A stretch of 64,000 bases of DNA, from NCBI GenBank assembly GCA_021733925.1, contig JAIPJY010000037.1:1-64000 (forward strand), written 5' to 3'. Below are positions 1 through 64,000 of this stretch, piece by piece. Position numbers and translations under genes: made by a program. The notes beneath the pieces are model-generated. The model had not been told where the DNA came from. It was given only the letters and a program-made list of their open reading frames with translations, and made no database searches. The stretch comes from Prosthecobacter sp. (lineage in GTDB: Bacteria > Verrucomicrobiota > Verrucomicrobiia > Verrucomicrobiales > Verrucomicrobiaceae). Numbering within the stretch: the first letter of the stretch is position 1; each line of letters begins with the position of its first letter.

Positions 1-205
1 TGAGGCAGAAAGCAAGTTTGAAGAGCCATGCTCCTGCAACCCAAAAACCACCGCTTTGTTGTACCCCTTATGGCAGGTTTACAGAGGGCTCAAAATCCAC
101 GATGACCCGCCTTAACTGAGTGCCATTCATGCCAGGCATGTTATTAAAAGAAAAGATGCCAGGGATTTTCAGCGGCCTCTTTCTCCAGTGAACGGAACGC
201 AGCGG
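1..205. other. Left edge, no assignable gene
   Basis: Two plus-strand frames are open from the window edge to stops near 112 and 117, so the tail of a gene entering from the left is possible. Neither translation is recognisable and I cannot choose between them. The rest, up to the stop of the minus-strand membrane protein at 206, shows nothing clear. Confidence 0.3.
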
Positions 206-904
206 TCAGGGAGCAGCGGAACGCTTCCTGCCAGCATCCGTTTGTTCGGCTTGAGGCTGCTTTTTTCCGTAGCGTTGGTAGAGATAGACGGCGGTGAGTG
301 CGACGCTGCCAGGATACGACCACCCCAGATGCCACTTGAAAAGGATTCGAAAGAACGAAAGGCCGTCAAGATACAGGTAGGAACTGATGGCCACGCTGGC
401 GAAAATGAAGAGCGAGAAGACCTCGACTTGCCGCTGCCCCCGGAAGTGACGGCTCCAAAGCAGGATGAGAGCTGCCAGTCCTGCAACCACATTGGATCCT
501 GTGAAAATGCGCAAATCGATCACCAGCTCTGCCAGGGTCGATTGGTAGTAGTTCCTGATTTTCTGTTTGAACTGCTCCACTTTTCCCGACTCGGTTGAAT
601 CTGACCCGCCCTCTTCGCGGTGAGTGACCGAGGTAATGTATGCTGCAGGATCCCTGTGGTATTTGGCCAGTTCGGCCTCGATGACTTGCTTCTTCTCAGG
701 AGAGATCAACTTGGCTGCCAAAGGTGATCCCAGCCCTTTTTCGACCCATCCAACTGTGGACTTGGAATAGGCCAGCGTTCTCTCGGTAACAAAACCCCTG
801 GCGTGATCCGTCAGGTGCTGCTTCGCGAAGAATGTGTAGGCGAACATGAAAATCGACACGCAGACGACGACTATGTTGAGTGTGATGGAGGTCTTTCGGA
901 GCAT
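206..904 (-). CDS. Hypothetical membrane protein
   Basis: A protein of about 232 residues that I do not recognise. From the chosen start (MLRKTSITL) an N-terminal membrane segment rich in Val, Phe and Ile comes first. A charged extracytoplasmic or coiled middle with many Lys and Glu follows, and at least two more hydrophobic segments lie in the C-terminal half (around ILLWSRH and IFASVAISSYLYL). The tail is basic and hydrophilic. The frame stays open to an ATG at 976, but the residues before 904 are not signal-like, so the internal ATG that starts directly at the membrane segment is preferred. No conserved catalytic motif is visible, and the neighbours do not suggest a job. Confidence 0.6.
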   Translation of the reverse strand: MLRKTSITLNIVVVCVSIFMFAYTFFAKQHLTDHARGFVTERTLAYSKSTVGWVEKGLGSPLAAKLISPEKKQVIEAELAKYHRDPAAYITSVTHREEGGSDSTESGKVEQFKQKIRNYYQSTLAELVIDLRIFTGSNVVAGLAALILLWSRHFRGQRQVEVFSLFIFASVAISSYLYLDGLSFFRILFKWHLGWSYPGSVALTAVYLYQRYGKKQPQAEQTDAGRKRSAAP

Positions 905-994
905 CGTGTTTGGATAGTCGTTTTTAGCTGCCTCAAAAGCAGGTGCAAGTGCTGACGGCAATTGGGAAAATAACAACCATCCCTGTCACCGGCC

Positions 995-1453
995 TCACTC
1001 CTCCGCTCGGGGCGCTGGAGCGGCATCGGCGGCAGGCGCAGCACCGAGCGACGTGGCTGGAAAAGAGACCGGGTAGAGCGGAGTCTTGGGGGAAGGATCT
1101 TCCGTGGGGAGGTCTTCTGGAAGCGGTTCCAGGTAGGGCAGAGGGCCCATGTATCTAAGCCAGTTGGTGTAGGCGAGCTTCATTTGGTTCTCCAGTTTCG
1201 GCTTCCCAAACCGCGGACAATCAAAGAGCGGGTAGTACCGCGCATTGAAGATCTCGTCCGGAGTCATCGCAGGCGGAATGAGCACGGCCTGCGCAGGCTG
1301 CCGCATCTGCGCGCTGAGCACCGCAAAGCAGGGGATCAAGCCGCCGCACAGGCACAGGATGAGGCCCATGCTGAAGCCTGCGCCCAAACCCGCCAGCATC
1401 GCCGTGAGGCGGCACGAAGCACCCGTGGAGGGGAGGCGAATGCTGGCTGGCAT
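995..1453 (-). CDS. Hypothetical protein with one N-terminal membrane anchor
   Basis: About 152 residues from the internal ATG at 1453 (MPASIRLPS); the frame is open back to 1564, but the extra 37 residues look like untranslated leader. A single hydrophobic stretch (MLAGLGAGFSMGLILCLCGG) is followed by a hydrophilic part with several Pro-Tyr and Pro-Leu pairs, then a tail rich in Ala and Pro. It may be an anchored extracytoplasmic protein. I do not recognise the family. It lies head-to-tail with the membrane protein at 206-904 and could share its transcript. Confidence 0.5.
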   Translation of the reverse strand: MPASIRLPSTGASCRLTAMLAGLGAGFSMGLILCLCGGLIPCFAVLSAQMRQPAQAVLIPPAMTPDEIFNARYYPLFDCPRFGKPKLENQMKLAYTNWLRYMGPLPYLEPLPEDLPTEDPSPKTPLYPVSFPATSLGAAPAADAAPAPRAEE

Positions 1454-1636
1454 TCCCGGCTTATAGGGGATGAGCGGGAGCACTGTCAATGATTTCGCGG
1501 GGGGGGCCGCCACATGGCGCCGAATGAGACGATTCCACGCACCGTCATAGAGAAACGAAATCATTGCCAGAAAGGCATGGCAGACCTTGAATCTCGGCAG
1601 GAGGTACTACACAGCAGAACTTCCTAACTCACAATC

Positions 1637-2293
1637 ATGAAGGCACTCGAACTACTCCGGCAGGAAGCAGACCAGCGGCGGATCTACCGCACGGAGACAA
1701 ACATCGTCGATAAGATCACTCCGCTGGTGGATTATTTTGGGCAGAAGTATCCCGACACGGACTGGCAGCGCTGCTGTGAGGTGGTCTCGGGCCAGTGTGG
1801 CAAGGGGTCATATGATCTGGCGGTGCGACACATGATCCGCTGGGGCAAGGCGGACGCCCGCGTGATCGAGGACGCGTTCCAGATCAGCCTGCCGCCCTTC
1901 ATTCACGAGCTATATTCGCAAATGCAGGAGGCGGTGTTCATCTGGCGCAATGTCGTCCATCTCATGCCTCCTGAAGAGGTGGTTCAATGGGAGCGACAGT
2001 GCCGCGAATGGGAAGACAAAGCGGGGAAGCCTGTCCGGCTCGTGCGATTCATGGACTCCAGGTCTTACTCGGGCGACATCGCAGTCAGGCGAAGTGTGTG
2101 CGATGACAAATGGCGCATGTATTACGTGAGTGTGGACGATGATTCGGACTACGATGAGGCACGGCTGGATCAATACGCGCTGGCCGAAGATCTCGACTCA
2201 TGGCTGCAGTATGTCATGGCCAATGATGGCGCGTATGGCCCAGAGGAGTATCATCAAAGGGAGGCTGGCTATGCCATCCATCGTATTGAGTGA
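1637..2293 (+). CDS. Possible SUKH (SMI1/KNR4-like) domain protein
   Basis: A 218-residue soluble acidic protein with no signal peptide. The middle (roughly residues 85-125) has the order typical of SMI1/KNR4 (SUKH) domains: a Leu-Pro-Pro turn, a helix with Leu-Tyr, then a 'hLMPPEEVVQWE' segment resembling the family's 'l.s.eel..w' region. A C-terminal acidic stretch (DDDSDYDEARLDQYA) and an aromatic Tyr-rich end follow. SUKH proteins are often immunity proteins for polymorphic toxins, but no toxin gene lies nearby, so that role is only a possibility. The assignment rests on pattern recognition and is moderate at best. Confidence 0.5.
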   Translation: MKALELLRQEADQRRIYRTETNIVDKITPLVDYFGQKYPDTDWQRCCEVVSGQCGKGSYDLAVRHMIRWGKADARVIEDAFQISLPPFIHELYSQMQEAVFIWRNVVHLMPPEEVVQWERQCREWEDKAGKPVRLVRFMDSRSYSGDIAVRRSVCDDKWRMYYVSVDDDSDYDEARLDQYALAEDLDSWLQYVMANDGAYGPEEYHQREAGYAIHRIE

Positions 2294-2768
2294 CCGTCTG
2301 CCAGAGCCTGCCAGCAACCGAAGTCAGGGACATTGATTGAAAACCGTGAAGGCGCTCATGTTGCGATACGTTCCTCTGGCCACCGCATCGAGGGCCAACG
2401 GCCCGCAGGAGTCAGCCCAGGGCGCAAGCCCTGGGTCTTGTGAAGACAACCCATCCCGCCCAAGGCCGCGCTCTGAATGAGCGCAGGAAAGGCAGCGAGT
2501 GCATCTGAGGCGAGGCTTGCGGCAACGCATTCCCGCAGCGAAAGCTCTCCCGCGCCCATTCAGGGCGCGATCTTCAATGGGTGGTGTGAACGCCCTAATC
2601 CCAGGGCAGCACTCGCCAAGGCTCGGCCCGCCCTGGGCTGACTCCTTCGCGCCCTTGGCGCGGGCCGTGCCTGATGGCACATGGGCACCTTATCCAGCCA
2701 TTCGAGACCGAGTTATTACTGAGTCTGCTTCATTCAAACAAGATGAGGGTCGGGGGCGCTCAGTCCGT
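2294..2768. repeat. Intergenic region with two CCCAGGGC palindromes
   Basis: About 475 bases without a credible gene. It contains a perfect 8-bp hairpin, CCCAGGGC-gcaa-GCCCTGGG, at 2416-2435. The same arms recur further apart at 2600-2607 and 2630-2637. The Arg- and Ala-rich open frames on both strands have no domain features and probably result from the GC-rich repeat. It looks like a dispersed intergenic repeat unit. Confidence 0.5.
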
Positions 2769-3359
2769 CTATTGCCACTTCCTGCACGCCAGCATGAAGA
2801 CCCCGGTGGCCAGTGCTGCCAGGCCAGCGATCACCGCCGCATTCACCCACGAAACGAAACGACCAGGGTCCGAAAACTTCAGGGACTTTTCATGAAAAAC
2901 CGCAGCCTCGGGAATCTGCGTGTTCACCTGGGCCAACGCCGCCTGAAGGCTGGCTTCGCCCTCCCAGCGGGAGAAGAAGCGGCCATCTGGCCTCTGGTAA
3001 ACGATGTAGCGGCCCAGCGTGCGGTGGCGGTCATCGCTGATGGGATACGCACTGAGGGCGACCAAAGCCAAGGAGGGCAATGTGCCGATCTTCGGATGAT
3101 TCTTTCCCACCATGAGCATGAGGGATTCAGCCGGCGCTTTGAAATTCATGCGGACGCGCTCAGCATCGCAATAAGGAGCCAGGTCATCCCAGCTCAGCGG
3201 CATCCGGCCCTCATGGTCTTTGGCATACGCCTCACTGCTGTTTGTCACAGCCTCGGCAATCATCCCGCGCGGTGTGGAAATGACGGTGGCCGCTGCGGGT
3301 GTCGCCAGCAGAAACATCCAGGCCATCAACAAGGAGATCTGGAGCGTGGTGTTCATCAT
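2769..3359 (-). CDS. Hypothetical exported protein, C-terminal membrane anchor
   Basis: A 196-residue protein with a clear signal peptide (residues 1-24, ending near ATPAAA). It has an extracytoplasmic body with a YQRPDGRFF segment resembling a structured beta region, and a C-terminal membrane helix (AAVIAGLAALATGVFML) followed by CRKWQ. This suggests a periplasmic protein anchored at its C terminus. The family is not recognised. It lies downstream of rbfA on the same strand, separated by a 15-bp stem-loop, so it is probably its own transcription unit. Confidence 0.6.
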   Translation of the reverse strand: MMNTTLQISLLMAWMFLLATPAAATVISTPRGMIAEAVTNSSEAYAKDHEGRMPLSWDDLAPYCDAERVRMNFKAPAESLMLMVGKNHPKIGTLPSLALVALSAYPISDDRHRTLGRYIVYQRPDGRFFSRWEGEASLQAALAQVNTQIPEAAVFHEKSLKFSDPGRFVSWVNAAVIAGLAALATGVFMLACRKWQ

Positions 3360-3447
3360 AGGGGCCTTCCTGCGCCCCTCATCCTACCGGCCTTTCTCAA
3401 ACGCTGAAAGACAAATGGCGGCAGAGTGTCTGCACAAAAAGCAGCAT

Positions 3448-3495
3448 GGGCAATCCTGCCCGTGTCGAGCGCACCGCTTTCGGGCAGGATTGCCC
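3448..3495 (-). repeat. 15-bp perfect inverted repeat downstream of rbfA
   Basis: The arms GGGCAATCCTGCCCG (3448-3462) and its exact reverse complement (3481-3495) are separated by 18 bases, 28 bases past the rbfA stop. A T-run lies about 12 bases beyond on the minus strand, so it could end the nusA operon. The long perfect arms also fit a dispersed palindromic repeat. Confidence 0.6.
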
Positions 3496-3522
3496 GAGCC
3501 ACCTCCTGCTCCCCTTCCCTGC

Positions 3523-3930
3523 TTACTCAGCCGCCTTGCCTTCAGCTTCCACATCCTTCTTCTCTTCCTCACCTTCCACCGGAAGATCCGGCAGGGGCGG
3601 GGGGAGATTGTCGATGATGTTCAGCAGGGGCACACCACGCTCGACGGATTTGTCGAGGCGGAAGAAGAGCTGGGGGCTGCTGCGGAGTTTGACGCGCTTG
3701 TACAGATCCCGCTGGATGAAGCCACGGGCCTTCACGAGCTTGGCCAGGGCCGCGTCCTGCTGGTGCGGCTTGCCGATGACACCCACATACACAAAGCACT
3801 GCCGCATGTCCGGCGTGGGGCTGACGTCGTGAATGGTCACGAGGCAGCCTTCGTTGCGGAAATCCTTCTCGAGGATGGTGCTGAGCTCACGACGGATGAG
3901 CTCGCGTACTTTATCGACTCGTAGAGACAT
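3523..3930 (-). CDS. rbfA: Ribosome-binding factor A
   Basis: A 135-residue protein with the RbfA single-KH-type fold. The N terminus reads MSLRVDKVRELIRRELS. The middle has the family's 'VTIHDVSPTPDMRQCFVYV' type strand, and 'RGFIQRDLYKRVKLRSSPQL' matches the conserved 'lR.el....lR..P.l.F' region. An acidic, disordered tail follows. RbfA binds the 30S subunit and helps mature the 5' end of 16S rRNA. It lies downstream of infB on the same strand, as in most bacteria, separated by about 100 bases holding an AT-rich inverted repeat. Length and order are normal. Confidence 0.93.
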   Translation of the reverse strand: MSLRVDKVRELIRRELSTILEKDFRNEGCLVTIHDVSPTPDMRQCFVYVGVIGKPHQQDAALAKLVKARGFIQRDLYKRVKLRSSPQLFFRLDKSVERGVPLLNIIDNLPPPLPDLPVEGEEEKKDVEAEGKAAE

Positions 3931-3932
3931 AC

Positions 3933-4017
3933 AAAAGTTTAAAGTTTCAGGTTTAAAGTTTCAAGTTACCGGAAAAGCTCCTTCGCGGACAACTTGAAAC
4001 CTTAAACTTTAAACTTG
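3933..4017. repeat. AT-rich inverted repeat between infB and rbfA
   Basis: The left arm contains repeated TTTAAAGTTTCA units (about 3935-3967). The right arm (about 3990-4017, AACTTGAAACCTTAAACTT) is its near reverse complement. The composition differs sharply from the flanking GC-rich genes. It splits an otherwise tight operon, and transcripts would form a long hairpin between the infB stop and the rbfA start. Confidence 0.6.
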
Positions 4018-4030
4018 TAACTGGGTTCGG

Positions 4031-6274
4031 TTAGAGAGTTTGGGCGATTTTTTCGAGTTCGTAGCACTCGATGACGTCGTTTTCTTCGTAGTCGCTGAAG
4101 CCGGAGAGCTTGATGCCGCACTCCATGCCGTTGCGCACTTCGTTGACTTCGTCCGTGAAGCGGCGCAGCGTTTCGAAGCCGCCGTCATACACGGCCTGGC
4201 CGTCACGCAGCACGCGGGCGCGCTGCTTGCGGTTCATGACGCCATCGGTGACGACGGAGCCGCCGACGAAGCCCTTGTTGACCTTGAAGACCTGCTTCAC
4301 GCGGGCATGGCCGATGACCTTCTCGCGGGTGAGCGGATCGAGCAGTCCGGCCATGGCTTCCTTCACCTGGTCGATGAGTTCGTAAATGATGGAGTAGAGC
4401 TTCACCTGCACCGTCTCGCGCTTGGAAACGGTGAGGGCCTTGTTCTCCACCTTGACGTTGAAACCGATGATGATGGCGTCCGATGCGCTGGCCAGCAGGA
4501 CATCGGATTCGTTGATGGCACCGACTTCCTGATGCAGGATGTCGAGGTTGCACTTGTCGCTCTGGATGTCGGTGAGGCACTTGGCCACGGCTTCCACAGA
4601 ACCCTGCACGTCGCATTTGAGGACGACCTTGAGGACCTTCTTGTTGCTGTCCTCGATGCTGGCAAAGAGGTGCTCCAGAGTGGAGCGGCGCGGCACGTTG
4701 AGCTTCTTCTGGCGGATCTCTTCGAGGCGCTCTTCGCTGAGCTTCTTGACATCGCGCTCGTTGTTCATGACGACGACTTCGTCGCCCACATGCGGCATGT
4801 CGCTGAAGCCGATGACTTCGCAGGGCATGCCCGGAAGCACTTCCTTGATGGACTCGCCGCGGTCATTGATGATCGCCTTGACCTTGCCCCAGAGCGGGCC
4901 GCAGATGAAGGGCTGGCCGACTCGGAGCGTGCCCTGGCCGATGATGACGGTGGCCACGGGGCCTCTGCCGGCCACCATGGAGGATTCGATGACCGTGGCA
5001 CGAGGAGACGCCTTGGGGTCTGCCTTGAGCTCCAGCACTTCGGCCTGGAGGGACATGGTTTCGAGAAGGTTGTCGAGTCCGAGTCCGGTTTTGGCCGAGA
5101 CTTCCATGACTTCGATCTCACCACCCCAGTCAACCGGCGCGAGGCCGATGTCCTGCAGCTGGCTTTTCACGCGCAGGATGTTGGCTCCGGGAAGGTCGCA
5201 CTTGTTCAGCGCCACCATGAGCTGCACGCCGGCCGCCTTGGCATGGCTGAGAGCTTCTTTCGTCTGCGGCATGATGCCGTCGTCCGCCGCGATGACGAGG
5301 ACGACGATGTCGGTGACGTTGGCACCACGGGCGCGCATGGCCGAGAAGGCGGCATGGCCGGGGGTGTCGATGAAGGTGATGGGCTTGCCGTTGTGCCAGA
5401 TGCAGTAGGCACCGATGTGCTGCGTGATGCCACCGGCTTCACCGGCGGTGACCTGCGTCTTGCGCAGGGCGTCCAGCAGCGAGGTTTTGCCATGGTCAAC
5501 GTGACCCATGAAAGTGATGATCGGGGCGCGAAGCTCCAGCTTCTCCTCCTCCACCTCTTCCACCACCTGGGCGACAGGCTCGACGATGGCTTCCTCAACC
5601 TTGTGGACGCCGCCGCCTTTTTCACGCTTGTCGCGCTCCAGCTTGAAGCCGTGCTTCTCGCAGATTTTCTCGGCGATCTCGATGTCGATGGCCTTGTCCG
5701 CGCTGGCGAAAACCTTGAACGCGATGAGTTCGGAAATGATCTTGAAGGGCTTCAGGCCCATCTTGTCCGCCAGATCCTTCACCACGATCGGTGGCTTCAG
5801 GTGGATGATTTTCTCACCGCTCTCACCGAGTTCAAACTCCGGCACCACCACATCGGCAGGTGGGGCGTGGACGATCGGCACGATCGGCTTCGGCGGAGTG
5901 GGGTCATTGAGCAGGGAAATGGGCGGCAGCGCATTTTGCTGGGCGCTGTCAGCCGCAGGCCGACGGCGCACCTTGGGCTTGTCGTCGTCCTCAAAAAGAT
6001 TCAGCGCGGCAGCCTTGCGCTCATCCAGCGTGGGCTTGGCAGGTGCGGCAGGCTGCGGTTCCGGCACTGGCGCGACCACTTTTTTGGCTCCCAAGGGCGG
6101 CAGTTGGTGGTCTTTGACCGGCCCTCTGGTCCGGGGCTTCTTTTCCTCAATCAACGATAGAACCTTCCCTTTGACTTCTTTTTTGGGCTTGGCGCTATCG
6201 GCAGGCAGGGTCACTTCACCGACCTCGTCGGTGGGGGACTTGCTCTTTTTGGCTGATGAGGGTTTGCTGGACAT
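4031..6274 (-). CDS. infB: Translation initiation factor IF-2
   Basis: A 747-residue GTPase that brings initiator tRNA to the 30S subunit. Residues 1-150 are a Pro/Lys-rich disordered extension. An IF2_N helical domain lies at about 160-215. The G domain has G1 GHVDHGKT at 257-264, G2 GITQH near 282-286, G3 DTPGH at 303-307 and G4 NKCD at 357-360. The beta-barrel and IF2 C-terminal domains follow, ending in YELEKIAQTL. Length fits a medium-size bacterial IF-2. It lies between nusA (upstream, about 90 bases) and rbfA, the conserved order. The IF2_N segment resembles the separate small protein at 61421-61768. Confidence 0.97.
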   Translation of the reverse strand: MSSKPSSAKKSKSPTDEVGEVTLPADSAKPKKEVKGKVLSLIEEKKPRTRGPVKDHQLPPLGAKKVVAPVPEPQPAAPAKPTLDERKAAALNLFEDDDKPKVRRRPAADSAQQNALPPISLLNDPTPPKPIVPIVHAPPADVVVPEFELGESGEKIIHLKPPIVVKDLADKMGLKPFKIISELIAFKVFASADKAIDIEIAEKICEKHGFKLERDKREKGGGVHKVEEAIVEPVAQVVEEVEEEKLELRAPIITFMGHVDHGKTSLLDALRKTQVTAGEAGGITQHIGAYCIWHNGKPITFIDTPGHAAFSAMRARGANVTDIVVLVIAADDGIMPQTKEALSHAKAAGVQLMVALNKCDLPGANILRVKSQLQDIGLAPVDWGGEIEVMEVSAKTGLGLDNLLETMSLQAEVLELKADPKASPRATVIESSMVAGRGPVATVIIGQGTLRVGQPFICGPLWGKVKAIINDRGESIKEVLPGMPCEVIGFSDMPHVGDEVVVMNNERDVKKLSEERLEEIRQKKLNVPRRSTLEHLFASIEDSNKKVLKVVLKCDVQGSVEAVAKCLTDIQSDKCNLDILHQEVGAINESDVLLASASDAIIIGFNVKVENKALTVSKRETVQVKLYSIIYELIDQVKEAMAGLLDPLTREKVIGHARVKQVFKVNKGFVGGSVVTDGVMNRKQRARVLRDGQAVYDGGFETLRRFTDEVNEVRNGMECGIKLSGFSDYEENDVIECYELEKIAQTL

Positions 6275-6363
6275 GAGAGAGTGAGATCGGGCGAGCGGCG
6301 TGGGAGGCTGGCTGGTCGTGAGTTGGGGGTTGGTTTAAAATCGTTGTCATGGCGGCACAGGGG

Positions 6364-7629
6364 CTACTCCTTGGAAGGAGATGAAGCATGTGCTGCGGCT
6401 TTGTCGAAAATCTGCTGGGCCAGGGTGGTGTCTCCATCCAGCACCTCGGCGATGTCCGAGACATCGACTCCGGTTGCCAGGGTTTTGAGATCACCCATGC
6501 CGCCTTGGGTCAGCAGGCGGGCCACATCAGCCGTGATGCCGAGGGCGTCCACGAGATGATGCACCGCGCTGCCCATCTGGCCTTCAAAGACCTCGGCGGC
6601 GTGTTCATCCTTCTCGATGACGAGATCCATGCCGACAAGGCGGGAAGTGAGGCGCGCATTCTGACCGCGACGACCGATGGCCTTCGAGAGGTCTTCGTCG
6701 CTGACGGTGAGGCGCGCTTCCTTCTTGTCCGTGTTCACGGAGATGGAGATGACCTTGATCGGCTTCAGCGCTTCACGCACGAATTCGGCAGGGTCGGACT
6801 TCCAGCGGATGATGTCCACTTTCTCGTTGTTGAGTTCGCGGACGATGTTCTTCACACGCGCACCCCGCAGACCGACGCAGGCACCCACGGGGTCCACCTT
6901 TTCGTCGGCGCTATGCACGGCCACCTTGGTGCGGTAGCCGGCCTCACGGGCGATGCTGGCGATCTCCACGGTGCGGTCACCGATTTCGCTGACTTCAAAT
7001 TCAAACAACCGGCGCACGAAATTCGGATGCGCACGGGAGAGGATGATTTCAGGGCCACGGCCGCTGTCCTTTTCCACGGCTTTGACGTAGAAACGCATGC
7101 GGTCACCCGGGGTGTAGTCCTCGGTGGATACACGCTCCTTGGAGGTCATGACGCCTTCAAATTTGCCGAGATCCACGATCACGTCGGACTTCTCAAAGCG
7201 ACGCACCACGCCGCTGACGACGTCACCGGTGCGGTCCTTGAATTCTTCATAGAGATTTTCCTTCTCCGCCATGCGCAGGCGCTGCAGCATCGTCTGCTTG
7301 GCAGTCTGCGCGGCGATGCGGCCCATGTTGTTCGGCGTGACTTCGACTTCGATCTCATCCCCCAGCTCGGCGTTCTTTTTGAAGCGCTTGGCCGTGGCGA
7401 GCGGGAGCTCTTCCCAGCGGTTGGTGACGGTCTCCACCGCGATCAGCTTGGCAAAGGCCTTGATGGTTCCCTTGTCAGGATCAATGTCGATGCGCAGTTC
7501 CCGGGCGGGACCAATGCTTTTCTTGGAGGCGGCGAGCAATGCCTGTGACAGGGCCTCGACCATTTTTGCACGGTCGATACCTTTCTCTTTCTCGTAATAG
7601 TCGAAGAGGGCTTTGAGTTCGCTGATCAT
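6364..7629 (-). CDS. nusA: Transcription termination/antitermination factor NusA
   Basis: A 421-residue RNA-polymerase-associated factor. The N-terminal domain (residues 1-125) is followed by an S1 domain (about 132-200, with GDVVSGVVRR and FEGVMTSKE) and two KH domains. The second KH carries IGRRGQN near residue 319. A short C-terminal helical extension (ADVARLLTQGGMGDLKTLA) resembles a single acidic-repeat or helix-hairpin unit. It is the first gene of the nusA-infB-rbfA operon. The usual upstream rimP is absent; instead a divergent sulfatase gene follows after 210 bases. The leader contains a strong intrinsic terminator pointing into nusA. Confidence 0.96.
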   Translation of the reverse strand: MISELKALFDYYEKEKGIDRAKMVEALSQALLAASKKSIGPARELRIDIDPDKGTIKAFAKLIAVETVTNRWEELPLATAKRFKKNAELGDEIEVEVTPNNMGRIAAQTAKQTMLQRLRMAEKENLYEEFKDRTGDVVSGVVRRFEKSDVIVDLGKFEGVMTSKERVSTEDYTPGDRMRFYVKAVEKDSGRGPEIILSRAHPNFVRRLFEFEVSEIGDRTVEIASIAREAGYRTKVAVHSADEKVDPVGACVGLRGARVKNIVRELNNEKVDIIRWKSDPAEFVREALKPIKVISISVNTDKKEARLTVSDEDLSKAIGRRGQNARLTSRLVGMDLVIEKDEHAAEVFEGQMGSAVHHLVDALGITADVARLLTQGGMGDLKTLATGVDVSDIAEVLDGDTTLAQQIFDKAAAHASSPSKE

Positions 7630-7653
7630 AGGAAATTCGTGTTTTCACCAGAC

Positions 7654-7679
7654 AAAAAAGAGCGGGGAGGACCCCACTC
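7654..7679 (-). terminator. Intrinsic terminator (candidate attenuator) in the nusA leader
   Basis: On the minus strand GAGTGGGG-tcct-CCCCGCTC forms an 8-bp stem with one U-G wobble (7679-7660), followed immediately by six Ts (7659-7654). It ends 24 bases before the nusA ATG. No minus-strand gene lies upstream within reach, so it has no obvious transcript to end except that of nusA. Readthrough control of nusA is therefore the simplest reading. Confidence 0.7.
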
Positions 7680-7718
7680 TCGCCGTGAAAACGCTAATTC
7701 TGTCCGGGAAGGACGCGG

Positions 7719-7746
7719 ATCATAAAGGCGGGCTAGGAATCAGCAA
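7719..7746 (-). promoter_or_regulatory. Candidate nusA promoter
   Basis: On the minus strand TATGAT (7724-7719) matches the -10 consensus in five of six positions. TTGCTG (7746-7741), 16 bases upstream, is a weak -35. A 6-bp inverted repeat, CAAGCA/TGCTTG (7744-7762), overlaps the -35. The promoter would place the terminator-like hairpin inside the nusA leader. Confidence 0.4.
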
Positions 7747-7839
7747 GCAGAAAAATTGCTTGTACTACCGCCATTTTCTCAGGCGTTTTCATGATGGCTA
7801 ATTCCTTCCACTTGATTCACTTTTGACCTCTTTTCAACC

Positions 7840-9267
7840 ATGCGCTCCCTACTCTCTGCCTTCCTAGCCCTCATTCTCGCCCCACAGGTGGCATCCTCAG
7901 CCTCTTCCACCCCCAACATCGTCATTATTTTCATGGATGACATGGGTTATGCCGATGTCAGCTGCTTCGGTGCGCAGGGCTACAAGACACCTCACATCGA
8001 CCAACTCGCCGCCGAGGGCCGCAAGTTCACCAATTTCCATGTCGCCCAGGCCGTGTGCAGTGCCTCGCGCACCGCCCTGCTCACCGGCTGCTACCCGAAC
8101 CGCGTGGGCATCCACGGCGCCCTCGGGCCCAGCGCCAAGCACGGCATCAGCAGCGGTGAAATGACGCTGGCCGAGCTGGTGAAACAAAAAGACTACGCCA
8201 CCGCCGCCGTGGGCAAATGGCACCTCGGTTCCCTGCCCCAGTTCCTGCCCACCCAGCACGGCTTCGACCAGTACTACGGCATCCCCTACTCAAACGACAT
8301 GTGGCCCTTCCATCCCCAGGCCAAAAAGGGCGCCTACCCCAACCTGCCCATGATCGAAAACGGCCAGGTCGTGGATGACGATGTCACCCCTGAGGACCAG
8401 ACCCACCTCACCACCGACTACACCACCAAAGGCGTGCAGTTCATTGAGAAAAACAAGGACAAGCCTTTCTTCCTCTACCTCGCCCACAGCATGGTGCATG
8501 TGCCCCTGTTTGTGAGTGACAAATACAAGGGCAAATCCGGCAAAGGCCTGTTTGGAGACGTCATGATGGAGGTCGACTGGTCCGTAGGCCAGATCGTGGA
8601 CACGCTGAAGAAAAACGGCCTCGAAGACAACACCTGGGTCATCTTCACCTCCGACAACGGCCCCTGGCTCAGCTACGGCGACAATGCCGGCAGCGCCGGA
8701 CCCCTGCGCGAGGGCAAAGGCACCTGCTGGGAGGGCGGCACCCGCGTGAGCGGCATCATGAAATGGCCGGGCAAAATCCCCGCTGGCACCACCACCGACA
8801 CCATGATGATGACCATCGATCTCCTGCCCACCATCGCCCACGTCATTGAGGCCAGGCTGCCCGAGCACAAGATCGACGGCCTCAACTGCTGGCCCATCGT
8901 CGCCGGAGAACCCGACGCCAAAAATCCGCACGACTTCTACGCCTTCTACTACGAGCAAAATCAACTCCAGGCCATCAGCAGCGGAGACGGCCGCTGGAAG
9001 CTGCAGCTCCCCCATTCCTACCGCAGCCTGCCCGCCGACGCCCCCAAAGCCACGGGCGGCAAGCCGGTCGGCTACAAGCAGGTGAAGATCGCCCAGCCGG
9101 AACTGTACGATCTCTACGGCGACCTCAGCGAATCCAAAAACCTGGCCGCGCAAAACCCAGCCGAAGTGGCCCGCCTGCAAAAGCACGCCGAAACCATCCG
9201 CGCTGAACTCGGCGACAGCCTCATGAAGATGCCCAAAGGGAGCGGGACGCGAGAGGCGGGGAAGTAG
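7840..9267 (+). CDS. Secreted type I sulfatase
   Basis: A 475-residue exported sulfatase that removes sulfate esters from carbohydrates or other substrates after maturation to formylglycine. A signal peptide covers residues 1-22. NIVIIFMDDMGY (Asp33-Asp34) binds calcium. The signature C73-S-A-S-R77 followed by TALLTG is the Cys-type site matured by formylglycine-generating enzyme. GKWHLG and a later SDNGPW carry further active-site residues. Length is typical. Such enzymes are numerous in Verrucomicrobia that degrade sulfated polysaccharides. The substrate cannot be read from sequence, and no sulfatase-maturing enzyme lies in the window. Confidence 0.93.
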   Translation: MRSLLSAFLALILAPQVASSASSTPNIVIIFMDDMGYADVSCFGAQGYKTPHIDQLAAEGRKFTNFHVAQAVCSASRTALLTGCYPNRVGIHGALGPSAKHGISSGEMTLAELVKQKDYATAAVGKWHLGSLPQFLPTQHGFDQYYGIPYSNDMWPFHPQAKKGAYPNLPMIENGQVVDDDVTPEDQTHLTTDYTTKGVQFIEKNKDKPFFLYLAHSMVHVPLFVSDKYKGKSGKGLFGDVMMEVDWSVGQIVDTLKKNGLEDNTWVIFTSDNGPWLSYGDNAGSAGPLREGKGTCWEGGTRVSGIMKWPGKIPAGTTTDTMMMTIDLLPTIAHVIEARLPEHKIDGLNCWPIVAGEPDAKNPHDFYAFYYEQNQLQAISSGDGRWKLQLPHSYRSLPADAPKATGGKPVGYKQVKIAQPELYDLYGDLSESKNLAAQNPAEVARLQKHAETIRAELGDSLMKMPKGSGTREAGK

Positions 9268-9285
9268 AGGAGACGCTGGAGCGAA

Positions 9286-9660
9286 CTATAGCTTTTGAAG
9301 AAAATCGCCGGGGTTGATCGGAGGCACTGGCCCTTTCAAAAAGCCGGCTTCATCCCGGGTAACCAGCCAGTCCACGCCGCTGGCCGATGCCGCAGCGGCA
9401 ATCAAGGCATCTTCGTAATCCGTGATGCCATAGCCAAGAGCCTCCCGGGCCTCGTCCTGCCCCACTGTGGCCACAGTAGCCCAGGTGAGGAGATCACGAA
9501 TCATCTCCAAAGCATAAACCTCACCACGCTTCCTGGCAGTGATGTAGAAAACAGTCGCAATCCCGTGCCAGGCCACAAAAAACGCGCATTCGATTTCAGG
9601 TTGGGCGGTATCTTTGCAAATCAAAGGAGTCCCATGCCGTCGGGACAAAGCCTGCTGTTG
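9286..9660 (-). pseudogene. PIN-domain toxin remnant, 5' part lost
   Basis: The C-terminal part of a PIN ribonuclease: WHGIATVFYITARKRGE, then YGITDYEDALIAAAA with the acidic active-site pair, SGVDWLVTRDEAGF and the terminal NPGDFLQKL. The first strand with the essential N-terminal Asp (LDTN-like) is missing. The open frame continues to 9729, but that part is repeat-derived sequence without PIN features. An AbrB-like antitoxin gene lies just upstream on the same strand, the expected toxin-antitoxin order. The toxin therefore appears inactivated by a repeat insertion plus deletion. Confidence 0.7.
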
Positions 9661-9929
9661 AACGCAGCAAGGACGGCGCAGCTTTTTGGGCGCCTGCGAC
9701 GCAACAGACCCGAAATCACGGACCCGCACAGCGGTTCCCTACCTTCCCTGAAGCTCCGCACGCGCGAAGGGCTGGTAGGGACGCGTTGTGCGCGTCCCTG
9801 GAATTCTTTGTCCCAGCGTGGGCTGCTTGCCTCTGCACTCCCCCTTTTCAAAAATCCCCGCCCTCATGACCTGCCATCACCCCCGCATCTTTCCTCCAGA
9901 GTGCCATCTTCCATTTGCGAAGACACCGC
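9661..9929. repeat. Repeat-rich insert with GGGACGCG palindrome
   Basis: This noncoding block separates the antitoxin from the toxin remnant. It includes a perfect 8-bp palindrome, GGGACGCG-ttgtg-CGCGTCCC (9778-9798). Nearby are repeated TTCCCTACC/GGTAGGG words. Nothing in it resembles a transposase. It probably replaced the start of the PIN toxin gene. Confidence 0.55.
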
Positions 9930-10187
9930 CTAGACTCCGTACTTTTCCTGAAAATGCGCCATACGCACTTCTTCCGTTGTCTGTGCATCCTGACCTTTTG
10001 CCGAACCCGCGTACTTGCGTGCCCAAGCCCCCGCCCCACCCTTGTTCGTCTTCGGGGGCTGCGCTGCAGCTTTCACAATCTGAATCAGAAAGGTGGAACC
10101 CATTTCAGCCACGATACGCAGACTGTCACCTTGATGTAAATCAAGGCTGCGCACCTGTTCGGCAGGAATCTCTTTGGTGATGGTCAT
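9930..10187 (-). CDS. AbrB/MazE-like antitoxin
   Basis: An 85-residue protein starting MTITKEIPAEQVRSL, followed by LHQGDSLRIVAEMGSTFLIQI, the swapped-hairpin DNA-binding pattern of AbrB/MazE antitoxins. Its C-terminal tail (TEEVRMAHFQEKYGV) would normally wrap the cognate PIN toxin. The start at 10187 has AGGAAA 9 bases upstream, which favours it over the ATG at 10211. The toxin partner downstream is truncated, so the antitoxin is probably an orphan that may still act as a repressor. I infer the family by eye. Confidence 0.65.
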   Translation of the reverse strand: MTITKEIPAEQVRSLDLHQGDSLRIVAEMGSTFLIQIVKAAAQPPKTNKGGAGAWARKYAGSAKGQDAQTTEEVRMAHFQEKYGV

Positions 10188-10507
10188 GACGTGGATTTCC
10201 TGCCGGAGCATAGCTCAGACACGCCGGATTCCAAATCCAATTCCACAGCTTGACGCCCACGACCTCCAGCGTGGAGCCATGAGCCATCGACCAGGATCGA
10301 AATGACGAGGCGGGCAAAGAGGTGCTGGCGGGGCATCTTGATCCCCCGAAACATGCTTCCAGGCTCTGGGCGGCCATCCCCTAGGCAGTGAATCACTTTG
10401 CAGCACCTTTCATGCCTATGCCGCATTTAAGGTTGTCACATTCCCGGGCATGACTAGCATCGGCGGCTCCAGACCCAACCAGTCGTCCAACCAGCCACCA
10501 ACCAACC
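10188..10507. other. Intergenic stretch between antitoxin and amt
   Basis: About 320 bases between divergent genes. Three overlapping minus-strand frames here have no recognisable features and I do not call them. Just before amt is a run of CCAACCA-type direct repeats (10474-10507). I could not find a convincing sigma-54 promoter for amt. Confidence 0.4.
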
Positions 10508-11839
10508 ATGACCCATCCCTTGCTGAAACGCAGCGGGAGCGGAGCCTTGCGGAGCTTTTCCGTGATGGCCGCGCTCGCACTCGCCACGACCTCCGCTCAT
10601 GCTGCCAGCGGACCGAGCACGATTGACAGCGGGGACACCGCCTGGCTGCTGGTCTCGACGGCACTGGTGCTCTTCATGATGATTCCGGGGCTGGCGCTGT
10701 TTTATGCCGGCCTGGTCCGCGCCAAAAACGTGCTTTCCATCCTGATGCAATGCTTTGCGCTGACCGCCGTCATGAGCCTCGTGTGGCTGGTCTGCGGTTA
10801 TTCGTTGTGCTTTTCAGACGGCGGCTCGCTCATCGGCGGCTTTGGCAAGGCGTTTCTCATGGGAGTGACGCCGGATACCGTGCGGAGTGACTGCCCGACG
10901 ATTCCGGAACTGCTGCACTTCGCCTACCAGATGATGTTTTTCCTCATCACCCCGGGCCTGTTCATCGGTGCGTTTGCAGAGCGCATGAAGTTCAAGGCCA
11001 TCCTCGTCTTCAGCATTGCCTGGAGCCTGATCGTCTACGCCCCCTGCTGCTACGGCGTGTGGCACAAGGCAGGCGCGTTTTTCGGCCTGACGGGTGTGAT
11101 CGATCTCGCTGGCGGCATTGTCGTCCACATCACCGCCGGTGTGGCCGCCCTGGTGGCCTGCGTGATGGTGGGCCCCCGCAAAGACTTCCCCAGCGCCCAG
11201 CTCATGCCGCACAACCTGCCGCTGACCATCGTGGGGGCCAGCATGCTGTGGGTGGGCTGGTTTGGCTTCAACGCGGGCAGCCATCTCGCTGCCAATGGCG
11301 CGGCGGCCATGACCCTGGTCGTCACCCATCTTTCCGCCTGCGCCGCCTCGGTGGTGTGGATGCTCATCGAGTGGATTCGCAATGGCAAGCCGAGCGCGCT
11401 GGGCATCGCCACGGGTTGCATCGCCGGTCTCGCCGCCATCACACCGGCCGCCGGCAAGGTGGGCCCCATCGGCGCGCTCTGCATCGGCAGCTTCTCAGCG
11501 CTGCTCTGCTGGCTGGCCTGCGCCAAGCTGAAGAAGAAGTTTGGCTACGATGATTCGCTGGACGTGTTCGGTGTGCATGGCATGGGCGGCTTTGTGGGCA
11601 CCCTCCTCGTCGCGGTCTTTGGCTCCACGAGTTTCGCCGGTGGCCTGGGGGACTTCAGCATCAGCAAACAGCTCATGACTCAAGGCCTGGCCTCGCTCTG
11701 GACGATCCTGCTCTCGGGCGTTGCCAGTTACGTGATCTTGAAGGTCATTGATCTCACGATGGGCCTGCGCGTTACCCATGAGGAAGAGAATCAGGGACTC
11801 GACCTCGCGGAACACGGAGAAGCGGCCTACAACGATTGA
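10508..11839 (+). CDS. amt: Ammonium transporter (Amt/MEP family)
   Basis: A 443-residue inner-membrane ammonium channel. An N-terminal signal-like segment (residues 1-33, ending SAHA) precedes DTAWLLVSTALVLFMMIPGLALFYAGLVR, the first transmembrane helix pair of Amt. The pore histidines are visible in LAGGIVVHITAG and in DVFGVHGMGG, the twin-His arrangement. Eleven membrane segments are expected. The C-terminal tail (LRVTHEEENQGLDLAEHGE) is the standard regulatory tail that contacts GlnK/PII. No glnK gene is adjacent, unlike the usual amtB-glnK pair. The NtrC-type regulator at 23747 is 12 kb away and not clearly linked. Confidence 0.95.
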   Translation: MTHPLLKRSGSGALRSFSVMAALALATTSAHAASGPSTIDSGDTAWLLVSTALVLFMMIPGLALFYAGLVRAKNVLSILMQCFALTAVMSLVWLVCGYSLCFSDGGSLIGGFGKAFLMGVTPDTVRSDCPTIPELLHFAYQMMFFLITPGLFIGAFAERMKFKAILVFSIAWSLIVYAPCCYGVWHKAGAFFGLTGVIDLAGGIVVHITAGVAALVACVMVGPRKDFPSAQLMPHNLPLTIVGASMLWVGWFGFNAGSHLAANGAAAMTLVVTHLSACAASVVWMLIEWIRNGKPSALGIATGCIAGLAAITPAAGKVGPIGALCIGSFSALLCWLACAKLKKKFGYDDSLDVFGVHGMGGFVGTLLVAVFGSTSFAGGLGDFSISKQLMTQGLASLWTILLSGVASYVILKVIDLTMGLRVTHEEENQGLDLAEHGEAAYND

Positions 11840-11963
11840 TGCGCGTACTTCCGCCGGATCAATTTTGCGAATGCCTGATTGCGAATTGTCATTCAGGCGC
11901 GCATAGGCTTAAATTTATCATTCTCATCCTATTCAACCCCGCCACTCCCTTTCTCCCCCAGTC

Positions 11964-12929
11964 ATGATCGATGTTCAGGAACTCACCAAGCAGTATGCCG
12001 GGCGCACTGCGGTGAACAACATCTCCTTCAAGGTGGAACCAGGTGAGATCGTGGGCTTTCTGGGTCCGAATGGAGCCGGGAAATCCACCACGATGCGCAT
12101 CATCAGCGGCTACATGCCCGCCACCTCGGGGCGGGCCAACGTCGCTGGTTTTGATGTCTTCCATCAGTCGATCCAGGTGCGGCAGTCGGTGGGCTACATG
12201 CCGGAAAATGCCCCGCTCTACACCGACATGCGGGTCAAGGAGTACCTGCGTTTCCGTGCCGAGTTGAAAGGGCTCTCAGGCGTGACCATGCGCCGTCGCA
12301 TCGGCGAGGTGATGGAGCTCACCGGCGTCACCGACATGCGCAAGCGCCTCATCGGCAATCTCTCCAAAGGCTACCGCCAGCGCGTCGCCCTGGCAGATGC
12401 GCTCGTGCACAAGCCCAAGCTCCTCATCCTCGACGAGCCCACCAACGGCCTCGACCCCGTGCAGATCCGCCATGTGCGCGACCTGCTGCGCAGTCTGAAA
12501 TCCAAGCACACCGTGCTGCTTTCCACGCACATCCTGAATGAAGTCGAGCAGACCTGCGATCGTGTGATCATGATCCATCAGGGACGCATCCGCGCCAATG
12601 ACACGCCGGCGAACCTCACGCGTCAGCTGCGCTCCACCACGCTGCTGCACCTGGAAATCGACGGCACCGGCAAAGTGGCTGAAAAACTCGCCGAGATTTC
12701 CGCCGTGCGGAAGGCCACGGAAGAAGGCTTGCTCGTTCATCCCTGGCGGCGCTTCACCCTTCGAGTCGAACCGGATCACGACGTCCGAGACGAGGTGATG
12801 GAACTCGCGATGAAACAAAAATGGCGCATCCGCGAGATGCACCGCCAGCTCCCCACCCTGGAGGATGTCTTCGTCGAACTTTCCATGAACGCGGGCACGC
12901 CCACCGACATTCCCACCCACGTCCTATGA
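11964..12929 (+). CDS. ABC transporter ATPase, GldA-like
   Basis: A 321-residue ABC ATPase that powers the permease encoded next. Walker A GPNGAGKST is at 34-42, signature LSKGY at 133-137, and Walker B LLILDE at 153-158, followed by PTNGLDP. The His switch lies in LLSTHILNEVE. The C-terminal region (about 230-320) is an accessory domain like that of GldA or DUF4162 proteins. Its TGA overlaps the permease ATG (ATGA), so translation is coupled. It begins a four-gene operon with GldF/GldG-like and DUF4340 genes. The exported substrate is unknown. Confidence 0.9.
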   Translation: MIDVQELTKQYAGRTAVNNISFKVEPGEIVGFLGPNGAGKSTTMRIISGYMPATSGRANVAGFDVFHQSIQVRQSVGYMPENAPLYTDMRVKEYLRFRAELKGLSGVTMRRRIGEVMELTGVTDMRKRLIGNLSKGYRQRVALADALVHKPKLLILDEPTNGLDPVQIRHVRDLLRSLKSKHTVLLSTHILNEVEQTCDRVIMIHQGRIRANDTPANLTRQLRSTTLLHLEIDGTGKVAEKLAEISAVRKATEEGLLVHPWRRFTLRVEPDHDVRDEVMELAMKQKWRIREMHRQLPTLEDVFVELSMNAGTPTDIPTHVL

Positions 12930-13684
12930 GGATATTCTGGATTCTGCTCAAGAAAGAACTGCACTCCTTCTTTGTCTCCCCCGTGGCCTACGTGGTGCTG
13001 GCATTGGTCATGATTCTCAATGGCTTTGCCTTTCGTGCCGCCCTCTCCGTACTGGAAAGCGCACCCAGCGAAGGCTCCATCGTGAGCTGGACCTTTCACG
13101 CCATGTGGTTCTGGCTGTCCTACTTCTTCGTCTTCCCCCTGCTGACCATGCGCCTCTTTGCCGAGGAGAAAAAGATGGGCACTCTGGAGACACTCTTCAC
13201 CGCCCCGGTGCGTGCCTGGCAGGTGGTCGGCGCCAAGTATCTGGCCTCCGTCATCGTGTACTGCGTTCTGTGGCTGCCCAGCCTGTTCAATTTCAAGTTT
13301 GCCCACTGGATCACCGCCGGTCAGGTGGAGCTGCCTGCGGGAGCCATGGCAGGCGCGTATCTCATCCTGGTGGTGATGGGCATGTTCAATCTGGCCATCG
13401 GCTGTTTTGCCTCGTCTCTGACGTCCAATCAGATCGTCGCCGCCATCATCTCCTTCACCCTGAGCCTGATGCATTTCCTGCTGGGCATCTTCATCATGGT
13501 CGTGGGCCGCAAGATTTCCGACACCATCGTGGACGTCGTCAATTACTTCGCCGCCACCGAGCATATCCGCATCTTCACCGCCGGTCTCATCGACAGCCGG
13601 CCCATCATCTATTACCTCAGCATGTCGCTGCTTTTCCTCTCCTTCACCCACCACGTGGTCGAGTTCCGCCGCTGGCGCCCGTGA
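12926..13684 (+). CDS. ABC-2 type permease, GldF-like
   Basis: A 252-residue inner-membrane permease with six hydrophobic segments. The first (SPVAYVVLALVMILNGFAF) is characteristic of ABC-2/GldF permeases, and the central LFAEEKKMGTLETLFTAPV motif is the family's cytosolic coupling element. The start at 12926 is set by the ATGA overlap with the ATPase stop; the open frame extends upstream, but only inside the ATPase gene. It works with the ATPase and the GldG-like protein that follows 18 bases later. Confidence 0.88.
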   Translation: MRIFWILLKKELHSFFVSPVAYVVLALVMILNGFAFRAALSVLESAPSEGSIVSWTFHAMWFWLSYFFVFPLLTMRLFAEEKKMGTLETLFTAPVRAWQVVGAKYLASVIVYCVLWLPSLFNFKFAHWITAGQVELPAGAMAGAYLILVVMGMFNLAIGCFASSLTSNQIVAAIISFTLSLMHFLLGIFIMVVGRKISDTIVDVVNYFAATEHIRIFTAGLIDSRPIIYYLSMSLLFLSFTHHVVEFRRWRP

Positions 13685-13702
13685 GCCGATTGATCCACCA
13701 CC

Positions 13703-15199
13703 ATGCCGGATTCCGAACAGAACACCCCGCCTGCCAGCGCTGAAGCCAGGCCCATGCCGAAGCGTTACGGCATCGGCATGAACGTCGCCCTGCAACTCCT
13801 TCTGGCGTTCGCGCTCTTTGTCGGAGTCAACCGCCTCAACTACTACCATTACTGGCGCTGGGACCTCAGTGCCAGCCAGGACTACACGCTCAGCCCGGCC
13901 ACTCTGAAATACCTCGACAGCCTCTCGCGTGACGTACAGATCTACATCGTCTTTGCCCGTGATTCCAAAGTGTATGGCGAAGTGCAGTCCCTCCTGGAGG
14001 AATACAACCTGTACGGCAGGCAGCGCATCAAGGTACGCTCCATCGACCCCGTGCATGACATCGAGCGCGCCGAGCAGCTCAAGGCGGACACCGGCCTCTC
14101 CCTCGCGCAAAACGGGGTGCTGATTCGCTGCGGCGTGAACAGGCGTTTCATCACCGAGGAGGAGCTCGTCGTCAGGGAAAAGGGCACCAGCACCAACAAG
14201 CAGATCATCGAATTTCGCGGTGAAGATGCCATCTCATCCGCACTCATCTCCGTCGTGGAAGGCCGTGTGCGGCGTTTCTATTATGTCGTCGGCAAAGGCA
14301 GCCGCTCGGGTTTGGGAGAGAGTGATTCCTACAACGCCGTCATTGATCTCGGCAGGCAGCAGAACTTCGAAGTCATTCAGGTCAATCTCTCCGAAGTCGC
14401 CCACATTCCCACGGACACCGACGGCCTGCTCATTCTGGGCCCACGCTACGACCTGACCGAACGTGAGGTCGTCATGCTCAACAACTACTGGCAGTCCAAG
14501 CGGGCAGGCATTTTCATCATGCTGGATCCCGGCGGCGAAACCGCACGGCTCAACGCCTTTCTCACGGCCAATGGCGTGCATCCCCGTGGCGACCGCGTTT
14601 TGATGGCCGAAAGCACCAGCACCGGCCCCAAGAAAGAATTCTCCGTGCTGGGCGAGTTCACCAAGGAAGTGCCCTTCATTCACCATCTGACCTCTTCCGC
14701 CATCACTCTCGCCGGTCAGACGGAATCCCTGGAACTGCTCGAAGAGAACACCTCGCTCAAGGAGCAGTCCATCAGCGTCAAGCCGCTGATTCTTGCCGCG
14801 CCACGCTACTGGGGCGAAAAGCAATTCTTGGAGGAACTGCCCATCGTCGATGAAGAGGATACTCTGCCGCCCATTTATGTGGCCGCCAGCATCGAACGCG
14901 GTGCCTTGGGTGATGAAACCCAGCGGGCGGACACCTCGCGCATGGTGGTGGTTTCCAACTCCACCCTGCTCGACAAGCAAACCATGCTCGCCGTGAGCCG
15001 TGACTTTGCTGCCGCCGGCCTGAACTGGCTGATGAACCGCGAAAGTTTCATCGGCATCCCTGCCAAGTCCAAACACTCCTACCGCATTCAGCTCACCACC
15101 AAGCAGCATGAGCTGATCTTCTGGATCACATCCATCACCCTGCCAGGCATCGTTCTCGGCTTTGGCTTCATGGTCTGGGCCAGCCGGCGGGCCGCATGA
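13703..15199 (+). CDS. GldG-like ABC transport auxiliary protein
   Basis: A 498-residue protein of the gliding-motility-type ABC auxiliary family (PF09822-like). One membrane helix lies near residues 26-45 (NVALQLLLAFALFVGVNRL). A large extracytoplasmic region follows, with the conserved YTLSPATLKYLDSLSRDVQIYIVF opening and a LLILGPRYDLTEREVVMLNNYW GATase-like segment. A C-terminal helix (ITLPGIVLGFGFMVWASRR) ends it. In Bacteroidota GldA/F/G support gliding and adhesin export. In Verrucomicrobia and Planctomycetes this set occurs with DUF4340 and its role is unsettled. Confidence 0.85.
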   Translation: MPDSEQNTPPASAEARPMPKRYGIGMNVALQLLLAFALFVGVNRLNYYHYWRWDLSASQDYTLSPATLKYLDSLSRDVQIYIVFARDSKVYGEVQSLLEEYNLYGRQRIKVRSIDPVHDIERAEQLKADTGLSLAQNGVLIRCGVNRRFITEEELVVREKGTSTNKQIIEFRGEDAISSALISVVEGRVRRFYYVVGKGSRSGLGESDSYNAVIDLGRQQNFEVIQVNLSEVAHIPTDTDGLLILGPRYDLTEREVVMLNNYWQSKRAGIFIMLDPGGETARLNAFLTANGVHPRGDRVLMAESTSTGPKKEFSVLGEFTKEVPFIHHLTSSAITLAGQTESLELLEENTSLKEQSISVKPLILAAPRYWGEKQFLEELPIVDEEDTLPPIYVAASIERGALGDETQRADTSRMVVVSNSTLLDKQTMLAVSRDFAAAGLNWLMNRESFIGIPAKSKHSYRIQLTTKQHELIFWITSITLPGIVLGFGFMVWASRRAA

Positions 15200-15215
15200 C
15201 CCCTGACTTTGACTC

Positions 15216-17051
15216 ATGAGCGCACGCACCACTCTTTTTCTGTTTCTGCTCGTGGCCGCCATGGGCGTGATCATCCTCGGCATCGAGCGTTACTTTCCCT
15301 CCGCCATTGATCAGCGTGAGGTCAGACGCGGCCCCAGCCGTTTCGAAAGAGAAAAAGTCACCCGCATCGAAATCCTCACCGCTGAAAACGTACCGCTCAC
15401 CCTCGTGCGTGAAGGCACCGCCTGGAAGATCGAGGCACCCTATGACGATCTGGCCGATCCGCAGAAAGTCGCCGCGCTCATTATCACCCTCCATGGAGTC
15501 GAGTGGATCCAACGCGTCCACCAGGAGGAATTTGATGCGGCGGAATGGCAGAAAACCGGACTGGACAAACCACGCTTCAAGGTGCGCCTCCTCGCCGGTG
15601 ATGCACCGCTCTACGAATGCTGGTTCGGCGCGCCTGCGGCGGTTGAAAACAGCCTGTACATCGGCATGCCAGACGCCGGCAGCAATGAGACCGCCTGGTA
15701 CCTCGCCAAAAGTGAAGCCCCCATGGTCCTGCAGATTCCCGCCGCCTCCTGGCGCGACCCCAAGCTCCTGCGCCTGCCGGCGGAGGTCATCACCAGCATC
15801 ACCTTGAGCCAGCCCTCCGGACAGATCGTCCTCAGCCGTGAAAACGAGCACGCGCCATGGCTGCTCGAAAAACCGCTCAAAACACGCGGCAGCAAAGAGC
15901 GCATCACCGAACTGCTCTCCACCATTCTCAACATCGAAATCACCGAGGCCAAGGACGTCACCGCCACGACCAAGGAAGACGCGCAGACCGCCCACGCCGA
16001 TGAAATCAAAGTCACCGTCGAATCTAAAGCGCGCGGCAAATCCTACGAATTCACCGTCAAGAAACCTGCCGATGAAAAACAGGCGGTCACCACCGCCACC
16101 ACCGCCTATCGCAAACCCGCCTTCACGGTCGTTGCCAAAAATCTCCTCAATCTTTGGGTCAGTCCCAATGCCCTGCGCGACCACCTGCTGGCGCAGATCG
16201 ACGGCGAGCGGCTCGACTTCATCACCATCACCAGCAAGACCCACCCGGAGATCAATCTGCGCAACGAAGGCGGCTCCTGGTACCTGCAGCGCCATGGCAA
16301 ATGGGACCCCGCCAACGGCGAGCGCGTGGGACGCTGCCTCGACGCACTCAACAGCTACGAAATCCTCCAGTTCGCCGCAGATTCCGCCGCAGACCTGACT
16401 CCCTTTGGCCTGGACGATCCCTTCCAGACCGTCACCTGGACTCCGCAGCGCGAAAAGCCGGTGAAGCTCATGTTTGGCCACAATCCGGAAAACACCCAGT
16501 TCTTTGCCAAATACGAGAACGAGCCCTTCGTCTACCGCATTGATGCCTCTCTGCTCCCCTCCCTGCCCACCGACGGCATCAAATGGAAAGGTCTCGGAGC
16601 CCTGCGTTTCACCACCTTCGCCCTGCGCCGCATCTCCATGGCCCAAGGTGCCTATGCGCCCATTGTACTCGACTACAATCCCGTCACCGCCGAATGGAAA
16701 GCCTCACGCGGCGGCCATGATGTCACTGCCGAGCTCGACCGTGTCAAAGCCGACCAGCTCGCCGCCAGCCTCTCACGCTTCACCGTGCAGGACTGGGCCG
16801 CAGACCGCAGCGACGCGCTCCAGGCTTTGAAAACCCCCTTCCTCACCATTCAGGTCGTTCTCGGCGAACCCGGCCGCCTCGACGGCCCCGTGCGTGAGAT
16901 CGAAATCCTCTTCTCGCCCACCCAGCCCAATGCCAGCACGGCCTTCTACTTCGGCCAGATCAAAGACGACCCCGATGTTTTCTACATCACCAACAACGCG
17001 CTGCTGCAAATTGCTGGAATCAACATCTTCAAGCCGAAACCGGCGAAGTAG
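15216..17051 (+). CDS. DUF4340 domain protein
   Basis: A 611-residue membrane-anchored protein. An N-terminal helix (FLFLLVAAMGVIILGIERYF) is followed by repeated DUF4340 modules: 'FEREKVTRIEIL', 'GTAWKIEAPYDDLADPQKVAALI', and later 'GGSWYLQRHGKWDPANGERVGRCLDALN' with 'FGLDDPFQTVTW'. These alternate beta-rich segments with a helix in at least two copies. It follows the GldG-like gene by 16 bases and ends the ABC operon. DUF4340 proteins commonly accompany GldG-like proteins and are presumed to form the extracytoplasmic part of the same complex. Function is unknown. Confidence 0.85.
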   Translation: MSARTTLFLFLLVAAMGVIILGIERYFPSAIDQREVRRGPSRFEREKVTRIEILTAENVPLTLVREGTAWKIEAPYDDLADPQKVAALIITLHGVEWIQRVHQEEFDAAEWQKTGLDKPRFKVRLLAGDAPLYECWFGAPAAVENSLYIGMPDAGSNETAWYLAKSEAPMVLQIPAASWRDPKLLRLPAEVITSITLSQPSGQIVLSRENEHAPWLLEKPLKTRGSKERITELLSTILNIEITEAKDVTATTKEDAQTAHADEIKVTVESKARGKSYEFTVKKPADEKQAVTTATTAYRKPAFTVVAKNLLNLWVSPNALRDHLLAQIDGERLDFITITSKTHPEINLRNEGGSWYLQRHGKWDPANGERVGRCLDALNSYEILQFAADSAADLTPFGLDDPFQTVTWTPQREKPVKLMFGHNPENTQFFAKYENEPFVYRIDASLLPSLPTDGIKWKGLGALRFTTFALRRISMAQGAYAPIVLDYNPVTAEWKASRGGHDVTAELDRVKADQLAASLSRFTVQDWAADRSDALQALKTPFLTIQVVLGEPGRLDGPVREIEILFSPTQPNASTAFYFGQIKDDPDVFYITNNALLQIAGINIFKPKPAK

Positions 17052-17068
17052 TCCTGATCAGACGCTGC

Positions 17069-18580
17069 TCAACCTTTTTTGAACCAGCCCTTCACCTTCG
17101 TGAAGAAGCCTTTCTTCTCGGCGGTTGAACCACGTGCGGCAGGGTCAGCTGTGGAGACGGGAACGGTGACAGGCAGGCTTTGATCCCAGCCACCGCCGAG
17201 CGCCTTGATCAGGCTGACACTCGCGATCAACCGCTGTCCGGCGAGCATGGCGCAGGCACGCTGCGTGGCCAGCAGCGAACGGTTCGCCTCGATCACATCC
17301 AGATAGGGGCTTGTGCCCGCTTCGTAGCGCGCATGCGCGATTTCAGCGGCCTTCTGCGCGCTGTCACGTGCGCGCTGCTGTGCCTCCATCTGCGTGCTGA
17401 GATTGCGCAGCGCAGCAAGGGCGTTTTCAACATCGCTAAAGGCGACAAGAACGGACTGACGGTAATTGGCCAGCGCCTCATCGTGCGCGGCACGGCTGCG
17501 CTCTGAGGCCGCCCGGTTTTTGCCACCGGACAGCAAAGGCACACTGATGCTGGGCCCGACGTTCCAGTTGAGGCTGCTGACCTCGAAGAGATTGGCCGAA
17601 TCACCGCTGAGATAGCCGCCGTGACCGATCAGCTTGATGCTGGGAAAGAAGTTTCCTTTCACGACACCGATCTGCGCCGTCGCGGAGGCGAGCGTGCGTT
17701 CGGCCGCAGCCACATCAGGGCGGCGCTCCAGCAGGTCGGTGGGCACTCCGACGGGAATACCCGGAGGTGTGGGCAGCAGGCTGGAGTTGCCCCCAAATCT
17801 GAAAGCGCTGGGATTCGTGCCCGTTAGCAGAGCGATGCCGTTTTCAAGCTGGTCGCGCTGATTCTGCAGCGCACTCACTTCCGCCTCTGCAGTGGCCACT
17901 TCAGTCTCCGCCTGCGCCTGTTCCAGCTCACTGCCAGCACCGGCTTTGACTCGCGCCTGTGCGATGTCCAGCGCCTGCCTGCGCCAGCCGACGGCTTTCC
18001 GCACGGTCTGCAGTTCGCCATCGAGAGCGCGGATGCGGAAGTAATTCGTAGCGACATCTGCATGCATGCCGAGCAGCACATTTTGCATCAGGCTGGCGGC
18101 GGCGGAGGCATCCGCACGTGCGCCTTCCACCTGCCTGCGGATCTTGCCCCACAGATCAAGCTCCCAGGTGAAATCGAGCGGCACATTGTAGCTGGGTCCC
18201 ACATAATGCAGGCCGCCCAGCGGAAAGGCGCTCGGCATGTTGGGTGAAGTTCGCTGCGTGGTGAAAGCCGAGTTGATGTCCGCACTTGGAAAGAAGGCGG
18301 CACGGGCGATGCCAGTTCCAGCACGCGCCTGGTCAAAGCGTGCGACCGCAGCCTTCAGCGTCTGGTTGTGCGCCGTGGCACGCTCCATGAGGTCGTTCAG
18401 CTTGGCATCGCCGAATACGCGCCACCAGTCACCTTTGGGCAGAGAGTCCAGCGGACGTGTTTCACGCCAATGAATGGCGGATTTGTAGTTCGGCGGCGTC
18501 ACCGTGTCAGGACGCTCATAATTCGGCCCGACTTGAGCAAGAACAGGTGTCGCGAGAAGAAGGATAAGTAGGAGGCGCAT
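17069..18580 (-). CDS. Outer-membrane efflux channel, NodT/OprM-like
   Basis: A 503-residue TolC-type outer-membrane factor with two OEP repeats. The start of the mature protein, VGPNYERPDTVTPPNYK, and the repeated 'FDQARAGTGIARAAFFPSADINS' and 'LASATAQIGVVKGNFFPSIKLIG' segments are typical of the NodT family. The usual lipobox Cys before VGP is absent (LAQVGPNY), so it is probably not acylated. A basic C-terminal tail ends it. It is the last gene of the tetR-adaptor-RND-OMF set, 7 bases after the RND pump stop, and completes the tripartite efflux system. Confidence 0.92.
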   Translation of the reverse strand: MRLLLILLLATPVLAQVGPNYERPDTVTPPNYKSAIHWRETRPLDSLPKGDWWRVFGDAKLNDLMERATAHNQTLKAAVARFDQARAGTGIARAAFFPSADINSAFTTQRTSPNMPSAFPLGGLHYVGPSYNVPLDFTWELDLWGKIRRQVEGARADASAAASLMQNVLLGMHADVATNYFRIRALDGELQTVRKAVGWRRQALDIAQARVKAGAGSELEQAQAETEVATAEAEVSALQNQRDQLENGIALLTGTNPSAFRFGGNSSLLPTPPGIPVGVPTDLLERRPDVAAAERTLASATAQIGVVKGNFFPSIKLIGHGGYLSGDSANLFEVSSLNWNVGPSISVPLLSGGKNRAASERSRAAHDEALANYRQSVLVAFSDVENALAALRNLSTQMEAQQRARDSAQKAAEIAHARYEAGTSPYLDVIEANRSLLATQRACAMLAGQRLIASVSLIKALGGGWDQSLPVTVPVSTADPAARGSTAEKKGFFTKVKGWFKKG

Positions 18581-18587
18581 AACAGGA

Positions 18588-21500
18588 TCAATGAGGGGCT
18601 GGAAGAGCAGTGGCGGGAATCTCGGCGGCAGGGGCGGCTTTTTTCTTTTTGCCCAGTGTCATCACCAGCACATAAAACACGGGCGTGAAGAACAGACCGA
18701 GGAAGGTCACCCCGATCATGCCGGCAAATACGGCGGTGCCCATGGCTCGTCGCATTTCAGCACCAGCGCCAGTGGAGACTACGAGCGGATAGACACCGGC
18801 GATGAAGGCGATGGAGGTCATCAAAATCGGGCGCAGACGCAGACGGCAGGCTTCGATGGCCGCATCAAAAGCACTCAGGCCATGATCGAATCTCTCTTTG
18901 GCAAACTCGACGATGAGGATGGCGTTTTTACAGGCCAGACCGATCAGCACGATGAAACCGATCTGCGTGAAGATGTTGTTGTCACCTCCCGTCATCATCA
19001 CACCGGCCAGCGCAAACAGCAGGCACAGCGGCACGATCAGAATGATGGCCAGCGGCAGGCGCAGACTTTCGTATTGCGCAGCGAGCACCATGAACACGAG
19101 CAGGATGCAAAGCGGGTAAACAAACACCGCCGTATTCCCGGCAATGATCTTCTGATACACGAGCTCGGTCCATTGGAACTCGAATCCGGGTGGCAGCGAT
19201 TTCGCGAGTTCGGCGATCACCGCCTCCCCCTGCCCCGAGCTGAGCGGCGGTGCGGCGGCACCATTGAGATCAGCCGCGAGGTAGCCGTTGTAATGCGTCA
19301 CGCGGTCAGGACCAAAGCTTTCGTTCACCTTGATCAGCGAGCCCACGGGTACCATCTCACCCGCCAGGTTGCGTGTTTTCAAACGGGTGATGTCTTTGAC
19401 GTCATCGCGGAACTGCGGCTCCGCCTGCGCCACCACCTGGTAGGTGCGGCCAAAGCGGTTGAAGTCGTTCACGTAGAGACTGCCGAGGTTGATCTGCAGC
19501 GTCTCAAAGAGATTCGCCAGCGGCACGCCCTGCATCTTGGCTTTTTCACGGTCCACGTCGGCTTCCAGCTGCGGCACATTCACCGTGTAGCCGGAATAGA
19601 CCTGCATGAGCTTCCCGCTGCCATAGGCCGCGCCAATGAGCCCCTGAGTGGCCTGATACAGTGCCGCGTAACCCTGATCCCCGCGATCCTGGACCATCAG
19701 CTTGAACCCGCCCGTGGTGCCGATGCCGTTCACGGGTGGCGGCGAGAGCACCAGCACCATGGCGTCTTGAATGGCCATGAATTTTCCATTCAGCGCACCC
19801 GCGATGGCATCCCCTGAAAGCTCAGGCGTTGTGCGATCTTCAAAGTCATCGAGGCCCACAAACACGATGCCGCTGTTCGGACTGATGCTGAAGCCGTGGA
19901 TCGACAAACCTGGGAAGGCAATGGCGTCTTTCACGCCTTTATGGTTCAAGGCAATCTCCGACATTTTACGCATCACCTCTTCGGTGCGGTCCAGCGATGC
20001 ACCATCCGGCAGCTGCGCAAAGCCGACCAGATACTGCTTGTCCTGCCCCGGCACGAAACCCGTCGGCACCATGTCAAAGCCCTTCCACGTCGCCCACACA
20101 AGCCCGAAGTAGATAACGACCGCGACGAAGCTGAAGCGGATGATGCGCTTCACGATGCCCACATAGGCATTCGAGGACCACTCAAAGAAGCGGTTGAACG
20201 GACGGAAAAACCAGCCCAGCAGCACATCAATGATTCGTGAGAGGATGTCCTTTTTTGCATGATGCTCCTTCAGCAGCAGCGCGGAAAGCGCGGGGCTGAG
20301 CGTGAGTGAATTGATGGCCGAGATCACCGTCGAGATGGCGATGGTGACCGCGAACTGTTTATAGAACTGACCGCTGAGTCCGCTGATGAACGCAGTCGGA
20401 ATAAACACCGCGCAGAGCACCAGCGCCGTGGCGACAATCGGCCCCGTAACCTCAGTCATCGCCTGCTTGGTGGCTTCCACCGGGCTCAAGCCGTTGCGGA
20501 TGTTACGCTCGACGTTTTCCACCACCACAATGGCATCATCCACCACGATGCCGATGGCTAGAACGAGACCAAAGAGCGAGAGATTGTTGATCGAGAAACC
20601 CAGCAAATGCATCACCGCAAAGGTTCCAACCAGAGACACCGGCACCGCAGCCAGCGGAATGATCGAGGCACGCCAGGTCTGCAGGAAAATAACCACCACG
20701 AGGACCACAAGCAGCAGCGCCTCAATCAGCGTATGAATGACGGCGTCAATGGACTTGTCCACGAACACCGTCGGGTCATAGGCGATGGCGTAGTCCATGC
20801 CTTCAGGAAACTTGGTCTTCAGTTCCGCCATCTTCGAACGCACAGCCTTGGACAGTTCAAGGGCGTTTGCTCCAGGCAGCTGAAACACGGGAATACCGAC
20901 GGCACGCTTGTTGTTCAGCAGGCTGCGCAGCGCATACTCGCTGGAGCCCATTTCAAGACGGGCCACATCCTTGAGACGCAGCTTCTCGCCATGCTCGCCG
21001 ATTTTGACAATGATGTTCTCAAACTCCTGCTCGCTCAGCAAACGACCCTTGGCATTCACCGTCAGCTCAAACGCAACGTTGTTTTTCACCGGCTGCTGAC
21101 CGATGGCCCCGGCAGCGACCTGCACATTCTGTTCGCGAATGGCATTGACGATGTCGGACGAGGTCAGGCCGCGTGCGGCAGCCTTGTCGGGATCGATCCA
21201 CACACGCATTGCATACTCACCACCGCCAAAGAGCTGCACCTGGCCGACGCCTGGAAGCCGGGCGAGTTCATCCTTCACATTCAGCGTGGCGTAGTTGCGC
21301 AGATACAGCTGGTCGTAGCGGTCGTTCGGCGAAAGCAGATGCACCACCATCGTGAGATTGGGGGAGGACTTCACCGTGGTGACCCCAAAGCGGCGTACTT
21401 CCTCCGGCAGCTTGGGCAGCACCTGCGACACACGGTTTTGCACCTGCACCTGCGCGAGGTCGATGTCGATGCCCAGCTTGAACGTGACGGTGAGCGTCAT

Positions 21501-21767
21501 CACGCCGTTGGCCGTGCTCTGCGAAGACATGTAGAGCATGTTTTCGATGCCGTTGATCGTCTGCTCCAAGGGCGAGGCCACCGTCTCAGCGATCGTCTTC
21601 GGATTCGCACCCGGATAGGTCGCCGTCACGATGACGGTCGGCGGCGCGACTTCCGGGTATTCGGAGATCGGCAGTTGGAACAGTGAGATCGCACCGAGGA
21701 TGAAGATCAGCAGCGACAGCACGCCCGCAAAAATGGGGCGGGTAATGAAGAAACGGGAAAAATTCAT
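18588..21767 (-). CDS. RND efflux pump, HAE1 (AcrB/MexB) family
   Basis: A 1059-residue proton-driven inner-membrane drug exporter. It opens MNFSRFFITRPIFAGVLSLLIFILGAISLFQLPISEYPEV, the HAE1 signature. The fourth transmembrane helix carries the paired Asp relay (GIVVDDAIVVVENVER), and the second half has 'GLACKNAILIVEFAKE' plus the mirrored membrane set. Two large periplasmic porter/docking loops are present. Length is standard. The gene lies between the adaptor (31 bases upstream) and the outer-membrane factor. Substrates are probably hydrophobic drugs or solvents, but this cannot be read from sequence. Confidence 0.96.
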   Translation of the reverse strand: MNFSRFFITRPIFAGVLSLLIFILGAISLFQLPISEYPEVAPPTVIVTATYPGANPKTIAETVASPLEQTINGIENMLYMSSQSTANGVMTLTVTFKLGIDIDLAQVQVQNRVSQVLPKLPEEVRRFGVTTVKSSPNLTMVVHLLSPNDRYDQLYLRNYATLNVKDELARLPGVGQVQLFGGGEYAMRVWIDPDKAAARGLTSSDIVNAIREQNVQVAAGAIGQQPVKNNVAFELTVNAKGRLLSEQEFENIIVKIGEHGEKLRLKDVARLEMGSSEYALRSLLNNKRAVGIPVFQLPGANALELSKAVRSKMAELKTKFPEGMDYAIAYDPTVFVDKSIDAVIHTLIEALLLVVLVVVIFLQTWRASIIPLAAVPVSLVGTFAVMHLLGFSINNLSLFGLVLAIGIVVDDAIVVVENVERNIRNGLSPVEATKQAMTEVTGPIVATALVLCAVFIPTAFISGLSGQFYKQFAVTIAISTVISAINSLTLSPALSALLLKEHHAKKDILSRIIDVLLGWFFRPFNRFFEWSSNAYVGIVKRIIRFSFVAVVIYFGLVWATWKGFDMVPTGFVPGQDKQYLVGFAQLPDGASLDRTEEVMRKMSEIALNHKGVKDAIAFPGLSIHGFSISPNSGIVFVGLDDFEDRTTPELSGDAIAGALNGKFMAIQDAMVLVLSPPPVNGIGTTGGFKLMVQDRGDQGYAALYQATQGLIGAAYGSGKLMQVYSGYTVNVPQLEADVDREKAKMQGVPLANLFETLQINLGSLYVNDFNRFGRTYQVVAQAEPQFRDDVKDITRLKTRNLAGEMVPVGSLIKVNESFGPDRVTHYNGYLAADLNGAAAPPLSSGQGEAVIAELAKSLPPGFEFQWTELVYQKIIAGNTAVFVYPLCILLVFMVLAAQYESLRLPLAIILIVPLCLLFALAGVMMTGGDNNIFTQIGFIVLIGLACKNAILIVEFAKERFDHGLSAFDAAIEACRLRLRPILMTSIAFIAGVYPLVVSTGAGAEMRRAMGTAVFAGMIGVTFLGLFFTPVFYVLVMTLGKKKKAAPAAEIPATALPAPH

Positions 21768-21798
21768 GGCAGCGTGTGAGGGGTTGTGCGCGTGGCCA

Positions 21799-22959
21799 TT
21801 ACTTGGCCGCCGTTTCCTTGGCTGGTGCCGAAGCAGGCGCCGACGGCGCGACGGGCATGCCCGGCTGCGGCAGTCTGGCCATGCCGTTCACGATGATCTT
21901 GTCGCCAAAAGCGAGGCCGCTGCGAATGATGCGTTTGCCGTCGATGGTCGGGCCGATCACCACCGCTTTGTAAACCGAGATCGGGGGAGTCTTAGTCTCA
22001 TCAATGCCAAGCACAAACTTGTTCGCCTGATCGGTGAGGATGCTTTTTTCATCGACCAGCAGCGCCTTGTATTTGCCGGTCATGGGGATGCGGATGCGGG
22101 CAAAGAGACCCGGCGTGAGCATGCCGTCCGTGTTCGAAAACTCAGCCCGCAGCACCATGCTTCCGGTGCTGGCATCCAGGCGATTGTCGAAGGATTCGAC
22201 ATGCCCCTTGTGTGCAAAATCTTCCTCGTTCGAAAGCTGGAGCTCCACCGGCATGCGGCCGTCACCATTGGTGAAGGTCTTCTTGTCACGCTGCATGGCC
22301 TGGATCTTGAGCAGGCTGTTTTCGTCGATGTCCGAATACACATACACAGGGTCCACCGTCACGATGGTCGTGAGCAACGTCGTGCCCGCCGTGACGAAAT
22401 TGCCCGTGGTCGTGATCGCACGGCTGATGCGCCCGCTGATCGGCGCCTTGACCGAGCTGTGCTCGAATTCGATCTCGGCACTGTGCTGCGCCGCTTTGGC
22501 AGCCTCTAGTCCGGCCACCGCCTGCAGATTCATCGACTCGCGCGATTCCGCCTGCTCAGGGGCGATGGCTTTTGCTTCCAGCAAGGTCTTCACACGGTCA
22601 AACTCACGCTTCATCGCCATGGCGTTCGCCTCGGCACGCGCCACCTCGGCACCGGTGGAACGCAGCCGGGTCTCAAACGGACGCTGGTCGATGGTGAACA
22701 GCACCTCACCCTTCTTCACCAAGGCCCCGGCTTGGAAATGTACTTCGGTGATGTAACCGGACACGCGCGGCTTCAGCTCTACCGTCTCCATGGGCTCGAC
22801 GCGCCCCGTGAACTCCTCCCACTCGACGAGTTCTTTCTGCTCAACCGGTGCGAGCGTCACCGGAGCCGGAGGCATCTGACCGCCACCGTGGCCACCCGCA
22901 GGCGGTTTGCCACAGGCAGCGAGGAGCAGGACGAATGGGAGGAGGGTTTGGAGTTTCAC
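21799..22959 (-). CDS. RND efflux periplasmic adaptor lipoprotein
   Basis: A 386-residue membrane-fusion protein linking the RND pump to the outer-membrane channel. A lipoprotein signal ends LLLAACGKPP, with Cys at 16. The barrel-sandwich hybrid is visible in 'VELKPRVSGYITEVHFQAGALVKKGEVLFTID' and 'VKAPISGRISRAITTTGNFV'. A helical hairpin lies between, with beta-barrel and membrane-proximal domains after. An Ala/Pro-rich tail ends it. It follows the TetR gene and precedes the pump. Confidence 0.94.
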   Translation of the reverse strand: MKLQTLLPFVLLLAACGKPPAGGHGGGQMPPAPVTLAPVEQKELVEWEEFTGRVEPMETVELKPRVSGYITEVHFQAGALVKKGEVLFTIDQRPFETRLRSTGAEVARAEANAMAMKREFDRVKTLLEAKAIAPEQAESRESMNLQAVAGLEAAKAAQHSAEIEFEHSSVKAPISGRISRAITTTGNFVTAGTTLLTTIVTVDPVYVYSDIDENSLLKIQAMQRDKKTFTNGDGRMPVELQLSNEEDFAHKGHVESFDNRLDASTGSMVLRAEFSNTDGMLTPGLFARIRIPMTGKYKALLVDEKSILTDQANKFVLGIDETKTPPISVYKAVVIGPTIDGKRIIRSGLAFGDKIIVNGMARLPQPGMPVAPSAPASAPAKETAAK

Positions 22960-23027
22960 GAGGCGCGTTGGTTTTGGGGTGGGAAGTTGACCAGTTGGTT
23001 AATTTGAAAGCAAAAGAATGAGCAACA

Positions 23028-23624
23028 TCAGCTTTTGACGCCCAAGATAATCTTGGCTCCGGACTCGAATTCATCCAGACGGCCAAGGTCATTCCACATG
23101 CGGGCGTGGAGCAGCAGCCCCTCGCTGTAAGCAAACACGATCCGTGCCAAAGCCATCGCATCATGCGTGACAATGCTGCCCTGCGCCTGCGCGTCGCGAA
23201 TGGCGCTCTCGTAGTAGCGGATGAACTGGCTCAGGATCTCCTGCAGTTTGTCGCGCAACTTCTCGTCCACCGTGCTGACCTCAGCCCCCAGTGAATGAAT
23301 CGGGCAGCCCAGCACGCGGCCATGCTTTTCAAACAGTTCCTCCTGCTCCTGGCGGAAATTGCGGAAGCAGTTCATGATGCGCTCCAATGGCGGCACCACG
23401 GGGGAAAAGATCTGGTCCAGCTCCTTGCGGTGCTCCGTCCAGCCATGTTCGATCGCGGTGAGCGCCAGTTCCGTTTTGGACTCAAAGAAGTGGTAAAAGC
23501 TGCCCTTCTTCACCCCTGCCCTCTCGCAGATATGATCCACCGAGGTGCTGCCATAGCTGCCCGCCCAGATCAGTTCGATCATGGCGTCTATCAGGCGGTC
23601 TTTGGCGGTGGAGGTGCGTCCCAT
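23028..23624 (-). CDS. TetR family repressor of the efflux operon
   Basis: A 198-residue TetR/AcrR regulator. The helix-turn-helix (residues 8-55) includes 'KDRLIDAMIELIWAGSYGSTSVDHICERAGVKKGSFYHFFESKTEL'. The all-helical ligand domain follows and resembles the TetR_C type of AcrR/NemR relatives. It is the first gene of the efflux set and about 70 bases upstream of the adaptor, so it probably controls itself and the pump. A palindromic operator candidate lies 41 bases upstream of its ATG, in the space shared with the divergent NtrC-type gene. Confidence 0.93.
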   Translation of the reverse strand: MGRTSTAKDRLIDAMIELIWAGSYGSTSVDHICERAGVKKGSFYHFFESKTELALTAIEHGWTEHRKELDQIFSPVVPPLERIMNCFRNFRQEQEELFEKHGRVLGCPIHSLGAEVSTVDEKLRDKLQEILSQFIRYYESAIRDAQAQGSIVTHDAMALARIVFAYSEGLLLHARMWNDLGRLDEFESGAKIILGVKS

Positions 23625-23664
23625 GGGGTATTTTTGAGTAAGGGTGGCGCAGGCTTAAATCAAA

Positions 23665-23680
23665 CTAGACGATCGGTCAA
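23665..23680. promoter_or_regulatory. Candidate TetR operator
   Basis: CTAGACGATCGGTCAA is an imperfect palindrome centred on CGATCG, of the TAGAC-N-GGTC type often bound by TetR/AcrR repressors. Read on the minus strand it contains TTGACC, a near-consensus -35 box, so a bound repressor would block the efflux operon promoter. It lies between the divergent tetR and the NtrC-type gene. Confidence 0.5.
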
Positions 23681-23746
23681 CAATTTTTCCACCTCCCTGA
23701 TTGCCGCCAGCACCTTCGCCTTCCATAGTGTGCCATTCCTTCACTC

Positions 23747-25200
<1,454 letters not shown>

Positions 25201-25219
<19 letters not shown>

Positions 25220-25863
25220 ATCGTCGGGTCATGGAGGCCGGCGAGCACAAACGCCTCGATGCGCTCCACACACGTGCCGCACTTCCCACAGTGCAAATCT
25301 CCACCTTTGTAGCACGACCACGTCTTGCCGTAGTCCACACCAAGAGTTTCACCGAGCTTGGCAATGCCCGCTTTGTCGCGATGAATAAAGGGTCGCAGCA
25401 GCTCGATGTGTGCATACGTCCCCTCACGCATCGCCGCCCCCATGCTCTGCATGAAGTCCTCGCGGCAGTCGGGGTAGATCATGTGGTCCCCCGCATGCGC
25501 GGCAATAACGAGCGCCTCGGCACCGCAGCTTTCCGCCAGCCCGCAGGCGATGGAAAGCATGATGCCGTTGCGAAAGGGCACCACGGTCTTCTTCATGTTC
25601 TCGTCCGCATAGTGCCCCTCGGGAATCTCGCCGCCTGATTGAAGCAGATCGGAGGCGAACAGCTGGTTCACAAAATCCAGGTGAATGATGTCATGCTTCA
25701 CGCCGGCTTTCGCGCAATGCCACGCCGCCAGCGGAATCTCGCGGTGATTGTGCTTCGCACCGTAGTGAAAACTCACCGCCCCCACGACGTCACACTCTCG
25801 CAGCGCCCAGTGAAACGCCGTCACCGAGTCCATCCCACCCGAAAGCAGCACGATCGTTTTCAT
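25201..25863 (-). CDS. queC: 7-cyano-7-deazaguanine synthase
   Basis: A 220-residue ATP-dependent amide/nitrile synthase that converts 7-carboxy-7-deazaguanine to preQ0 in queuosine biosynthesis. The PP-loop is LLSGGMDSVTAFHWA at residues 6-20. A zinc-binding set of cysteines lies near the C terminus (CYKGGDLHCGKCGTC). Length is standard. It directly follows queF with a 4-base overlap (25860-25863), so the two are translationally coupled. The other preQ0 genes (folE, queD, queE) are not in the window. Confidence 0.96.
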
Positions 25864-26291
25864 TCCGGCAGCCTCAGGGTTTCTTCCAGATCAGGATAGC
25901 GCGCCTCACAGGTGAGCTGGATGCCGCCCCGCGCGCCAAACTTGCCACGCACCACCACCTGCTTCGGTGCACACGCTTTCACGATGTCGTCCAGCACCCG
26001 GTTCACGATCGCCTCATTGAAGGACGCATGATTGCGATACGAGGCCAGATAGAACTTCAGCGACTTCGTTTCCACGCATGTCGCCTCCGGGATGTAGAGA
26101 ATTTCAAGATGCGCCGAGTCCGGCTGCCCGGTCACGGGGCAGATGGAGCTGAATTCCGGGGCGCTGAGGTGAATGCGGTAGTTCCGTCCCGGCGTACGAT
26201 TTGGAAACGTCTCCAGCACCGCCACATCCGGCGAAGCGGGGAGGCGGTTTTCAGAACGTCCGAGCAATGTGAGGTCTTTTTCCTGACTCAT
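25860..26291 (-). CDS. queF: NADPH-dependent 7-cyano-7-deazaguanine reductase
   Basis: A 143-residue unimodular QueF that reduces preQ0 to preQ1. The nucleophile Cys lies in FSSICPVTGQPDSA, and 'ETKSLKFYLASYRNH' is the family substrate motif. The start MSQEKDLTLLG at 26291 is preferred over the upstream in-frame ATG at 26327, which adds a non-conserved 12 residues. Together with queC it shows that queuosine is made here. I looked for a preQ1 riboswitch in its leader and found none. Confidence 0.95.
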   Translation of the reverse strand: MSQEKDLTLLGRSENRLPASPDVAVLETFPNRTPGRNYRIHLSAPEFSSICPVTGQPDSAHLEILYIPEATCVETKSLKFYLASYRNHASFNEAIVNRVLDDIVKACAPKQVVVRGKFGARGGIQLTCEARYPDLEETLRLPE

Positions 26292-26358
26292 GTCTTCGCA
26301 GAATGCGGGAGAGTGAGGAGAATGCAACGATCTGCATTAATTTGAATTCCAAGCATCT

Positions 26359-26392
26359 TTTTTCATCATTTTCGCGTTTATTTTTCATCATT
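26359..26392 (+). promoter_or_regulatory. Direct repeats upstream of vapB
   Basis: TTTTTCATCATT occurs at 26359-26370 and again at 26381-26392, exactly 22 bases apart (about two helical turns) and 20 bases before the vapB start. Ribbon-helix-helix antitoxins bind such repeats as dimers, so this is a plausible self-regulation site. It is inferred from spacing only. Confidence 0.4.
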
Positions 26393-26411
26393 AGCATTCA
26401 AAGTAAGCTTC

Positions 26412-26618
26412 ATGAGAATCACCGTTGAAATCGAAGATGCCATCATCAGCGATGCCATGGAGTTGACCGGGGAAAAGAATAAGAGTCCCGCCATCGCCAA
26501 GGCCGTGGAGCAGTATGTGAAGAGAATGCGGGCGAAGGAATTCGGCAAGCGTCTGCGCGAAGGGTTTTACGACTACCCTACCACCAACGCTGAAATCGAA
26601 GCCCTCGAGATCATCTAG
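26412..26618 (+). CDS. vapB: VapB-type antitoxin
   Basis: A 68-residue protein of the VapB/DUF2191 type. It opens MRITVEIEDAIISDAMELTG, giving a ribbon-helix-helix strand and helices, followed by KSPAIAKAVEQYVKRM. An acidic tail (EIEALEII) would bind the toxin. The toxin gene starts 3 bases after its stop, the usual antitoxin-toxin order. Direct repeats just upstream may be its operator. Confidence 0.8.
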   Translation: MRITVEIEDAIISDAMELTGEKNKSPAIAKAVEQYVKRMRAKEFGKRLREGFYDYPTTNAEIEALEII

Positions 26619-26621
26619 CCC

Positions 26622-27044
26622 ATGGTCCTGGTCGATTCATCCATCTGGATCGAGGCCTCCAGACGCACCGGCAGTCTCGAGGTCAAAGTCGGTATCGAAG
26701 GCCTGCTGGATGCCTACGAGGCCACGCTCTGCTCTCCCGTGATGCTCGAAGTCCTGGGCGGTGCACGCAAAGAGGAGCGCAAGCAGCTCAATGCCGATTT
26801 CTCCTGCCTGCCCTACATTCGCGTGACGGAGGCGGACTACACCGCAGCAGTGCGCCACAATTGGAAACTGAGTGATGCCGGCATCACCGCCCCTGCCAAT
26901 GATGTCCTCATCGCCACCATCGCCGTACGGCTCTTGTGCCGCGTGTATGCGCAGGACAAACACTTCGAGGCCATGGCCCCGGTGCTCGGCTTTGCGCTCT
27001 ACGAGCCGGGATACGGCGGCTCATTTCGCCCCGATGGTGGCTGA
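26622..27044 (+). CDS. vapC: VapC-type PIN toxin
   Basis: A 140-residue PIN-domain ribonuclease. The acidic active site is intact: Asp5 (MVLVDSSIWIE), Glu43 (MLEVLGG) and Asp94 (ANDVLIATIA), with a later conserved His-Phe near the end. It follows vapB by 3 bases. The unbroken catalytic set, unlike the PIN remnant at 9286, suggests a working toxin. Its last codons lie about 40 bases before the IclR gene. Confidence 0.85.
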   Translation: MVLVDSSIWIEASRRTGSLEVKVGIEGLLDAYEATLCSPVMLEVLGGARKEERKQLNADFSCLPYIRVTEADYTAAVRHNWKLSDAGITAPANDVLIATIAVRLLCRVYAQDKHFEAMAPVLGFALYEPGYGGSFRPDGG

Positions 27045-27084
27045 GTGATAGTTTTCCACAGGCGGGAGCGTTTCTAGATGCAGA

Positions 27085-27870
27085 ATGCTTAAAGAAGCCG
27101 CCATCCCACTCACTGACGACTCGCTCGCGCCCGGCACGGAACGCACGCTCGCCATCCTCGAACTCCTCGGTCGCCACCGCGCCGGACTCAGCCTCACGGA
27201 GATCGCCCGCGAGCTCGATCTGCCGGTCAATTCCGTCTTCCGCATCACCGGGACACTGCACAGCCGTGGCTACCTTCAGCGCCGCGAGGACGACAAGCGC
27301 TTCGTGCTCACCAACAAGCTCTTCGACCTCTCCCGCCCGGTGGTGCGCGAGAAAAGCCTCGTCGTCTGCGCCTTGGAATCCCTCAAATGGCTGCGCGATG
27401 AAACCGGCGAGACCACTCAAATTCTCGCCAGCGTGAACCACAAGATGACCGTGCTGGAGCAGTGCATCTCCTCCCAGCCGATCAAGGTCAGCAGCACCGT
27501 CGGCCTGCAGGTGCCCATGTACTCCTGCGCTCCCGGCAAAGCGGTGCTCGCCCATCTCCCACCAGCGGAGCTTGAGAAATTCTTTGCCGCCGTGCAGCTC
27601 AAACAATACACGCCGACCACACTCGCCACGGCGGAGTCGCTCGAAACCGATCTCGTCAAAACACGCAAGCGCGGCTTTGCCACGGACATCGCCGAAGGGC
27701 TCGAAGGCATCCACTGCGTCGCCGCAGCCATCCTGGATGAATACCATTACCCGGTGGCCGCCATCACCGTCATGTCCCCTTCCTTCCGACTGAAACGCGA
27801 CCAGTTTGACAAGGCCGGCAAGCTCTGCCTCGAAGCCGCGGCAAACATCACCCGGAGGCTCCTGGCATGA
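27085..27870 (+). CDS. IclR family regulator
   Basis: A 261-residue transcription factor. The winged helix-turn-helix covers about 18-75 (TLAILELLGRHRAGLSLTEIARELDLPVNSVFRITGTL). The IclR ligand domain follows, with the 'PMYSCAPGKAVLAHL' and 'YHYPVAAITVMSP' segments. Its stop overlaps the ATG of the DUF1549/DUF1553 gene (27867-27870), so the regulator is co-translated with the catabolic gene. It probably controls this block in response to a small acid or sugar derivative, which is not identifiable here. Confidence 0.93.
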   Translation: MLKEAAIPLTDDSLAPGTERTLAILELLGRHRAGLSLTEIARELDLPVNSVFRITGTLHSRGYLQRREDDKRFVLTNKLFDLSRPVVREKSLVVCALESLKWLRDETGETTQILASVNHKMTVLEQCISSQPIKVSSTVGLQVPMYSCAPGKAVLAHLPPAELEKFFAAVQLKQYTPTTLATAESLETDLVKTRKRGFATDIAEGLEGIHCVAAAILDEYHYPVAAITVMSPSFRLKRDQFDKAGKLCLEAAANITRRLLA

Positions 27871-30800
27871 AGCAGCATCTCCTCACACTTTCCGCCACCG
27901 CGCTGTTTTGCGGCAGGCTTCTCGCGGCCCCCACACCGGCGCAGATTGAGTTCTTCGAGTCCAAGATCCGCCCCATCCTCGCGCAGGAGTGCTATGAGTG
28001 CCACAGCACCGGCACCAAGAAAAAAGGCGGTCTCGTGCTCGACTCCCGTCCCGGCTGGCAGGCCGGTGGTGAATCCGGCGATGTCATCAAGCCGGGTGAT
28101 CCCGCCGGCTCGCTGCTGGTGCAATCCATCAAGCATCAGCACGAAGACCTCAAGATGCCCAAAGCCGGGGCGAAGCTCGATGACAAAGTCATCGCCGACT
28201 TCGAGCAATGGATTCGTGAAGGCGCAGCCGATCCACGCGACACCGCACCTTCCAAGGCAGAGATCGCCAAAGAGACCGACTGGAAGAGCATCATCGAACG
28301 CCGCAAGCAGTGGTGGGCCTTTGTCCCCGTCTCGAAGCAGCCCGCGAATAAAACCATCGATGACTACATCGACGCGGAACTCTCCAAGCAGGGCATCTCT
28401 GCCGCTCCTCCCGCTAATGTGCAGACGCTGCGCCGCCGCATGAGTTACATCCTGACCGGACTTCCACCCTCAGGCGACCAGAGCGTCGATGACCTTCTGG
28501 CATCCCCCCACTTTGGCGAAAAATGGGCACGTCACTTCATGGACTGGGTGCGCTACGCTGAAAGCTACGGCTCCGAAGGCGATCCCGCCATTCCCTACGC
28601 CTATCAGTACCGCGATTATCTCATCCGCGCCTTCAACGACGACGTGCCGTATCCGCAGATGATCAAGGAGGCCATCGCTGGAGATCTCCTCGCTCACCCA
28701 CGCATCAAGAACGGCCTCAACGAAAGCGCCATCGGCATCGCGCAGCTCCGCATGGTGCTGCACGGCTTCTCACCCGTCGATTCACTCGATGAAATGGTCA
28801 CCTTCACGGACAACCAGATCGACACGATCACCAAGGCCTTCCAGTCCCTCACCGTGAGCTGCGCCCGCTGCCACAATCACAAGTTTGACGCCATCTCCCA
28901 GGCCGACTTCTACGCCCTCTACGGCATCTTCACCAGCACCCACCCTGCTGTCATTGACGTCAATGCTCCCGGCACCGGCAAGGCGGAGCGCGAAGAACTC
29001 GGAAAGCTCAAAGGGCAGATCAAAGATGCGCTGATCACCGGCTGGCTCAAGACCACCGCGAAGACTGCGACCGCGCCCGACAAGGCGGACAAAGACCGTC
29101 CGGGACTGTCCAAATTTCAATGGTTCACGCAGGGTCTCGCCCAGACGAAAGCAGGCGAATTCGCCGTGACCGAAACTGGTGTCCGCATCCACCCCAGCGG
29201 CTATTTTTCCGATCTCACCAGCACCAAGGACCGGGCGGTTCTGTTCAGCAGCCGCTTTAAAAATCCCGGCGGCACCCTGTGGTTCCGCATCGCTGGGAAC
29301 GGCGGTGTGAAGGCCAAGTACGTGGTGCAAAATTACCCGCGCACCGGCACGATCCACAAAGCCTACATCCTCAAAGACACGAAGGATGAAGAGCTCGGTT
29401 GGCATTCGCTCGATCTCGCTTTCTGGAAGGGCGACGAAATATTCCTGCAACTCGTCACCGCCGCCGACATGCCGGCGGAATTCACGAACGGTCCCTCTTG
29501 GTTTGGGATCACTGATGCTGTGATCACGCAGGATCAAACGCCGCCGCCGAAGCCCGCGACATCTGCCGCCGGTCCGAATGAACTCATCACAGCCTGGCAG
29601 CACAACACACTCACTGACGCCCAGGCTGAGGCACTCAACGCACTTGTGCAATCCGGCAAACTTGCCACTCAAAGCGCCGCCGCATTGCTGAAGCGCTACC
29701 GCGAAATCGAAGCGAAACTGCCCGCACCCACGCGCGTACCCGGCGTCATTGAGGCCGACGCCAAAGACGCACCGCTCTTTGTGCGTGGTGATCACAAACA
29801 ACCCTCCGATCTCGTCCCGCGCCGCTTCCTCGATGCCCTCGATCCCACGCCCTTCAACACCCAGGGCAGCGGTCGTTTACAGCTCGCCGAGCACATGGCG
29901 GATTTGAAGAACAACCCGCTCACCGCACGCGTCATCGTCAACCGTCTCTGGCATCACGTCTTCGGCCGTGGCCTCGTCGCCAGCGTCGATAACTTCGGCA
30001 AGCTCGGCGACTTGCCCACGCATCCCGAACTGCTCGACTTCCTCGCCCAGCGCTTCATCGACAGCGGCGGCTCCATCAAAGCCATGCTGAAGCTCATCGT
30101 GAGCTCCAAAGCCTTCCAGCGCAGCGCCCATGCCGCCGGCATCGCCATGCAGAAGGACCCCGAAAACAAGCTGCTGAGCCATTGGAGCCTTCATCGCCTC
30201 GAAGCCGAGTCCATTCGCGATTCCATCCTCACTTTGACCGGCAGGCTCGAACCCGAACTCTACGGCGAATCGACCGCCAGCAACACGCCGCGCCGCAGCA
30301 TCTACGTCAAAGTCATCCGCAATTCGCTCGATCCCTTTCTCACCACCTTCGACACTCCCGTGCCCTTCAGCACTCGTGGCAAGCGTGACACCACCAACGT
30401 ACCCGCGCAGTCGCTCACCCTGCTCAATGACAGCAACGTCATCCGCTGGTCCCGCGAATGGGCGCTGCGCTCCAGCAAGGTCGCGGACGAACCGCGCGTG
30501 AAGGAGATGTTTCAAGAAGCCTTCGCACGCGAAGCCACGGCGGATGAAGTGAAGCAAAGCCTCGCCTACCTCGCAGCCTTGGAAAAAGAAAACACTGCAC
30601 GCGCTCAGGAACTCGCCTTTCAAGAGCAGGAGCTTGCCGGTTTGAACCGCCAGATCACTGCCATCCTCGATCCTGCACGCATCAAGCTGCAAGCCGAGCG
30701 CAAACTCCCCGCCGCCCCACTCAACACTCCTGAACCGCTGGCTGAGTGGACCTTCGAAAAAGATGCCAAAGATACCAAGGGACGCATGGACCTCGAACTC

Positions 30801-31547
30801 GTCGGCACCGCCCGCATTGAAAAAGGCGCGCTCATTCTCGATGGCAAGTCGATGGCCAAATCCGGCTCCCTGCCGAAACCGCTCAAAGCCAAAACCCTCG
30901 AAGCCTGGGTCATGCTGGACAATCTCGCCCAGCGCGGCGGCGGCGTGCTCACCGTGCAGCACAAAGACGGCGGCCAGTTCGACTCCATCGTCTTTGCCGA
31001 AAAGACCCCGCAGCATTGGGTCGCCGGCAGCAACTTTTTTGACCGCAGCGAACTCTTCGAAGGCAGCGCCGAAACTGAAGCCACCAGCCGCCCCGTGCAT
31101 GTCGCCGTTGTGTATCAGCCCGATGGTACCATCAGCGGCTACCGCGATGGCAAACCCTACGGCCGCACCTATCGCAAAGCTCCGGCGGCGACCTTTGAAG
31201 CCGAGTCCTCCCAGGTCCTCCTCGGTTGCCGCCACGGCTCACCCGCTGGCAACAAAGGCCTGAGCGCCCGCATCTTCCGTGCCCGCCTTTATGATCGCGC
31301 TTTGACTCCCGAAGAAATCTCCCAAACCGCCCGCATCGAATCCAGCAACATCACTGAAGCCGACATCATTGCCACCCTCACGGCAGAGCAACGCGTTCAA
31401 CTCTCCAAGCTCAACATCAAACGCAAGGAGCAGTCCAAGCAACTCGATTCTCTACGCGCCACCGCAAGCGATGATCCCGTCCTCCAAGCCTGGACCAGCC
31501 TCGCGCAGTCACTCATCAACCTGAAGGAGTTCATCTATCTGCAATGA
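27867..31547 (+). CDS. Cytochrome-c/DUF1549/DUF1553/LamG protein
   Basis: A 1226-residue exported protein of the planctomycete/verrucomicrobial PSCyt1-PSD1 type. A signal peptide (1-20) precedes a Planctomycete cytochrome-c domain with the heme site C42-Y-E-C-H46. DUF1549 (about 150-360) contains a second CxxCH (CARCHNHKFDAISQADFYALYG). A spacer and DUF1553 (about 670-900, with RVIVNRLWHHVFGRGLV) follow. A LamG/concanavalin-like fold occupies about 950-1150. Such proteins pair with DUF1501 proteins and are linked to polysaccharide use. The DUF1501 genes follow here after a nucleotidyltransferase module. Confidence 0.93.
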   Translation: MKQHLLTLSATALFCGRLLAAPTPAQIEFFESKIRPILAQECYECHSTGTKKKGGLVLDSRPGWQAGGESGDVIKPGDPAGSLLVQSIKHQHEDLKMPKAGAKLDDKVIADFEQWIREGAADPRDTAPSKAEIAKETDWKSIIERRKQWWAFVPVSKQPANKTIDDYIDAELSKQGISAAPPANVQTLRRRMSYILTGLPPSGDQSVDDLLASPHFGEKWARHFMDWVRYAESYGSEGDPAIPYAYQYRDYLIRAFNDDVPYPQMIKEAIAGDLLAHPRIKNGLNESAIGIAQLRMVLHGFSPVDSLDEMVTFTDNQIDTITKAFQSLTVSCARCHNHKFDAISQADFYALYGIFTSTHPAVIDVNAPGTGKAEREELGKLKGQIKDALITGWLKTTAKTATAPDKADKDRPGLSKFQWFTQGLAQTKAGEFAVTETGVRIHPSGYFSDLTSTKDRAVLFSSRFKNPGGTLWFRIAGNGGVKAKYVVQNYPRTGTIHKAYILKDTKDEELGWHSLDLAFWKGDEIFLQLVTAADMPAEFTNGPSWFGITDAVITQDQTPPPKPATSAAGPNELITAWQHNTLTDAQAEALNALVQSGKLATQSAAALLKRYREIEAKLPAPTRVPGVIEADAKDAPLFVRGDHKQPSDLVPRRFLDALDPTPFNTQGSGRLQLAEHMADLKNNPLTARVIVNRLWHHVFGRGLVASVDNFGKLGDLPTHPELLDFLAQRFIDSGGSIKAMLKLIVSSKAFQRSAHAAGIAMQKDPENKLLSHWSLHRLEAESIRDSILTLTGRLEPELYGESTASNTPRRSIYVKVIRNSLDPFLTTFDTPVPFSTRGKRDTTNVPAQSLTLLNDSNVIRWSREWALRSSKVADEPRVKEMFQEAFAREATADEVKQSLAYLAALEKENTARAQELAFQEQELAGLNRQITAILDPARIKLQAERKLPAAPLNTPEPLAEWTFEKDAKDTKGRMDLELVGTARIEKGALILDGKSMAKSGSLPKPLKAKTLEAWVMLDNLAQRGGGVLTVQHKDGGQFDSIVFAEKTPQHWVAGSNFFDRSELFEGSAETEATSRPVHVAVVYQPDGTISGYRDGKPYGRTYRKAPAATFEAESSQVLLGCRHGSPAGNKGLSARIFRARLYDRALTPEEISQTARIESSNITEADIIATLTAEQRVQLSKLNIKRKEQSKQLDSLRATASDDPVLQAWTSLAQSLINLKEFIYLQ

Positions 31548-31592
31548 ATTTTCACCTTTCGTTTCTTGGCGGTTGCAGCATCTTCATTTGTC

Positions 31593-31793
31593 ATGCAGCC
31601 CGCCGAACCTCGCCTTCAACGAGTCATCTCCATCTTTGCCTCCCACGAGCAAAGGGAGGAGAGCGAACGTGCCGAGTGGCGGGCTATGGGTCCTTTAGAT
31701 CGGCTGCGTGCCGTCGAAACTATGCGGCAGTTGAACCATCCGCAGTATGATCCCGCTACCCACAGACTTCAGCGATTTTATACGGTTGCTTAA
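31593..31793 (+). CDS. Small partner protein of the nucleotidyltransferase
   Basis: A 66-residue hydrophilic protein (MQPAEPRLQRV...) with a helical 'HEQREESERAEWRAMGPLDRLRAVETMRQLNH' segment. That segment resembles the small proteins encoded just before many stand-alone nucleotidyltransferases. The open frame extends back to 31566, but the preceding residues look like signal-less leader. Its 3' end overlaps the next gene by 47 bases in a different frame, so the pair is tightly coupled. I infer a partner, perhaps antitoxin-like, role. Confidence 0.55.
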   Translation: MQPAEPRLQRVISIFASHEQREESERAEWRAMGPLDRLRAVETMRQLNHPQYDPATHRLQRFYTVA

Positions 31794-32205
31794 CCGCCAC
31801 CGTGTCCGCTATGTCGTAGTAGGAGGTTACGCTGTCGCCTATCATGGCTATGCCCGTTACACAGGCGACATTGATTTTTTTGTCGAAAACTCTGCGCGCA
31901 ACGCAACGGCGCTCCAACGTGTATTTAAGGACTTCGGCTTCGACAATCCACCGCCCGACGCTGCTCTCTTCCAGGAAGAGAAGCGTATAGTCCGCATCGG
32001 CTTTCCCCCCATGCGCGTGGAGGTAACCAATCATATTGATGGTGTCACCTTTGCCGCCTGTCATGAGCACCGCGTGACAGCCCGTGTTGCTGGCATTCGC
32101 GTGCCATTCATTGACCTCGAACACCTCCGCAAAAACAAGCTCGCCGCCGCTCGCCCGAAAGATTTGGAAGACCTGCGACAGTTGTTTGGCTCCGGCCAGG
32201 CATAA
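31747..32205 (+). CDS. MNT/AbiEii-type nucleotidyltransferase
   Basis: A 152-residue minimal nucleotidyltransferase. The family signature is visible: Gly26-Gly27 ([11 protein letters not shown]), then Asp41-x-Asp43 (TGDIDFFV), the two metal ligands. A third acidic residue could lie in '[10 protein letters not shown]'. The C-terminal region ([26 protein letters not shown]) is typical of AbiEii-like and UPF0157-type stand-alone enzymes, which often act as toxins or modifiers in two-gene modules. It lies between two usually adjacent genes, so it was probably inserted. Confidence 0.75.
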
Positions 32206-32234
32206 CTATTCGGTGCAACACCATTCTTATTTTC

Positions 32235-33653
32235 ATGAACTCGCCTCTTTCCCGCCGCCAGCTCCTCTCCCGCGCCTCCACCGGCTTCGGCATGGCCGCA
32301 CTTGCCGGGCTCATGCAGGAGCAGGCGCTTGCAGACACGCTGCTTCTTCATCGTGCGCAGAAATTCGCGCCGAAGGCACGCAGCGTGATTTTTCTGTACA
32401 TGAGCGGCGGCGTGTCGCATGTCGATTCGTTCGATCACAAGCCCATGCTCAAGAAGTTTGCGGGCCAGCCGATGCCGGGTGCGGTGAAGAAGACTCAGTT
32501 CAATAACAACGGCACCGTGCAGCCCTCGGTTTGGGACTTTAAACGCTACGGGCAGTCAGGCCTTGAGGTAAGCGATCTTTTTCCTCAAGTAGGCGGCGTG
32601 GCGGATGACCTCTGCATGATCCGCAGCATGACGGCCAAGTTCAGCGAGCATGCGCAGGGAAACTTCTTCATGCACACAGGCTTTCCCTTCCTCGGCTTCC
32701 CCAGCGCCGGCGCGTGGACGAGCTACGGCCTCGGCACCGAGTCGCGCGATCTGCCCGGCTACATCGTGCTGCAAAGCGGCGGTGCCTCCACTCCGCATGG
32801 CGGCGTGGGTTTGTTCAGCAACGGCTTCCTGCCGGCTCAGCATCAGGCCAGCATCGTGAAGGCGGATGAAACCGAAGCCGTCGCCAATATCCGCCCACAC
32901 CAGCCGCAGGACATGCAGCGCAAACAGCTCGATTTCATCGGCTCGATGGACCGCCGCTTCGTCAGCACCACACAGCACGACATGCACGTCGAGGCCGCCA
33001 TTTCAAACTACGAGATGGCCTGGCGCATGCAGTCCGCTGTACCTGATCTCTGCGACATCAGCGGCGAAACCGAAGCGACGAAAAAACTCTACGGCCTCGA
33101 CGATCCAGAGCCGAAAAAGGCCGCCTACGCCCGCCAGTGCCTGCTCGCCCGCCGCCTCGTCGAACGCGGCGTGCGCTTCATCGAGCTAAGCACGCTCGCT
33201 TACAACATCGGCGGCGGCAACGGCGCCAATCCCTGGGACCACCACAGCGCACTCCAGGAAGGCCACGGCAAGATGGCCAATCAGATCGACCAGCCCATCG
33301 CCGCGCTCATCAAGGACCTGCGCTCACGCGGACTGCTCGACAGCACACTCGTCGTCTGGGCCGGTGAATTCGGCCGCACGCCCTTTGCTCAAGGTTCTAA
33401 TGGCCGCGACCACAATCCCTACGGCTTCACCGTCTGGATGGCCGGCGGCGGCGTCAAAGGCGGTCACGTCCACGGTGCCACCGATGACTTCGGCTACAAC
33501 GCCGTCGAGAACATCAGCAGTGTCTATGACATGTGGGCCACCGTGCTGCACCTCATGGGCATCGACCACGAACAGCTCACCTACCGCTTCAGCGGACGAG
33601 ATCTGCGTCTCACGGATGTACATGGGAATGTACTCAAAGACATCATCACCTGA
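32235..33653 (+). CDS. DUF1501 protein, copy 1
   Basis: A 472-residue protein with a Tat signal ([21 protein letters not shown]) and the DUF1501 fold, a sulfatase/alkaline-phosphatase-like core. Conserved segments include [39 protein letters not shown], and the C-terminal [27 protein letters not shown] with the metal-type DHN motif. DUF1501 proteins accompany DUF1549/DUF1553 proteins and are thought to act on polysaccharides or their sulfate esters, but this is unproven. Its TGA overlaps the ATG of a second copy by one base. Confidence 0.9.
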
Positions 33654-35056
33654 TGCACCCGCACCTTTCACGCCGCCAGTTTCTTGCCCATGCCTCCACC
33701 GGCTTTGGCATGGCGACCTTGGCAGGCCTGATGCAGGCGGAGTCGCCGGTGAATCGCGCCAAGCGCTTTGCGCCAAAGGCCCGCAGTGTGATCTTCTGCT
33801 ACATGAGCGGCGGCGTCTCTCACCTGGATTCCTTCGATCCGAAGCCGCTGCTGGAAAAATACGCGGGACAGCCCATGCCGGTCGAGGTGAAAAAAACGCA
33901 GTTCAACAACAACGGCACCGTGCAACCCGCGCATTGGGCGTTTCATCAGCGCGGTCAGAGCGGCATGCCGGTGAGCGAGCTCTTTCCGCACATGGCCACA
34001 CTCGCGGATGACATCTGCGTCATCCGCAGCATGACGGCGAAATTCAGCGAGCATGCGCAGGGAAATTTCTTCATGCACAGCGGCTTTCCCTTCCTCGGTT
34101 ACCCGAGCGCTGGGGCTTGGGCGAGCTACGGCCTCGGCACCGAGTCAATTGATCTGCCCGGCTACATCGTGCTGCAAAGCGGTGGCGCATCCGTGCCACA
34201 TGGTGGCGTCGGTTTGTTCAGCAACGGCTTCCTTCCCGCGCAGCATCAGGCCAGCATCGTGCAGGCGGATGCGGAAGAGGCTGTGCAAAACATCCGCTCA
34301 AGCCAGCCACGCCACATGCAGCGCAAGCAGCTCGATTTCATTGGCGCGATGGATCACCGCTTCGCCAGCACCTCCCAACATGACGTCCATGTGGATGCGG
34401 CCATTGCGAACTACGAAATGGCCTGGCGCATGCAATCCGCCGTGCCGGAGCTGTGCGACATCTCCGGTGAGACTGAGGCAACGAAAAAGCTCTACGGCAT
34501 GGACGGCCCCGACTCCACGCGCACCGCCTATGCACGGCAGTGCCTGCTGGCGCGACGTCTGGTGGAGCGTGGCGTCCGCTTTGTGGAGCTGAGTTGCCTG
34601 CCGCAAACACTCGGCGGCGGCCAAGGTCCCAATCCATGGGATCAGCACGGGCAGATCAAAAAGGGCCATGGCAACATGGCGTATCAGGTGGACCAGCCCA
34701 TTGCCGCACTGGTCAAGGACCTCAAATCACGCGGCCTGCTCGACAGCACGCTCGTCATCTGGGCCGGTGAATTTGGCCGCACGCCCTTCGCCCAAGGCAC
34801 CGATGGCCGCGACCACAATCCCTACGGCTTCACTATTTGGATGGCCGGTGGCGGCGTCAAACCCGGCCACATCTACGGTGCCACGGACGACTTCGGCTAC
34901 CACGCCATCGAGAATGCCTGCACCGTCTATGACATGTGGGCCACCGTCCTGCACCTCATGGGCATCGACCACGAGCAACTCACCTACCGCTTCAGTGGCC
35001 GCGACCTGCGGCTCACCGATGTGCACGGGAATGTGCTGCGCGATGTGATCGCGTAG
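33653..35056 (+). CDS. DUF1501 protein, copy 2
   Basis: A 467-residue paralogue of the preceding protein. Residues are nearly the same through [37 protein letters not shown] and [24 protein letters not shown]. The start at 33653 shares bases with the first copy's stop (TGATG) and keeps the Tat signal [21 protein letters not shown]. Long stretches of near-identical DNA in the two genes point to recent tandem duplication. It ends about 5 bases before the convergent oxidoreductase gene. Confidence 0.9.
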
Positions 35057-35061
35057 GAGGG

Positions 35062-36441
35062 CTACACCTCCAGTTTCCACGGACCGCGATACTCACGCCC
35101 AAGAAGCTTGCTCGCATCCGCATCACCGATGATCTCTTCCTTCACGGGATCCCATTTGATGGAACGGTTGGTGAGGAAGGAAATCAGCGCGAGGTGGCCA
35201 GGCGTGGCGCTGCGGTGCGCGGTTTCCACCGGGGTGACGGTGGGCTGGCGGCTCTTCACGCAGTCGAGGAAATTGCGATGGTGCCCCTTGGTTTCGTAGA
35301 GACGTGTCTTGATGACGTCGTCTCCCAGCTTCGGCGCTTTGGCGACTTCGATGATCTCGCTCTTCGGATCCTTGTCATCCTTCCGCTTTTTGACCAGCTG
35401 TTTCAGAGCTGGATTCGAGCAGTCGTACGCACCACTCCGATTCACATAAACCCAGCCGTCGGTGCCGATCCACTTCGTGCCCATCTTGATGTCATCGTGG
35501 CCACCTGCGATGGTCATGGTGATGCCGCCCGCATACTTGGCTTCGGCGCGATACTTGGTGGCGGTGTTCCAGATGTCAGTGCGCGGGGGCATGTCCACCT
35601 GGATGGGGCTCACTTCAATCGGGCCGCTGCTGTCCATGTTCATGCCCCAGTGGGCGATGTCGCAATGATGGCCGACCCAGTCGAGCAACTGGCCGCCGCC
35701 GATGTTGTAATCCCAGCGCCAGTTTTTGTGCACGCGGCACTCGATGTAGTCCTGCATCGTCGCCGGACCGATCCACATTTCGTAATCGAGCTCGGCAGGC
35801 GGAGGCGTCACGCTGCGTTTGTCGCCGGTCTTGGCAAAGTCGTTATGCCCGCTTGGCAGGCCCACATGTACTTCCTTCAATTTTCCAATCAGGCCGTTGC
35901 GGACGATTTCAGCGCCGATGCGGAAATTGTCCTCGCTGCGCTGCCAGGAGCCGGTCTGCCAGATGCGCCCGTGCTTCTGCACAGCCTTCACAATGGCCTG
36001 CTGCTCGGCGATGGTGCGAGCCAGCGGCTTCTCTCCATAGATGTCCTTGCCATTCTTCGCGGCTTCAATGGCGGTGAGCGCATGCCAGTTGTCTGGAACC
36101 GCCAGCATGACGACATCAATGTCCTTGCGGGCCATGACTTCGCGGTAGTCGTGGTAGGGCTTGCAGTCCTGGTTCTTGTAAGCGCCGTTGATGGTGTCCA
36201 GCGCCTTCTGCAGATTGCGTTTGTCGATGTCACAGGCAGCCACAATCTGGCAGTCCTGCTCCTGGAGGAATTTGCCGGTGTTGCTCGGCCCCATCATGCC
36301 CCAGCCAAAGACGGCCATGGTGATCTTGCTGGAGGGAGCATTCTGACCAATCACGCTGGCTGGAATGATGGTGGGAAAGCCGATGGCGACGGCAGACTTC
36401 GTGAGGAACTGACGGCGGGAGGAAACAGGAATGCGTTTCAT
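35062..36441 (-). CDS. Tat-exported Gfo/Idh/MocA oxidoreductase
   Basis: A 459-residue NAD(P)-dependent sugar oxidoreductase family member. A Tat signal (SSRRQFLTKSAVAIGFPTIIP) is followed by a Rossmann fold (KITMAVFGWGMMGPSNTG) and a catalytic-type 'GEKPLARTIAEQQAIV' segment, the EKP motif of the family. The C-terminal domain has the GWVYVNRSGAY and 'PTVTPVETAHRSATPGHLALISF' elements. Exported forms of this type are typical of Verrucomicrobia and Planctomycetes. It faces the DUF1501 genes and may take part in the same catabolism. Confidence 0.92.
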   Translation of the reverse strand: MKRIPVSSRRQFLTKSAVAIGFPTIIPASVIGQNAPSSKITMAVFGWGMMGPSNTGKFLQEQDCQIVAACDIDKRNLQKALDTINGAYKNQDCKPYHDYREVMARKDIDVVMLAVPDNWHALTAIEAAKNGKDIYGEKPLARTIAEQQAIVKAVQKHGRIWQTGSWQRSEDNFRIGAEIVRNGLIGKLKEVHVGLPSGHNDFAKTGDKRSVTPPPAELDYEMWIGPATMQDYIECRVHKNWRWDYNIGGGQLLDWVGHHCDIAHWGMNMDSSGPIEVSPIQVDMPPRTDIWNTATKYRAEAKYAGGITMTIAGGHDDIKMGTKWIGTDGWVYVNRSGAYDCSNPALKQLVKKRKDDKDPKSEIIEVAKAPKLGDDVIKTRLYETKGHHRNFLDCVKSRQPTVTPVETAHRSATPGHLALISFLTNRSIKWDPVKEEIIGDADASKLLGREYRGPWKLEV

Positions 36442-36556
36442 AGGGGTGATTTGGCTGGCTGATGAGTTTTAACCGAGAGTCCACCGTCAAGTCCAGCCGC
36501 AAATGCAAGGAGGGTCTTGGAGGGATGTAGATCAAATATTGTGCGACGGCGAGAAA

Positions 36557-36621
36557 GACAGGATTAACAAAATGACAGAATTATGCAGGATTATAAATCT
36601 AGAAATCCTGTTAATCCTGTC
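36557..36621. repeat. GACAGGATTAACA inverted repeat
   Basis: GACAGGATTAACA (36557-36569) and its exact reverse complement (36609-36621) enclose a further CAGGATT copy, in the 229-base gap between the oxidoreductase and mog genes. Such aggattaacagg words are common dispersed intergenic repeats in several phyla. No terminator-like T-run follows directly. Confidence 0.6.
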
Positions 36622-36670
36622 CAAATAAGCGGCCGAGCGTCCATCCAAACGCAGTTTCGCTCCCGACATC

Positions 36671-37147
36671 CTAGCAACTTGTCGGCACGCGCTGGGCGAG
36701 TTTCACGGTGTGCGGAATGGCCCCAATCACAAAGCTGAGGCAATCCACAGCCCCCTGCGGTTTTCCGGGCAGGGCGATGACGAGGCTGCGATCAACCACC
36801 GCACCCAAGCTGCGAGAAAGAATGGCATTGGGCGTCAGTTCGAGCGACTTCATGCGCATCAGCTCGCCAAAACCGGGGATCTCCACGCGCATGATGCCGC
36901 GAATGGCCTCGGGTGTGACATCACGCTCGGCAATGCCCGTGCCACCTGTGGTGAGGATCAGAGCGCAGCCCTGGGCCGAGAAGGAACGAATCGCCTCCTG
37001 GATACGCAGAAGATCATCCGGGATGATCGCCTCAGCAGCGACCCCCCAGCCATAACCTTCCGCCGCCAGTTTCAACGCCGGACCGCCAAGATCCTCATAG
37101 ACGCCCTGACTGGCACGGTCAGAGACAGTGATAATGCCGACCTGCAT
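36671..37147 (-). CDS. mog: Molybdopterin adenylyltransferase (MogA/MoaB)
   Basis: A 158-residue MogA/MoaB-family enzyme that adenylates molybdopterin. MQVGIITVSDRASQGVYEDLGGPAL opens the fold. The motif LTTGGTGIAERDVTPEAI is the classic 'TGGTG...RD.TPEA' signature, and GKPQGAVDCLSFVIGAIPH is the conserved C-terminal segment. The start at 37147 removes a repeat-like upstream extension. It lies 52 bases downstream of the tail-specific protease gene, on the same strand. Other molybdenum cofactor genes are not in the window. Confidence 0.93.
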   Translation of the reverse strand: MQVGIITVSDRASQGVYEDLGGPALKLAAEGYGWGVAAEAIIPDDLLRIQEAIRSFSAQGCALILTTGGTGIAERDVTPEAIRGIMRVEIPGFGELMRMKSLELTPNAILSRSLGAVVDRSLVIALPGKPQGAVDCLSFVIGAIPHTVKLAQRVPTSC

Positions 37148-37199
37148 ACAATGTGTGCTGCCAGTTTGGATGTGCGAGGAGCCAGGACGACCAGATGGT

Positions 37200-39590
37200 C
37201 TACTGAGCCTGAGGCTTGGTGCCGACCTGTGGTTTGTCCTCGGCTTTGGCCGCCGTGGTGGGCTTGTGGTCAAGCTCAAGGAGATCACGCAGGACATGGA
37301 GGGTTTCCAGTTTCACAGGCTCGATGCCGTAGGGGAACTTGGCCTGGTCATTGCCACTGTCGTCATCCTTGGAGGCCGTGCGCATGCCAGAGTTCATTTC
37401 CTTGCTGAAGGCAGACTCGGGCACCAGGTCAGGCTTGTCCACGTTGTCCAGCGTGAGGTGGTAGGTCTTGAAGCCGTTGTCTTTGATGCGCTCAGCGACA
37501 TCCTTGGCACGCTTAGCACGTTCATCGACCTGCTTGTCGCGGCGTGCTTCGGTGTCGAGGCGTTCTTTCTCACGCTCCTGCAGGTTCAAAGAGACGGTGT
37601 TGCGGTCGATCTTTTCCTTCAGGCGATTGGACTCCTCGACCACGTTTTGGAACTCAGGACTGGCGGCGACGCGGCTCTTCACACGTGCGTTGATCTCATC
37701 GATCGGGAACGCGTCTTTGCGGAAGAGGGGGTATTTACGCGGCGGGATCGTGTCGTAGGGCAGCGGATTTTCAGCGGCCGATTCACCGATGTCGAGCACG
37801 TCGCGGATCGACGGCAGCGGGATGTCGGACTCGACACCTTTGAGCTGGGTGGAACCACCGGCAATGCGGTAGAACTTCTGGATCGTCACCTTGAGGTCGC
37901 CAGCGCCTTTTTTGTCGCTGAAGAAGGGCATGTAACGCTCCACCGGGAGGATGGTCTGCACGGTGCCCTTGCCGAAGGAGGACTTGTCCCCGACGATGAG
38001 CGCACGGCGGTAGTCCTGCAGCGCTGCCGCCAAAATCTCAGAAGCAGAGGCGCTGGACTTGTTGATGAGGACGATCATGGGGCCGTCATAAACAGGCTTT
38101 TCATTTTCGCAGTCACGCCAGGTGATGCTGCCGCGCCAGTCTTTGGCCTGAACCACGGGGCCAGCGGGAATGAAGAGACCGGTCAGCTTGATGGCTTCAT
38201 CCAGGGAGCCACCGCCGTTGTCGCGCAGATCAAGCACGAGGCCGTCGATTTTTTCCTTCATCAGGCGACGCAGCAGGCGCTCCACGTCAACACTCGTGCT
38301 GACCGTGTTGTTTTCCATGTCAGCATAGAAATTGGAGAGGTTGATCCAGCCGACTTTGAGTGTCTTGCCGAGATCCGGAGGAGTGACGAGAAGTTCCGCG
38401 TTGGCGAGCTTCTCTTTGAGAGGAACTTCATCACGCACGATGGCGATGATGCGGTTGCCGGACGGATCGTCAGCAGGAACGATCTTGATGCGGACGGTGG
38501 TGTTCTTCTCACCACGGATCATGTCGACGATCTTCTGCAGCTTGAGGTACTTCACATCGACGAACTCTTCATCACCCTGAGCGACGGCGATGATGCGGTC
38601 GTTGAGCTTGAGCTCTCCCTGCTTGTCTGCCGGACCACCGACGACGATGCCCTGAATTTCTGCGCCATCTTCCTTCTGGCCGAGCAGCGCGCCGATGCCG
38701 ACGAGCTTGTGCTGCATGTGGATTTTGAAGTTGTCGCTCTCATCCGTGCTCATGTACTCGGTGTGCGGGTCATAGGCAGTGGCCAGACTGGAAAGGAAGA
38801 AGTTCACCACATCCTTGGTGTCGTTCTCGTCGATGCTCTCAAGCAGACGCTGGTAGTCCTTGAGCACGCGCTCCTTCGGTGTCAGATCCTTTTCGTCCTT
38901 CTCCTTCTTAATGTCGGCGATTTTGGGGGCGTCGGGATTCGGAACCTGAGGGGGCTCAACCTTTTGGGTTTGTGGTGTCACCTCGGCCTTGGCCGCTTCG
39001 GAAGTCTTGACCTCAGCGGCAGTCTTCTTGGCGGCAGCCTTTTCAGCCTTCTTCTTCTCATCACGCTCGCGGGTTTCATCCGCGATGCGCTCTGCGAGCA
39101 GATTGTCCTCGATGATTTCGAGCCAGAGCTTGTCCTGGGCTGCCTTGTCTTTCGGCCAGGGTGCCTTGTCGCGCTTGATCTCAATGGTGTCCTTTGAGTC
39201 GAAGGTGAACTTGTTGTTCTCCAGAGCCTTCTTGAGGAAGTCCACGCGCTCCTTCACGCGTTCCTTGTAAATGTCGTAGATCTCGATGGCGGGGCTGATG
39301 TTCCGCATCAGCACATGGTCGTCGAGGGTGGTCTCATACTTGTCCTTGAAGCCCGCGACATCCTGCTCGGTGAAGAAGATGTGCTTGAAGTCGAGCATGT
39401 TCAGGTAGTTGTGCAGCATCTCGCCGGACACCTTGTCGTCGAAGTCCTGCTTCGAGTAATGGTGGTTTTGCAGCATGTAGGCGACGTGCATGGCCACCTG
39501 GCCAAAGTTGGTCTCCGCTTGCGCCGAGGGAATAAGGAGCGCGAGGGCGGAAGCCGCAGCCGCGACGGGGGTGAGTAAAAAGCGAGTCAT
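37200..39590 (-). CDS. prc: Tail-specific (C-terminal processing) protease
   Basis: A 796-residue periplasmic S41 protease of the Prc/Tsp type. A signal peptide (1-25, ending AQA) precedes a large helical N-terminal domain with a charged Lys/Glu/Ala stretch near 190-235. A PDZ domain lies near 290-365 (KLVGIGALLGQKEDGAEIQGIVVGGPA). The protease core has the Ser-Lys dyad in SASASEI (about residue 513) and SSFGKGT (about 540). A DUF3340-like C-terminal region follows. It degrades or trims misfolded or tailed periplasmic proteins. The mog gene lies just downstream. Confidence 0.94.
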   Translation of the reverse strand: MTRFLLTPVAAAASALALLIPSAQAETNFGQVAMHVAYMLQNHHYSKQDFDDKVSGEMLHNYLNMLDFKHIFFTEQDVAGFKDKYETTLDDHVLMRNISPAIEIYDIYKERVKERVDFLKKALENNKFTFDSKDTIEIKRDKAPWPKDKAAQDKLWLEIIEDNLLAERIADETRERDEKKKAEKAAAKKTAAEVKTSEAAKAEVTPQTQKVEPPQVPNPDAPKIADIKKEKDEKDLTPKERVLKDYQRLLESIDENDTKDVVNFFLSSLATAYDPHTEYMSTDESDNFKIHMQHKLVGIGALLGQKEDGAEIQGIVVGGPADKQGELKLNDRIIAVAQGDEEFVDVKYLKLQKIVDMIRGEKNTTVRIKIVPADDPSGNRIIAIVRDEVPLKEKLANAELLVTPPDLGKTLKVGWINLSNFYADMENNTVSTSVDVERLLRRLMKEKIDGLVLDLRDNGGGSLDEAIKLTGLFIPAGPVVQAKDWRGSITWRDCENEKPVYDGPMIVLINKSSASASEILAAALQDYRRALIVGDKSSFGKGTVQTILPVERYMPFFSDKKGAGDLKVTIQKFYRIAGGSTQLKGVESDIPLPSIRDVLDIGESAAENPLPYDTIPPRKYPLFRKDAFPIDEINARVKSRVAASPEFQNVVEESNRLKEKIDRNTVSLNLQEREKERLDTEARRDKQVDERAKRAKDVAERIKDNGFKTYHLTLDNVDKPDLVPESAFSKEMNSGMRTASKDDDSGNDQAKFPYGIEPVKLETLHVLRDLLELDHKPTTAAKAEDKPQVGTKPQAQ

Positions 39591-39664
39591 GGTGGGGGTC
39601 GTCCAGATCTATAACGAACCTCGCGGTGCGTTTTGCGTTCAGATTTTGCCTTTTCTAAGTTGAA

Positions 39665-40314
39665 ATGTCCACCTCTTTCCCGTCTTTCGCCTTCTCCATG
39701 CCTGAAATCTCCACCTACACCGGCGGTATCGCCGCCACAAACGGCTATCTGCTCACCCTGCCCGGCGGCACCCTTCTGGTGGATGCGCCGGATGGCATTG
39801 CCGCGTGGCTCAAGAAGCAAAACGTGAAGGTGGACGTCCTCTTCCTCACCCACCAGCACTTTGACCACGTCCTGGATGCCGCCGCAGTGAAAGCCGAGTA
39901 CGGCTGCCGGGTTTACTCCTTCGCACCCTTCTCGCGCGAGCTGACGCTGGAGATCCTCTACGGTGCCGTGACGGGCAGCCCCTTCTCAGTCCCCCCATTT
40001 GCGGTGGATGAAGTTCTCGAAGGACAAAGCCAGATCGAAGTCCTCGGCGAAGCTTGGAAGCTCTACCACGTGCCCGGCCATTCGCCGGACAGCCTCTGCT
40101 TCCACCTCCCTTCGCAAAATCTGCTCTTCGGCGGCGATGTCCTCTTTTTGGACAGCGTCGGCCGCACCGACTTCCCCAACGGCGGCCCCGAGCTGTTGCT
40201 CAGCGGCATTATCAAAAAGCTCTTCGTCCTGCCTGATGCCACCCGCGTATTCCCCGGCCATGGCGACGACACCACCATTGGCCGTGAGAAGCTTGAAAAC
40301 CCCTACCTCACCTG

Positions 40315-40315
<1 letters not shown>
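39665..40315 (+). CDS. Metallo-beta-lactamase-fold hydrolase, glyoxalase II-like
   Basis: A 216-residue MBL-fold enzyme. The metal motif H63-x-H65-x-D67-H68 (THQHFDHV) is intact, with further ligands in VPGHSPDSL, FGGDVLFLDSVGRTDFPNG and VFPGHGDDTTIG. This is the typical order for glyoxalase II-like and persulfide-dioxygenase-like hydrolases, but without a rhodanese or typical glyoxalase C-terminal domain, so the substrate is open. An internal ATG 11 codons in (MPEISTYTGG) is an alternative start. It overlaps rlmN by one base (TGATG). Confidence 0.9.
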
Positions 40316-41385
<1,070 letters not shown>

Positions 41386-41386
41386 G

Positions 41387-41416
41387 AAAGTACTCCCGAG
41401 CTTTAGCTCGTTCTGG
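41387..41416. repeat. Half-element of the GAGCTTTAGCTC repeat family
   Basis: AAAGTACTcccGAGCTTTAGCTC followed by ttctgg directly after the rlmN stop. The same words recur at 45561-45638 and 63554-63666, where the second palindromic arm is also present. Here only one half remains. Confidence 0.55.
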
Positions 41417-41541
41417 ACGCCCCCTCGACCTCATCCTCCGCAGTACGACCGAGAATGAATCCGCGTGCATTGGATGAACCCCAGGTGAACCCCACGTGAA
41501 TTCATCTTCATAAATCGACCGCTACTTGCCGTAACGGCGGA

Positions 41542-42216
41542 ATGAGGCGTATCGTTGCGCCAGCCATGTCCAATCGCGTCTTTCTGCTGAATCTCCTCGC
41601 CTGCCTGTGGTGTGGCATCATGCTGAACCTGCGCTGTCACCTCGCCGGACACAATTACTACGCCTTCTTGCTGTGGAATCTCTTTTTGGCCGCCATCCCG
41701 CTCGGCCTCAGCCTTGGCCTGCGCCAGGTCAATCGCTTCGTGCTGGCGCTGCCGTTGCTGGCCGTCTGGCTGCTGTTCTTTCCCAATGCTCCCTACGTCC
41801 TCACCGACCTGATGCATCTCAAGGAGCACAACGCCCATGTCCCCATGTGGCTCGATCTCCTCATGCTGCTCTCGTTTGCCTTCGTCTCGCTCTGGTTCGG
41901 CTTTCAGTCCCTGCACATCGTTCAGCATTGGTTTGTGAGGAAATTTTCCCACCCCACCGCCTGGTGTGTCACCGTGGGCACGCTCGGCCTGAGCGGCTTC
42001 GGCGTTTACCTCGGCCGCTTTGACCGCTGGAACAGCTGGGACCTCCTGCACCGGCCCGTTTCCCTGCTCAGCCGCATCGCCTCCTACGTTCTCGATCCCC
42101 TCGCCCACACCCGTACCTGGGGCTTCACCCTTGGCTTCGGCACCCTGCTCATCTTCGCCTATCTCTTCTGGTTTTCGGCCGTGCCAACGGCACAGGACAG
42201 TCGTAAGATCGACTAG
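41542..42216 (+). CDS. DUF1361 membrane protein
   Basis: A 224-residue polytopic membrane protein with about seven hydrophobic segments. The PNAPYVLTDLMHLKEH segment, with its FPNAPY motif, is the hallmark of DUF1361, and GVYLGRFDRWNSWDLLHRP is the second conserved stretch. Function is unknown. A second in-frame ATG at 41566 could be the true start. It is followed after 2 bases by a DCC-family gene starting with GTG, so the two are probably co-transcribed with nadE. Confidence 0.88.
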   Translation: MRRIVAPAMSNRVFLLNLLACLWCGIMLNLRCHLAGHNYYAFLLWNLFLAAIPLGLSLGLRQVNRFVLALPLLAVWLLFFPNAPYVLTDLMHLKEHNAHVPMWLDLLMLLSFAFVSLWFGFQSLHIVQHWFVRKFSHPTAWCVTVGTLGLSGFGVYLGRFDRWNSWDLLHRPVSLLSRIASYVLDPLAHTRTWGFTLGFGTLLIFAYLFWFSAVPTAQDSRKID

Positions 42217-42218
42217 CC

Positions 42219-42671
42219 GTGCCCCACTACGATCCCAGCCGCGACCATCTGCTTCTCTTCGATGGCATCTGCCATCTCTGCGATGCTGGCGTGCGTTTCA
42301 TTGTGAAGCGTGATCCAGCGGGCAAGATCAAATTCGCGCCGATCCAAAGCCCCCTGGGCAGCCAGCTCTACACGCAGCACGGCCTCGATCCCGCAGCGCC
42401 CAACACCATGCTTTTCATCACCCCGCGCGGCGCATTCAAAGCCAGCGACGCCGCCCTCGAAATCGCCCGCACGCTCGGCGGAGTTTGGAAGATCGCCCTC
42501 GTATTCAAACCCCTGCCCCGTGCCCTGCGCGATGCCGTTTACTACTTCATCGCCCGCAACCGCTACCGCTGGTTCGGCAAGGATGAGTCCTGCATGATGC
42601 CCACGCCAGAGCTGAAGGTACGCATGCTGGAATCATACGATGGGCGCCTGCGCAACACCCGGCCCCCATGA
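42219..42671 (+). CDS. DUF393 (DCC family) thiol-disulfide protein
   Basis: A 150-residue DCC-family protein with a GTG start. The DGICHLCDAGVRFIVKRD segment has the family's conserved DGxCxLC motif. PIQSPLGSQL and the C-terminal YYFIARNRYRWFGKDESC complete the pattern. It resembles thioredoxin-fold proteins of unknown redox role. Its TGA overlaps the ATG of nadE (ATGA at 42668-42671). Confidence 0.88.
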   Translation: MPHYDPSRDHLLLFDGICHLCDAGVRFIVKRDPAGKIKFAPIQSPLGSQLYTQHGLDPAAPNTMLFITPRGAFKASDAALEIARTLGGVWKIALVFKPLPRALRDAVYYFIARNRYRWFGKDESCMMPTPELKVRMLESYDGRLRNTRPP

Positions 42672-44665
42672 ACTTACTCCTCGCGCACCCCAAACCCTGC
42701 GTGCTAGGTTCCCCCATGCCTCAAGCATCCCCCACTCCGACCTCCACCCGCGAACGACTTGGCTTTGTGCGTGTCGCCGCCGTGTCCCCGGAACTGGTGC
42801 TCGGAGACGTGGCGAAGAATATCGCAATCCTCGCCCGTGAAGCACGCACTCTGGCACAGCGCGGCAGCCGGCTGGTGGTGTTCCCGGAGCTGAGTCTCAC
42901 CGGCTACTCCTGCGCGGATCTGTTTCACACCACCGCCCTGCTTGATGCGAGCGTGAAAGGCCTGGCCGAACTGGTGCAAGAAACAAAAGATCTGCCCTGC
43001 GTGATCGTCGTGGGTCTCCCGCTGCGAGTTCAAGACCGCCTCTACAACATGGCGGCGGTGCTGGCCAAGGGCCGCCTGCTCGGACTGGTGCCGAAGACCT
43101 TCCTGCCGAACTCCTCGGAGTTCTACGAGCGCCGCTGGTTCTCTCCCTCGCACACGCTGAACATTTCAACGCTGCGCCTGAACGACCAGGATGTCGCTAT
43201 CGGAGCGGAGCTGCTGTTTGAAGTGCTCGATGTGCCGGGTTTCGTGCTCGGTGTGGAGATTTGCGAAGACTTGTGGACGGTGATTCCGCCATCCTGCCAT
43301 CTCTCGCTCGCCGGAGCCACGCTGCTGGCCAATCCATCGGCCAGCACGGAAGTCCTCGGCAAGGCCCCTTATCGCCGTCATCTCGTGGCGCAGCAGGCAG
43401 CACGCTGTCTGGCAGCCTATGTGTATGCCGGAGCAGGCCCAGGTGAATCGACCACGGATGTGGTTTATTCGGGACACTGCATGGTGGCCGAAAACGGCAT
43501 CCTCCTCGGTGAAACCGAACGCTTCTCGTTCGAGACGCGCGCCGTGGTCACGGATGTCGATCTGCACCATCTGTCCCATGACCGCCTGAAGAGTTCCGCC
43601 TTCCGTGATGAGGCCGGCAGCATCGGCTTCCGCCGCGTCGCCTTCAGTCTTGGCGCTGCCCTCGGTGGCGCTGACAACCTGCTGCGCTCCATTTCCGCGC
43701 ATCCTTTTGTGCCCTCGGCCAAAGTAGATCGTGCGGCGGTGTGCGAGGAAATTTTCGCCATTCAGGCCACGGGCCTCGCCCGCCGAATGAAGCAAGCACG
43801 CGCCAAGACCGCCGTGCTCGGTCTCTCCGGTGGGCTCGATTCCACCCTCGCCCTGCTGGTGATGCTGGAGGCCTTGAAACGTGCGGGCATGCCGTTGACC
43901 GCCGCGCTGACGGTCACGATGCCGGGATTCGGCACCACCTCGCGCACGAAGGGCAATTCCGAAAAACTCGCCGAGGCTCTGAACATCGAACTGCGCACCA
44001 TTTCCATCAATGACGCCGTGCATCAGCACTTCGCCGACATCGGTCATTCGGCAACTCAGCACGACGCGACTTACGAAAACTCGCAGGCCCGCGAGCGCAC
44101 GCAGATCCTCATGGACCTCGCCAACAAGACCGGCGGCATCGTCGTCGGCACGGGCGATCTCTCCGAAGCCGCGCTGGGCTGGTGCACCTTCAATGGCGAC
44201 CACATGTCCATGTATCACGTGAACTCCGGCGTGCCTAAGACGCTCGTGCGCTACCTCATCGAGTGGTGCGCCGCCGGCCCCTTTGCCGACAAAGCGGGTG
44301 CCATCCTGCTGGACATCGCCGACACGCCGATCACTCCCGAACTGCTGCCACTCGCGGCGGATGAATCGCTGCAGCAGAAGACCGAGGACACCATCGGGCC
44401 GTATGAGTTGCATGACTTCTTCCTCTTTCACTTCGTGCGGCATGGCTGCAATGCCGAAAAAATCCGCTGGCTGGCTGCGCAGGCTTTTGCGGGCAAATAC
44501 GATGATGAAACCATCGCCAAATGGCTCGCGCTCTTCTTCAAACGCTTCGCCCAAAACCAGTTCAAGCGTTCCAGCGTACCCGACGGCCCCAAGGTCGGCT
44601 CCGTCGCCCTCTCCCCGCGTGGCGACTGGCGCATGCCGAGCGATTATGCCGGTGATCTGGGGTGA
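42668..44665 (+). CDS. nadE: Glutamine-dependent NAD synthetase
   Basis: A 665-residue two-domain NAD synthetase. The N-terminal nitrilase/glutaminase domain shows the Glu in VVFPELSLTGYSCADLF, Lys near LVPKTFLPNSSEF, and the nucleophile Cys in GVEICEDLW. The C-terminal synthetase has the SGGLDS PP-loop (VLGLSGGLDSTLALL) and the 'VVGTGDLSEAALGW' and 'CTFNGDHMSMYHVNSGVPKT' segments. Length matches the bacterial long form. The overlap with the DCC gene supports the start at 42668, though an ATG at 42716 is possible. It makes NAD from nicotinic acid adenine dinucleotide. Confidence 0.96.
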   Translation: MNLLLAHPKPCVLGSPMPQASPTPTSTRERLGFVRVAAVSPELVLGDVAKNIAILAREARTLAQRGSRLVVFPELSLTGYSCADLFHTTALLDASVKGLAELVQETKDLPCVIVVGLPLRVQDRLYNMAAVLAKGRLLGLVPKTFLPNSSEFYERRWFSPSHTLNISTLRLNDQDVAIGAELLFEVLDVPGFVLGVEICEDLWTVIPPSCHLSLAGATLLANPSASTEVLGKAPYRRHLVAQQAARCLAAYVYAGAGPGESTTDVVYSGHCMVAENGILLGETERFSFETRAVVTDVDLHHLSHDRLKSSAFRDEAGSIGFRRVAFSLGAALGGADNLLRSISAHPFVPSAKVDRAAVCEEIFAIQATGLARRMKQARAKTAVLGLSGGLDSTLALLVMLEALKRAGMPLTAALTVTMPGFGTTSRTKGNSEKLAEALNIELRTISINDAVHQHFADIGHSATQHDATYENSQARERTQILMDLANKTGGIVVGTGDLSEAALGWCTFNGDHMSMYHVNSGVPKTLVRYLIEWCAAGPFADKAGAILLDIADTPITPELLPLAADESLQQKTEDTIGPYELHDFFLFHFVRHGCNAEKIRWLAAQAFAGKYDDETIAKWLALFFKRFAQNQFKRSSVPDGPKVGSVALSPRGDWRMPSDYAGDLG

Positions 44666-44679
44666 AAAAAGCAACTAAC

Positions 44680-44769
44680 GAACCACTAATACCCACTAAT
44701 CAGGCACTAATAATTCTGGTTCAGACATTAGTGTTCCATTAGTGCCCATTAGTGCCCATTAGTGGTTCA
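44680..44769. repeat. CACTAAT inverted repeat
   Basis: GAACCACTAATACCCACTAAT at the left pairs imperfectly with repeated ATTAGTGCCC units ending ATTAGTGGTTC at the right. Three near-identical CATTAGTGCC copies are in the right half. It sits between nadE and the binding-protein gene and would form a long hairpin in RNA. Confidence 0.6.
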
Positions 44770-44783
44770 AAAATCTGTCTCTC

Positions 44784-45560
44784 ATGAAGCATCTCATCTC
44801 TCTCCTCGTTCTGTTCACGCTCTGCGCCTGTTCGCGCAGCAACAAGCTCATCATCGGCACCGATGCAACTTACCCGCCGTTTGAGTTCGTCGATGAAAAA
44901 GGTCAGATCACCGGCGTGGACATCGAGGTGGGACGCGAGATCGGCAAGGCGCTCGGTCGCGAGGTGGAGTTCCGCAACATCAACTTCGACGGCCTCATCA
45001 CCGCACTGCGCACGGGTTCCATCGACCTCGTCATCTCGGCGTTGTCTGTCAACCCGGAGCGAAGTCAATCCATCGACTTTTCCGATCCGTATGTGAAGAC
45101 CGGGCTGTCAATTTTGGCCGCCAAAGACTCCACCGTTCAGAGCGCCGCCGATTTGAAGACACCGGGGCGCAAGATCGTTGTACGCCTTGGCACCACGGGA
45201 GAAAGCTGGGCGCGGGCAAACCTCAAGGATGCCAAGATCATCGCCCTGGATGCGGATGTGTCCTGCGTCATGGAAGTGGTGAACGCGAGCGTCGATGCAT
45301 GGATCTACGATCAGGTCTCCGTCATGAACCATCACGCCAAGCATCCCGAAAAAACGCGCGCCCTGCTCGCACCGCTGCGTGAGGAAGTCTGGGCCGTGGG
45401 CCTGAAGAAGGGCAATGAGGAACTGAAGAACAAGGTCAACGAAGTCCTCGCCCGCATGCGCAAGGACGGCAGTTTCACCAAACTGGCCGAACGCTACATG
45501 GCCAAGGAGCAAGCCATGATGACGGCACAGGGCCTGCCCTTAGTGTTTGAGCTGAAGTGA
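44784..45560 (+). CDS. Amino-acid ABC transporter substrate-binding lipoprotein
   Basis: A 258-residue family 3 (SBP_bac_3) binding protein. The lipoprotein signal ends LCAC with acylation Cys16. The mature part starts NKLIIGTDATYPPFEFVDEKGQITGVDIEVGREIGKAL, the family signature, and includes 'DLVISALSVNPERSQSIDFSDPY' and 'VVRLGTTGE'. It binds a polar or basic amino acid or similar metabolite. The permease and ATPase are not adjacent, so it either serves a system encoded elsewhere or is an orphan. Confidence 0.92.
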   Translation: MKHLISLLVLFTLCACSRSNKLIIGTDATYPPFEFVDEKGQITGVDIEVGREIGKALGREVEFRNINFDGLITALRTGSIDLVISALSVNPERSQSIDFSDPYVKTGLSILAAKDSTVQSAADLKTPGRKIVVRLGTTGESWARANLKDAKIIALDADVSCVMEVVNASVDAWIYDQVSVMNHHAKHPEKTRALLAPLREEVWAVGLKKGNEELKNKVNEVLARMRKDGSFTKLAERYMAKEQAMMTAQGLPLVFELK

Positions 45561-45638
45561 AAAAGTACTCGTGAGCTTTAGCTCACTCTGGAGAACGTGC
45601 GAGGTTTCCAATGCGAGCTAAAGCCCGCGAGTACTTTG
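45561..45638. repeat. Paired GAGCTTTAGCTC/AGTACT palindrome
   Basis: AAAAGTACTcgtGAGCTTTAGCTC-actctgg at the left faces GCGAGCTAAAGCccGCGAGTACTTT at the right. The two halves are inverted copies about 30 bases apart, directly between the binding-protein and ThuA genes. Related copies are at 41387 and 63554. Confidence 0.65.
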
Positions 45639-45646
45639 CGCCACAG

Positions 45647-46645
45647 TTACTTCGCCAGTTCGAAGCCCTCCGGCTTCAGTCCCTTCTGGAATTCGCCGAA
45701 ACCATACATCGTGGGCTTGTATTCACCGATGATGCTCACATCCGCCTTCTCCGGCACGTCCTGCCCGAGGCCCCAGAAGACACCGTTCACGACGAGACGG
45801 CGCAGTCCTTCGTTGGTGAGGTCGGTGGCGGCTCCCATGGTGGTGGCGAGGATTTTGTTCTCGGTTCCGGCATCGTTCTTCACCACGCGCAGCCAGGCCA
45901 CCGGCATCATGGGCGTGTTCACATCCTGTTCGACCTTGCCTGCGGTGGCCTTCGTGTAGCTGGCCGGTGGTGTGTCGGCAGTCATGCCTTGCAGAATCTG
46001 ACCCCGCACCAGAATGACAGCGTCGGCAGGCGGAGCGGCTTCATAAACGTCCGTGTTGGCGAAGAGATCGCTCACGCCGCGCAGCACGGGGTGATTGGCA
46101 TTCGCGGCTTCGATGATGCCCTTGGTGGCTTCAAACTTATGCTTGCCCCAGTGGCTGACCCAGGTCTCACCGAGGAATTTTTTGCCCCAGCCGCCCGTGG
46201 CGTTGTTCCAGTTCCACGCGGCAAAGGGGCTGTCCTTGGCATAGCCGCTGAAGGCATGAGTGCTGGTGCGCAGAGCGATGATCGGCACGCCACGATTCAC
46301 AGCAGCCTCGAACTTCTTGGTGGTGGCCTCATCCCAGTGGCGGAAGCGCAGCAGCATGACGATGGCATCGGCGGAATCCAGCGCCTCAGGATGGCTCAGG
46401 CTGGCGCCGTTGGTGGGAACGATCGTGCCATCGGCACCGAGGCTGAAGAGCACCGTGCATTTGAAGCCGTGATGCTGACTGAGGATCTTGCCGAGCATGG
46501 GCATGGACTCTTCACTGCGATACTCCTCGTCGCCTGAAAGGAGCACGATGTGCTTTCCATTGGCCTTACCGGCGGGTTCATACACAACGTGGTCGGAGGC
46601 CATCAGGCCGGACGCGGCAAGCAAAGAGAGGAAAAACTGTTTCAT
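45647..46645 (-). CDS. ThuA-domain protein, exported
   Basis: A 332-residue exported ThuA/DUF1080-type protein. A signal peptide (1-16) precedes KHIVLLSGDEEYRSEESMPMLGKILSQHHGFKCTVLF, the GATase1-like ThuA fold. 'ADAIVMLLRFRHWDEATTKKFEAAV' and 'PIIALRTSTHAFSGY' are typical of the family. ThuA-type proteins with signal peptides are widespread in Verrucomicrobia and are linked to sugar catabolism. Substrate unknown. It is transcribed on the opposite strand to the neighbouring binding-protein gene. Confidence 0.9.
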   Translation of the reverse strand: MKQFFLSLLAASGLMASDHVVYEPAGKANGKHIVLLSGDEEYRSEESMPMLGKILSQHHGFKCTVLFSLGADGTIVPTNGASLSHPEALDSADAIVMLLRFRHWDEATTKKFEAAVNRGVPIIALRTSTHAFSGYAKDSPFAAWNWNNATGGWGKKFLGETWVSHWGKHKFEATKGIIEAANANHPVLRGVSDLFANTDVYEAAPPADAVILVRGQILQGMTADTPPASYTKATAGKVEQDVNTPMMPVAWLRVVKNDAGTENKILATTMGAATDLTNEGLRRLVVNGVFWGLGQDVPEKADVSIIGEYKPTMYGFGEFQKGLKPEGFELAK

Positions 46646-46747
46646 TTGGGTTGGTGGGAACTGGCGAAGGATGAGACATACGTCAAAATAACGCCAGCCA
46701 TTTCCTTTGCCGCACGACAGACGTAAAAAGACGCGGCCCCCACCCCC

Positions 46748-48280
46748 ATGATCCCCAAATTCCCTCTTTTCCTCACCCTGCTATTTGGCGGCCTGCTGGC
46801 CTGGCTCTGGGCCACAGATCACGTCTTTCGCTCAGGCGGCCTGATGATTCTCATCCCGCTGTGGCTGATCCTCTTCGGTCTCTGGTGGGCGCTGCACAAA
46901 CGCGGGGTGCGGCTGAAGCGGCTCGGGCTGTTCATTGTTGGGGTCATGGCCGTCATGGCTGCGTTTAAGTACCTGATCCGCTACGACGGCTCCGCTGACG
47001 GCTCGGCCTTTCCGAGTCTCGCTTGGCGCTGGCAGCAGGCGGAGGTGCTGCCGGACCTCCACAGCGGAGCAGACACCGCTGCAGTTCCATCCCCCACACC
47101 ACCGGGAGTGGCGGACATGCCGCGCTTCCTCGGTGCCAAAGGCGACGGCGTCCTGCCGGAGCCGGACTGGCAGACCGATTGGAAAGCGCATCCGCCGCGC
47201 GAGGTGTGGCGCATCAAAGTCGGTGAAGGCTGGGCGGGCTTTGCCGTAGCAGGCGGCCGGACGTTCACTCAGGAGCAGCGCGGTGAGGAGGAATACGTGA
47301 CCTGCTATGACCTCGCCACGGGCAAGCTCCTGTGGGCGCACGCCGACGATACACGCTTTGATGAGGCCATGGGCGGCATCGGCCCGCGCTCCACACCCAC
47401 GGTGGATGTGGCCCAGAACATGGTTTTCACGATGGGTTCGAAGGGCTTGCTGAACTGCCTGGACCTGACCACCGGGAAAGTCCGCTGGAGCAAAAATGTC
47501 CTCAAGGACGGCGGCGCGACCAAATCTCCGCAATGGGGCAAGAGCTCCGCCCCCTTGATCGTCGGTGACACCATTGTGTGCAGCGGCGGGGAAGACGGTG
47601 CCTCACTGATTGCCTATAAAACCAGTGACGGACAACTTGTGTGGAAGGCGGGAGATGATGGCGGCAGCTACAGTTCCCCGGTTCTCATGACACTGGCCGG
47701 GCGTGAGCAGATCCTGAGCGTGAACAGCAACTCCGTGACCGGGCATGATCCCGCCAGCGGCGCCGTGCTGTGGAAGTTTGACTGGCCGGGCATGTTTCCC
47801 AAAGTGTGCCAGCCCGTGCAGGTGACGCCGGAACGCATCCTGATCACCACCAGCTACGGTCTGAAAAGCAATCTGCTGGAGATCAAGCCCGCTGCCGCAG
47901 ACGGCAGCATGACCGCGTCATCCCTCTGGGCTGCCAGCGCACCGCGCACGAAATTCAGCAGCGCCAGTGTATTCGGCACCCATGCTTACGCCTTGGATGA
48001 AGGCACACTCTGCAGCGTGGACCTGACCACCGGCGAGCGCGGATGGCGCGAGGGGCGCTATGGCTTCGGCCAGCAGATACGCCTTGGGGATCAATGGATG
48101 CTCGTGCAGGCGGAAAAAGGCTACGTCGCCCTCGTCAAAGCCAATCCGGAACGGCTGGAGGAAGTGTCACGTCTCGAAGCCCTGAACGCCAAGACATGGA
48201 ACCCACCGACTCTGGCAGGGCGCTGGCTGCTGCTGCGCAATGACCGTGAAGCGGTCTGCTTTGAACTGCCCGCCAAGTGA
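46748..48280 (+). CDS. PQQ-like beta-propeller protein with N-terminal membrane helices
   Basis: A 510-residue protein. Three membrane helices lie at the start (about 5-25, 32-48 and 58-75). A WD40/PQQ-like beta-propeller follows, with repeats YDLATGKLLW, LDLTTGKVRWSKN, 'YKTSDGQLVWKAG' and 'HDPASGAVLWKFDW', the Trp-docking blades of outer-membrane or quinoprotein relatives. Unlike BamB it lacks a lipobox. The PQQ-type Cys ring is not obvious, so it may be structural. The convergent neighbour is the cyclophilin gene. Confidence 0.85.
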   Translation: MIPKFPLFLTLLFGGLLAWLWATDHVFRSGGLMILIPLWLILFGLWWALHKRGVRLKRLGLFIVGVMAVMAAFKYLIRYDGSADGSAFPSLAWRWQQAEVLPDLHSGADTAAVPSPTPPGVADMPRFLGAKGDGVLPEPDWQTDWKAHPPREVWRIKVGEGWAGFAVAGGRTFTQEQRGEEEYVTCYDLATGKLLWAHADDTRFDEAMGGIGPRSTPTVDVAQNMVFTMGSKGLLNCLDLTTGKVRWSKNVLKDGGATKSPQWGKSSAPLIVGDTIVCSGGEDGASLIAYKTSDGQLVWKAGDDGGSYSSPVLMTLAGREQILSVNSNSVTGHDPASGAVLWKFDWPGMFPKVCQPVQVTPERILITTSYGLKSNLLEIKPAAADGSMTASSLWAASAPRTKFSSASVFGTHAYALDEGTLCSVDLTTGERGWREGRYGFGQQIRLGDQWMLVQAEKGYVALVKANPERLEEVSRLEALNAKTWNPPTLAGRWLLLRNDREAVCFELPAK

Positions 48281-48288
48281 TGCGATGC

Positions 48289-48307
48289 GGCGGACTTCAC
48301 GTCCGCC
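48289..48307. terminator. Hairpin between convergent genes
   Basis: GGCGGAC-ttcac-GTCCGCC is a perfect 7-bp stem between the end of the beta-propeller gene and the end of the cyclophilin gene, 8 bases past the beta-propeller stop. It has no clear T-run, so it is either a weak bidirectional terminator or a dispersed repeat. Confidence 0.4.
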
Positions 48308-48312
48308 GGCAC

Positions 48313-49287
48313 TCACCAAATATGGTGGAAGAAGCGGCCCACCATGCCGCGCGCCGCATCCGGCTTGATGAAGCGTCGGCCTTCGCCAGCAGACATCGCG
48401 GGCAGTTGCATGGGCCCTTTCTGGGTGATGACTTTGATGGATTTGATCTCGATCCGGGCCACGGGGCAGTCGTTGGCATCCACCGGCATGATGGAGATGC
48501 GCTGAATGGTTTCCAAGCCGGACACCACCTGGCCAAAGACGGTGTACTTGCCTTCAAGCGCGCCGTAATTGCCCAAGGTCACGTAAAACTGCGAACCATT
48601 CGAGCGGCGCTCAGGATTGACCTTGTCCGAAAGGCGTGCCATCGCCACGGCACCGACACGGTGCGGCAGCTTGATCTCGGCAGGAATCGTTTTGTCCCCG
48701 CCCCCTGTGCCCCACATGATGCGTGCGGACTCATCCGAGGTCAGCGGATCACCGGTCTGCACCAGAAAGCCTTCGATGGCACGGTGGAAGGCCAGACCGT
48801 TGTAGACGCCGCTGTCACAGTGGTCGATGAAATTGTTCACCGTTTGAGGCGCGGCATTCGGAAACAGCTCGATCATGACCGTTTCACGTGCGCCGCCGAA
48901 AGCCACTTCCATGACCGCGAGTTTGCGCACGGAATCCTTGGCCCACAGCCCAGGGTCTTCCATCTTCTGCGCCAGCAGACGCCTCGGGGTGGAGGAGGCG
49001 TAGGGGGTGTATTTCGTGCTGTCCGTTTTGCCGCTGGTTGCAGCTCCGCCACCGGCCTTGTCCACAGAATTAAAGAGAGCCTTCTGTGCTTCTTCAGCCA
49101 GTTTGTCGATCTCCTCGGTGGACTGGGTCTTGGGGGCTGCCGGCAATACCGGAGCTGTGCTGGACCGGAGGGAATCCGGGGCCTTCAACTGCTGGGCGGT
49201 CAATGCAGCATGGCAGCCAAAGGCCAGCAGGCAGGTCAGAAGAGGGGTCTTCACGTGTCGTGCGGTTTTAAAAAACAGGAAAAGCAA
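48313..49287 (-). CDS. Exported cyclophilin-type peptidyl-prolyl isomerase
   Basis: A 324-residue cyclophilin with a signal peptide. A GTG at about 49254 (VKTPLLTCLLAFGCHAAL) gives a cleaner signal than the first ATG and is a plausible real start. Residues up to about 150 are Ala/Thr/Lys-rich and low complexity. The cyclophilin core then shows 'MIELFPNAAPQTVNNFIDHCDSG', the active-site stretch 'LAFHRAIEGFLVQTGDP' (FHR) and 'SNGSQFYVTLGNYGALEGKYTVFGQVVSG'. It probably helps periplasmic protein folding. Confidence 0.93.
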   Translation of the reverse strand: MLFLFFKTARHVKTPLLTCLLAFGCHAALTAQQLKAPDSLRSSTAPVLPAAPKTQSTEEIDKLAEEAQKALFNSVDKAGGGAATSGKTDSTKYTPYASSTPRRLLAQKMEDPGLWAKDSVRKLAVMEVAFGGARETVMIELFPNAAPQTVNNFIDHCDSGVYNGLAFHRAIEGFLVQTGDPLTSDESARIMWGTGGGDKTIPAEIKLPHRVGAVAMARLSDKVNPERRSNGSQFYVTLGNYGALEGKYTVFGQVVSGLETIQRISIMPVDANDCPVARIEIKSIKVITQKGPMQLPAMSAGEGRRFIKPDAARGMVGRFFHHIW

Positions 49288-49301
49288 AAGCCATGCCGCG
49301 C

Positions 49302-49622
49302 CTAGCGCAGATTGGATGGGATCGTTGGGCTGCTTGGTGCGGCGCGGCTTGGCGCAGGCGCTGGCGCGGGGGCCAGTGCCGGAGCGGCTGGGGCTGCCGG
49401 CTCAAGACTCATGGGTGCAGCGGACTGTTCGGCCCGGGCATTGTACTGATAGCGCATCTTCGGATTGCCACGTGATTTTCGTGGGGGCAGCCCCCAGCTC
49501 ACATCGTAGGCATCCTGCTGCGCCACCGTGGGATGGCGGGAGTCAACATGCTCAAAGGAACCGCAGGAGATGAGAAGGGTCGAGGCAAGCAGAGCGGCAA
49601 AGATGAAGCGCAGAGATGTCAT
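49302..49622 (-). CDS. Small lipoprotein, paralogue A
   Basis: A 106-residue lipoprotein with lipobox LISC and Cys20. The shared core is HPTVAQQDAYDVSWGLPPRKSRGNPKMRYQYNARAEQ, almost the same as in its neighbour. It ends with an Ala/Pro-rich tail absent from the neighbour. Family not recognised. Cell-envelope location is inferred. The pair probably arose by segmental duplication, because a decayed copy of the FolB gene end lies between them. Confidence 0.75.
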   Translation of the reverse strand: MTSLRFIFAALLASTLLISCGSFEHVDSRHPTVAQQDAYDVSWGLPPRKSRGNPKMRYQYNARAEQSAAPMSLEPAAPAAPALAPAPAPAPSRAAPSSPTIPSNLR

Positions 49623-49714
49623 TGTTTGGCAGAATTGAATTCTTAACGGGTCACGATACTAGGCGGGCTCGCTCTAGCTGGCAAGATCGAAGTCTTGGAC
49701 GCTGCAACCATCCA

Positions 49715-49793
49715 TTCTGTTCACTATACGCACATCCTCATGATCCGTGCCGTACAGGATGCGTTTGCGCAGTTCAATGCCAGCCCCTGTCCA
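49715..49793 (-). pseudogene. Decayed copy of the FolB-domain 3' end
   Basis: Read on the minus strand this stretch encodes GIELRKRILYGTDHEDVRIV, which matches the end of the FolB domain at 50075 (VELRKRILPETDHVAVRLV) at most positions. It has no start codon and sits between the two paralogous lipoprotein genes. It marks the right end of the duplicated segment. Confidence 0.8.
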
Positions 49794-49796
49794 ATC

Positions 49797-50003
49797 TCAT
49801 GGCACCGCAGCCTGCTCAGCCCTGGAATTGTATTGATAGCGCATCTTCGGGTTGCCACGCACTTTGCGGGGGGCCAGCCCCCAGCTCATGTCATAGGCAT
49901 CCTGCTCGGACACCGTGGGCTGGCGGACATCGACAGGCTCCGTGCACGAGTTCAGAAAAGTGGTGGACAGCAAAGCGGCAACGAAAAAGCACAGTGTTTT
50001 CAT
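49797..50003 (-). CDS. Small lipoprotein, paralogue B
   Basis: A 68-residue lipoprotein (MKTLCFFVAALLSTTFLNSC with Cys20). It repeats the core RQPTVSEQDAYDMSWGLAPRKVRGNPKMRYQYNSRAEQ of its neighbour and lacks the Pro/Ala tail. The internal ATG at 50003 is used instead of the ORF start at 50078, which lies in the FolB gene end. Both copies have the same short upstream spacer (GGCAGAATT/GGAATTC type). Function unknown. Confidence 0.7.
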   Translation of the reverse strand: MKTLCFFVAALLSTTFLNSCTEPVDVRQPTVSEQDAYDMSWGLAPRKVRGNPKMRYQYNSRAEQAAVP

Positions 50004-50074
50004 GGTTTGGCAGAATGGAATTCCTAGCAGGGCACGATCAACCCAGGTCTTGGACTCCGCCCCAGCCATTCCGT

Positions 50075-51571
50075 TCACTCTCCCCGCACCAGTCGAACGG
50101 CCACATGGTCGGTTTCCGGCAGAATGCGTTTACGCAATTCTACGGTAACACCAATGGCTTGAAACTCCTCCAGCACGCAGGCCGCCATTTCGGACGCAAG
50201 GGTTTCGATCAACCGGCGCGGCCGCTCGGCAGCAATTTGCTGGAGCCGCACAGCGACAGCGGCGTAGTCGATCGTGGCAGCAATGTCATCATTCATCGCC
50301 TCGAAACGCCTGCGGATGCGCAGGGTGACGTCCGCCTCCAGCACCTGGCTCCCGGCACGTTCGGCCTCAGGAACGCCGATGTGCGTGGTGAGCTGCAGTG
50401 AAGAGAGGCGGATTTCGTCAGGGGGGAGCATGAGGACGGGTGGTTTTAGACGGGGAATGGGATCTGACAATGACGAAGTCCCCGCAGGCTTTTGCGCCGC
50501 AGGCACATCCTTCGTCATTCCCCCCAGCAGCCCCCGCCGCATGCATTCGTCGAGCAGGATTCGGGTGGGAATGTTCAAATCCATGCGCAGGGCCTCGGCC
50601 AGCGGCAGCCATTGAAAAGCCTGCGCCTCCTCGTTCAGCACCACCTGCGGCTGCTCCTCTGCACAGCGTGCGATGTAGTTCAGCAGAAGAAAGTGCGCGG
50701 AACGCTGAAACTCCACCGGCTCGATGCAGTCCTGCACCATCACAAATTCGATGTCCTGCAGCGTGAGCGCGGTTTCCTCCAAAATCTCACGCACGAGCGC
50801 TGCCTCACAGGTCTCGCCGCGTTTGATTTTCCCCCCGGGGATGCCCCAGCGGTGACTCCATTTGTGCGTGCGTATAAGGAGCATCTCGTCCTTGGAGTTT
50901 AAAATGAGAGCTCCGACGGTGGACACCGGGTACGCGCCATCCCCCCCGCTCAGCGGCCCCAGCAGAGCAGGCAGCCGTGACAGATCGGGCACCAGCATGT
51001 CCGGCGCGGCGGTCATGAGTGTCTCGGCGCTCTCGTAACCCGTGCAGGTGGCGATGGTCACCACCCCGGCGGCATGGCCCGCATCAATGTCATGCCGCAT
51101 GTCGCCGATGAAGGCCGTCTCTGCCGCCGCCATGTCCAGTTCCGCCAGCAGCCCATGAATCTCCGTGCGTTTGTCGAGGACCCCGCAGCGCATGACTTCA
51201 AACGCATCCCGCAGCCCCAGCGCCTCCGCCTGGGCCATCACATGCGGCAGCGGCGCACTGCTCAGCACCACCATCCGCCGCCCCGTGTCGGCAGCGAACT
51301 GGATGAACTCCCGCGCATGGGGCAAAATCTCGATGTCGGCATGCGCATGAGTGAAATGCTCCAAATAGAGCTCCTGCAGGCGCTCCAGCGGCAGGCCGGG
51401 CAGCACCTCCGCGAAAAACTCGGTGTACGGCAGGCGAAAACTGGCCTTGAAATCCTCCCGCGTCATTTCCGCAGCACCAGCGGCACGCAGCATGCCATTC
51501 ACGGCACAGATCACGCCCGGCTGGTCATCCACCAGCGTCCCGGACCAGTCGAACAAGAGATTCCGAATCAT
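50075..51571 (-). CDS. HAD phosphatase - Nudix - FolB trifunctional fusion
   Basis: A 498-residue protein with three catalytic domains. The HAD domain (about 1-205) has motif I D8-W-S-G-T12, motif II Ser104 (VVLSSA), motif III Lys134 (VLDKRTE) and motif IV GD156-157...D161; the usual second Asp of motif I is Ser10. The Nudix domain (about 215-345) has box G247-x5-E253-x7-R261-E262-x2-E265-E266, with the final Gly replaced by Ala268. A 20-residue linker encoded by a palindromic repeat precedes dihydroneopterin aldolase (about 386-498), with TIDYAAV, IETLASE and Lys481. Together these could convert dihydroneopterin triphosphate to hydroxymethyl-dihydropterin. Confidence 0.88.
   Translation of the reverse strand: MIRNLLFDWSGTLVDDQPGVICAVNGMLRAAGAAEMTREDFKASFRLPYTEFFAEVLPGLPLERLQELYLEHFTHAHADIEILPHAREFIQFAADTGRRMVVLSSAPLPHVMAQAEALGLRDAFEVMRCGVLDKRTEIHGLLAELDMAAAETAFIGDMRHDIDAGHAAGVVTIATCTGYESAETLMTAAPDMLVPDLSRLPALLGPLSGGDGAYPVSTVGALILNSKDEMLLIRTHKWSHRWGIPGGKIKRGETCEAALVREILEETALTLQDIEFVMVQDCIEPVEFQRSAHFLLLNYIARCAEEQPQVVLNEEAQAFQWLPLAEALRMDLNIPTRILLDECMRRGLLGGMTKDVPAAQKPAGTSSLSDPIPRLKPPVLMLPPDEIRLSSLQLTTHIGVPEAERAGSQVLEADVTLRIRRRFEAMNDDIAATIDYAAVAVRLQQIAAERPRRLIETLASEMAACVLEEFQAIGVTVELRKRILPETDHVAVRLVRGE
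50469..50520. repeat. TGACGAAG palindrome inside the fusion gene
   Basis: AATGACGAAG (50469-50478) is inverted as CTTCGTCATT (50511-50520), with two direct CCTGCGG copies between. The element is in frame and encodes the linker between the Nudix and FolB domains (about residues 350-371). Related ATGACGAA words occur near 59775-59810 and at 60730, the latter also within a coding region. Confidence 0.5.
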
Positions 51572-51614
51572 GTGCGGCCCGCCTTAGCTGCGGCCGCCAT
51601 GATTTGCAAACCAT

Positions 51615-52241
51615 TCACCGCCGCCGACGGCGCAGCGACCACAACCCCGCCACTCCCAGCAGCAGCAGACTGCCCGGCTCAGGCACCGGCACGGGTGCTG
51701 TCACAAAATCGATGCCGTAATTGATCTGGTCGGACCCCTCCTGGATCCAGAAGGTGTAGTTCCCCGAAGGTAGCGGCCCATCAAAACCGATGCCCCCAAA
51801 AATCGGCCCCGCATCCAGCAGCGCCAGCAGGTCGTTGTAGGTATTGCCAAAGCCATCCTGCGCGTAGCCCCACAGCGCATTGCTCAGGTGGAGCGATGGA
51901 TCACTCATGTTGATCGTGCCGCCATTGGCGATCGCCATGAAGGAGTCGTTGCTGGGGCTGCCGCTGGTGGCCGAATAGCTCACCAGATTGATCCCCGTCA
52001 GATAATAGCCTGCGGCGATCGTGAAATTCCAAACGTCCGCGTCCAGCGGCCCGGTGCCATCCAGAGACCCCATTGTACCGGAAATCAAATTGCTCCCCTC
52101 AGACAAGGTGCCCAGCAGAGATGGAAAATCCCCATCGCCAGACAGGTCGCCATCAAGCGTCTCGTCCCATGTCAGCGCCTGCACCGAGCCGAGAGACAGG
52201 GCGAGGACAGCAAGCAAGGCGAGAAATCGAGAAACTGGCAT
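51615..52241 (-). CDS. PEP-CTERM exported protein
   Basis: A 208-residue secreted or surface protein. A signal peptide covers 1-23 (ending VQA), and the body is Gly/Ser/Asp-rich and beta-like with aromatic residues. The C-terminal sorting tag is VPEPGSLLLLGVAGLWSLRRRRR, the PEP-CTERM motif, hydrophobic helix and basic tail recognised by exosortase. Its start at 52241 is set by the signal peptide. A perfect consensus promoter ends 9 bases upstream, so the transcript may be leaderless. Function unknown. Confidence 0.85.
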   Translation of the reverse strand: MPVSRFLALLAVLALSLGSVQALTWDETLDGDLSGDGDFPSLLGTLSEGSNLISGTMGSLDGTGPLDADVWNFTIAAGYYLTGINLVSYSATSGSPSNDSFMAIANGGTINMSDPSLHLSNALWGYAQDGFGNTYNDLLALLDAGPIFGGIGFDGPLPSGNYTFWIQEGSDQINYGIDFVTAPVPVPEPGSLLLLGVAGLWSLRRRRR

Positions 52242-52250
52242 ATTATTGTA

Positions 52251-52279
52251 ATTATATTTAATATTACTGATATTGTCAA
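52251..52279 (-). promoter_or_regulatory. Perfect consensus sigma-70 promoter
   Basis: On the minus strand TTGACA (52279-52274), exactly 17 bases, then TATAAT (52256-52251). The -10 box ends 9 bases before the ATG at 52241, so initiation 6-8 bases further would put the transcript start essentially at the start codon. The stretch is AT-rich and unlike the surrounding sequence. Confidence 0.75.
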
Positions 52280-52368
52280 TACAAGTGATTGTTTTCCTAA
52301 AGTGAAATGACGCCCTTCCCATTTCAGGCTCGCTTCCCGCCTCCTGCCCCTGCATTTTGCCCTCCCCC

Positions 52369-52992
52369 ATGCGTCCCCTGCTCTCCTTGCTTGCCCTCGT
52401 CTGGCTGCCTTCCTGCCTTCACATCTTCACCACGCATTACGACTACCAGGCCACCGCGCCGGCTCCCACGGCAGCAGGCAGCGCCTTCCGGGTGGAGTTC
52501 ATCCCCAAGGCCACCGAATCCGGCGTTGCCCTCAGCGCCATGGTCGTCGGCGGGGCCCTGGTGTCCGAAGTCGGCCCCTACCAGATGCGTCTCCACGCCT
52601 TTGGCCAGCCGAATGACCAGCAGTGGTTTGAAGTCAAAAGCATGCGCCTCAGCGGGGCCGACCAGTTCGAGGCCCCCATGGAACCCCGTGGCTTTACCGG
52701 TCGCGCCGAGTTCAAGCCCACCCAGACTCCCGGCAGCACCCGTGCCAGCCTGCTCCTCGGCCCTTACGTCACTCTCGACGCCAAAAAGCAGCACGACATC
52801 GTCCTGGACGCCGAGGTCGTCATCATGCGCCGCACCGGCCTCTCACGCGGCCCCCTCCGCATCCCGCTCGTTTTGACCAAAACCAAACGCCGCGAAAGCA
52901 CCAACGTCATCGCCGAGATCGCGCATGACATTCGGGACCGGGACAAGCCCACCATTCCCGCAGGACTGCCACCGCCACCGGAAAAGCCGTAG
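52369..52992 (+). CDS. Hypothetical lipoprotein
   Basis: A 207-residue lipoprotein with the signal MRPLLSLLALVWLPSC and acylation Cys in the LPSC lipobox. The ATG at 52369 is preferred to a TTG at 52357. The mature part is beta-rich, with segments such as VEFIPKATESGVALSAMVVGGALVSEVGPYQMRLHAFGQ, and ends in a Pro-rich tail. I do not recognise the family. It is divergent from the PEP-CTERM gene. Confidence 0.65.
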   Translation: MRPLLSLLALVWLPSCLHIFTTHYDYQATAPAPTAAGSAFRVEFIPKATESGVALSAMVVGGALVSEVGPYQMRLHAFGQPNDQQWFEVKSMRLSGADQFEAPMEPRGFTGRAEFKPTQTPGSTRASLLLGPYVTLDAKKQHDIVLDAEVVIMRRTGLSRGPLRIPLVLTKTKRRESTNVIAEIAHDIRDRDKPTIPAGLPPPPEKP

Positions 52993-53015
52993 TTCCCTGG
53001 AAAACATTGAGATTT

Positions 53016-53086
53016 ACACCGCAGAGGCTGGAACGCCGCAGAGGTTGTTTCTGAAGAACTCTGCGGCGTTCCCATCTCTGCGGTGT
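53016..53086. repeat. ACACCGCAGAG inverted repeat
   Basis: ACACCGCAGAGGCTGGAACG and onward to 53043 pairs with a right arm at 53059-53086 that is its near-perfect reverse complement (28-base arms, about 3 mismatches), around a 15-base loop. It lies in the 225-base space before the sugar-isomerase gene. Confidence 0.65.
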
Positions 53087-53217
53087 TGATCTGATCTGTA
53101 GACTCCCGCAGCATTTTGCCGCTTTACAGTTCACGCTCGTTCGCTCCAATGCCGCTCCACCGGCCGCAGTGGCCGTCGTGATTTCCATCAACGCAAACCC
53201 ACAACCACACTCACACC

Positions 53218-54081
53218 ATGGGCAAAATCCAATTCGGCTCCGAAGTTTACACCTGGTTCATGCAGGGCACCGGCAAAGGCTACGACAACAAGCTCGACCA
53301 CATGATCAAGGTCGCCGCAGAAGCAGGCTTCACCGGCATTGAGCCGATGGTGCTCGAAATCTCCCAGAGCGCCCTCGGCTGCTCCAAGTACTGGCTCGGT
53401 GACTTCTGCGATCCCATCAAGCTCAAGGACGTGCTGCAGCAGCACAACGTGCAGCTCGCCGGACTCGCCCTCGTCTGCGCCTGGGACGGCGAAACCGAAG
53501 CCCCCAACGAAAAGGAAGCAGCCGACTTCACCCTCAACTTCCTCAAGCACTTCCCCGGCTCCATGCTCGGCACCGTGACGCTGCCCAGCGGTCGCAAAGA
53601 CAACCTCCAGAGCCGCCGCCTCAACATCGCCAAGAACGTCAACGCCGTCTCCAAGCGTGCTGCCGACCTCGGCATCAAGTGCTCCTACCACCCGAACTCC
53701 CCGCCCGCCTCCCTCGTCCGCACTCAGGAAGACTACGACGTCGTCCTCAGCAGCCTCGACCCCAAAGTCACCGGCTGGACTCCCGACGTCGGCCACATCA
53801 TCCGTGGCGGCATGGACGTCATCGCCACCCTCAACAAGTGGCAGCACCTGGTGAACCACATCCATTACAAGGACTTCTCCGGCAACGGCGCCGAGCCTTG
53901 GGCCCAGATGGGCACCGGCAAACTCGACTTCCACAAGATCACCGAATGGCTCGTCGCCCGCGACTACTCCGGCTGGATCATCTGCGAAGACGAAGCCCAC
54001 GTGGCCGTGGATGATCCGGATGGTGTGACCATGCAGAATGGGGAGTGGTGCAAGACCAATCTGCATCCGATTGTGGCTTAA
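53218..54081 (+). CDS. Sugar phosphate isomerase/epimerase, TIM barrel
   Basis: A 287-residue AP-endonuclease-2-type TIM barrel (xylose-isomerase-like). GSEVYTWFMQGTGKGYDNKLDHMIKVAAEAGFTGIEPMV is the N-terminal signature. Metal-binding candidates are His in CSYHPNS, Asp/His in TPDVGHIIRGG, His in VNHIHYKDFSG and Glu in WIICEDEAH. Such proteins act on sugar or sugar-acid substrates; which is not clear. A strong terminator follows its stop. Confidence 0.9.
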   Translation: MGKIQFGSEVYTWFMQGTGKGYDNKLDHMIKVAAEAGFTGIEPMVLEISQSALGCSKYWLGDFCDPIKLKDVLQQHNVQLAGLALVCAWDGETEAPNEKEAADFTLNFLKHFPGSMLGTVTLPSGRKDNLQSRRLNIAKNVNAVSKRAADLGIKCSYHPNSPPASLVRTQEDYDVVLSSLDPKVTGWTPDVGHIIRGGMDVIATLNKWQHLVNHIHYKDFSGNGAEPWAQMGTGKLDFHKITEWLVARDYSGWIICEDEAHVAVDDPDGVTMQNGEWCKTNLHPIVA

Positions 54082-54117
54082 GGGGCTGCGGCAGAGAACA
54101 AATCTCTCTTGAAATTC

Positions 54118-54152
54118 AACGCCCTCTTCCGTTTGGGAGAGGGCGTTTTCGT
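54118..54152 (+). terminator. Intrinsic terminator of the isomerase gene
   Basis: AACGCCCTCT (54118-54127) and AGAGGGCGTT (54138-54147) form a perfect 10-bp stem with a 10-base loop, followed by TTCGTT. It ends the isomerase transcript before the AT-rich island. Confidence 0.8.
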
Positions 54153-54281
54153 TACTTATGCATTGCCATGATAAACCTATTTTTTTGGGGGAGCCTTCAA
54201 TAATCGCCTTACGCTGAGTTAGCTAATACGAGAAAATCTTTTTGTATTATCAAAAAGTGTCAGCTTGGCGCATTTTTCATC

Positions 54282-54932
54282 ATGTCCGTAAGACTTATCC
54301 ATCCGGATGCTCACAATCTTATAGAGCAACGCTTCAGAAGTCTTTGTGACCCGATTTCAAAGGGAGAAGTTTTTTCAAGAATGGATCCCATTGAGAAATC
54401 ACGTTTCAAAGTTTCTCCCGATTTTTACGATTCCTTAAATATCCTGAAAACGGCCAGGGACAGTTATGTCTCAATCCTCAATAATTGGGCATTCTGGTCA
54501 CAAACCACAACCTCTCCTGGAGTGATTGATATTCCATACGAAGGAACAAAGAACTTATTTAACCGCAAAGTCGCTGGGAAGATCCTAATTTACCAGAATA
54601 CGTTTTACGCAGTTACTGGACCTTATGACAATGAGGAAGCAAAACTTATTCTTCTGGATCATCTGAAGAAACAGAAACGCAGAGCTGAGTATTTGGTGGC
54701 CCGTAAAAGCACTCCTCCTGGGGATCTCAAATATGAGCGGCAACCAATTTCCGAGAATGTAAGGCATGAGGTATGGCGGCGATATGAAGGTCGTTGCACA
54801 CAGTGCAGCTCCGTTCACAACCTCGAGTTTGATCACATTATTCCTGTGTCACGCGGAGGAGCGAACACCGTTAGAAATATCCAACTTCTATGCGAACCAT
54901 GTAATCGCAGCAAGAGTAACAGAATTGGATGA
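54282..54932 (+). CDS. HNH endonuclease domain protein
   Basis: A 216-residue protein with a C-terminal HNH nuclease domain (about 158-215): ENVRHEVWRRYEGRCTQC, DHIIPVSRGGANTVRNI and LCEPCNRSKSNR, giving a treble-clef CxxC...CxxC zinc site and the catalytic His-Asn-His pattern. The N-terminal 150 residues are not recognised. The gene is much more AT-rich than its neighbours, suggesting recent acquisition, possibly as a defence or mobile nuclease. No restriction methylase or partner is adjacent, and its next gene overlaps its end. Confidence 0.8.
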   Translation: MSVRLIHPDAHNLIEQRFRSLCDPISKGEVFSRMDPIEKSRFKVSPDFYDSLNILKTARDSYVSILNNWAFWSQTTTSPGVIDIPYEGTKNLFNRKVAGKILIYQNTFYAVTGPYDNEEAKLILLDHLKKQKRRAEYLVARKSTPPGDLKYERQPISENVRHEVWRRYEGRCTQCSSVHNLEFDHIIPVSRGGANTVRNIQLLCEPCNRSKSNRIG

Positions 54933-54963
54933 ATGCATACTTAAGTCACTCGCATTCCTGGTT

Positions 54964-55353
54964 ATGAACAACGCTTATTCAGACTTATATGAGGATAGCG
55001 TCGAGAACCTTGGAACTCAGGGCTACTGTGACCTCGTGGCGGATGTATTACGTGAGTTCCATCCTGACGCACATACCTACCGCATCACAAACACGTCAGG
55101 CAATCGTTTCGCGCATGTTTTTCTGATGCTCGGCAATACAGCTCTCGATATCACTGGAGCCACATCAATTGACAAGATTCTTGCACGTTACACTCATGTT
55201 GAGTGCGCAATAGCCGATCCGACAACCCCGGAAGCTGTTACAGCATTTTTTCTTGGCCACGGCCGAGAACCCAAGGAACATGACATCGTTACGACCCGTT
55301 TTCGCGACCACATCAGTTCCAACCCACAGCAATTTTTGCTTAGTGCTTGGTAA
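54964..55353 (+). CDS. Possible small cysteine-peptidase-like protein
   Basis: A 129-residue protein of AT-rich codon use. The order Cys22 (GYCDLVADVL), His51 (FAHVFLMLG) and Asp62 (ALDITGATSID) matches the Cys-His-Asp spacing of small papain- or NlpC-like domains. The ATG at 54964 is used; the frame is open further upstream inside the HNH gene, and a TTG near 54926 is an alternative. It directly follows the HNH gene. The fold assignment is inference from three residues and surrounding hydrophobic strands. Confidence 0.4.
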   Translation: MNNAYSDLYEDSVENLGTQGYCDLVADVLREFHPDAHTYRITNTSGNRFAHVFLMLGNTALDITGATSIDKILARYTHVECAIADPTTPEAVTAFFLGHGREPKEHDIVTTRFRDHISSNPQQFLLSAW

Positions 55354-55359
55354 AGGTGC

Positions 55360-55633
55360 TGGCGAATCTGAACTCCCGGCGGTGCTCATCAACTCGGTGG
55401 CGGACCACGTGCATCTGCTGTTCAACATGGGCCGCACGGTCACGCTGGCCCAGGCGGTAGAAGACGTAAAGAAATCGTCCTCCAAATGGATCAAGACACA
55501 GAGCCCTGCGCTGGCAGGTTTTGCGTGGCAGGCGGGATACGGGGCGTTCTCGGTGAGCGAATCCAACGTGCCGAAGGTGGCGAATTACATTCGTAAAAAG
55601 GTGCCAGGCATTTTTTGGAACACTCACGAGTAA
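55360..55633 (+). pseudogene. IS200/IS605-type Y1 transposase remnant
   Basis: ADHVHLLFNMGRTVTLAQAVEDVKKSSSKWI contains the HUH motif (HVH) of the Y1 transposase. FAWQAGYGAFSVSESNVPKVANYI is the typical later segment with a Tyr. The N-terminal quarter is missing and the C-terminal end diverges after YIRKK, so the gene is broken. No flanking left or right end or guide RNA is identifiable. It sits at the edge of the AT-rich island and marks past mobility. Confidence 0.75.
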
Positions 55634-55956
55634 ATCATTGGTTTCCTGATCATTAGAGCAGGACTGATCACTCCCCATTGCCGCGCGGAACTCGCCTTTC
55701 CGCAGGTCCACGCACTGGGCAGTTGCAAGCAAGCTCACTCAGGCTTCGGGCTTTCCGTCCAGCATTCCCATCGCGTTGCCCAAGGCTGCGATAGACCGCG
55801 CCGTTGTCGCCTCAAAATCCGAGTGTGAGGCAGTTGGCCGCAGACGGAGTCTTCATGAATTTGCATAAGGCACGCCCACAGCCCTGAGATGAGCCGAACA
55901 CCCGGAGCCCGACAAAAAAGCTTGTGCACAGCAGCCGCTGATTTTCTAATGATGAC
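55634..55956. other. Intergenic region right of the transposase remnant
   Basis: About 320 bases. A long minus-strand frame here overlaps the next real gene and has no domain features. One short minus-strand frame near 55740-55800 (ending AMGMLDGKPEA) looks protein-like but lacks a start, so a decayed gene end is possible. I see nothing else. Confidence 0.35.
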
Positions 55957-56643
55957 ATGCATCCGCTGATCCCCCTCCCCCAGTTTCCTTCCATGCCTGC
56001 CCCGCTTAGCAGCACCAGTCCCGGCGAGGCGTGGGTGTGGGGCGACTACGTGCTGGTCCTGCAGACCCACCCCAAGACGGTGCTGGATATCATGAACGAA
56101 ATGACCGGCAAACCTGCCGAAGACGACAAAGACCTCGACTATCCCTTTGCAGTGACTGTTTACTATCGCAAGGACCGGAATCCCCACGGCCCCTCCAGCC
56201 AGCCCATCCTGGTAGTTGGACTGGAGCAAATGGACTATGCGAAAGTGATGGCCAAAATGGGCATGGACAGCGGCGAACTCGGCGGCGTCCCCTCAGGCAT
56301 GGGACCACCGGTGCTGGGCGTCTTCACAGCGTCCAGCCATCTCAACAAGGGAGGCTACAATGGTGCCCTCGACATCGATTCTGTGCGTCAGCGCTTGTTC
56401 TCCGTCATTGCAGACCACTTTCACCCCGCGGGCGAAGCGGTGCGGATCGGGCCCATCTCCGCCATCCACGGCCACCCGGACACCGGCTGGCCGGCGCAGA
56501 AGAAAAAGGGCGGCTGCATGTCCGTCCTGGTAGTGCTCCTGGCCCTGGCCGCGTGCTGTGCGTGGTATTTCATCGGGGAGAAACCGCAGATGCGACAGGG
56601 CATGGTGTTGAAGGCCGACACAAACCCAATCCGCCCCGACTGA
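55957..56643 (+). CDS. Hypothetical protein with C-terminal membrane helix
   Basis: A 228-residue protein I do not recognise. The first 185 residues are a soluble domain with aromatic and Gly-rich turns and several Met residues. A Lys-Lys-Lys-Gly-Gly turn and a membrane helix (SVLVVLLALAACCAWYFIG) follow, with a short tail. It may be a tail-anchored envelope protein. The ATG at 55993 (MPAPLSSTS) is an alternative start. The gene begins a small cluster of envelope genes read in the same direction. Confidence 0.55.
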   Translation: MHPLIPLPQFPSMPAPLSSTSPGEAWVWGDYVLVLQTHPKTVLDIMNEMTGKPAEDDKDLDYPFAVTVYYRKDRNPHGPSSQPILVVGLEQMDYAKVMAKMGMDSGELGGVPSGMGPPVLGVFTASSHLNKGGYNGALDIDSVRQRLFSVIADHFHPAGEAVRIGPISAIHGHPDTGWPAQKKKGGCMSVLVVLLALAACCAWYFIGEKPQMRQGMVLKADTNPIRPD

Positions 56644-56646
56644 CCG

Positions 56647-56889
56647 ATGCCATGCTTCACCGGGTTCGAATACGGCATCCTCATTCTGGGACTCTGCCTT
56701 TTGCTCACTGGCACGGAGATGATCTTTCATCACACGGAGATGGATGTGTCCCGCCCAGAATCTGCCAAACTCTCACGCCCCGCTACTTTTGAGCATGTGT
56801 CGAAAAGGGGTGTGGCGGCGGCGGGTGGCTTTTCCGCACTTGCAGGCATCGGCTTTCTCGCGGCACAGCTCTGCCGGCGGGCTCAATGA
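56647..56889 (+). CDS. Small two-helix membrane protein
   Basis: An 80-residue protein with two predicted membrane helices (YGILILGLCLLLTGTEMIF and AAAGGFSALAGIGFLAAQL) separated by an about 30-residue polar loop. It starts 3 bases after its upstream neighbour and ends about 50 bases before the next lipoprotein. Family unknown. Confidence 0.5.
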   Translation: MPCFTGFEYGILILGLCLLLTGTEMIFHHTEMDVSRPESAKLSRPATFEHVSKRGVAAAGGFSALAGIGFLAAQLCRRAQ

Positions 56890-56939
56890 TCCAGCCAAAA
56901 TCTAAAACCATAGCGCATCTCTGCCCTCCTCCTTCTGCC

Positions 56940-57500
56940 ATGACACGTTCCTCGTCCATCGCCACTCTTGCGCTGCTGCTGCCACTCTTTCTTTCCTCAT
57001 GCGCCACGCGCCTCGCGTGTGATTTCTCCGCTCCCAGACTGTCGTGGAAGCATCCGCACACGCCAAAGCATGGCAGCGAAGAGGCGCGGGTGACCTGCTA
57101 CATCACCGGCCGCACGGAGGACGGATTCACGCTTTCGGAAGTGAAATATCTCGCGCACCTGCCGCAGTGCGGCATGGACCTCTTTGCCACCTTCCTCACG
57201 CAGGGCCTCATCCCGCACTCCGCGCCCAATCCCGTCGATGTCATTGTCACTGGCTATGTGAATGGAAAGATGACCACGGAGACTCTCCCGCTCTCGCTTG
57301 ACCGCCGCACTTCTCTCTGGCACCGCCTGCTCCCGGAAAGCTGCGATGACCGCGCCATCGCACGCGCGGTGCTTCAGGCCGTGCGAGACCGAAAGAAGTA
57401 CGATCCAGAGATCCTCCGGATGGCGCGGGAAACGACGGAATCCTTCCGTTCATCCATGGCTCGAGCGGCTGATCGCGCCCCCCGCACGTCCGAGGAATGA
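56940..57500 (+). CDS. Hypothetical lipoprotein
   Basis: A 186-residue lipoprotein. The ATG at 56940 gives the signal MTRSSSIATLALLLPLFLSSC with Cys21; the frame opens at 56886, but that part lacks a signal. The body has a conserved-looking 'GRTEDGFTLSEVKYLAHLPQCGMDLFATFLTQGLIP' segment, a Cys in the middle and a basic helical end. No family recognised. Confidence 0.6.
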   Translation: MTRSSSIATLALLLPLFLSSCATRLACDFSAPRLSWKHPHTPKHGSEEARVTCYITGRTEDGFTLSEVKYLAHLPQCGMDLFATFLTQGLIPHSAPNPVDVIVTGYVNGKMTTETLPLSLDRRTSLWHRLLPESCDDRAIARAVLQAVRDRKKYDPEILRMARETTESFRSSMARAADRAPRTSEE

Positions 57501-57542
57501 GGAAGGTGCAAGTGTCGACTTCACCGCCTGCCAGCCAAAGCC

Positions 57543-58139
57543 ATGAAAACCATCGCACACCGGGGAGGCATGGGAAAGGGAATGCAGAACACCCCCGCCG
57601 GGGTGCGCTTGGCCGTGCGTCATCAAGCAGACTATGTCGAGCTCGACGTAGTCCGTGGCGCGCACGGCGAATTCCACTGCGCACACCTTGGGTGGAACTC
57701 GAAGTCCGATCTGCGCGATTGCCTGACGGAACTCGGCGCGGGCATGGGCCTCGTCGCTCATTTGAAGGGCGACTATGCCGGGGCAGATCTCCTGCGCGTG
57801 GCCGAGTACCTGGCACCGCATCTCCCCTTGGAGAAGGTGATCTTCGCCTCCCACAGATCCAGTGTTCTGCAGAGAATGCGACAGTTGATGCCCAAGGCGC
57901 GCCTCGCTCGCTTTGGACTCCTCCCAGCCCTTGTGGCACTGTGGAAGCAGCAGCCTTGGGACTGCTGCATGATCAATCAGGTGGTGCTGTCACGCTGGCT
58001 CGTGAGAGCGCTGCAGCAGCGGGGCTATGAAGTTGTCGCAAGCTGTGTGTGGGAATTGCGGTCCAGGCCATACGTGAAGCAACTCGGCGTGGACGGAGCC
58101 TTCGTGAACTTGCATGAGGGCGAAAGATGCCGGTCATGA
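57543..58139 (+). CDS. Glycerophosphodiester phosphodiesterase-like protein
   Basis: A 198-residue short GDPD-like enzyme. IAHRGGMGKGMQNTPAGV gives the first catalytic His-Arg and Asn, VELDVVRG the two acidic metal ligands, and HCAHLGWN a second His. FASHRSSVLQRM and the LGVDGAFVN end follow the family order. It is shorter than typical GDPDs (about 240). It may hydrolyse phospholipid-derived diesters; the substrate is not tested by sequence. Confidence 0.75.
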   Translation: MKTIAHRGGMGKGMQNTPAGVRLAVRHQADYVELDVVRGAHGEFHCAHLGWNSKSDLRDCLTELGAGMGLVAHLKGDYAGADLLRVAEYLAPHLPLEKVIFASHRSSVLQRMRQLMPKARLARFGLLPALVALWKQQPWDCCMINQVVLSRWLVRALQQRGYEVVASCVWELRSRPYVKQLGVDGAFVNLHEGERCRS

Positions 58140-58155
58140 ACGGCACCCGCCCCCC

Positions 58156-59283
58156 TCACACCACCGGCCCCGCCACATCCTTCCACTTCGCGTGCCATTC
58201 CTTGAACACGATCGGTGAGATCTCGCTGGGCTTGATTTCGCTGCGACCACCCCAGAACACGTTCGTGTATTCGACCGGGATGCCGGACTCGACGAGGTGC
58301 TTGTCGATGGCGGCTTTGTGGGCGAGGACGGTGTCCTTGTCGGTGCCGTGGATGACGCCCATGATGTTCACGTTGGCGAAGCGGTCGCCGCCTTCACGCC
58401 AGTAGGCGTGGGTCATGATGGGATGACGGCCCACCTCGCCACCGGCGCGTGCTTCCATGCCCTTCGGCACCTTCCAGTGGAAGAGCGCATTGAAGCGCGT
58501 GACACGCACGCCCGTGGCGCTGGGCTTCACATGCTCCAGGAAAGTCGAGAAGCGGCCAATGACGCCCTTCTCATCGAGGCGCTTGGCCACCTCGCAGAAT
58601 TTTTCAAACGAGACACCCGCAGCCTTGGCACGGCCTTCCCACGGATTCGGACCGACTTCCTCGATGGAGAGGTCGCCTTTGAGATGCAGGAGGACATTCC
58701 ATTCTTCGGCATCCAGCTCCGCGATGTTGGTGGTCATCATCACGGCGGGCTCATCGGCCTTTTCGCCGGGCTCCATCGTCTTGCGGCGCACATGGCCGAC
58801 GCCGAGGGCGAAGATGCCATGCGCCTGCATGGTGTAGTAGCTTTCCGCGCCGATCAGCTTCGCCAGCACATCGCAATGCTGGTTGATGTCATAGCCCTGC
58901 GGGACTTTCAGCGTGGTCCAGAGGCGGTAGTCACTGCCGCTGACCTCACGGTCCGTGGAGCGCAGCACGACGTGACCGCTGAAGGGGTCCTGCTTGAAGA
59001 GAAATTCAAAGGCGGCTTCGAGCTTTTCCGTGGGCACCTTCCAGGCCACCAGAGCGCCTTCAGCCAGCTTGTTGGCCAGCAGGGTCTGCCGCACGCGGCG
59101 GATCACCCCGGCCTTCAGCATCGCCTGAATGCGCTCCACCACGGTCTCCAGCGGCAGGCCGCACAGCTGCGCGATGTCCTGGAACGGCGTGGGCGTGAAG
59201 CCTTTGATGCGGTCCTCGCTCACAGCGAGAATTTGCGCGTTGATCGGGTCGGTGTGGTCGGTGGGAAGAAGGTCGGCGGACAT
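58156..59283 (-). CDS. Siroheme decarboxylase-like AhbA-AhbB fusion
   Basis: A 375-residue protein with two tandem AsnC/Lrp-like modules, each a helix-turn-helix plus a ligand domain: 'TPFQDIAQLCGLPLETVVERIQAMLKAGVIRRV' with 'ESYYTMQAHGIFALG', then 'FEKFCEVAKRLDEKGVIGRFSTFLE' with 'VNIMGVIHGTDKD'. This is the arrangement of siroheme decarboxylase (AhbA/AhbB, NirDLGH) in one chain. The enzyme converts siroheme to didecarboxysiroheme for heme or heme d1. The neighbour at 59906 is a sirohydrochlorin chelatase-like gene, which supports the assignment. A plain Lrp regulator is less likely because of the double domain. Confidence 0.7.
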   Translation of the reverse strand: MSADLLPTDHTDPINAQILAVSEDRIKGFTPTPFQDIAQLCGLPLETVVERIQAMLKAGVIRRVRQTLLANKLAEGALVAWKVPTEKLEAAFEFLFKQDPFSGHVVLRSTDREVSGSDYRLWTTLKVPQGYDINQHCDVLAKLIGAESYYTMQAHGIFALGVGHVRRKTMEPGEKADEPAVMMTTNIAELDAEEWNVLLHLKGDLSIEEVGPNPWEGRAKAAGVSFEKFCEVAKRLDEKGVIGRFSTFLEHVKPSATGVRVTRFNALFHWKVPKGMEARAGGEVGRHPIMTHAYWREGGDRFANVNIMGVIHGTDKDTVLAHKAAIDKHLVESGIPVEYTNVFWGGRSEIKPSEISPIVFKEWHAKWKDVAGPVV

Positions 59284-59386
59284 GATGGCAGGATCGTGAA
59301 AAAGGAACCCTTAGCGGGCGATGCAAGGAATGCGAGATTTGAAATTTGCGATTTAGCACGCGCCAATTGCCGTCTAGGATGCACCC

Positions 59387-59764
59387 ATGGACAAACGCAA
59401 GCCCACCGCCGCCATGCGCAGGCGCCACAACCTGATCTCCGCGTGGCGCGGCGTGGAGGACGGGCCGCTCATGGACCTGCCCACGCTCAGGGTGGGTGAC
59501 ATCGCCACGCAGATCATGGCCAAGGCCGGCATGGCCAACCGCGTGAAGCTGGAGGACATCCTCGCCGCATGGCAGGAGATCGTCGGCGCATTTCTCTTCA
59601 AGCTGACCCGCCCGGACACCTTTGAGCGCGGCATCCTGACCGTGCGCCTCATGCAGCCCACCGCGCACCACGCGCTGATGCAGGAGAAAGTGAAAATTCT
59701 CAAGCGCCTGCAGGAGAAACTGCCAGATGCGAAGATCAAGGACGTGCGCTTCCGCCATGGGTGA
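59387..59764 (+). CDS. DUF721 (DciA-like) protein
   Basis: A 125-residue DUF721 protein. 'LRVGDIATQIMAKAGMANRVKLEDILAAWQEIVGAFLFKLTRPDTFERGILTVRLMQPTAHHALMQEKVKILKRLQEKLP' is the typical DUF721 order. DciA-family proteins load the replicative helicase in many bacteria lacking DnaC; whether this copy does so is not shown. It lies between divergent and co-directional heme-type genes without clear linkage. Confidence 0.8.
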   Translation: MDKRKPTAAMRRRHNLISAWRGVEDGPLMDLPTLRVGDIATQIMAKAGMANRVKLEDILAAWQEIVGAFLFKLTRPDTFERGILTVRLMQPTAHHALMQEKVKILKRLQEKLPDAKIKDVRFRHG

Positions 59765-59861
59765 GTGGAAAAAATGACGAATGTCGGCATGCCGCATGAC
59801 GAATTGTTTCCAACCCGCATGCCGCTGGCGTAGAAAAAAGCAGCCACACCTTCCCTCTCTG

Positions 59862-59894
59862 AAATCATAAATCATAAATCGTAAATCATAAATC
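59862..59894. repeat. AAATCAT tandem repeat
   Basis: Four 7-base AAATCAT units (one AAATCGT) in a row plus a partial fifth, directly before the TTG start of the chelatase gene. A further ATTTGAAATTTGCGATTT stretch is at 59337-59355. The region is low complexity and AT-rich. Confidence 0.6.
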
Positions 59895-59905
59895 TCCCCC
59901 CGCCT

Positions 59906-61381
59906 TTGACTCCTCACACCCAAGCCGCCCTCATCATCGTCGGTCACGGTTCCACCACGAACCCGGACTCCAGCGCTCCGACGCACCTGCACGCCGACTC
60001 TATTCGCCGCCGGGGCCTTTTCCGCGAAGTCGTCTGCTGCTTCTGGAAGGAAGAGCCCAACATGCGTGAGGTGTACGAAATGGTGGACAGCGAGGTCATC
60101 TACATCGTGCCCAATTTCATCAGCGAGGGCTACTTCTGCCAGCAGGTGCTGCCACGCGAACTGCAGCTCAGCGGCCCCACCACGCATCGCGATGGCAAAA
60201 CGATCCATTACTGCGATCCCGTGGGCATCCACCCCAACATGACGCGTCTGCTGCTTCAACGCGCCGATGAAGTCGCCCCCCATGTGCCGCGCGATCAGAC
60301 CAGCCTCGTCATCGTCGGCCATGGCACCAGCCTCAACGAAAACTCCACCAAGGCCATCCAGGATCAGGTCGCCCTCATTCGCGGCGGCCACTACGGCTTC
60401 GCCGAAGTCATCGATGCCTACATGGAAGAGGCCCCCTTCGTCGCCGAATGGGCCAAGCTCACCACCGCGCCCAATGTCGTCGTCGTGCCCTTCTTCATCG
60501 CCGATGGCCTGCACAGCTTTCAGGACATCCCCGTGCTCCTCGGCATGCGCGAAGAAGTCGGTGCGGCACTCAGCGAGAGCGGCGTCTTCCATCAAAACCC
60601 GCACGCCCTCCAGGGCCGCAGCATCTACTACAGCGGCGCCATCGGCACCGAGCCCCTCATGGCAGATGTCATCCTCGATCAAGTGCACGACTTCGATGCC
60701 AAGCATCAGGTGAACGACAAAAAAGGCATGCCGAATGACGAAGTGAAATCCTCACTCGCCTACTGGTTGAACTCCGGCATCGATGAACTCGGCGAGGTCC
60801 TCATCACCACCAAGGACGACGGCTCCTACTCGCTCTGCCACATCGCGGATCGCGGCAAGGCGGATCTCCAGCTCCACCACGAAGCGCATGATGCCCTCTT
60901 CATCGCCCGCTACGATGCCAGCGGCACCTTCCGCCCCCTGCATTCCGCCCCCACCTTGAATCGCGGCTGGCGGCTCGATCTCACCGACCTCGACGAACTG
61001 CGCCTCGCCCTCGATTTCTTCTATCCCGCCGCCATCGGCATGGCGCGTGCCCTTGAGCAGGAAAAACTCACCGCCGTGCCCCTGCGCGACCTGCTTGGTC
61101 GCCAGACCGGCATGTACCGCTTCGTCAGCACCATCACCGATGATCAGGCCCACGCGCTGATCGGCAAGACCTGCGCCAACACCCAGTGCCTCCGCCGCAT
61201 CCTCTGGCCCCTCACCGCCACCCAGCCCATGGCTGGTGCCGCTGCTGCCAAAACGAGCCCCAACCACGCCCCGAACGCCATCCCCCTGCTCTGCATCGAA
61301 GCCTGCACCCACGTTGTCTCAGCAGCGCGCAAAGTAGCGCGGGAGAATCATGAGGCGAATGCGGCGAAGAGTGCGGAGTGA
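59906..61381 (+). CDS. CbiX-type chelatase with 4Fe-4S domain (DR2241-like)
   Basis: A 491-residue protein resembling Deinococcus DR2241. The N-terminal part (about 5-270) is a double CbiX/SirB-type chelatase fold, with LIIVGHGSTTNPDSSAP and LVIVGHGTSLNENS as the two family His motifs. The C-terminal part has four Cys: C423-x4-C428 and C463-x3-C467, the 4Fe-4S site. The start is a TTG at 59906. It probably inserts iron into sirohydrochlorin, working with the AhbAB-like protein next door. Start codon certainty is low. Confidence 0.8.
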   Translation: MTPHTQAALIIVGHGSTTNPDSSAPTHLHADSIRRRGLFREVVCCFWKEEPNMREVYEMVDSEVIYIVPNFISEGYFCQQVLPRELQLSGPTTHRDGKTIHYCDPVGIHPNMTRLLLQRADEVAPHVPRDQTSLVIVGHGTSLNENSTKAIQDQVALIRGGHYGFAEVIDAYMEEAPFVAEWAKLTTAPNVVVVPFFIADGLHSFQDIPVLLGMREEVGAALSESGVFHQNPHALQGRSIYYSGAIGTEPLMADVILDQVHDFDAKHQVNDKKGMPNDEVKSSLAYWLNSGIDELGEVLITTKDDGSYSLCHIADRGKADLQLHHEAHDALFIARYDASGTFRPLHSAPTLNRGWRLDLTDLDELRLALDFFYPAAIGMARALEQEKLTAVPLRDLLGRQTGMYRFVSTITDDQAHALIGKTCANTQCLRRILWPLTATQPMAGAAAAKTSPNHAPNAIPLLCIEACTHVVSAARKVARENHEANAAKSAE

Positions 61382-61388
61382 AAGTTGT

Positions 61389-61407
61389 CCAGTTGCGCCG
61401 CAACTGG
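61389..61407. repeat. CCAGTTGC palindrome, copy 1
   Basis: CCAGTTGC-gcc-GCAACTGG is an 8-bp perfect palindrome with a 3-base loop, directly after the chelatase stop. The same element lies at 61831 and 61865. It flanks the IF2_N gene on its downstream side. Confidence 0.6.
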
Positions 61408-61420
61408 AGTATTCTCCAAT

Positions 61421-61768
61421 TCAGGAGACGTTTTCTCTTTTCGTCTCCACTCCTAAACGTGCGCAAATTTTCGAAGCGATTTCAAAACTGATCTCCGCCT
61501 GTGGGTTGGTGAAAATGTTGAGCTTAATCAGAACAGAGATCAGTTGGTAGGGCTTCAAAAGCAGCATGGCCGCCAGATCGGTCAGTTTCACAGGATCGGG
61601 AATCGTGAGGCAGTCCTGCTTTGTCAATGCCTCCGAAAGAGCAGCCCTCTGCTTTTGCATCTCAGCTTCCCTCTCCTCCAGCCGAATCACGTCATACAGA
61701 TCCCTGCAGCCCTCCGGCAGCAGGTAGCGCGGCTTTTCGGAATCTGAAAGCGTCAGGTCTTCGTCCAC
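61421..61768 (-). CDS. Stand-alone IF2_N-domain protein
   Basis: A 115-residue protein. Its second half, VKLTDLAAMLLLKPYQLI followed by LNIFTNPQAEISFEIASKICARLG, matches the IF2_N helical domain of the infB product here (residues about 163-215) closely in order and spacing. The first half is a short charged helix region. IF-2's N-terminal domain helps ribosome and IF-2 binding; a separate copy could act on the ribosome or in RNA binding. It is flanked by CCAGTTGC palindromes on both sides, and no standard neighbour explains it. Confidence 0.7.
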   Translation of the reverse strand: MDEDLTLSDSEKPRYLLPEGCRDLYDVIRLEEREAEMQKQRAALSEALTKQDCLTIPDPVKLTDLAAMLLLKPYQLISVLIKLNIFTNPQAEISFEIASKICARLGVETKRENVS

Positions 61769-61830
61769 GGCTCATTCATAGCTCAAACGGGGCTTTTTTC
61801 CAGTGACTTGGGACGCAGTCCCTAAGTTGT

Positions 61831-61883
61831 CCAGTTGCGCCGCAACTGGAGTCTTCTTCCCAAACCAGTTGCAGCGCAACTGG
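61831..61883. repeat. CCAGTTGC palindromes, copies 2 and 3
   Basis: CCAGTTGC-gcc-GCAACTGG (61831-61849) and CCAGTTGC-agc-GCAACTGG (61865-61883) lie 15 bases apart, upstream of the IF2_N gene on the minus strand. Confidence 0.6.
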
Positions 61884-61884
61884 G

Positions 61885-62085
61885 CTACTCTGCTGCCGCC
61901 TGAAGCTTGCTGAGACCTTCGGCGATGTCCGCCGCGAACTCATCCGCCTCCTCAATCCCCAGCCGCGGCACGTCCTTCCAGAGGCAGGCCAGTTCGGCTC
62001 CCGTTGACGCATGCCCAGCAGTCAGCATGCACACCACCGGCTTGTCGCCATGCACTTTGGCTTCGCTGACAGGCTGAGAAATCAT
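61885..62085 (-). CDS. Small hypothetical, possibly antitoxin-like
   Basis: A 66-residue hydrophilic protein. 'ELACLWKDVPRLGIEEADEFAADIAEGLSKLQ' resembles the helical C-terminal part of VapB/RelB-type antitoxins, but no toxin gene lies downstream; a repeat pair and the IF2_N gene follow instead. The call is weak. Confidence 0.35.
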   Translation of the reverse strand: MISQPVSEAKVHGDKPVVCMLTAGHASTGAELACLWKDVPRLGIEEADEFAADIAEGLSKLQAAAE

Positions 62086-62308
62086 GGAGTTTTAATACAC
62101 CACGCAGCTTCAGGCCTCAAGCTCTGCAGCTTCGACTCTGGTTTCCGTGTATTCAGTGTATTCCGTGGTTCATCAAATCCGGTCCATCCGGCGGTTTTCC
62201 TGAATCCCAGCCTGTTGACACGACATGACGGCTTACTACGGAATCCCGAACCAAAATCCACCCAAGAGTGTGGATTGACAACCGCCCCCCCGCGCTCTAT
62301 CCCGCCCC

Positions 62309-63544
62309 ATGCGCATCCGCTCATTCAAAGGTCTCGTCCCCACCCCGAAAAATGCCCCCGAAGTCGCCGCCGTTCCTTACGACGTGGTGAACCGTGAGGA
62401 AGCCGCCGCCCTCGCCAAGGACAAGCCCTTCAGCCTGCTGCACGTGGACCGCGCGGAGATCGACCTCGATCCTGAAATCGACCCCTATTCCGCCCCCGTC
62501 TATGCCAAGGCACGCGAGAACTTCGACCGCCTGCAAAAGGACGGCATCTTGGTGCGCGAAGGCAAGCCCTGCATGTACCTCTACCGTCAGGTCATCGCCG
62601 GCCACAGCCAGACCGGCCTCGTCACCGTCTGCCACACCGAGGACTACGAGAAGGACATCATCAAGAAGCACGAAAAGACCCGCCAGGACAAAGAGGACGA
62701 CCGCACCAACCTCGTCGATGCGCTCAACGCCAACACCGGCCCCATCTTCCTCACCTACCGCCAACGTCCCAGCATCAGCGCCCTCATCGAGAGCTTCATG
62801 AAGGACGAGAAGCCCATCAATGACTTCACCGCCCCCGATGGCGTGCGTCATCAGCTCTGGCGTATCTCGCTCGGCCTGTGCGTGTCCCTGACCGGCCTGT
62901 TTGAAAGCCAGGTCCCCTGCGCCTACGTCGCCGACGGTCACCACCGCGCCGCCAGCGCCTTCCGCGTCAGCAAGCTCCGCCGCGAGGCCAATCCGAACCA
63001 CACCGGCGAGGAAAACTACAACTGGTTCCTCAGCGTCCTCTTCCCCGGCAACGAGCTCAAAATCCTGCCCTACAACCGTGCGGTGAAGGATCTCAACTGC
63101 AACGACCGCGAGGAGTTCCTCAAGAAGGTCGGCGAAGTTTTCACTCTCAAGCCCACCACGCTCAAGTCCCCCACCAAGGGCGGCCAGTGCTGCATGTACC
63201 TCAAGGACCAGTGGTATGAGCTCACCTGGGAAGCCGCCAAAGACGCCAGCCCCATCGACCAGCTCGACGTCAGCATCCTTCAGGACCGCCTGCTCAAGCC
63301 GATCCTCGGCATCGACGATCCTCGCACCAGCAAGCGCATCGACTTCATCGGCGGCATCCGCGGCCCCGCTGAGTTGGAAAAATTGGTGAACGCCAAGGAA
63401 CACACCGTCGCCTTCTCCATGTTCCCGACCACCGTCGATCAGCTCATGGCCATCTCCGACGTCGGCCAGATCATGCCCCCCAAGAGCACCTGGTTTGAGC
63501 CCAAGCTCCGCAGCGGCCTGTTCGTGCATACGCTGGAGGGCTGA
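62309..63544 (+). CDS. DUF1015 protein
   Basis: A 411-residue DUF1015 protein. Conserved segments are FKGLVPTPKNAPEVAAVPYDVVNREEA, 'YRQVIAGHSQTGLVTVCHTEDYE', 'YVADGHHRAASAFRVSKL' and the C-terminal 'FSMFPTTVDQLMAISDVGQIMPPKSTWFEPKLRSGLFVHTLEG'. The last is the best-known motif. The length fits. It has been placed near serine/glycine-type metabolism genes in other genomes, but its function is unknown. No partner is adjacent. Confidence 0.9.
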   Translation: MRIRSFKGLVPTPKNAPEVAAVPYDVVNREEAAALAKDKPFSLLHVDRAEIDLDPEIDPYSAPVYAKARENFDRLQKDGILVREGKPCMYLYRQVIAGHSQTGLVTVCHTEDYEKDIIKKHEKTRQDKEDDRTNLVDALNANTGPIFLTYRQRPSISALIESFMKDEKPINDFTAPDGVRHQLWRISLGLCVSLTGLFESQVPCAYVADGHHRAASAFRVSKLRREANPNHTGEENYNWFLSVLFPGNELKILPYNRAVKDLNCNDREEFLKKVGEVFTLKPTTLKSPTKGGQCCMYLKDQWYELTWEAAKDASPIDQLDVSILQDRLLKPILGIDDPRTSKRIDFIGGIRGPAELEKLVNAKEHTVAFSMFPTTVDQLMAISDVGQIMPPKSTWFEPKLRSGLFVHTLEG

Positions 63545-63553
63545 GCTTCTCCA

Positions 63554-63666
63554 ATGTACTCGCGAGCTTCAGCTCGCTCCGGAAAAGTACTTGTGAGCTT
63601 TAGCTCACTCTGGATGGCGTGCGTTCTTCCCAGAATCCAGAACGAGCTAAAGCTCGTGAGTACTTT
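63554..63666. repeat. Paired GAGCTTTAGCTC/AGTACT palindrome, longest copy
   Basis: It contains GTACTcgcGAGCTTCAGCTCGctccgg, then AGTACTtgtGAGCTTTAGCTCActctgg, and in inverse AACGAGCTAAAGCTCgtGAGTACTTT. Thus three half-units, two in one orientation and one in the other, lie between the DUF1015 gene and the tilS-like gene. Confidence 0.65.
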
Positions 63667-63673
63667 CACGCCC

Positions 63674-64000
63674 CTACTCCACCCACATCCGCTTCGCCTT
63701 CCGCCGCAGGTGCTTGTCCCCCGGCAGATTGATCTTCGCCCCTCCATCCGGCGCCAGCATGCCCAGGGCCGCTTCAATGACATCATGCTCGATACCCGGC
63801 AGTTCCCAAGCCTCGCGCAGCCACAGCGCAAACACCCGTGACGACACCGCCGGATGCAGCGCCAGCAGCTCCGGCGTGATCACCAGCGAGCGATCTTCCT
63901 TCACCCGCCCCTCCGCCATCAGAAACGCCAGGGCCTGACGCTGCAGCGCGTCATCATCCTGCTCCGCCAGCGAGCCCAGCCGCAGCACCTGCGGCACCAC
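63674..64000 (-). CDS. tilS: Partial tRNA(Ile)-lysidine synthetase-like gene, 3' end
   Basis: The gene enters from the right edge; only its last 108 residues are here. 'DDDALQRQALAFLMAEGRVKEDRSLVITPELLALHPAVSSRVFALWLREAW' and 'GGAKINLPGDKHLRRKAKRMWVE' resemble the TilS substrate-binding and C-terminal domains. The catalytic PP-loop lies outside, so the call is provisional. TilS modifies the CAU anticodon of tRNA-Ile2. Confidence 0.55.
   Translation of the reverse strand: MVPQVLRLGSLAEQDDDALQRQALAFLMAEGRVKEDRSLVITPELLALHPAVSSRVFALWLREAWELPGIEHDVIEAALGMLAPDGGAKINLPGDKHLRRKAKRMWVE

Follow-up and report, generated by a model that had tools for sequence, protein, structure and literature searches.

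Within folate synthesis, the phosphatase that acts on dihydroneopterin monophosphate is described differently in the parts of the literature available to us: it was drawn as non-specific in 2007 (PMC1971073), 'a specific phosphatase' is the wording of a 2023 paper, with no gene named there (PMC10339729), and a figure legend of a 2026 review reads 'P-ase = unidentified phosphatase' (PMC13259868). In the accessible portions of the open-licence PubMed Central literature, we found no HAD enzyme assigned to this monophosphate. According to excerpts of the 2007 paper, Nudix annotations are poorly amenable to projection by homology (PMC1971073). In HAD phosphatases, a general acid-base role has been ascribed to the second Asp of motif I (PMC12715507 and PMC8069645, both in part), and LHPP, which is active on small phospho-compounds, carries a Ser at this +2 position (PMC11277029, in part). 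Here, we describe a gene from a 64,000-nucleotide stretch of a Prosthecobacter sp. genome (hereafter, the window) that encodes a HAD phosphatase-like domain, a Nudix hydrolase domain and a dihydroneopterin aldolase (FolB) domain, and we compare it with its relatives in the same order and phylum.

Results

Organization of the three-domain gene

The gene (Table 1) is an open reading frame of 498 amino acids that starts with ATG and has zero internal stops. Pfam recognizes HAD_2 (69.5 bits, residues 5–174), NUDIX (75.4 bits, residues 217–335) and FolB (70.1 bits against a curated cut-off of 31.8, residues 387–494), each above its curated cut-off, and this bears out the earlier note, which had placed the three domains in one open frame. 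The motif residues that it had named are likewise all as stated: D8-W-S10-G-T12, K134 and GDMRHD at 156–161 in the HAD domain; G247, E253, R261 and E262, then E265, E266, T and A268, in the Nudix box; and D435, Y436, E456TLA and K481 in FolB. Among the six fused copies of the window clade, codon differences in all three domains fall mostly at third positions, a bias that indicates a constrained coding sequence. This codon-position pattern, together with the conservation of the domains, rules out a chance frame or an annotation artefact. Just downstream of the gene, on the same strand, lies a small lipoprotein-like gene in two tandem copies (49302–49622 and 49797–50078, minus strand); the duplication extends to the sequence preceding the start codon, and the direct repeats measure 134 nt (81% identity, spacing 387) and 95 nt (76%, spacing 381).

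Table 1. Coordinates of the three-domain gene and its parts within the window
Feature	Position	Strand	Basis
Three-domain gene, HAD-Nudix-FolB	50075..51571	-	ORF, Pfam; only FolB found in genome
HAD phosphatase-like domain, residues 1-206, C1-cap PGP-like fold	50954..51571	-	Pfam, alignments, model
HAD motifs: DWSGT motif I (D8, S10), K134, GDMRHD 156-161	within 50954..51571	-	
Nudix hydrolase domain, residues 211-349, Nudix box 247-269	50525..50941	-	Pfam, alignments
Linker, residues 350-380	50432..50524	-	in-frame counterpart of intergenic gap in unfused relatives
Internal ATG, Met381	50429..50431	-	position of folB start in unfused relatives
Dihydroneopterin aldolase (FolB) domain, residues 381-498	50078..50431	-	Pfam, NCBIfam, alignment

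A recent fusion

The HAD-Nudix-FolB chain was read in the window genome, in five near relatives and in one distant MAG. A search of genome contigs with peptide patterns of the window protein gave 37 named loci, six of which hold all three domains in one frame (L033–L036, L043 and the distant L060). A HAD-Nudix frame followed by a separate downstream folB frame is present in 27 of the 37 (including L068, in which the HAD is cut by the contig start); in two loci the HAD-Nudix gene is truncated by the contig end, and in another two only Nudix and FolB are present, one of these (L069) being cut at the contig end. Because folB is separate from HAD-Nudix in 27 loci, the three-domain chain is ruled out as the conserved unit. 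It is a recent local fusion. One locus, L039, is 94% identical to the window over HAD-Nudix, yet it is unfused.

In the window clade, the stop codon that followed the Nudix domain has been lost, and the 90–99-nt gap is now read through, giving a linker about 30 residues long. A comparison of the window, L033–L036 and L043 gave difference rates at codon positions 1, 2 and 3 of 0.145, 0.200 and 0.321 for the linker, and of 0.074, 0.036 and 0.249 for the HAD part of the same six copies; the linker of L043 has an in-frame 9-nt gap. In the structure model, the linker is predicted to be disordered (pLDDT <50 at 352–383). The pTM of the full-chain model is 0.48, and we therefore leave the relative placement of the domains uninterpreted. 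Full-length alignments in which HAD-Nudix rows were combined with FolB-only or HAD-FolB rows seemed, judging by their summaries, to misplace FolB and were excluded from folding. Met381, the old folB start, is retained in all six fused copies of the window clade and might allow FolB to be produced in free form as well.

Two of the loci (L037 and L063) come from records titled Akkermansia muciniphila. Their HAD-Nudix genes are similar to those of Prosthecobacter and other lineages (L037 shows 80% identity to the window over HAD-Nudix), and therefore the names of these records are probably wrong.

The HAD domain and its Ser10

Of 118 distinct HAD hits, 116 have DWSGT as motif I; the exceptions are a 115-bit distant relative, which has DWNGT, and a weak additional HAD in L213. 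For motif IV, 116 of the same 118 hits carry GDMxHD and one carries GDTxHD, and in the remaining hit the motif was not found. The distant relative (L200, 4442–5116) combines DWNGT with GDTxHD; judging from this sequence, a wider sister family may have Asn where the subfamily has Ser. D8, K134, D157 and D161 are invariant in all 44 aligned HAD rows, and the second Asp of the HAD DxD is absent, with Ser in its place in all 116 orthologues read. The earlier note had counted Ser10 against a phosphatase. Its presence in 116 of 116 orthologues makes it a hallmark of the family instead of a defect, and the same count rules out a sequencing slip or a decayed site. An invariant Ser in an otherwise complete site argues for an altered, working HAD enzyme.

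The model of the HAD domain (pLDDT 94.6) has a Rossmann-like core and a helical C1 cap. In a Foldseek search, its nearest folds were predicted phosphoglycolate phosphatases (query TM 0.80–0.89 in the best 14 rows), and the closest HAD-side NCBIfam models, among the matches listed, were also phosphoglycolate phosphatases; their cut-offs were missed (TIGR01449, 54.5 versus 180; PRK13222, 59.5 versus 327). Of the five alignments to solved relatives among the matches listed, four extend into motif I, and these four have DLDGT there.

The Nudix domain

Within the Nudix box (GX5EX7REUXEEXGU), the catalytic G, E, RE and EE are invariant in 56 of 56 rows. The earlier note had also held Ala268, in place of the last Gly of the box, against its reading, and this position turned out to be simply variable (Ala in 27 rows, Gly in 24 and other residues in five). 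Solved chains matched at 1e-12 comprised three NudI, one MutT-type and zero NudB, and NudB was not among the NCBIfam matches listed for the window protein (25 of 38). When the profile was searched against 141 genomes of the order at a threshold of 1e-30 or better, the Nudix domain was detected in 40: in 38 it is in frame with the HAD domain, and in two it lies beside folB only (G360, and G322 at a contig end). None was seen away from HAD or folB among these 141 genomes. No such Nudix is present in the unit of 55 of the 93 genomes that have the HAD.

FolB and the folate pathway of the genome

The source genome (7.3 Mb in 127 contigs) is 93% complete, and the nearest named relatives of the window locus are Prosthecobacter and other Verrucomicrobia MAGs. 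E404, Y436 and K481 of the FolB domain, which we take to be its catalytic Glu, Tyr and Lys, are invariant in 98 of 98 rows. The domain falls under the NCBIfam folB equivalog cut-off (TIGR00525, 63.4 versus 72.15 bits), as do the three relatives scored alongside it (54.5, 62 and 65.1 bits), and it passes the FolB-domain cut-off (TIGR00526, 64.6 versus 45.05 bits).

What else of the pathway is encoded in this genome? The earlier note had named separate folB, folQ and phosphatase genes as findings that would speak against its reading. A second FolB was not found in the 93%-complete genome, and of the nine Nudix domains in it, including the present one, the other eight are without assignable function. 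The genome has one FolK and one FolE2 (GCHY-1 family), and FolE1 was not found at 1e-3. Its single PTPS homologue carries the motif CTKMHGH; we assume that PTPS with CxxxHGH are QueD-like rather than PTPS-III, and by this rule PTPS-III is ruled out as a replacement for FolB. The FolB domain of the chain is the only dihydroneopterin aldolase visible, as predicted from sequence, in this assembly.

Linkage of HAD and FolB across the order and phylum

A profile built from the 44 aligned HAD rows found the subfamily, as a single copy, in 93 of the 141 genomes of the order. HAD and FolB share one frame in 32 of these (27 HAD-FolB and five HAD-Nudix-FolB), and in a further 45 a separate folB lies at most 250 nt downstream (27 after HAD-Nudix and 18 after HAD alone); FolB is hence fused or adjacent to HAD in 77 of the 93, with and without Nudix. 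One genome has folB no more than 2 kb away on the same strand. For the other 15, including one case at a contig end, FolB was not found in the fetched stretch around the HAD. HAD-FolB without Nudix occurs in families f2 (24 genomes) and f65 (three genomes), and Pfam confirmed it in all three loci tested (L101, L118 and L135). Twenty-one of the 24 f2 genomes belong to one genus, 2.2–3.5 Mb in genome size, which we take to be Akkermansia. What evolution has conserved as a unit is HAD, often HAD-Nudix, adjoining or fused with FolB.

In a phylum sample of 288 genomes, the HAD was matched in 45, with scores of at least 237.9 bits in 44 of them and of 115 bits in the other; FolB is present in all 45, compared with 260 of the 288 overall. 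Outside the order, folB is adjacent to the HAD in f8 and f11 and 529 nt away in f14. No folB lies near the HAD in any of six f4 genomes, and within the order no FolB was found in the fetched stretch for 11 of 12 HAD genomes of f63. The HAD neighbours checked in these two families (two in L115 by Pfam, and those of three f4 loci) are not pterin genes. In the three f4 loci (L191, L192 and L194), the HAD lies near a homocysteine S-methyltransferase-MTHFR gene (L192 by Pfam, the others by eye), the only folate-related HAD neighbour recognized there; a LOG/lysine-decarboxylase-like gene stands between the two, making this another folate-linked context. Thirty FolB loci from families outside the order, an uneven sample consisting of the best-scoring FolB matches, showed no HAD at 1e-5 within about 1.5 kb on each side.

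No such HAD was found in 48 of the 141 genomes of the order, where absence was called after scoring up to 22 first-look candidates per genome (up to 11 in the phylum sample). FolB is present in at least 18 of these 48, so that either a different phosphatase can take its place or the HAD has some other function; this HAD is not the sole solution to the monophosphate step, even within the order. We read 18 loci for an alternative phosphatase and set three aside (L138, L140 and L146), the HAD being elsewhere in those genomes; in the remaining 15 loci of HAD-less genomes, no other phosphatase gene beside folB was recognized by eye. In the HAD-less Prosthecobacter-type loci (L120, L122, L123 and L125–L127), folB directly follows a frame containing MRQYDLIEYL..., a recurring neighbour that presumably resembles a PilT-type ATPase. 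Both HAD and FolB are absent from two genomes (G113 and G196) of the genus with fused genes; this joint absence carries little weight, since losing a fused gene removes both parts at once.

A tree was built from 102 distinct HAD sequences, leaving out identical sequences, partial hits, repeated fetches (L001–L032, L070–L074 and L161–L190) and 15 later loci. On this tree, the fusion state changed at least six times, linkage to FolB at least six times and Nudix presence at least ten times, with gain and loss not distinguished in the counts. The changes in fusion and in Nudix presence suggest that the association among HAD, Nudix and FolB has been rebuilt repeatedly. When Nudix presence was set against fusion in an independent-pairs test, too few pairs differed to be informative.

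Discussion

How might such a chain act? Starting from the architecture, invariant motifs, linkage and single FolB observed directly here, we considered that the three domains might serve consecutive steps of the pterin branch. FolE2, encoded elsewhere in the genome, would yield dihydroneopterin triphosphate, which the Nudix domain would convert to the monophosphate and pyrophosphate. The HAD domain would then remove the last phosphate via an aspartyl-phosphate on D8, with Ser10 sitting where most HAD phosphatases would have the acid/base Asp, and the FolB domain would cleave dihydroneopterin, giving hydroxymethyl-dihydropterin, the presumed substrate of FolK. In the window clade, the joining of all three domains goes with the loss of the stop between HAD-Nudix and folB. 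The substrates in this scheme are assigned by inference, and our confidence differs from domain to domain: the FolB activity is very probable, action of the Nudix domain on the triphosphate is likely, and action of the HAD domain on the monophosphate is reasonably probable. Taken as a whole, the reading of the chain as a trifunctional pterin-branch enzyme is one that we favour with some reserve.

The earlier note had proposed that the HAD domain is the missing phosphatase and that three steps run in series. That 77 of the 93 genomes with the HAD have it fused or adjacent to folB speaks for the former proposal, and the lack of the HAD in 48 of 141 genomes speaks against it; as for the latter, the order of the domains (HAD, Nudix, FolB) differs from that of the reactions (Nudix, HAD, FolB). 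Because the fusion is recent and local, because those 48 genomes are without the HAD and because the domain order differs, the proposal of a phosphatase is only partly supported.

Could the HAD domain instead be a repair or housekeeping enzyme resembling phosphoglycolate phosphatase that was caught beside folB, the linkage being inherited synteny and the fusions by-products of packing? Its nearest profile and fold matches, among those listed, are indeed phosphoglycolate phosphatases, it lies apart from folB in f63 and f4, and it is missing from 48 of the 141 genomes of the order. Nevertheless, we consider this unlikely: the score of 54.5 bits is far below the phosphoglycolate phosphatase cut-off of 180, all 116 orthologues have DWSGT and GDMxHD whereas solved relatives have DLDGT (in the four alignments, of five listed, that extend into motif I), the fusion state has changed at least six times, and the domain has been fused to FolB both with and without Nudix.

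It is also quite improbable, in our estimation, that the HAD domain, the Nudix domain or both act on a related pterin step, with dihydromonapterin phosphate or the triphosphate itself as substrate, or with FolB as a FolX-like epimerase on phosphorylated pterins. Such a role would fit a FolB domain that scores below the folB equivalog cut-off, and it would fit the absence of Nudix from the unit in 55 of 93 HAD genomes, which implies that the HAD may not need the product of this Nudix; set against it are the presence of FolK, the finding that this is the sole FolB-family protein in the genome, and FolB catalytic residues that do not vary in 98 rows. That the HAD domain is a weak or regulatory remnant, with Ser10 for the acid/base Asp, and serves as a scaffold for FolB seems to us very improbable. 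Every orthologue read has lost the second motif-I Asp, the residue described as the general acid-base in the available parts of PMC12715507 and PMC8069645, but the nucleophile, the motif-III Lys and both motif-IV Asp residues do not vary in any of the 44 aligned rows, the codons of the six fused copies are under purifying selection, and LHPP is active despite a Ser there (PMC11277029, in part).

We return to the reading of the HAD as a pterin phosphatase, and we are inclined, by a narrow measure of confidence, to the following proposal: the Verrucomicrobiota HADs with DWSGT and GDMxHD may constitute a dedicated dihydroneopterin-monophosphate phosphatase that uses Ser instead of the usual acid/base Asp and has repeatedly been fused to FolB. 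In the window clade it would be joined to both neighbouring steps, possibly holding back phosphorylated intermediates, with free FolB also supplied from the internal start. The HAD is thus a testable candidate for a step of the folate (vitamin B9) pathway that lacks an assigned enzyme. Since the family is compact and single-copy, has a clear motif signature and has had its FolB linkage rebuilt several times, purifying a single protein is enough for a test of the step. If the proposal is true, LHPP would be joined by another HAD phosphatase that functions with Ser at +2, and the bifunctional HAD-FolB of the apparent Akkermansia genomes, together with the trifunctional chain, would be available for studying channeling.

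Comparison with known systems

Folate enzymes joined in one chain have been described before, namely FolK with FolB in Bifidobacterium longum and PabAa-PabAb-PabAc (PMC1971073); unlike the window chain, the fusions named in the available part of that paper are without a phosphatase for the monophosphate step. The FolB domain shares the Pfam FolB family and the invariant Glu, Tyr and Lys with a known FolB, that of M. tuberculosis (PDB 1nbu), and differs from it in being fused behind HAD-Nudix and in scoring under the folB equivalog cut-off. With FolQ/NudB, the Nudix domain has in common a complete catalytic box, and all 40 genomes that have it show it tied to HAD or FolB; its closest structures, matched at 1e-12, are in contrast of the NudI/MutT type. 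The HAD domain agrees with the C1-cap phosphoglycolate phosphatases in fold, nucleophile Asp, motif III Lys and GDxxxD, whereas it has DWSGT where they have DxDGT and scores far below the cut-offs of their families. Finally, LHPP, which the available part of its source places in the NagD clade, carries a Ser two residues after the nucleophile, like the HAD domain, and yet it is an active phosphatase (PMC11277029).
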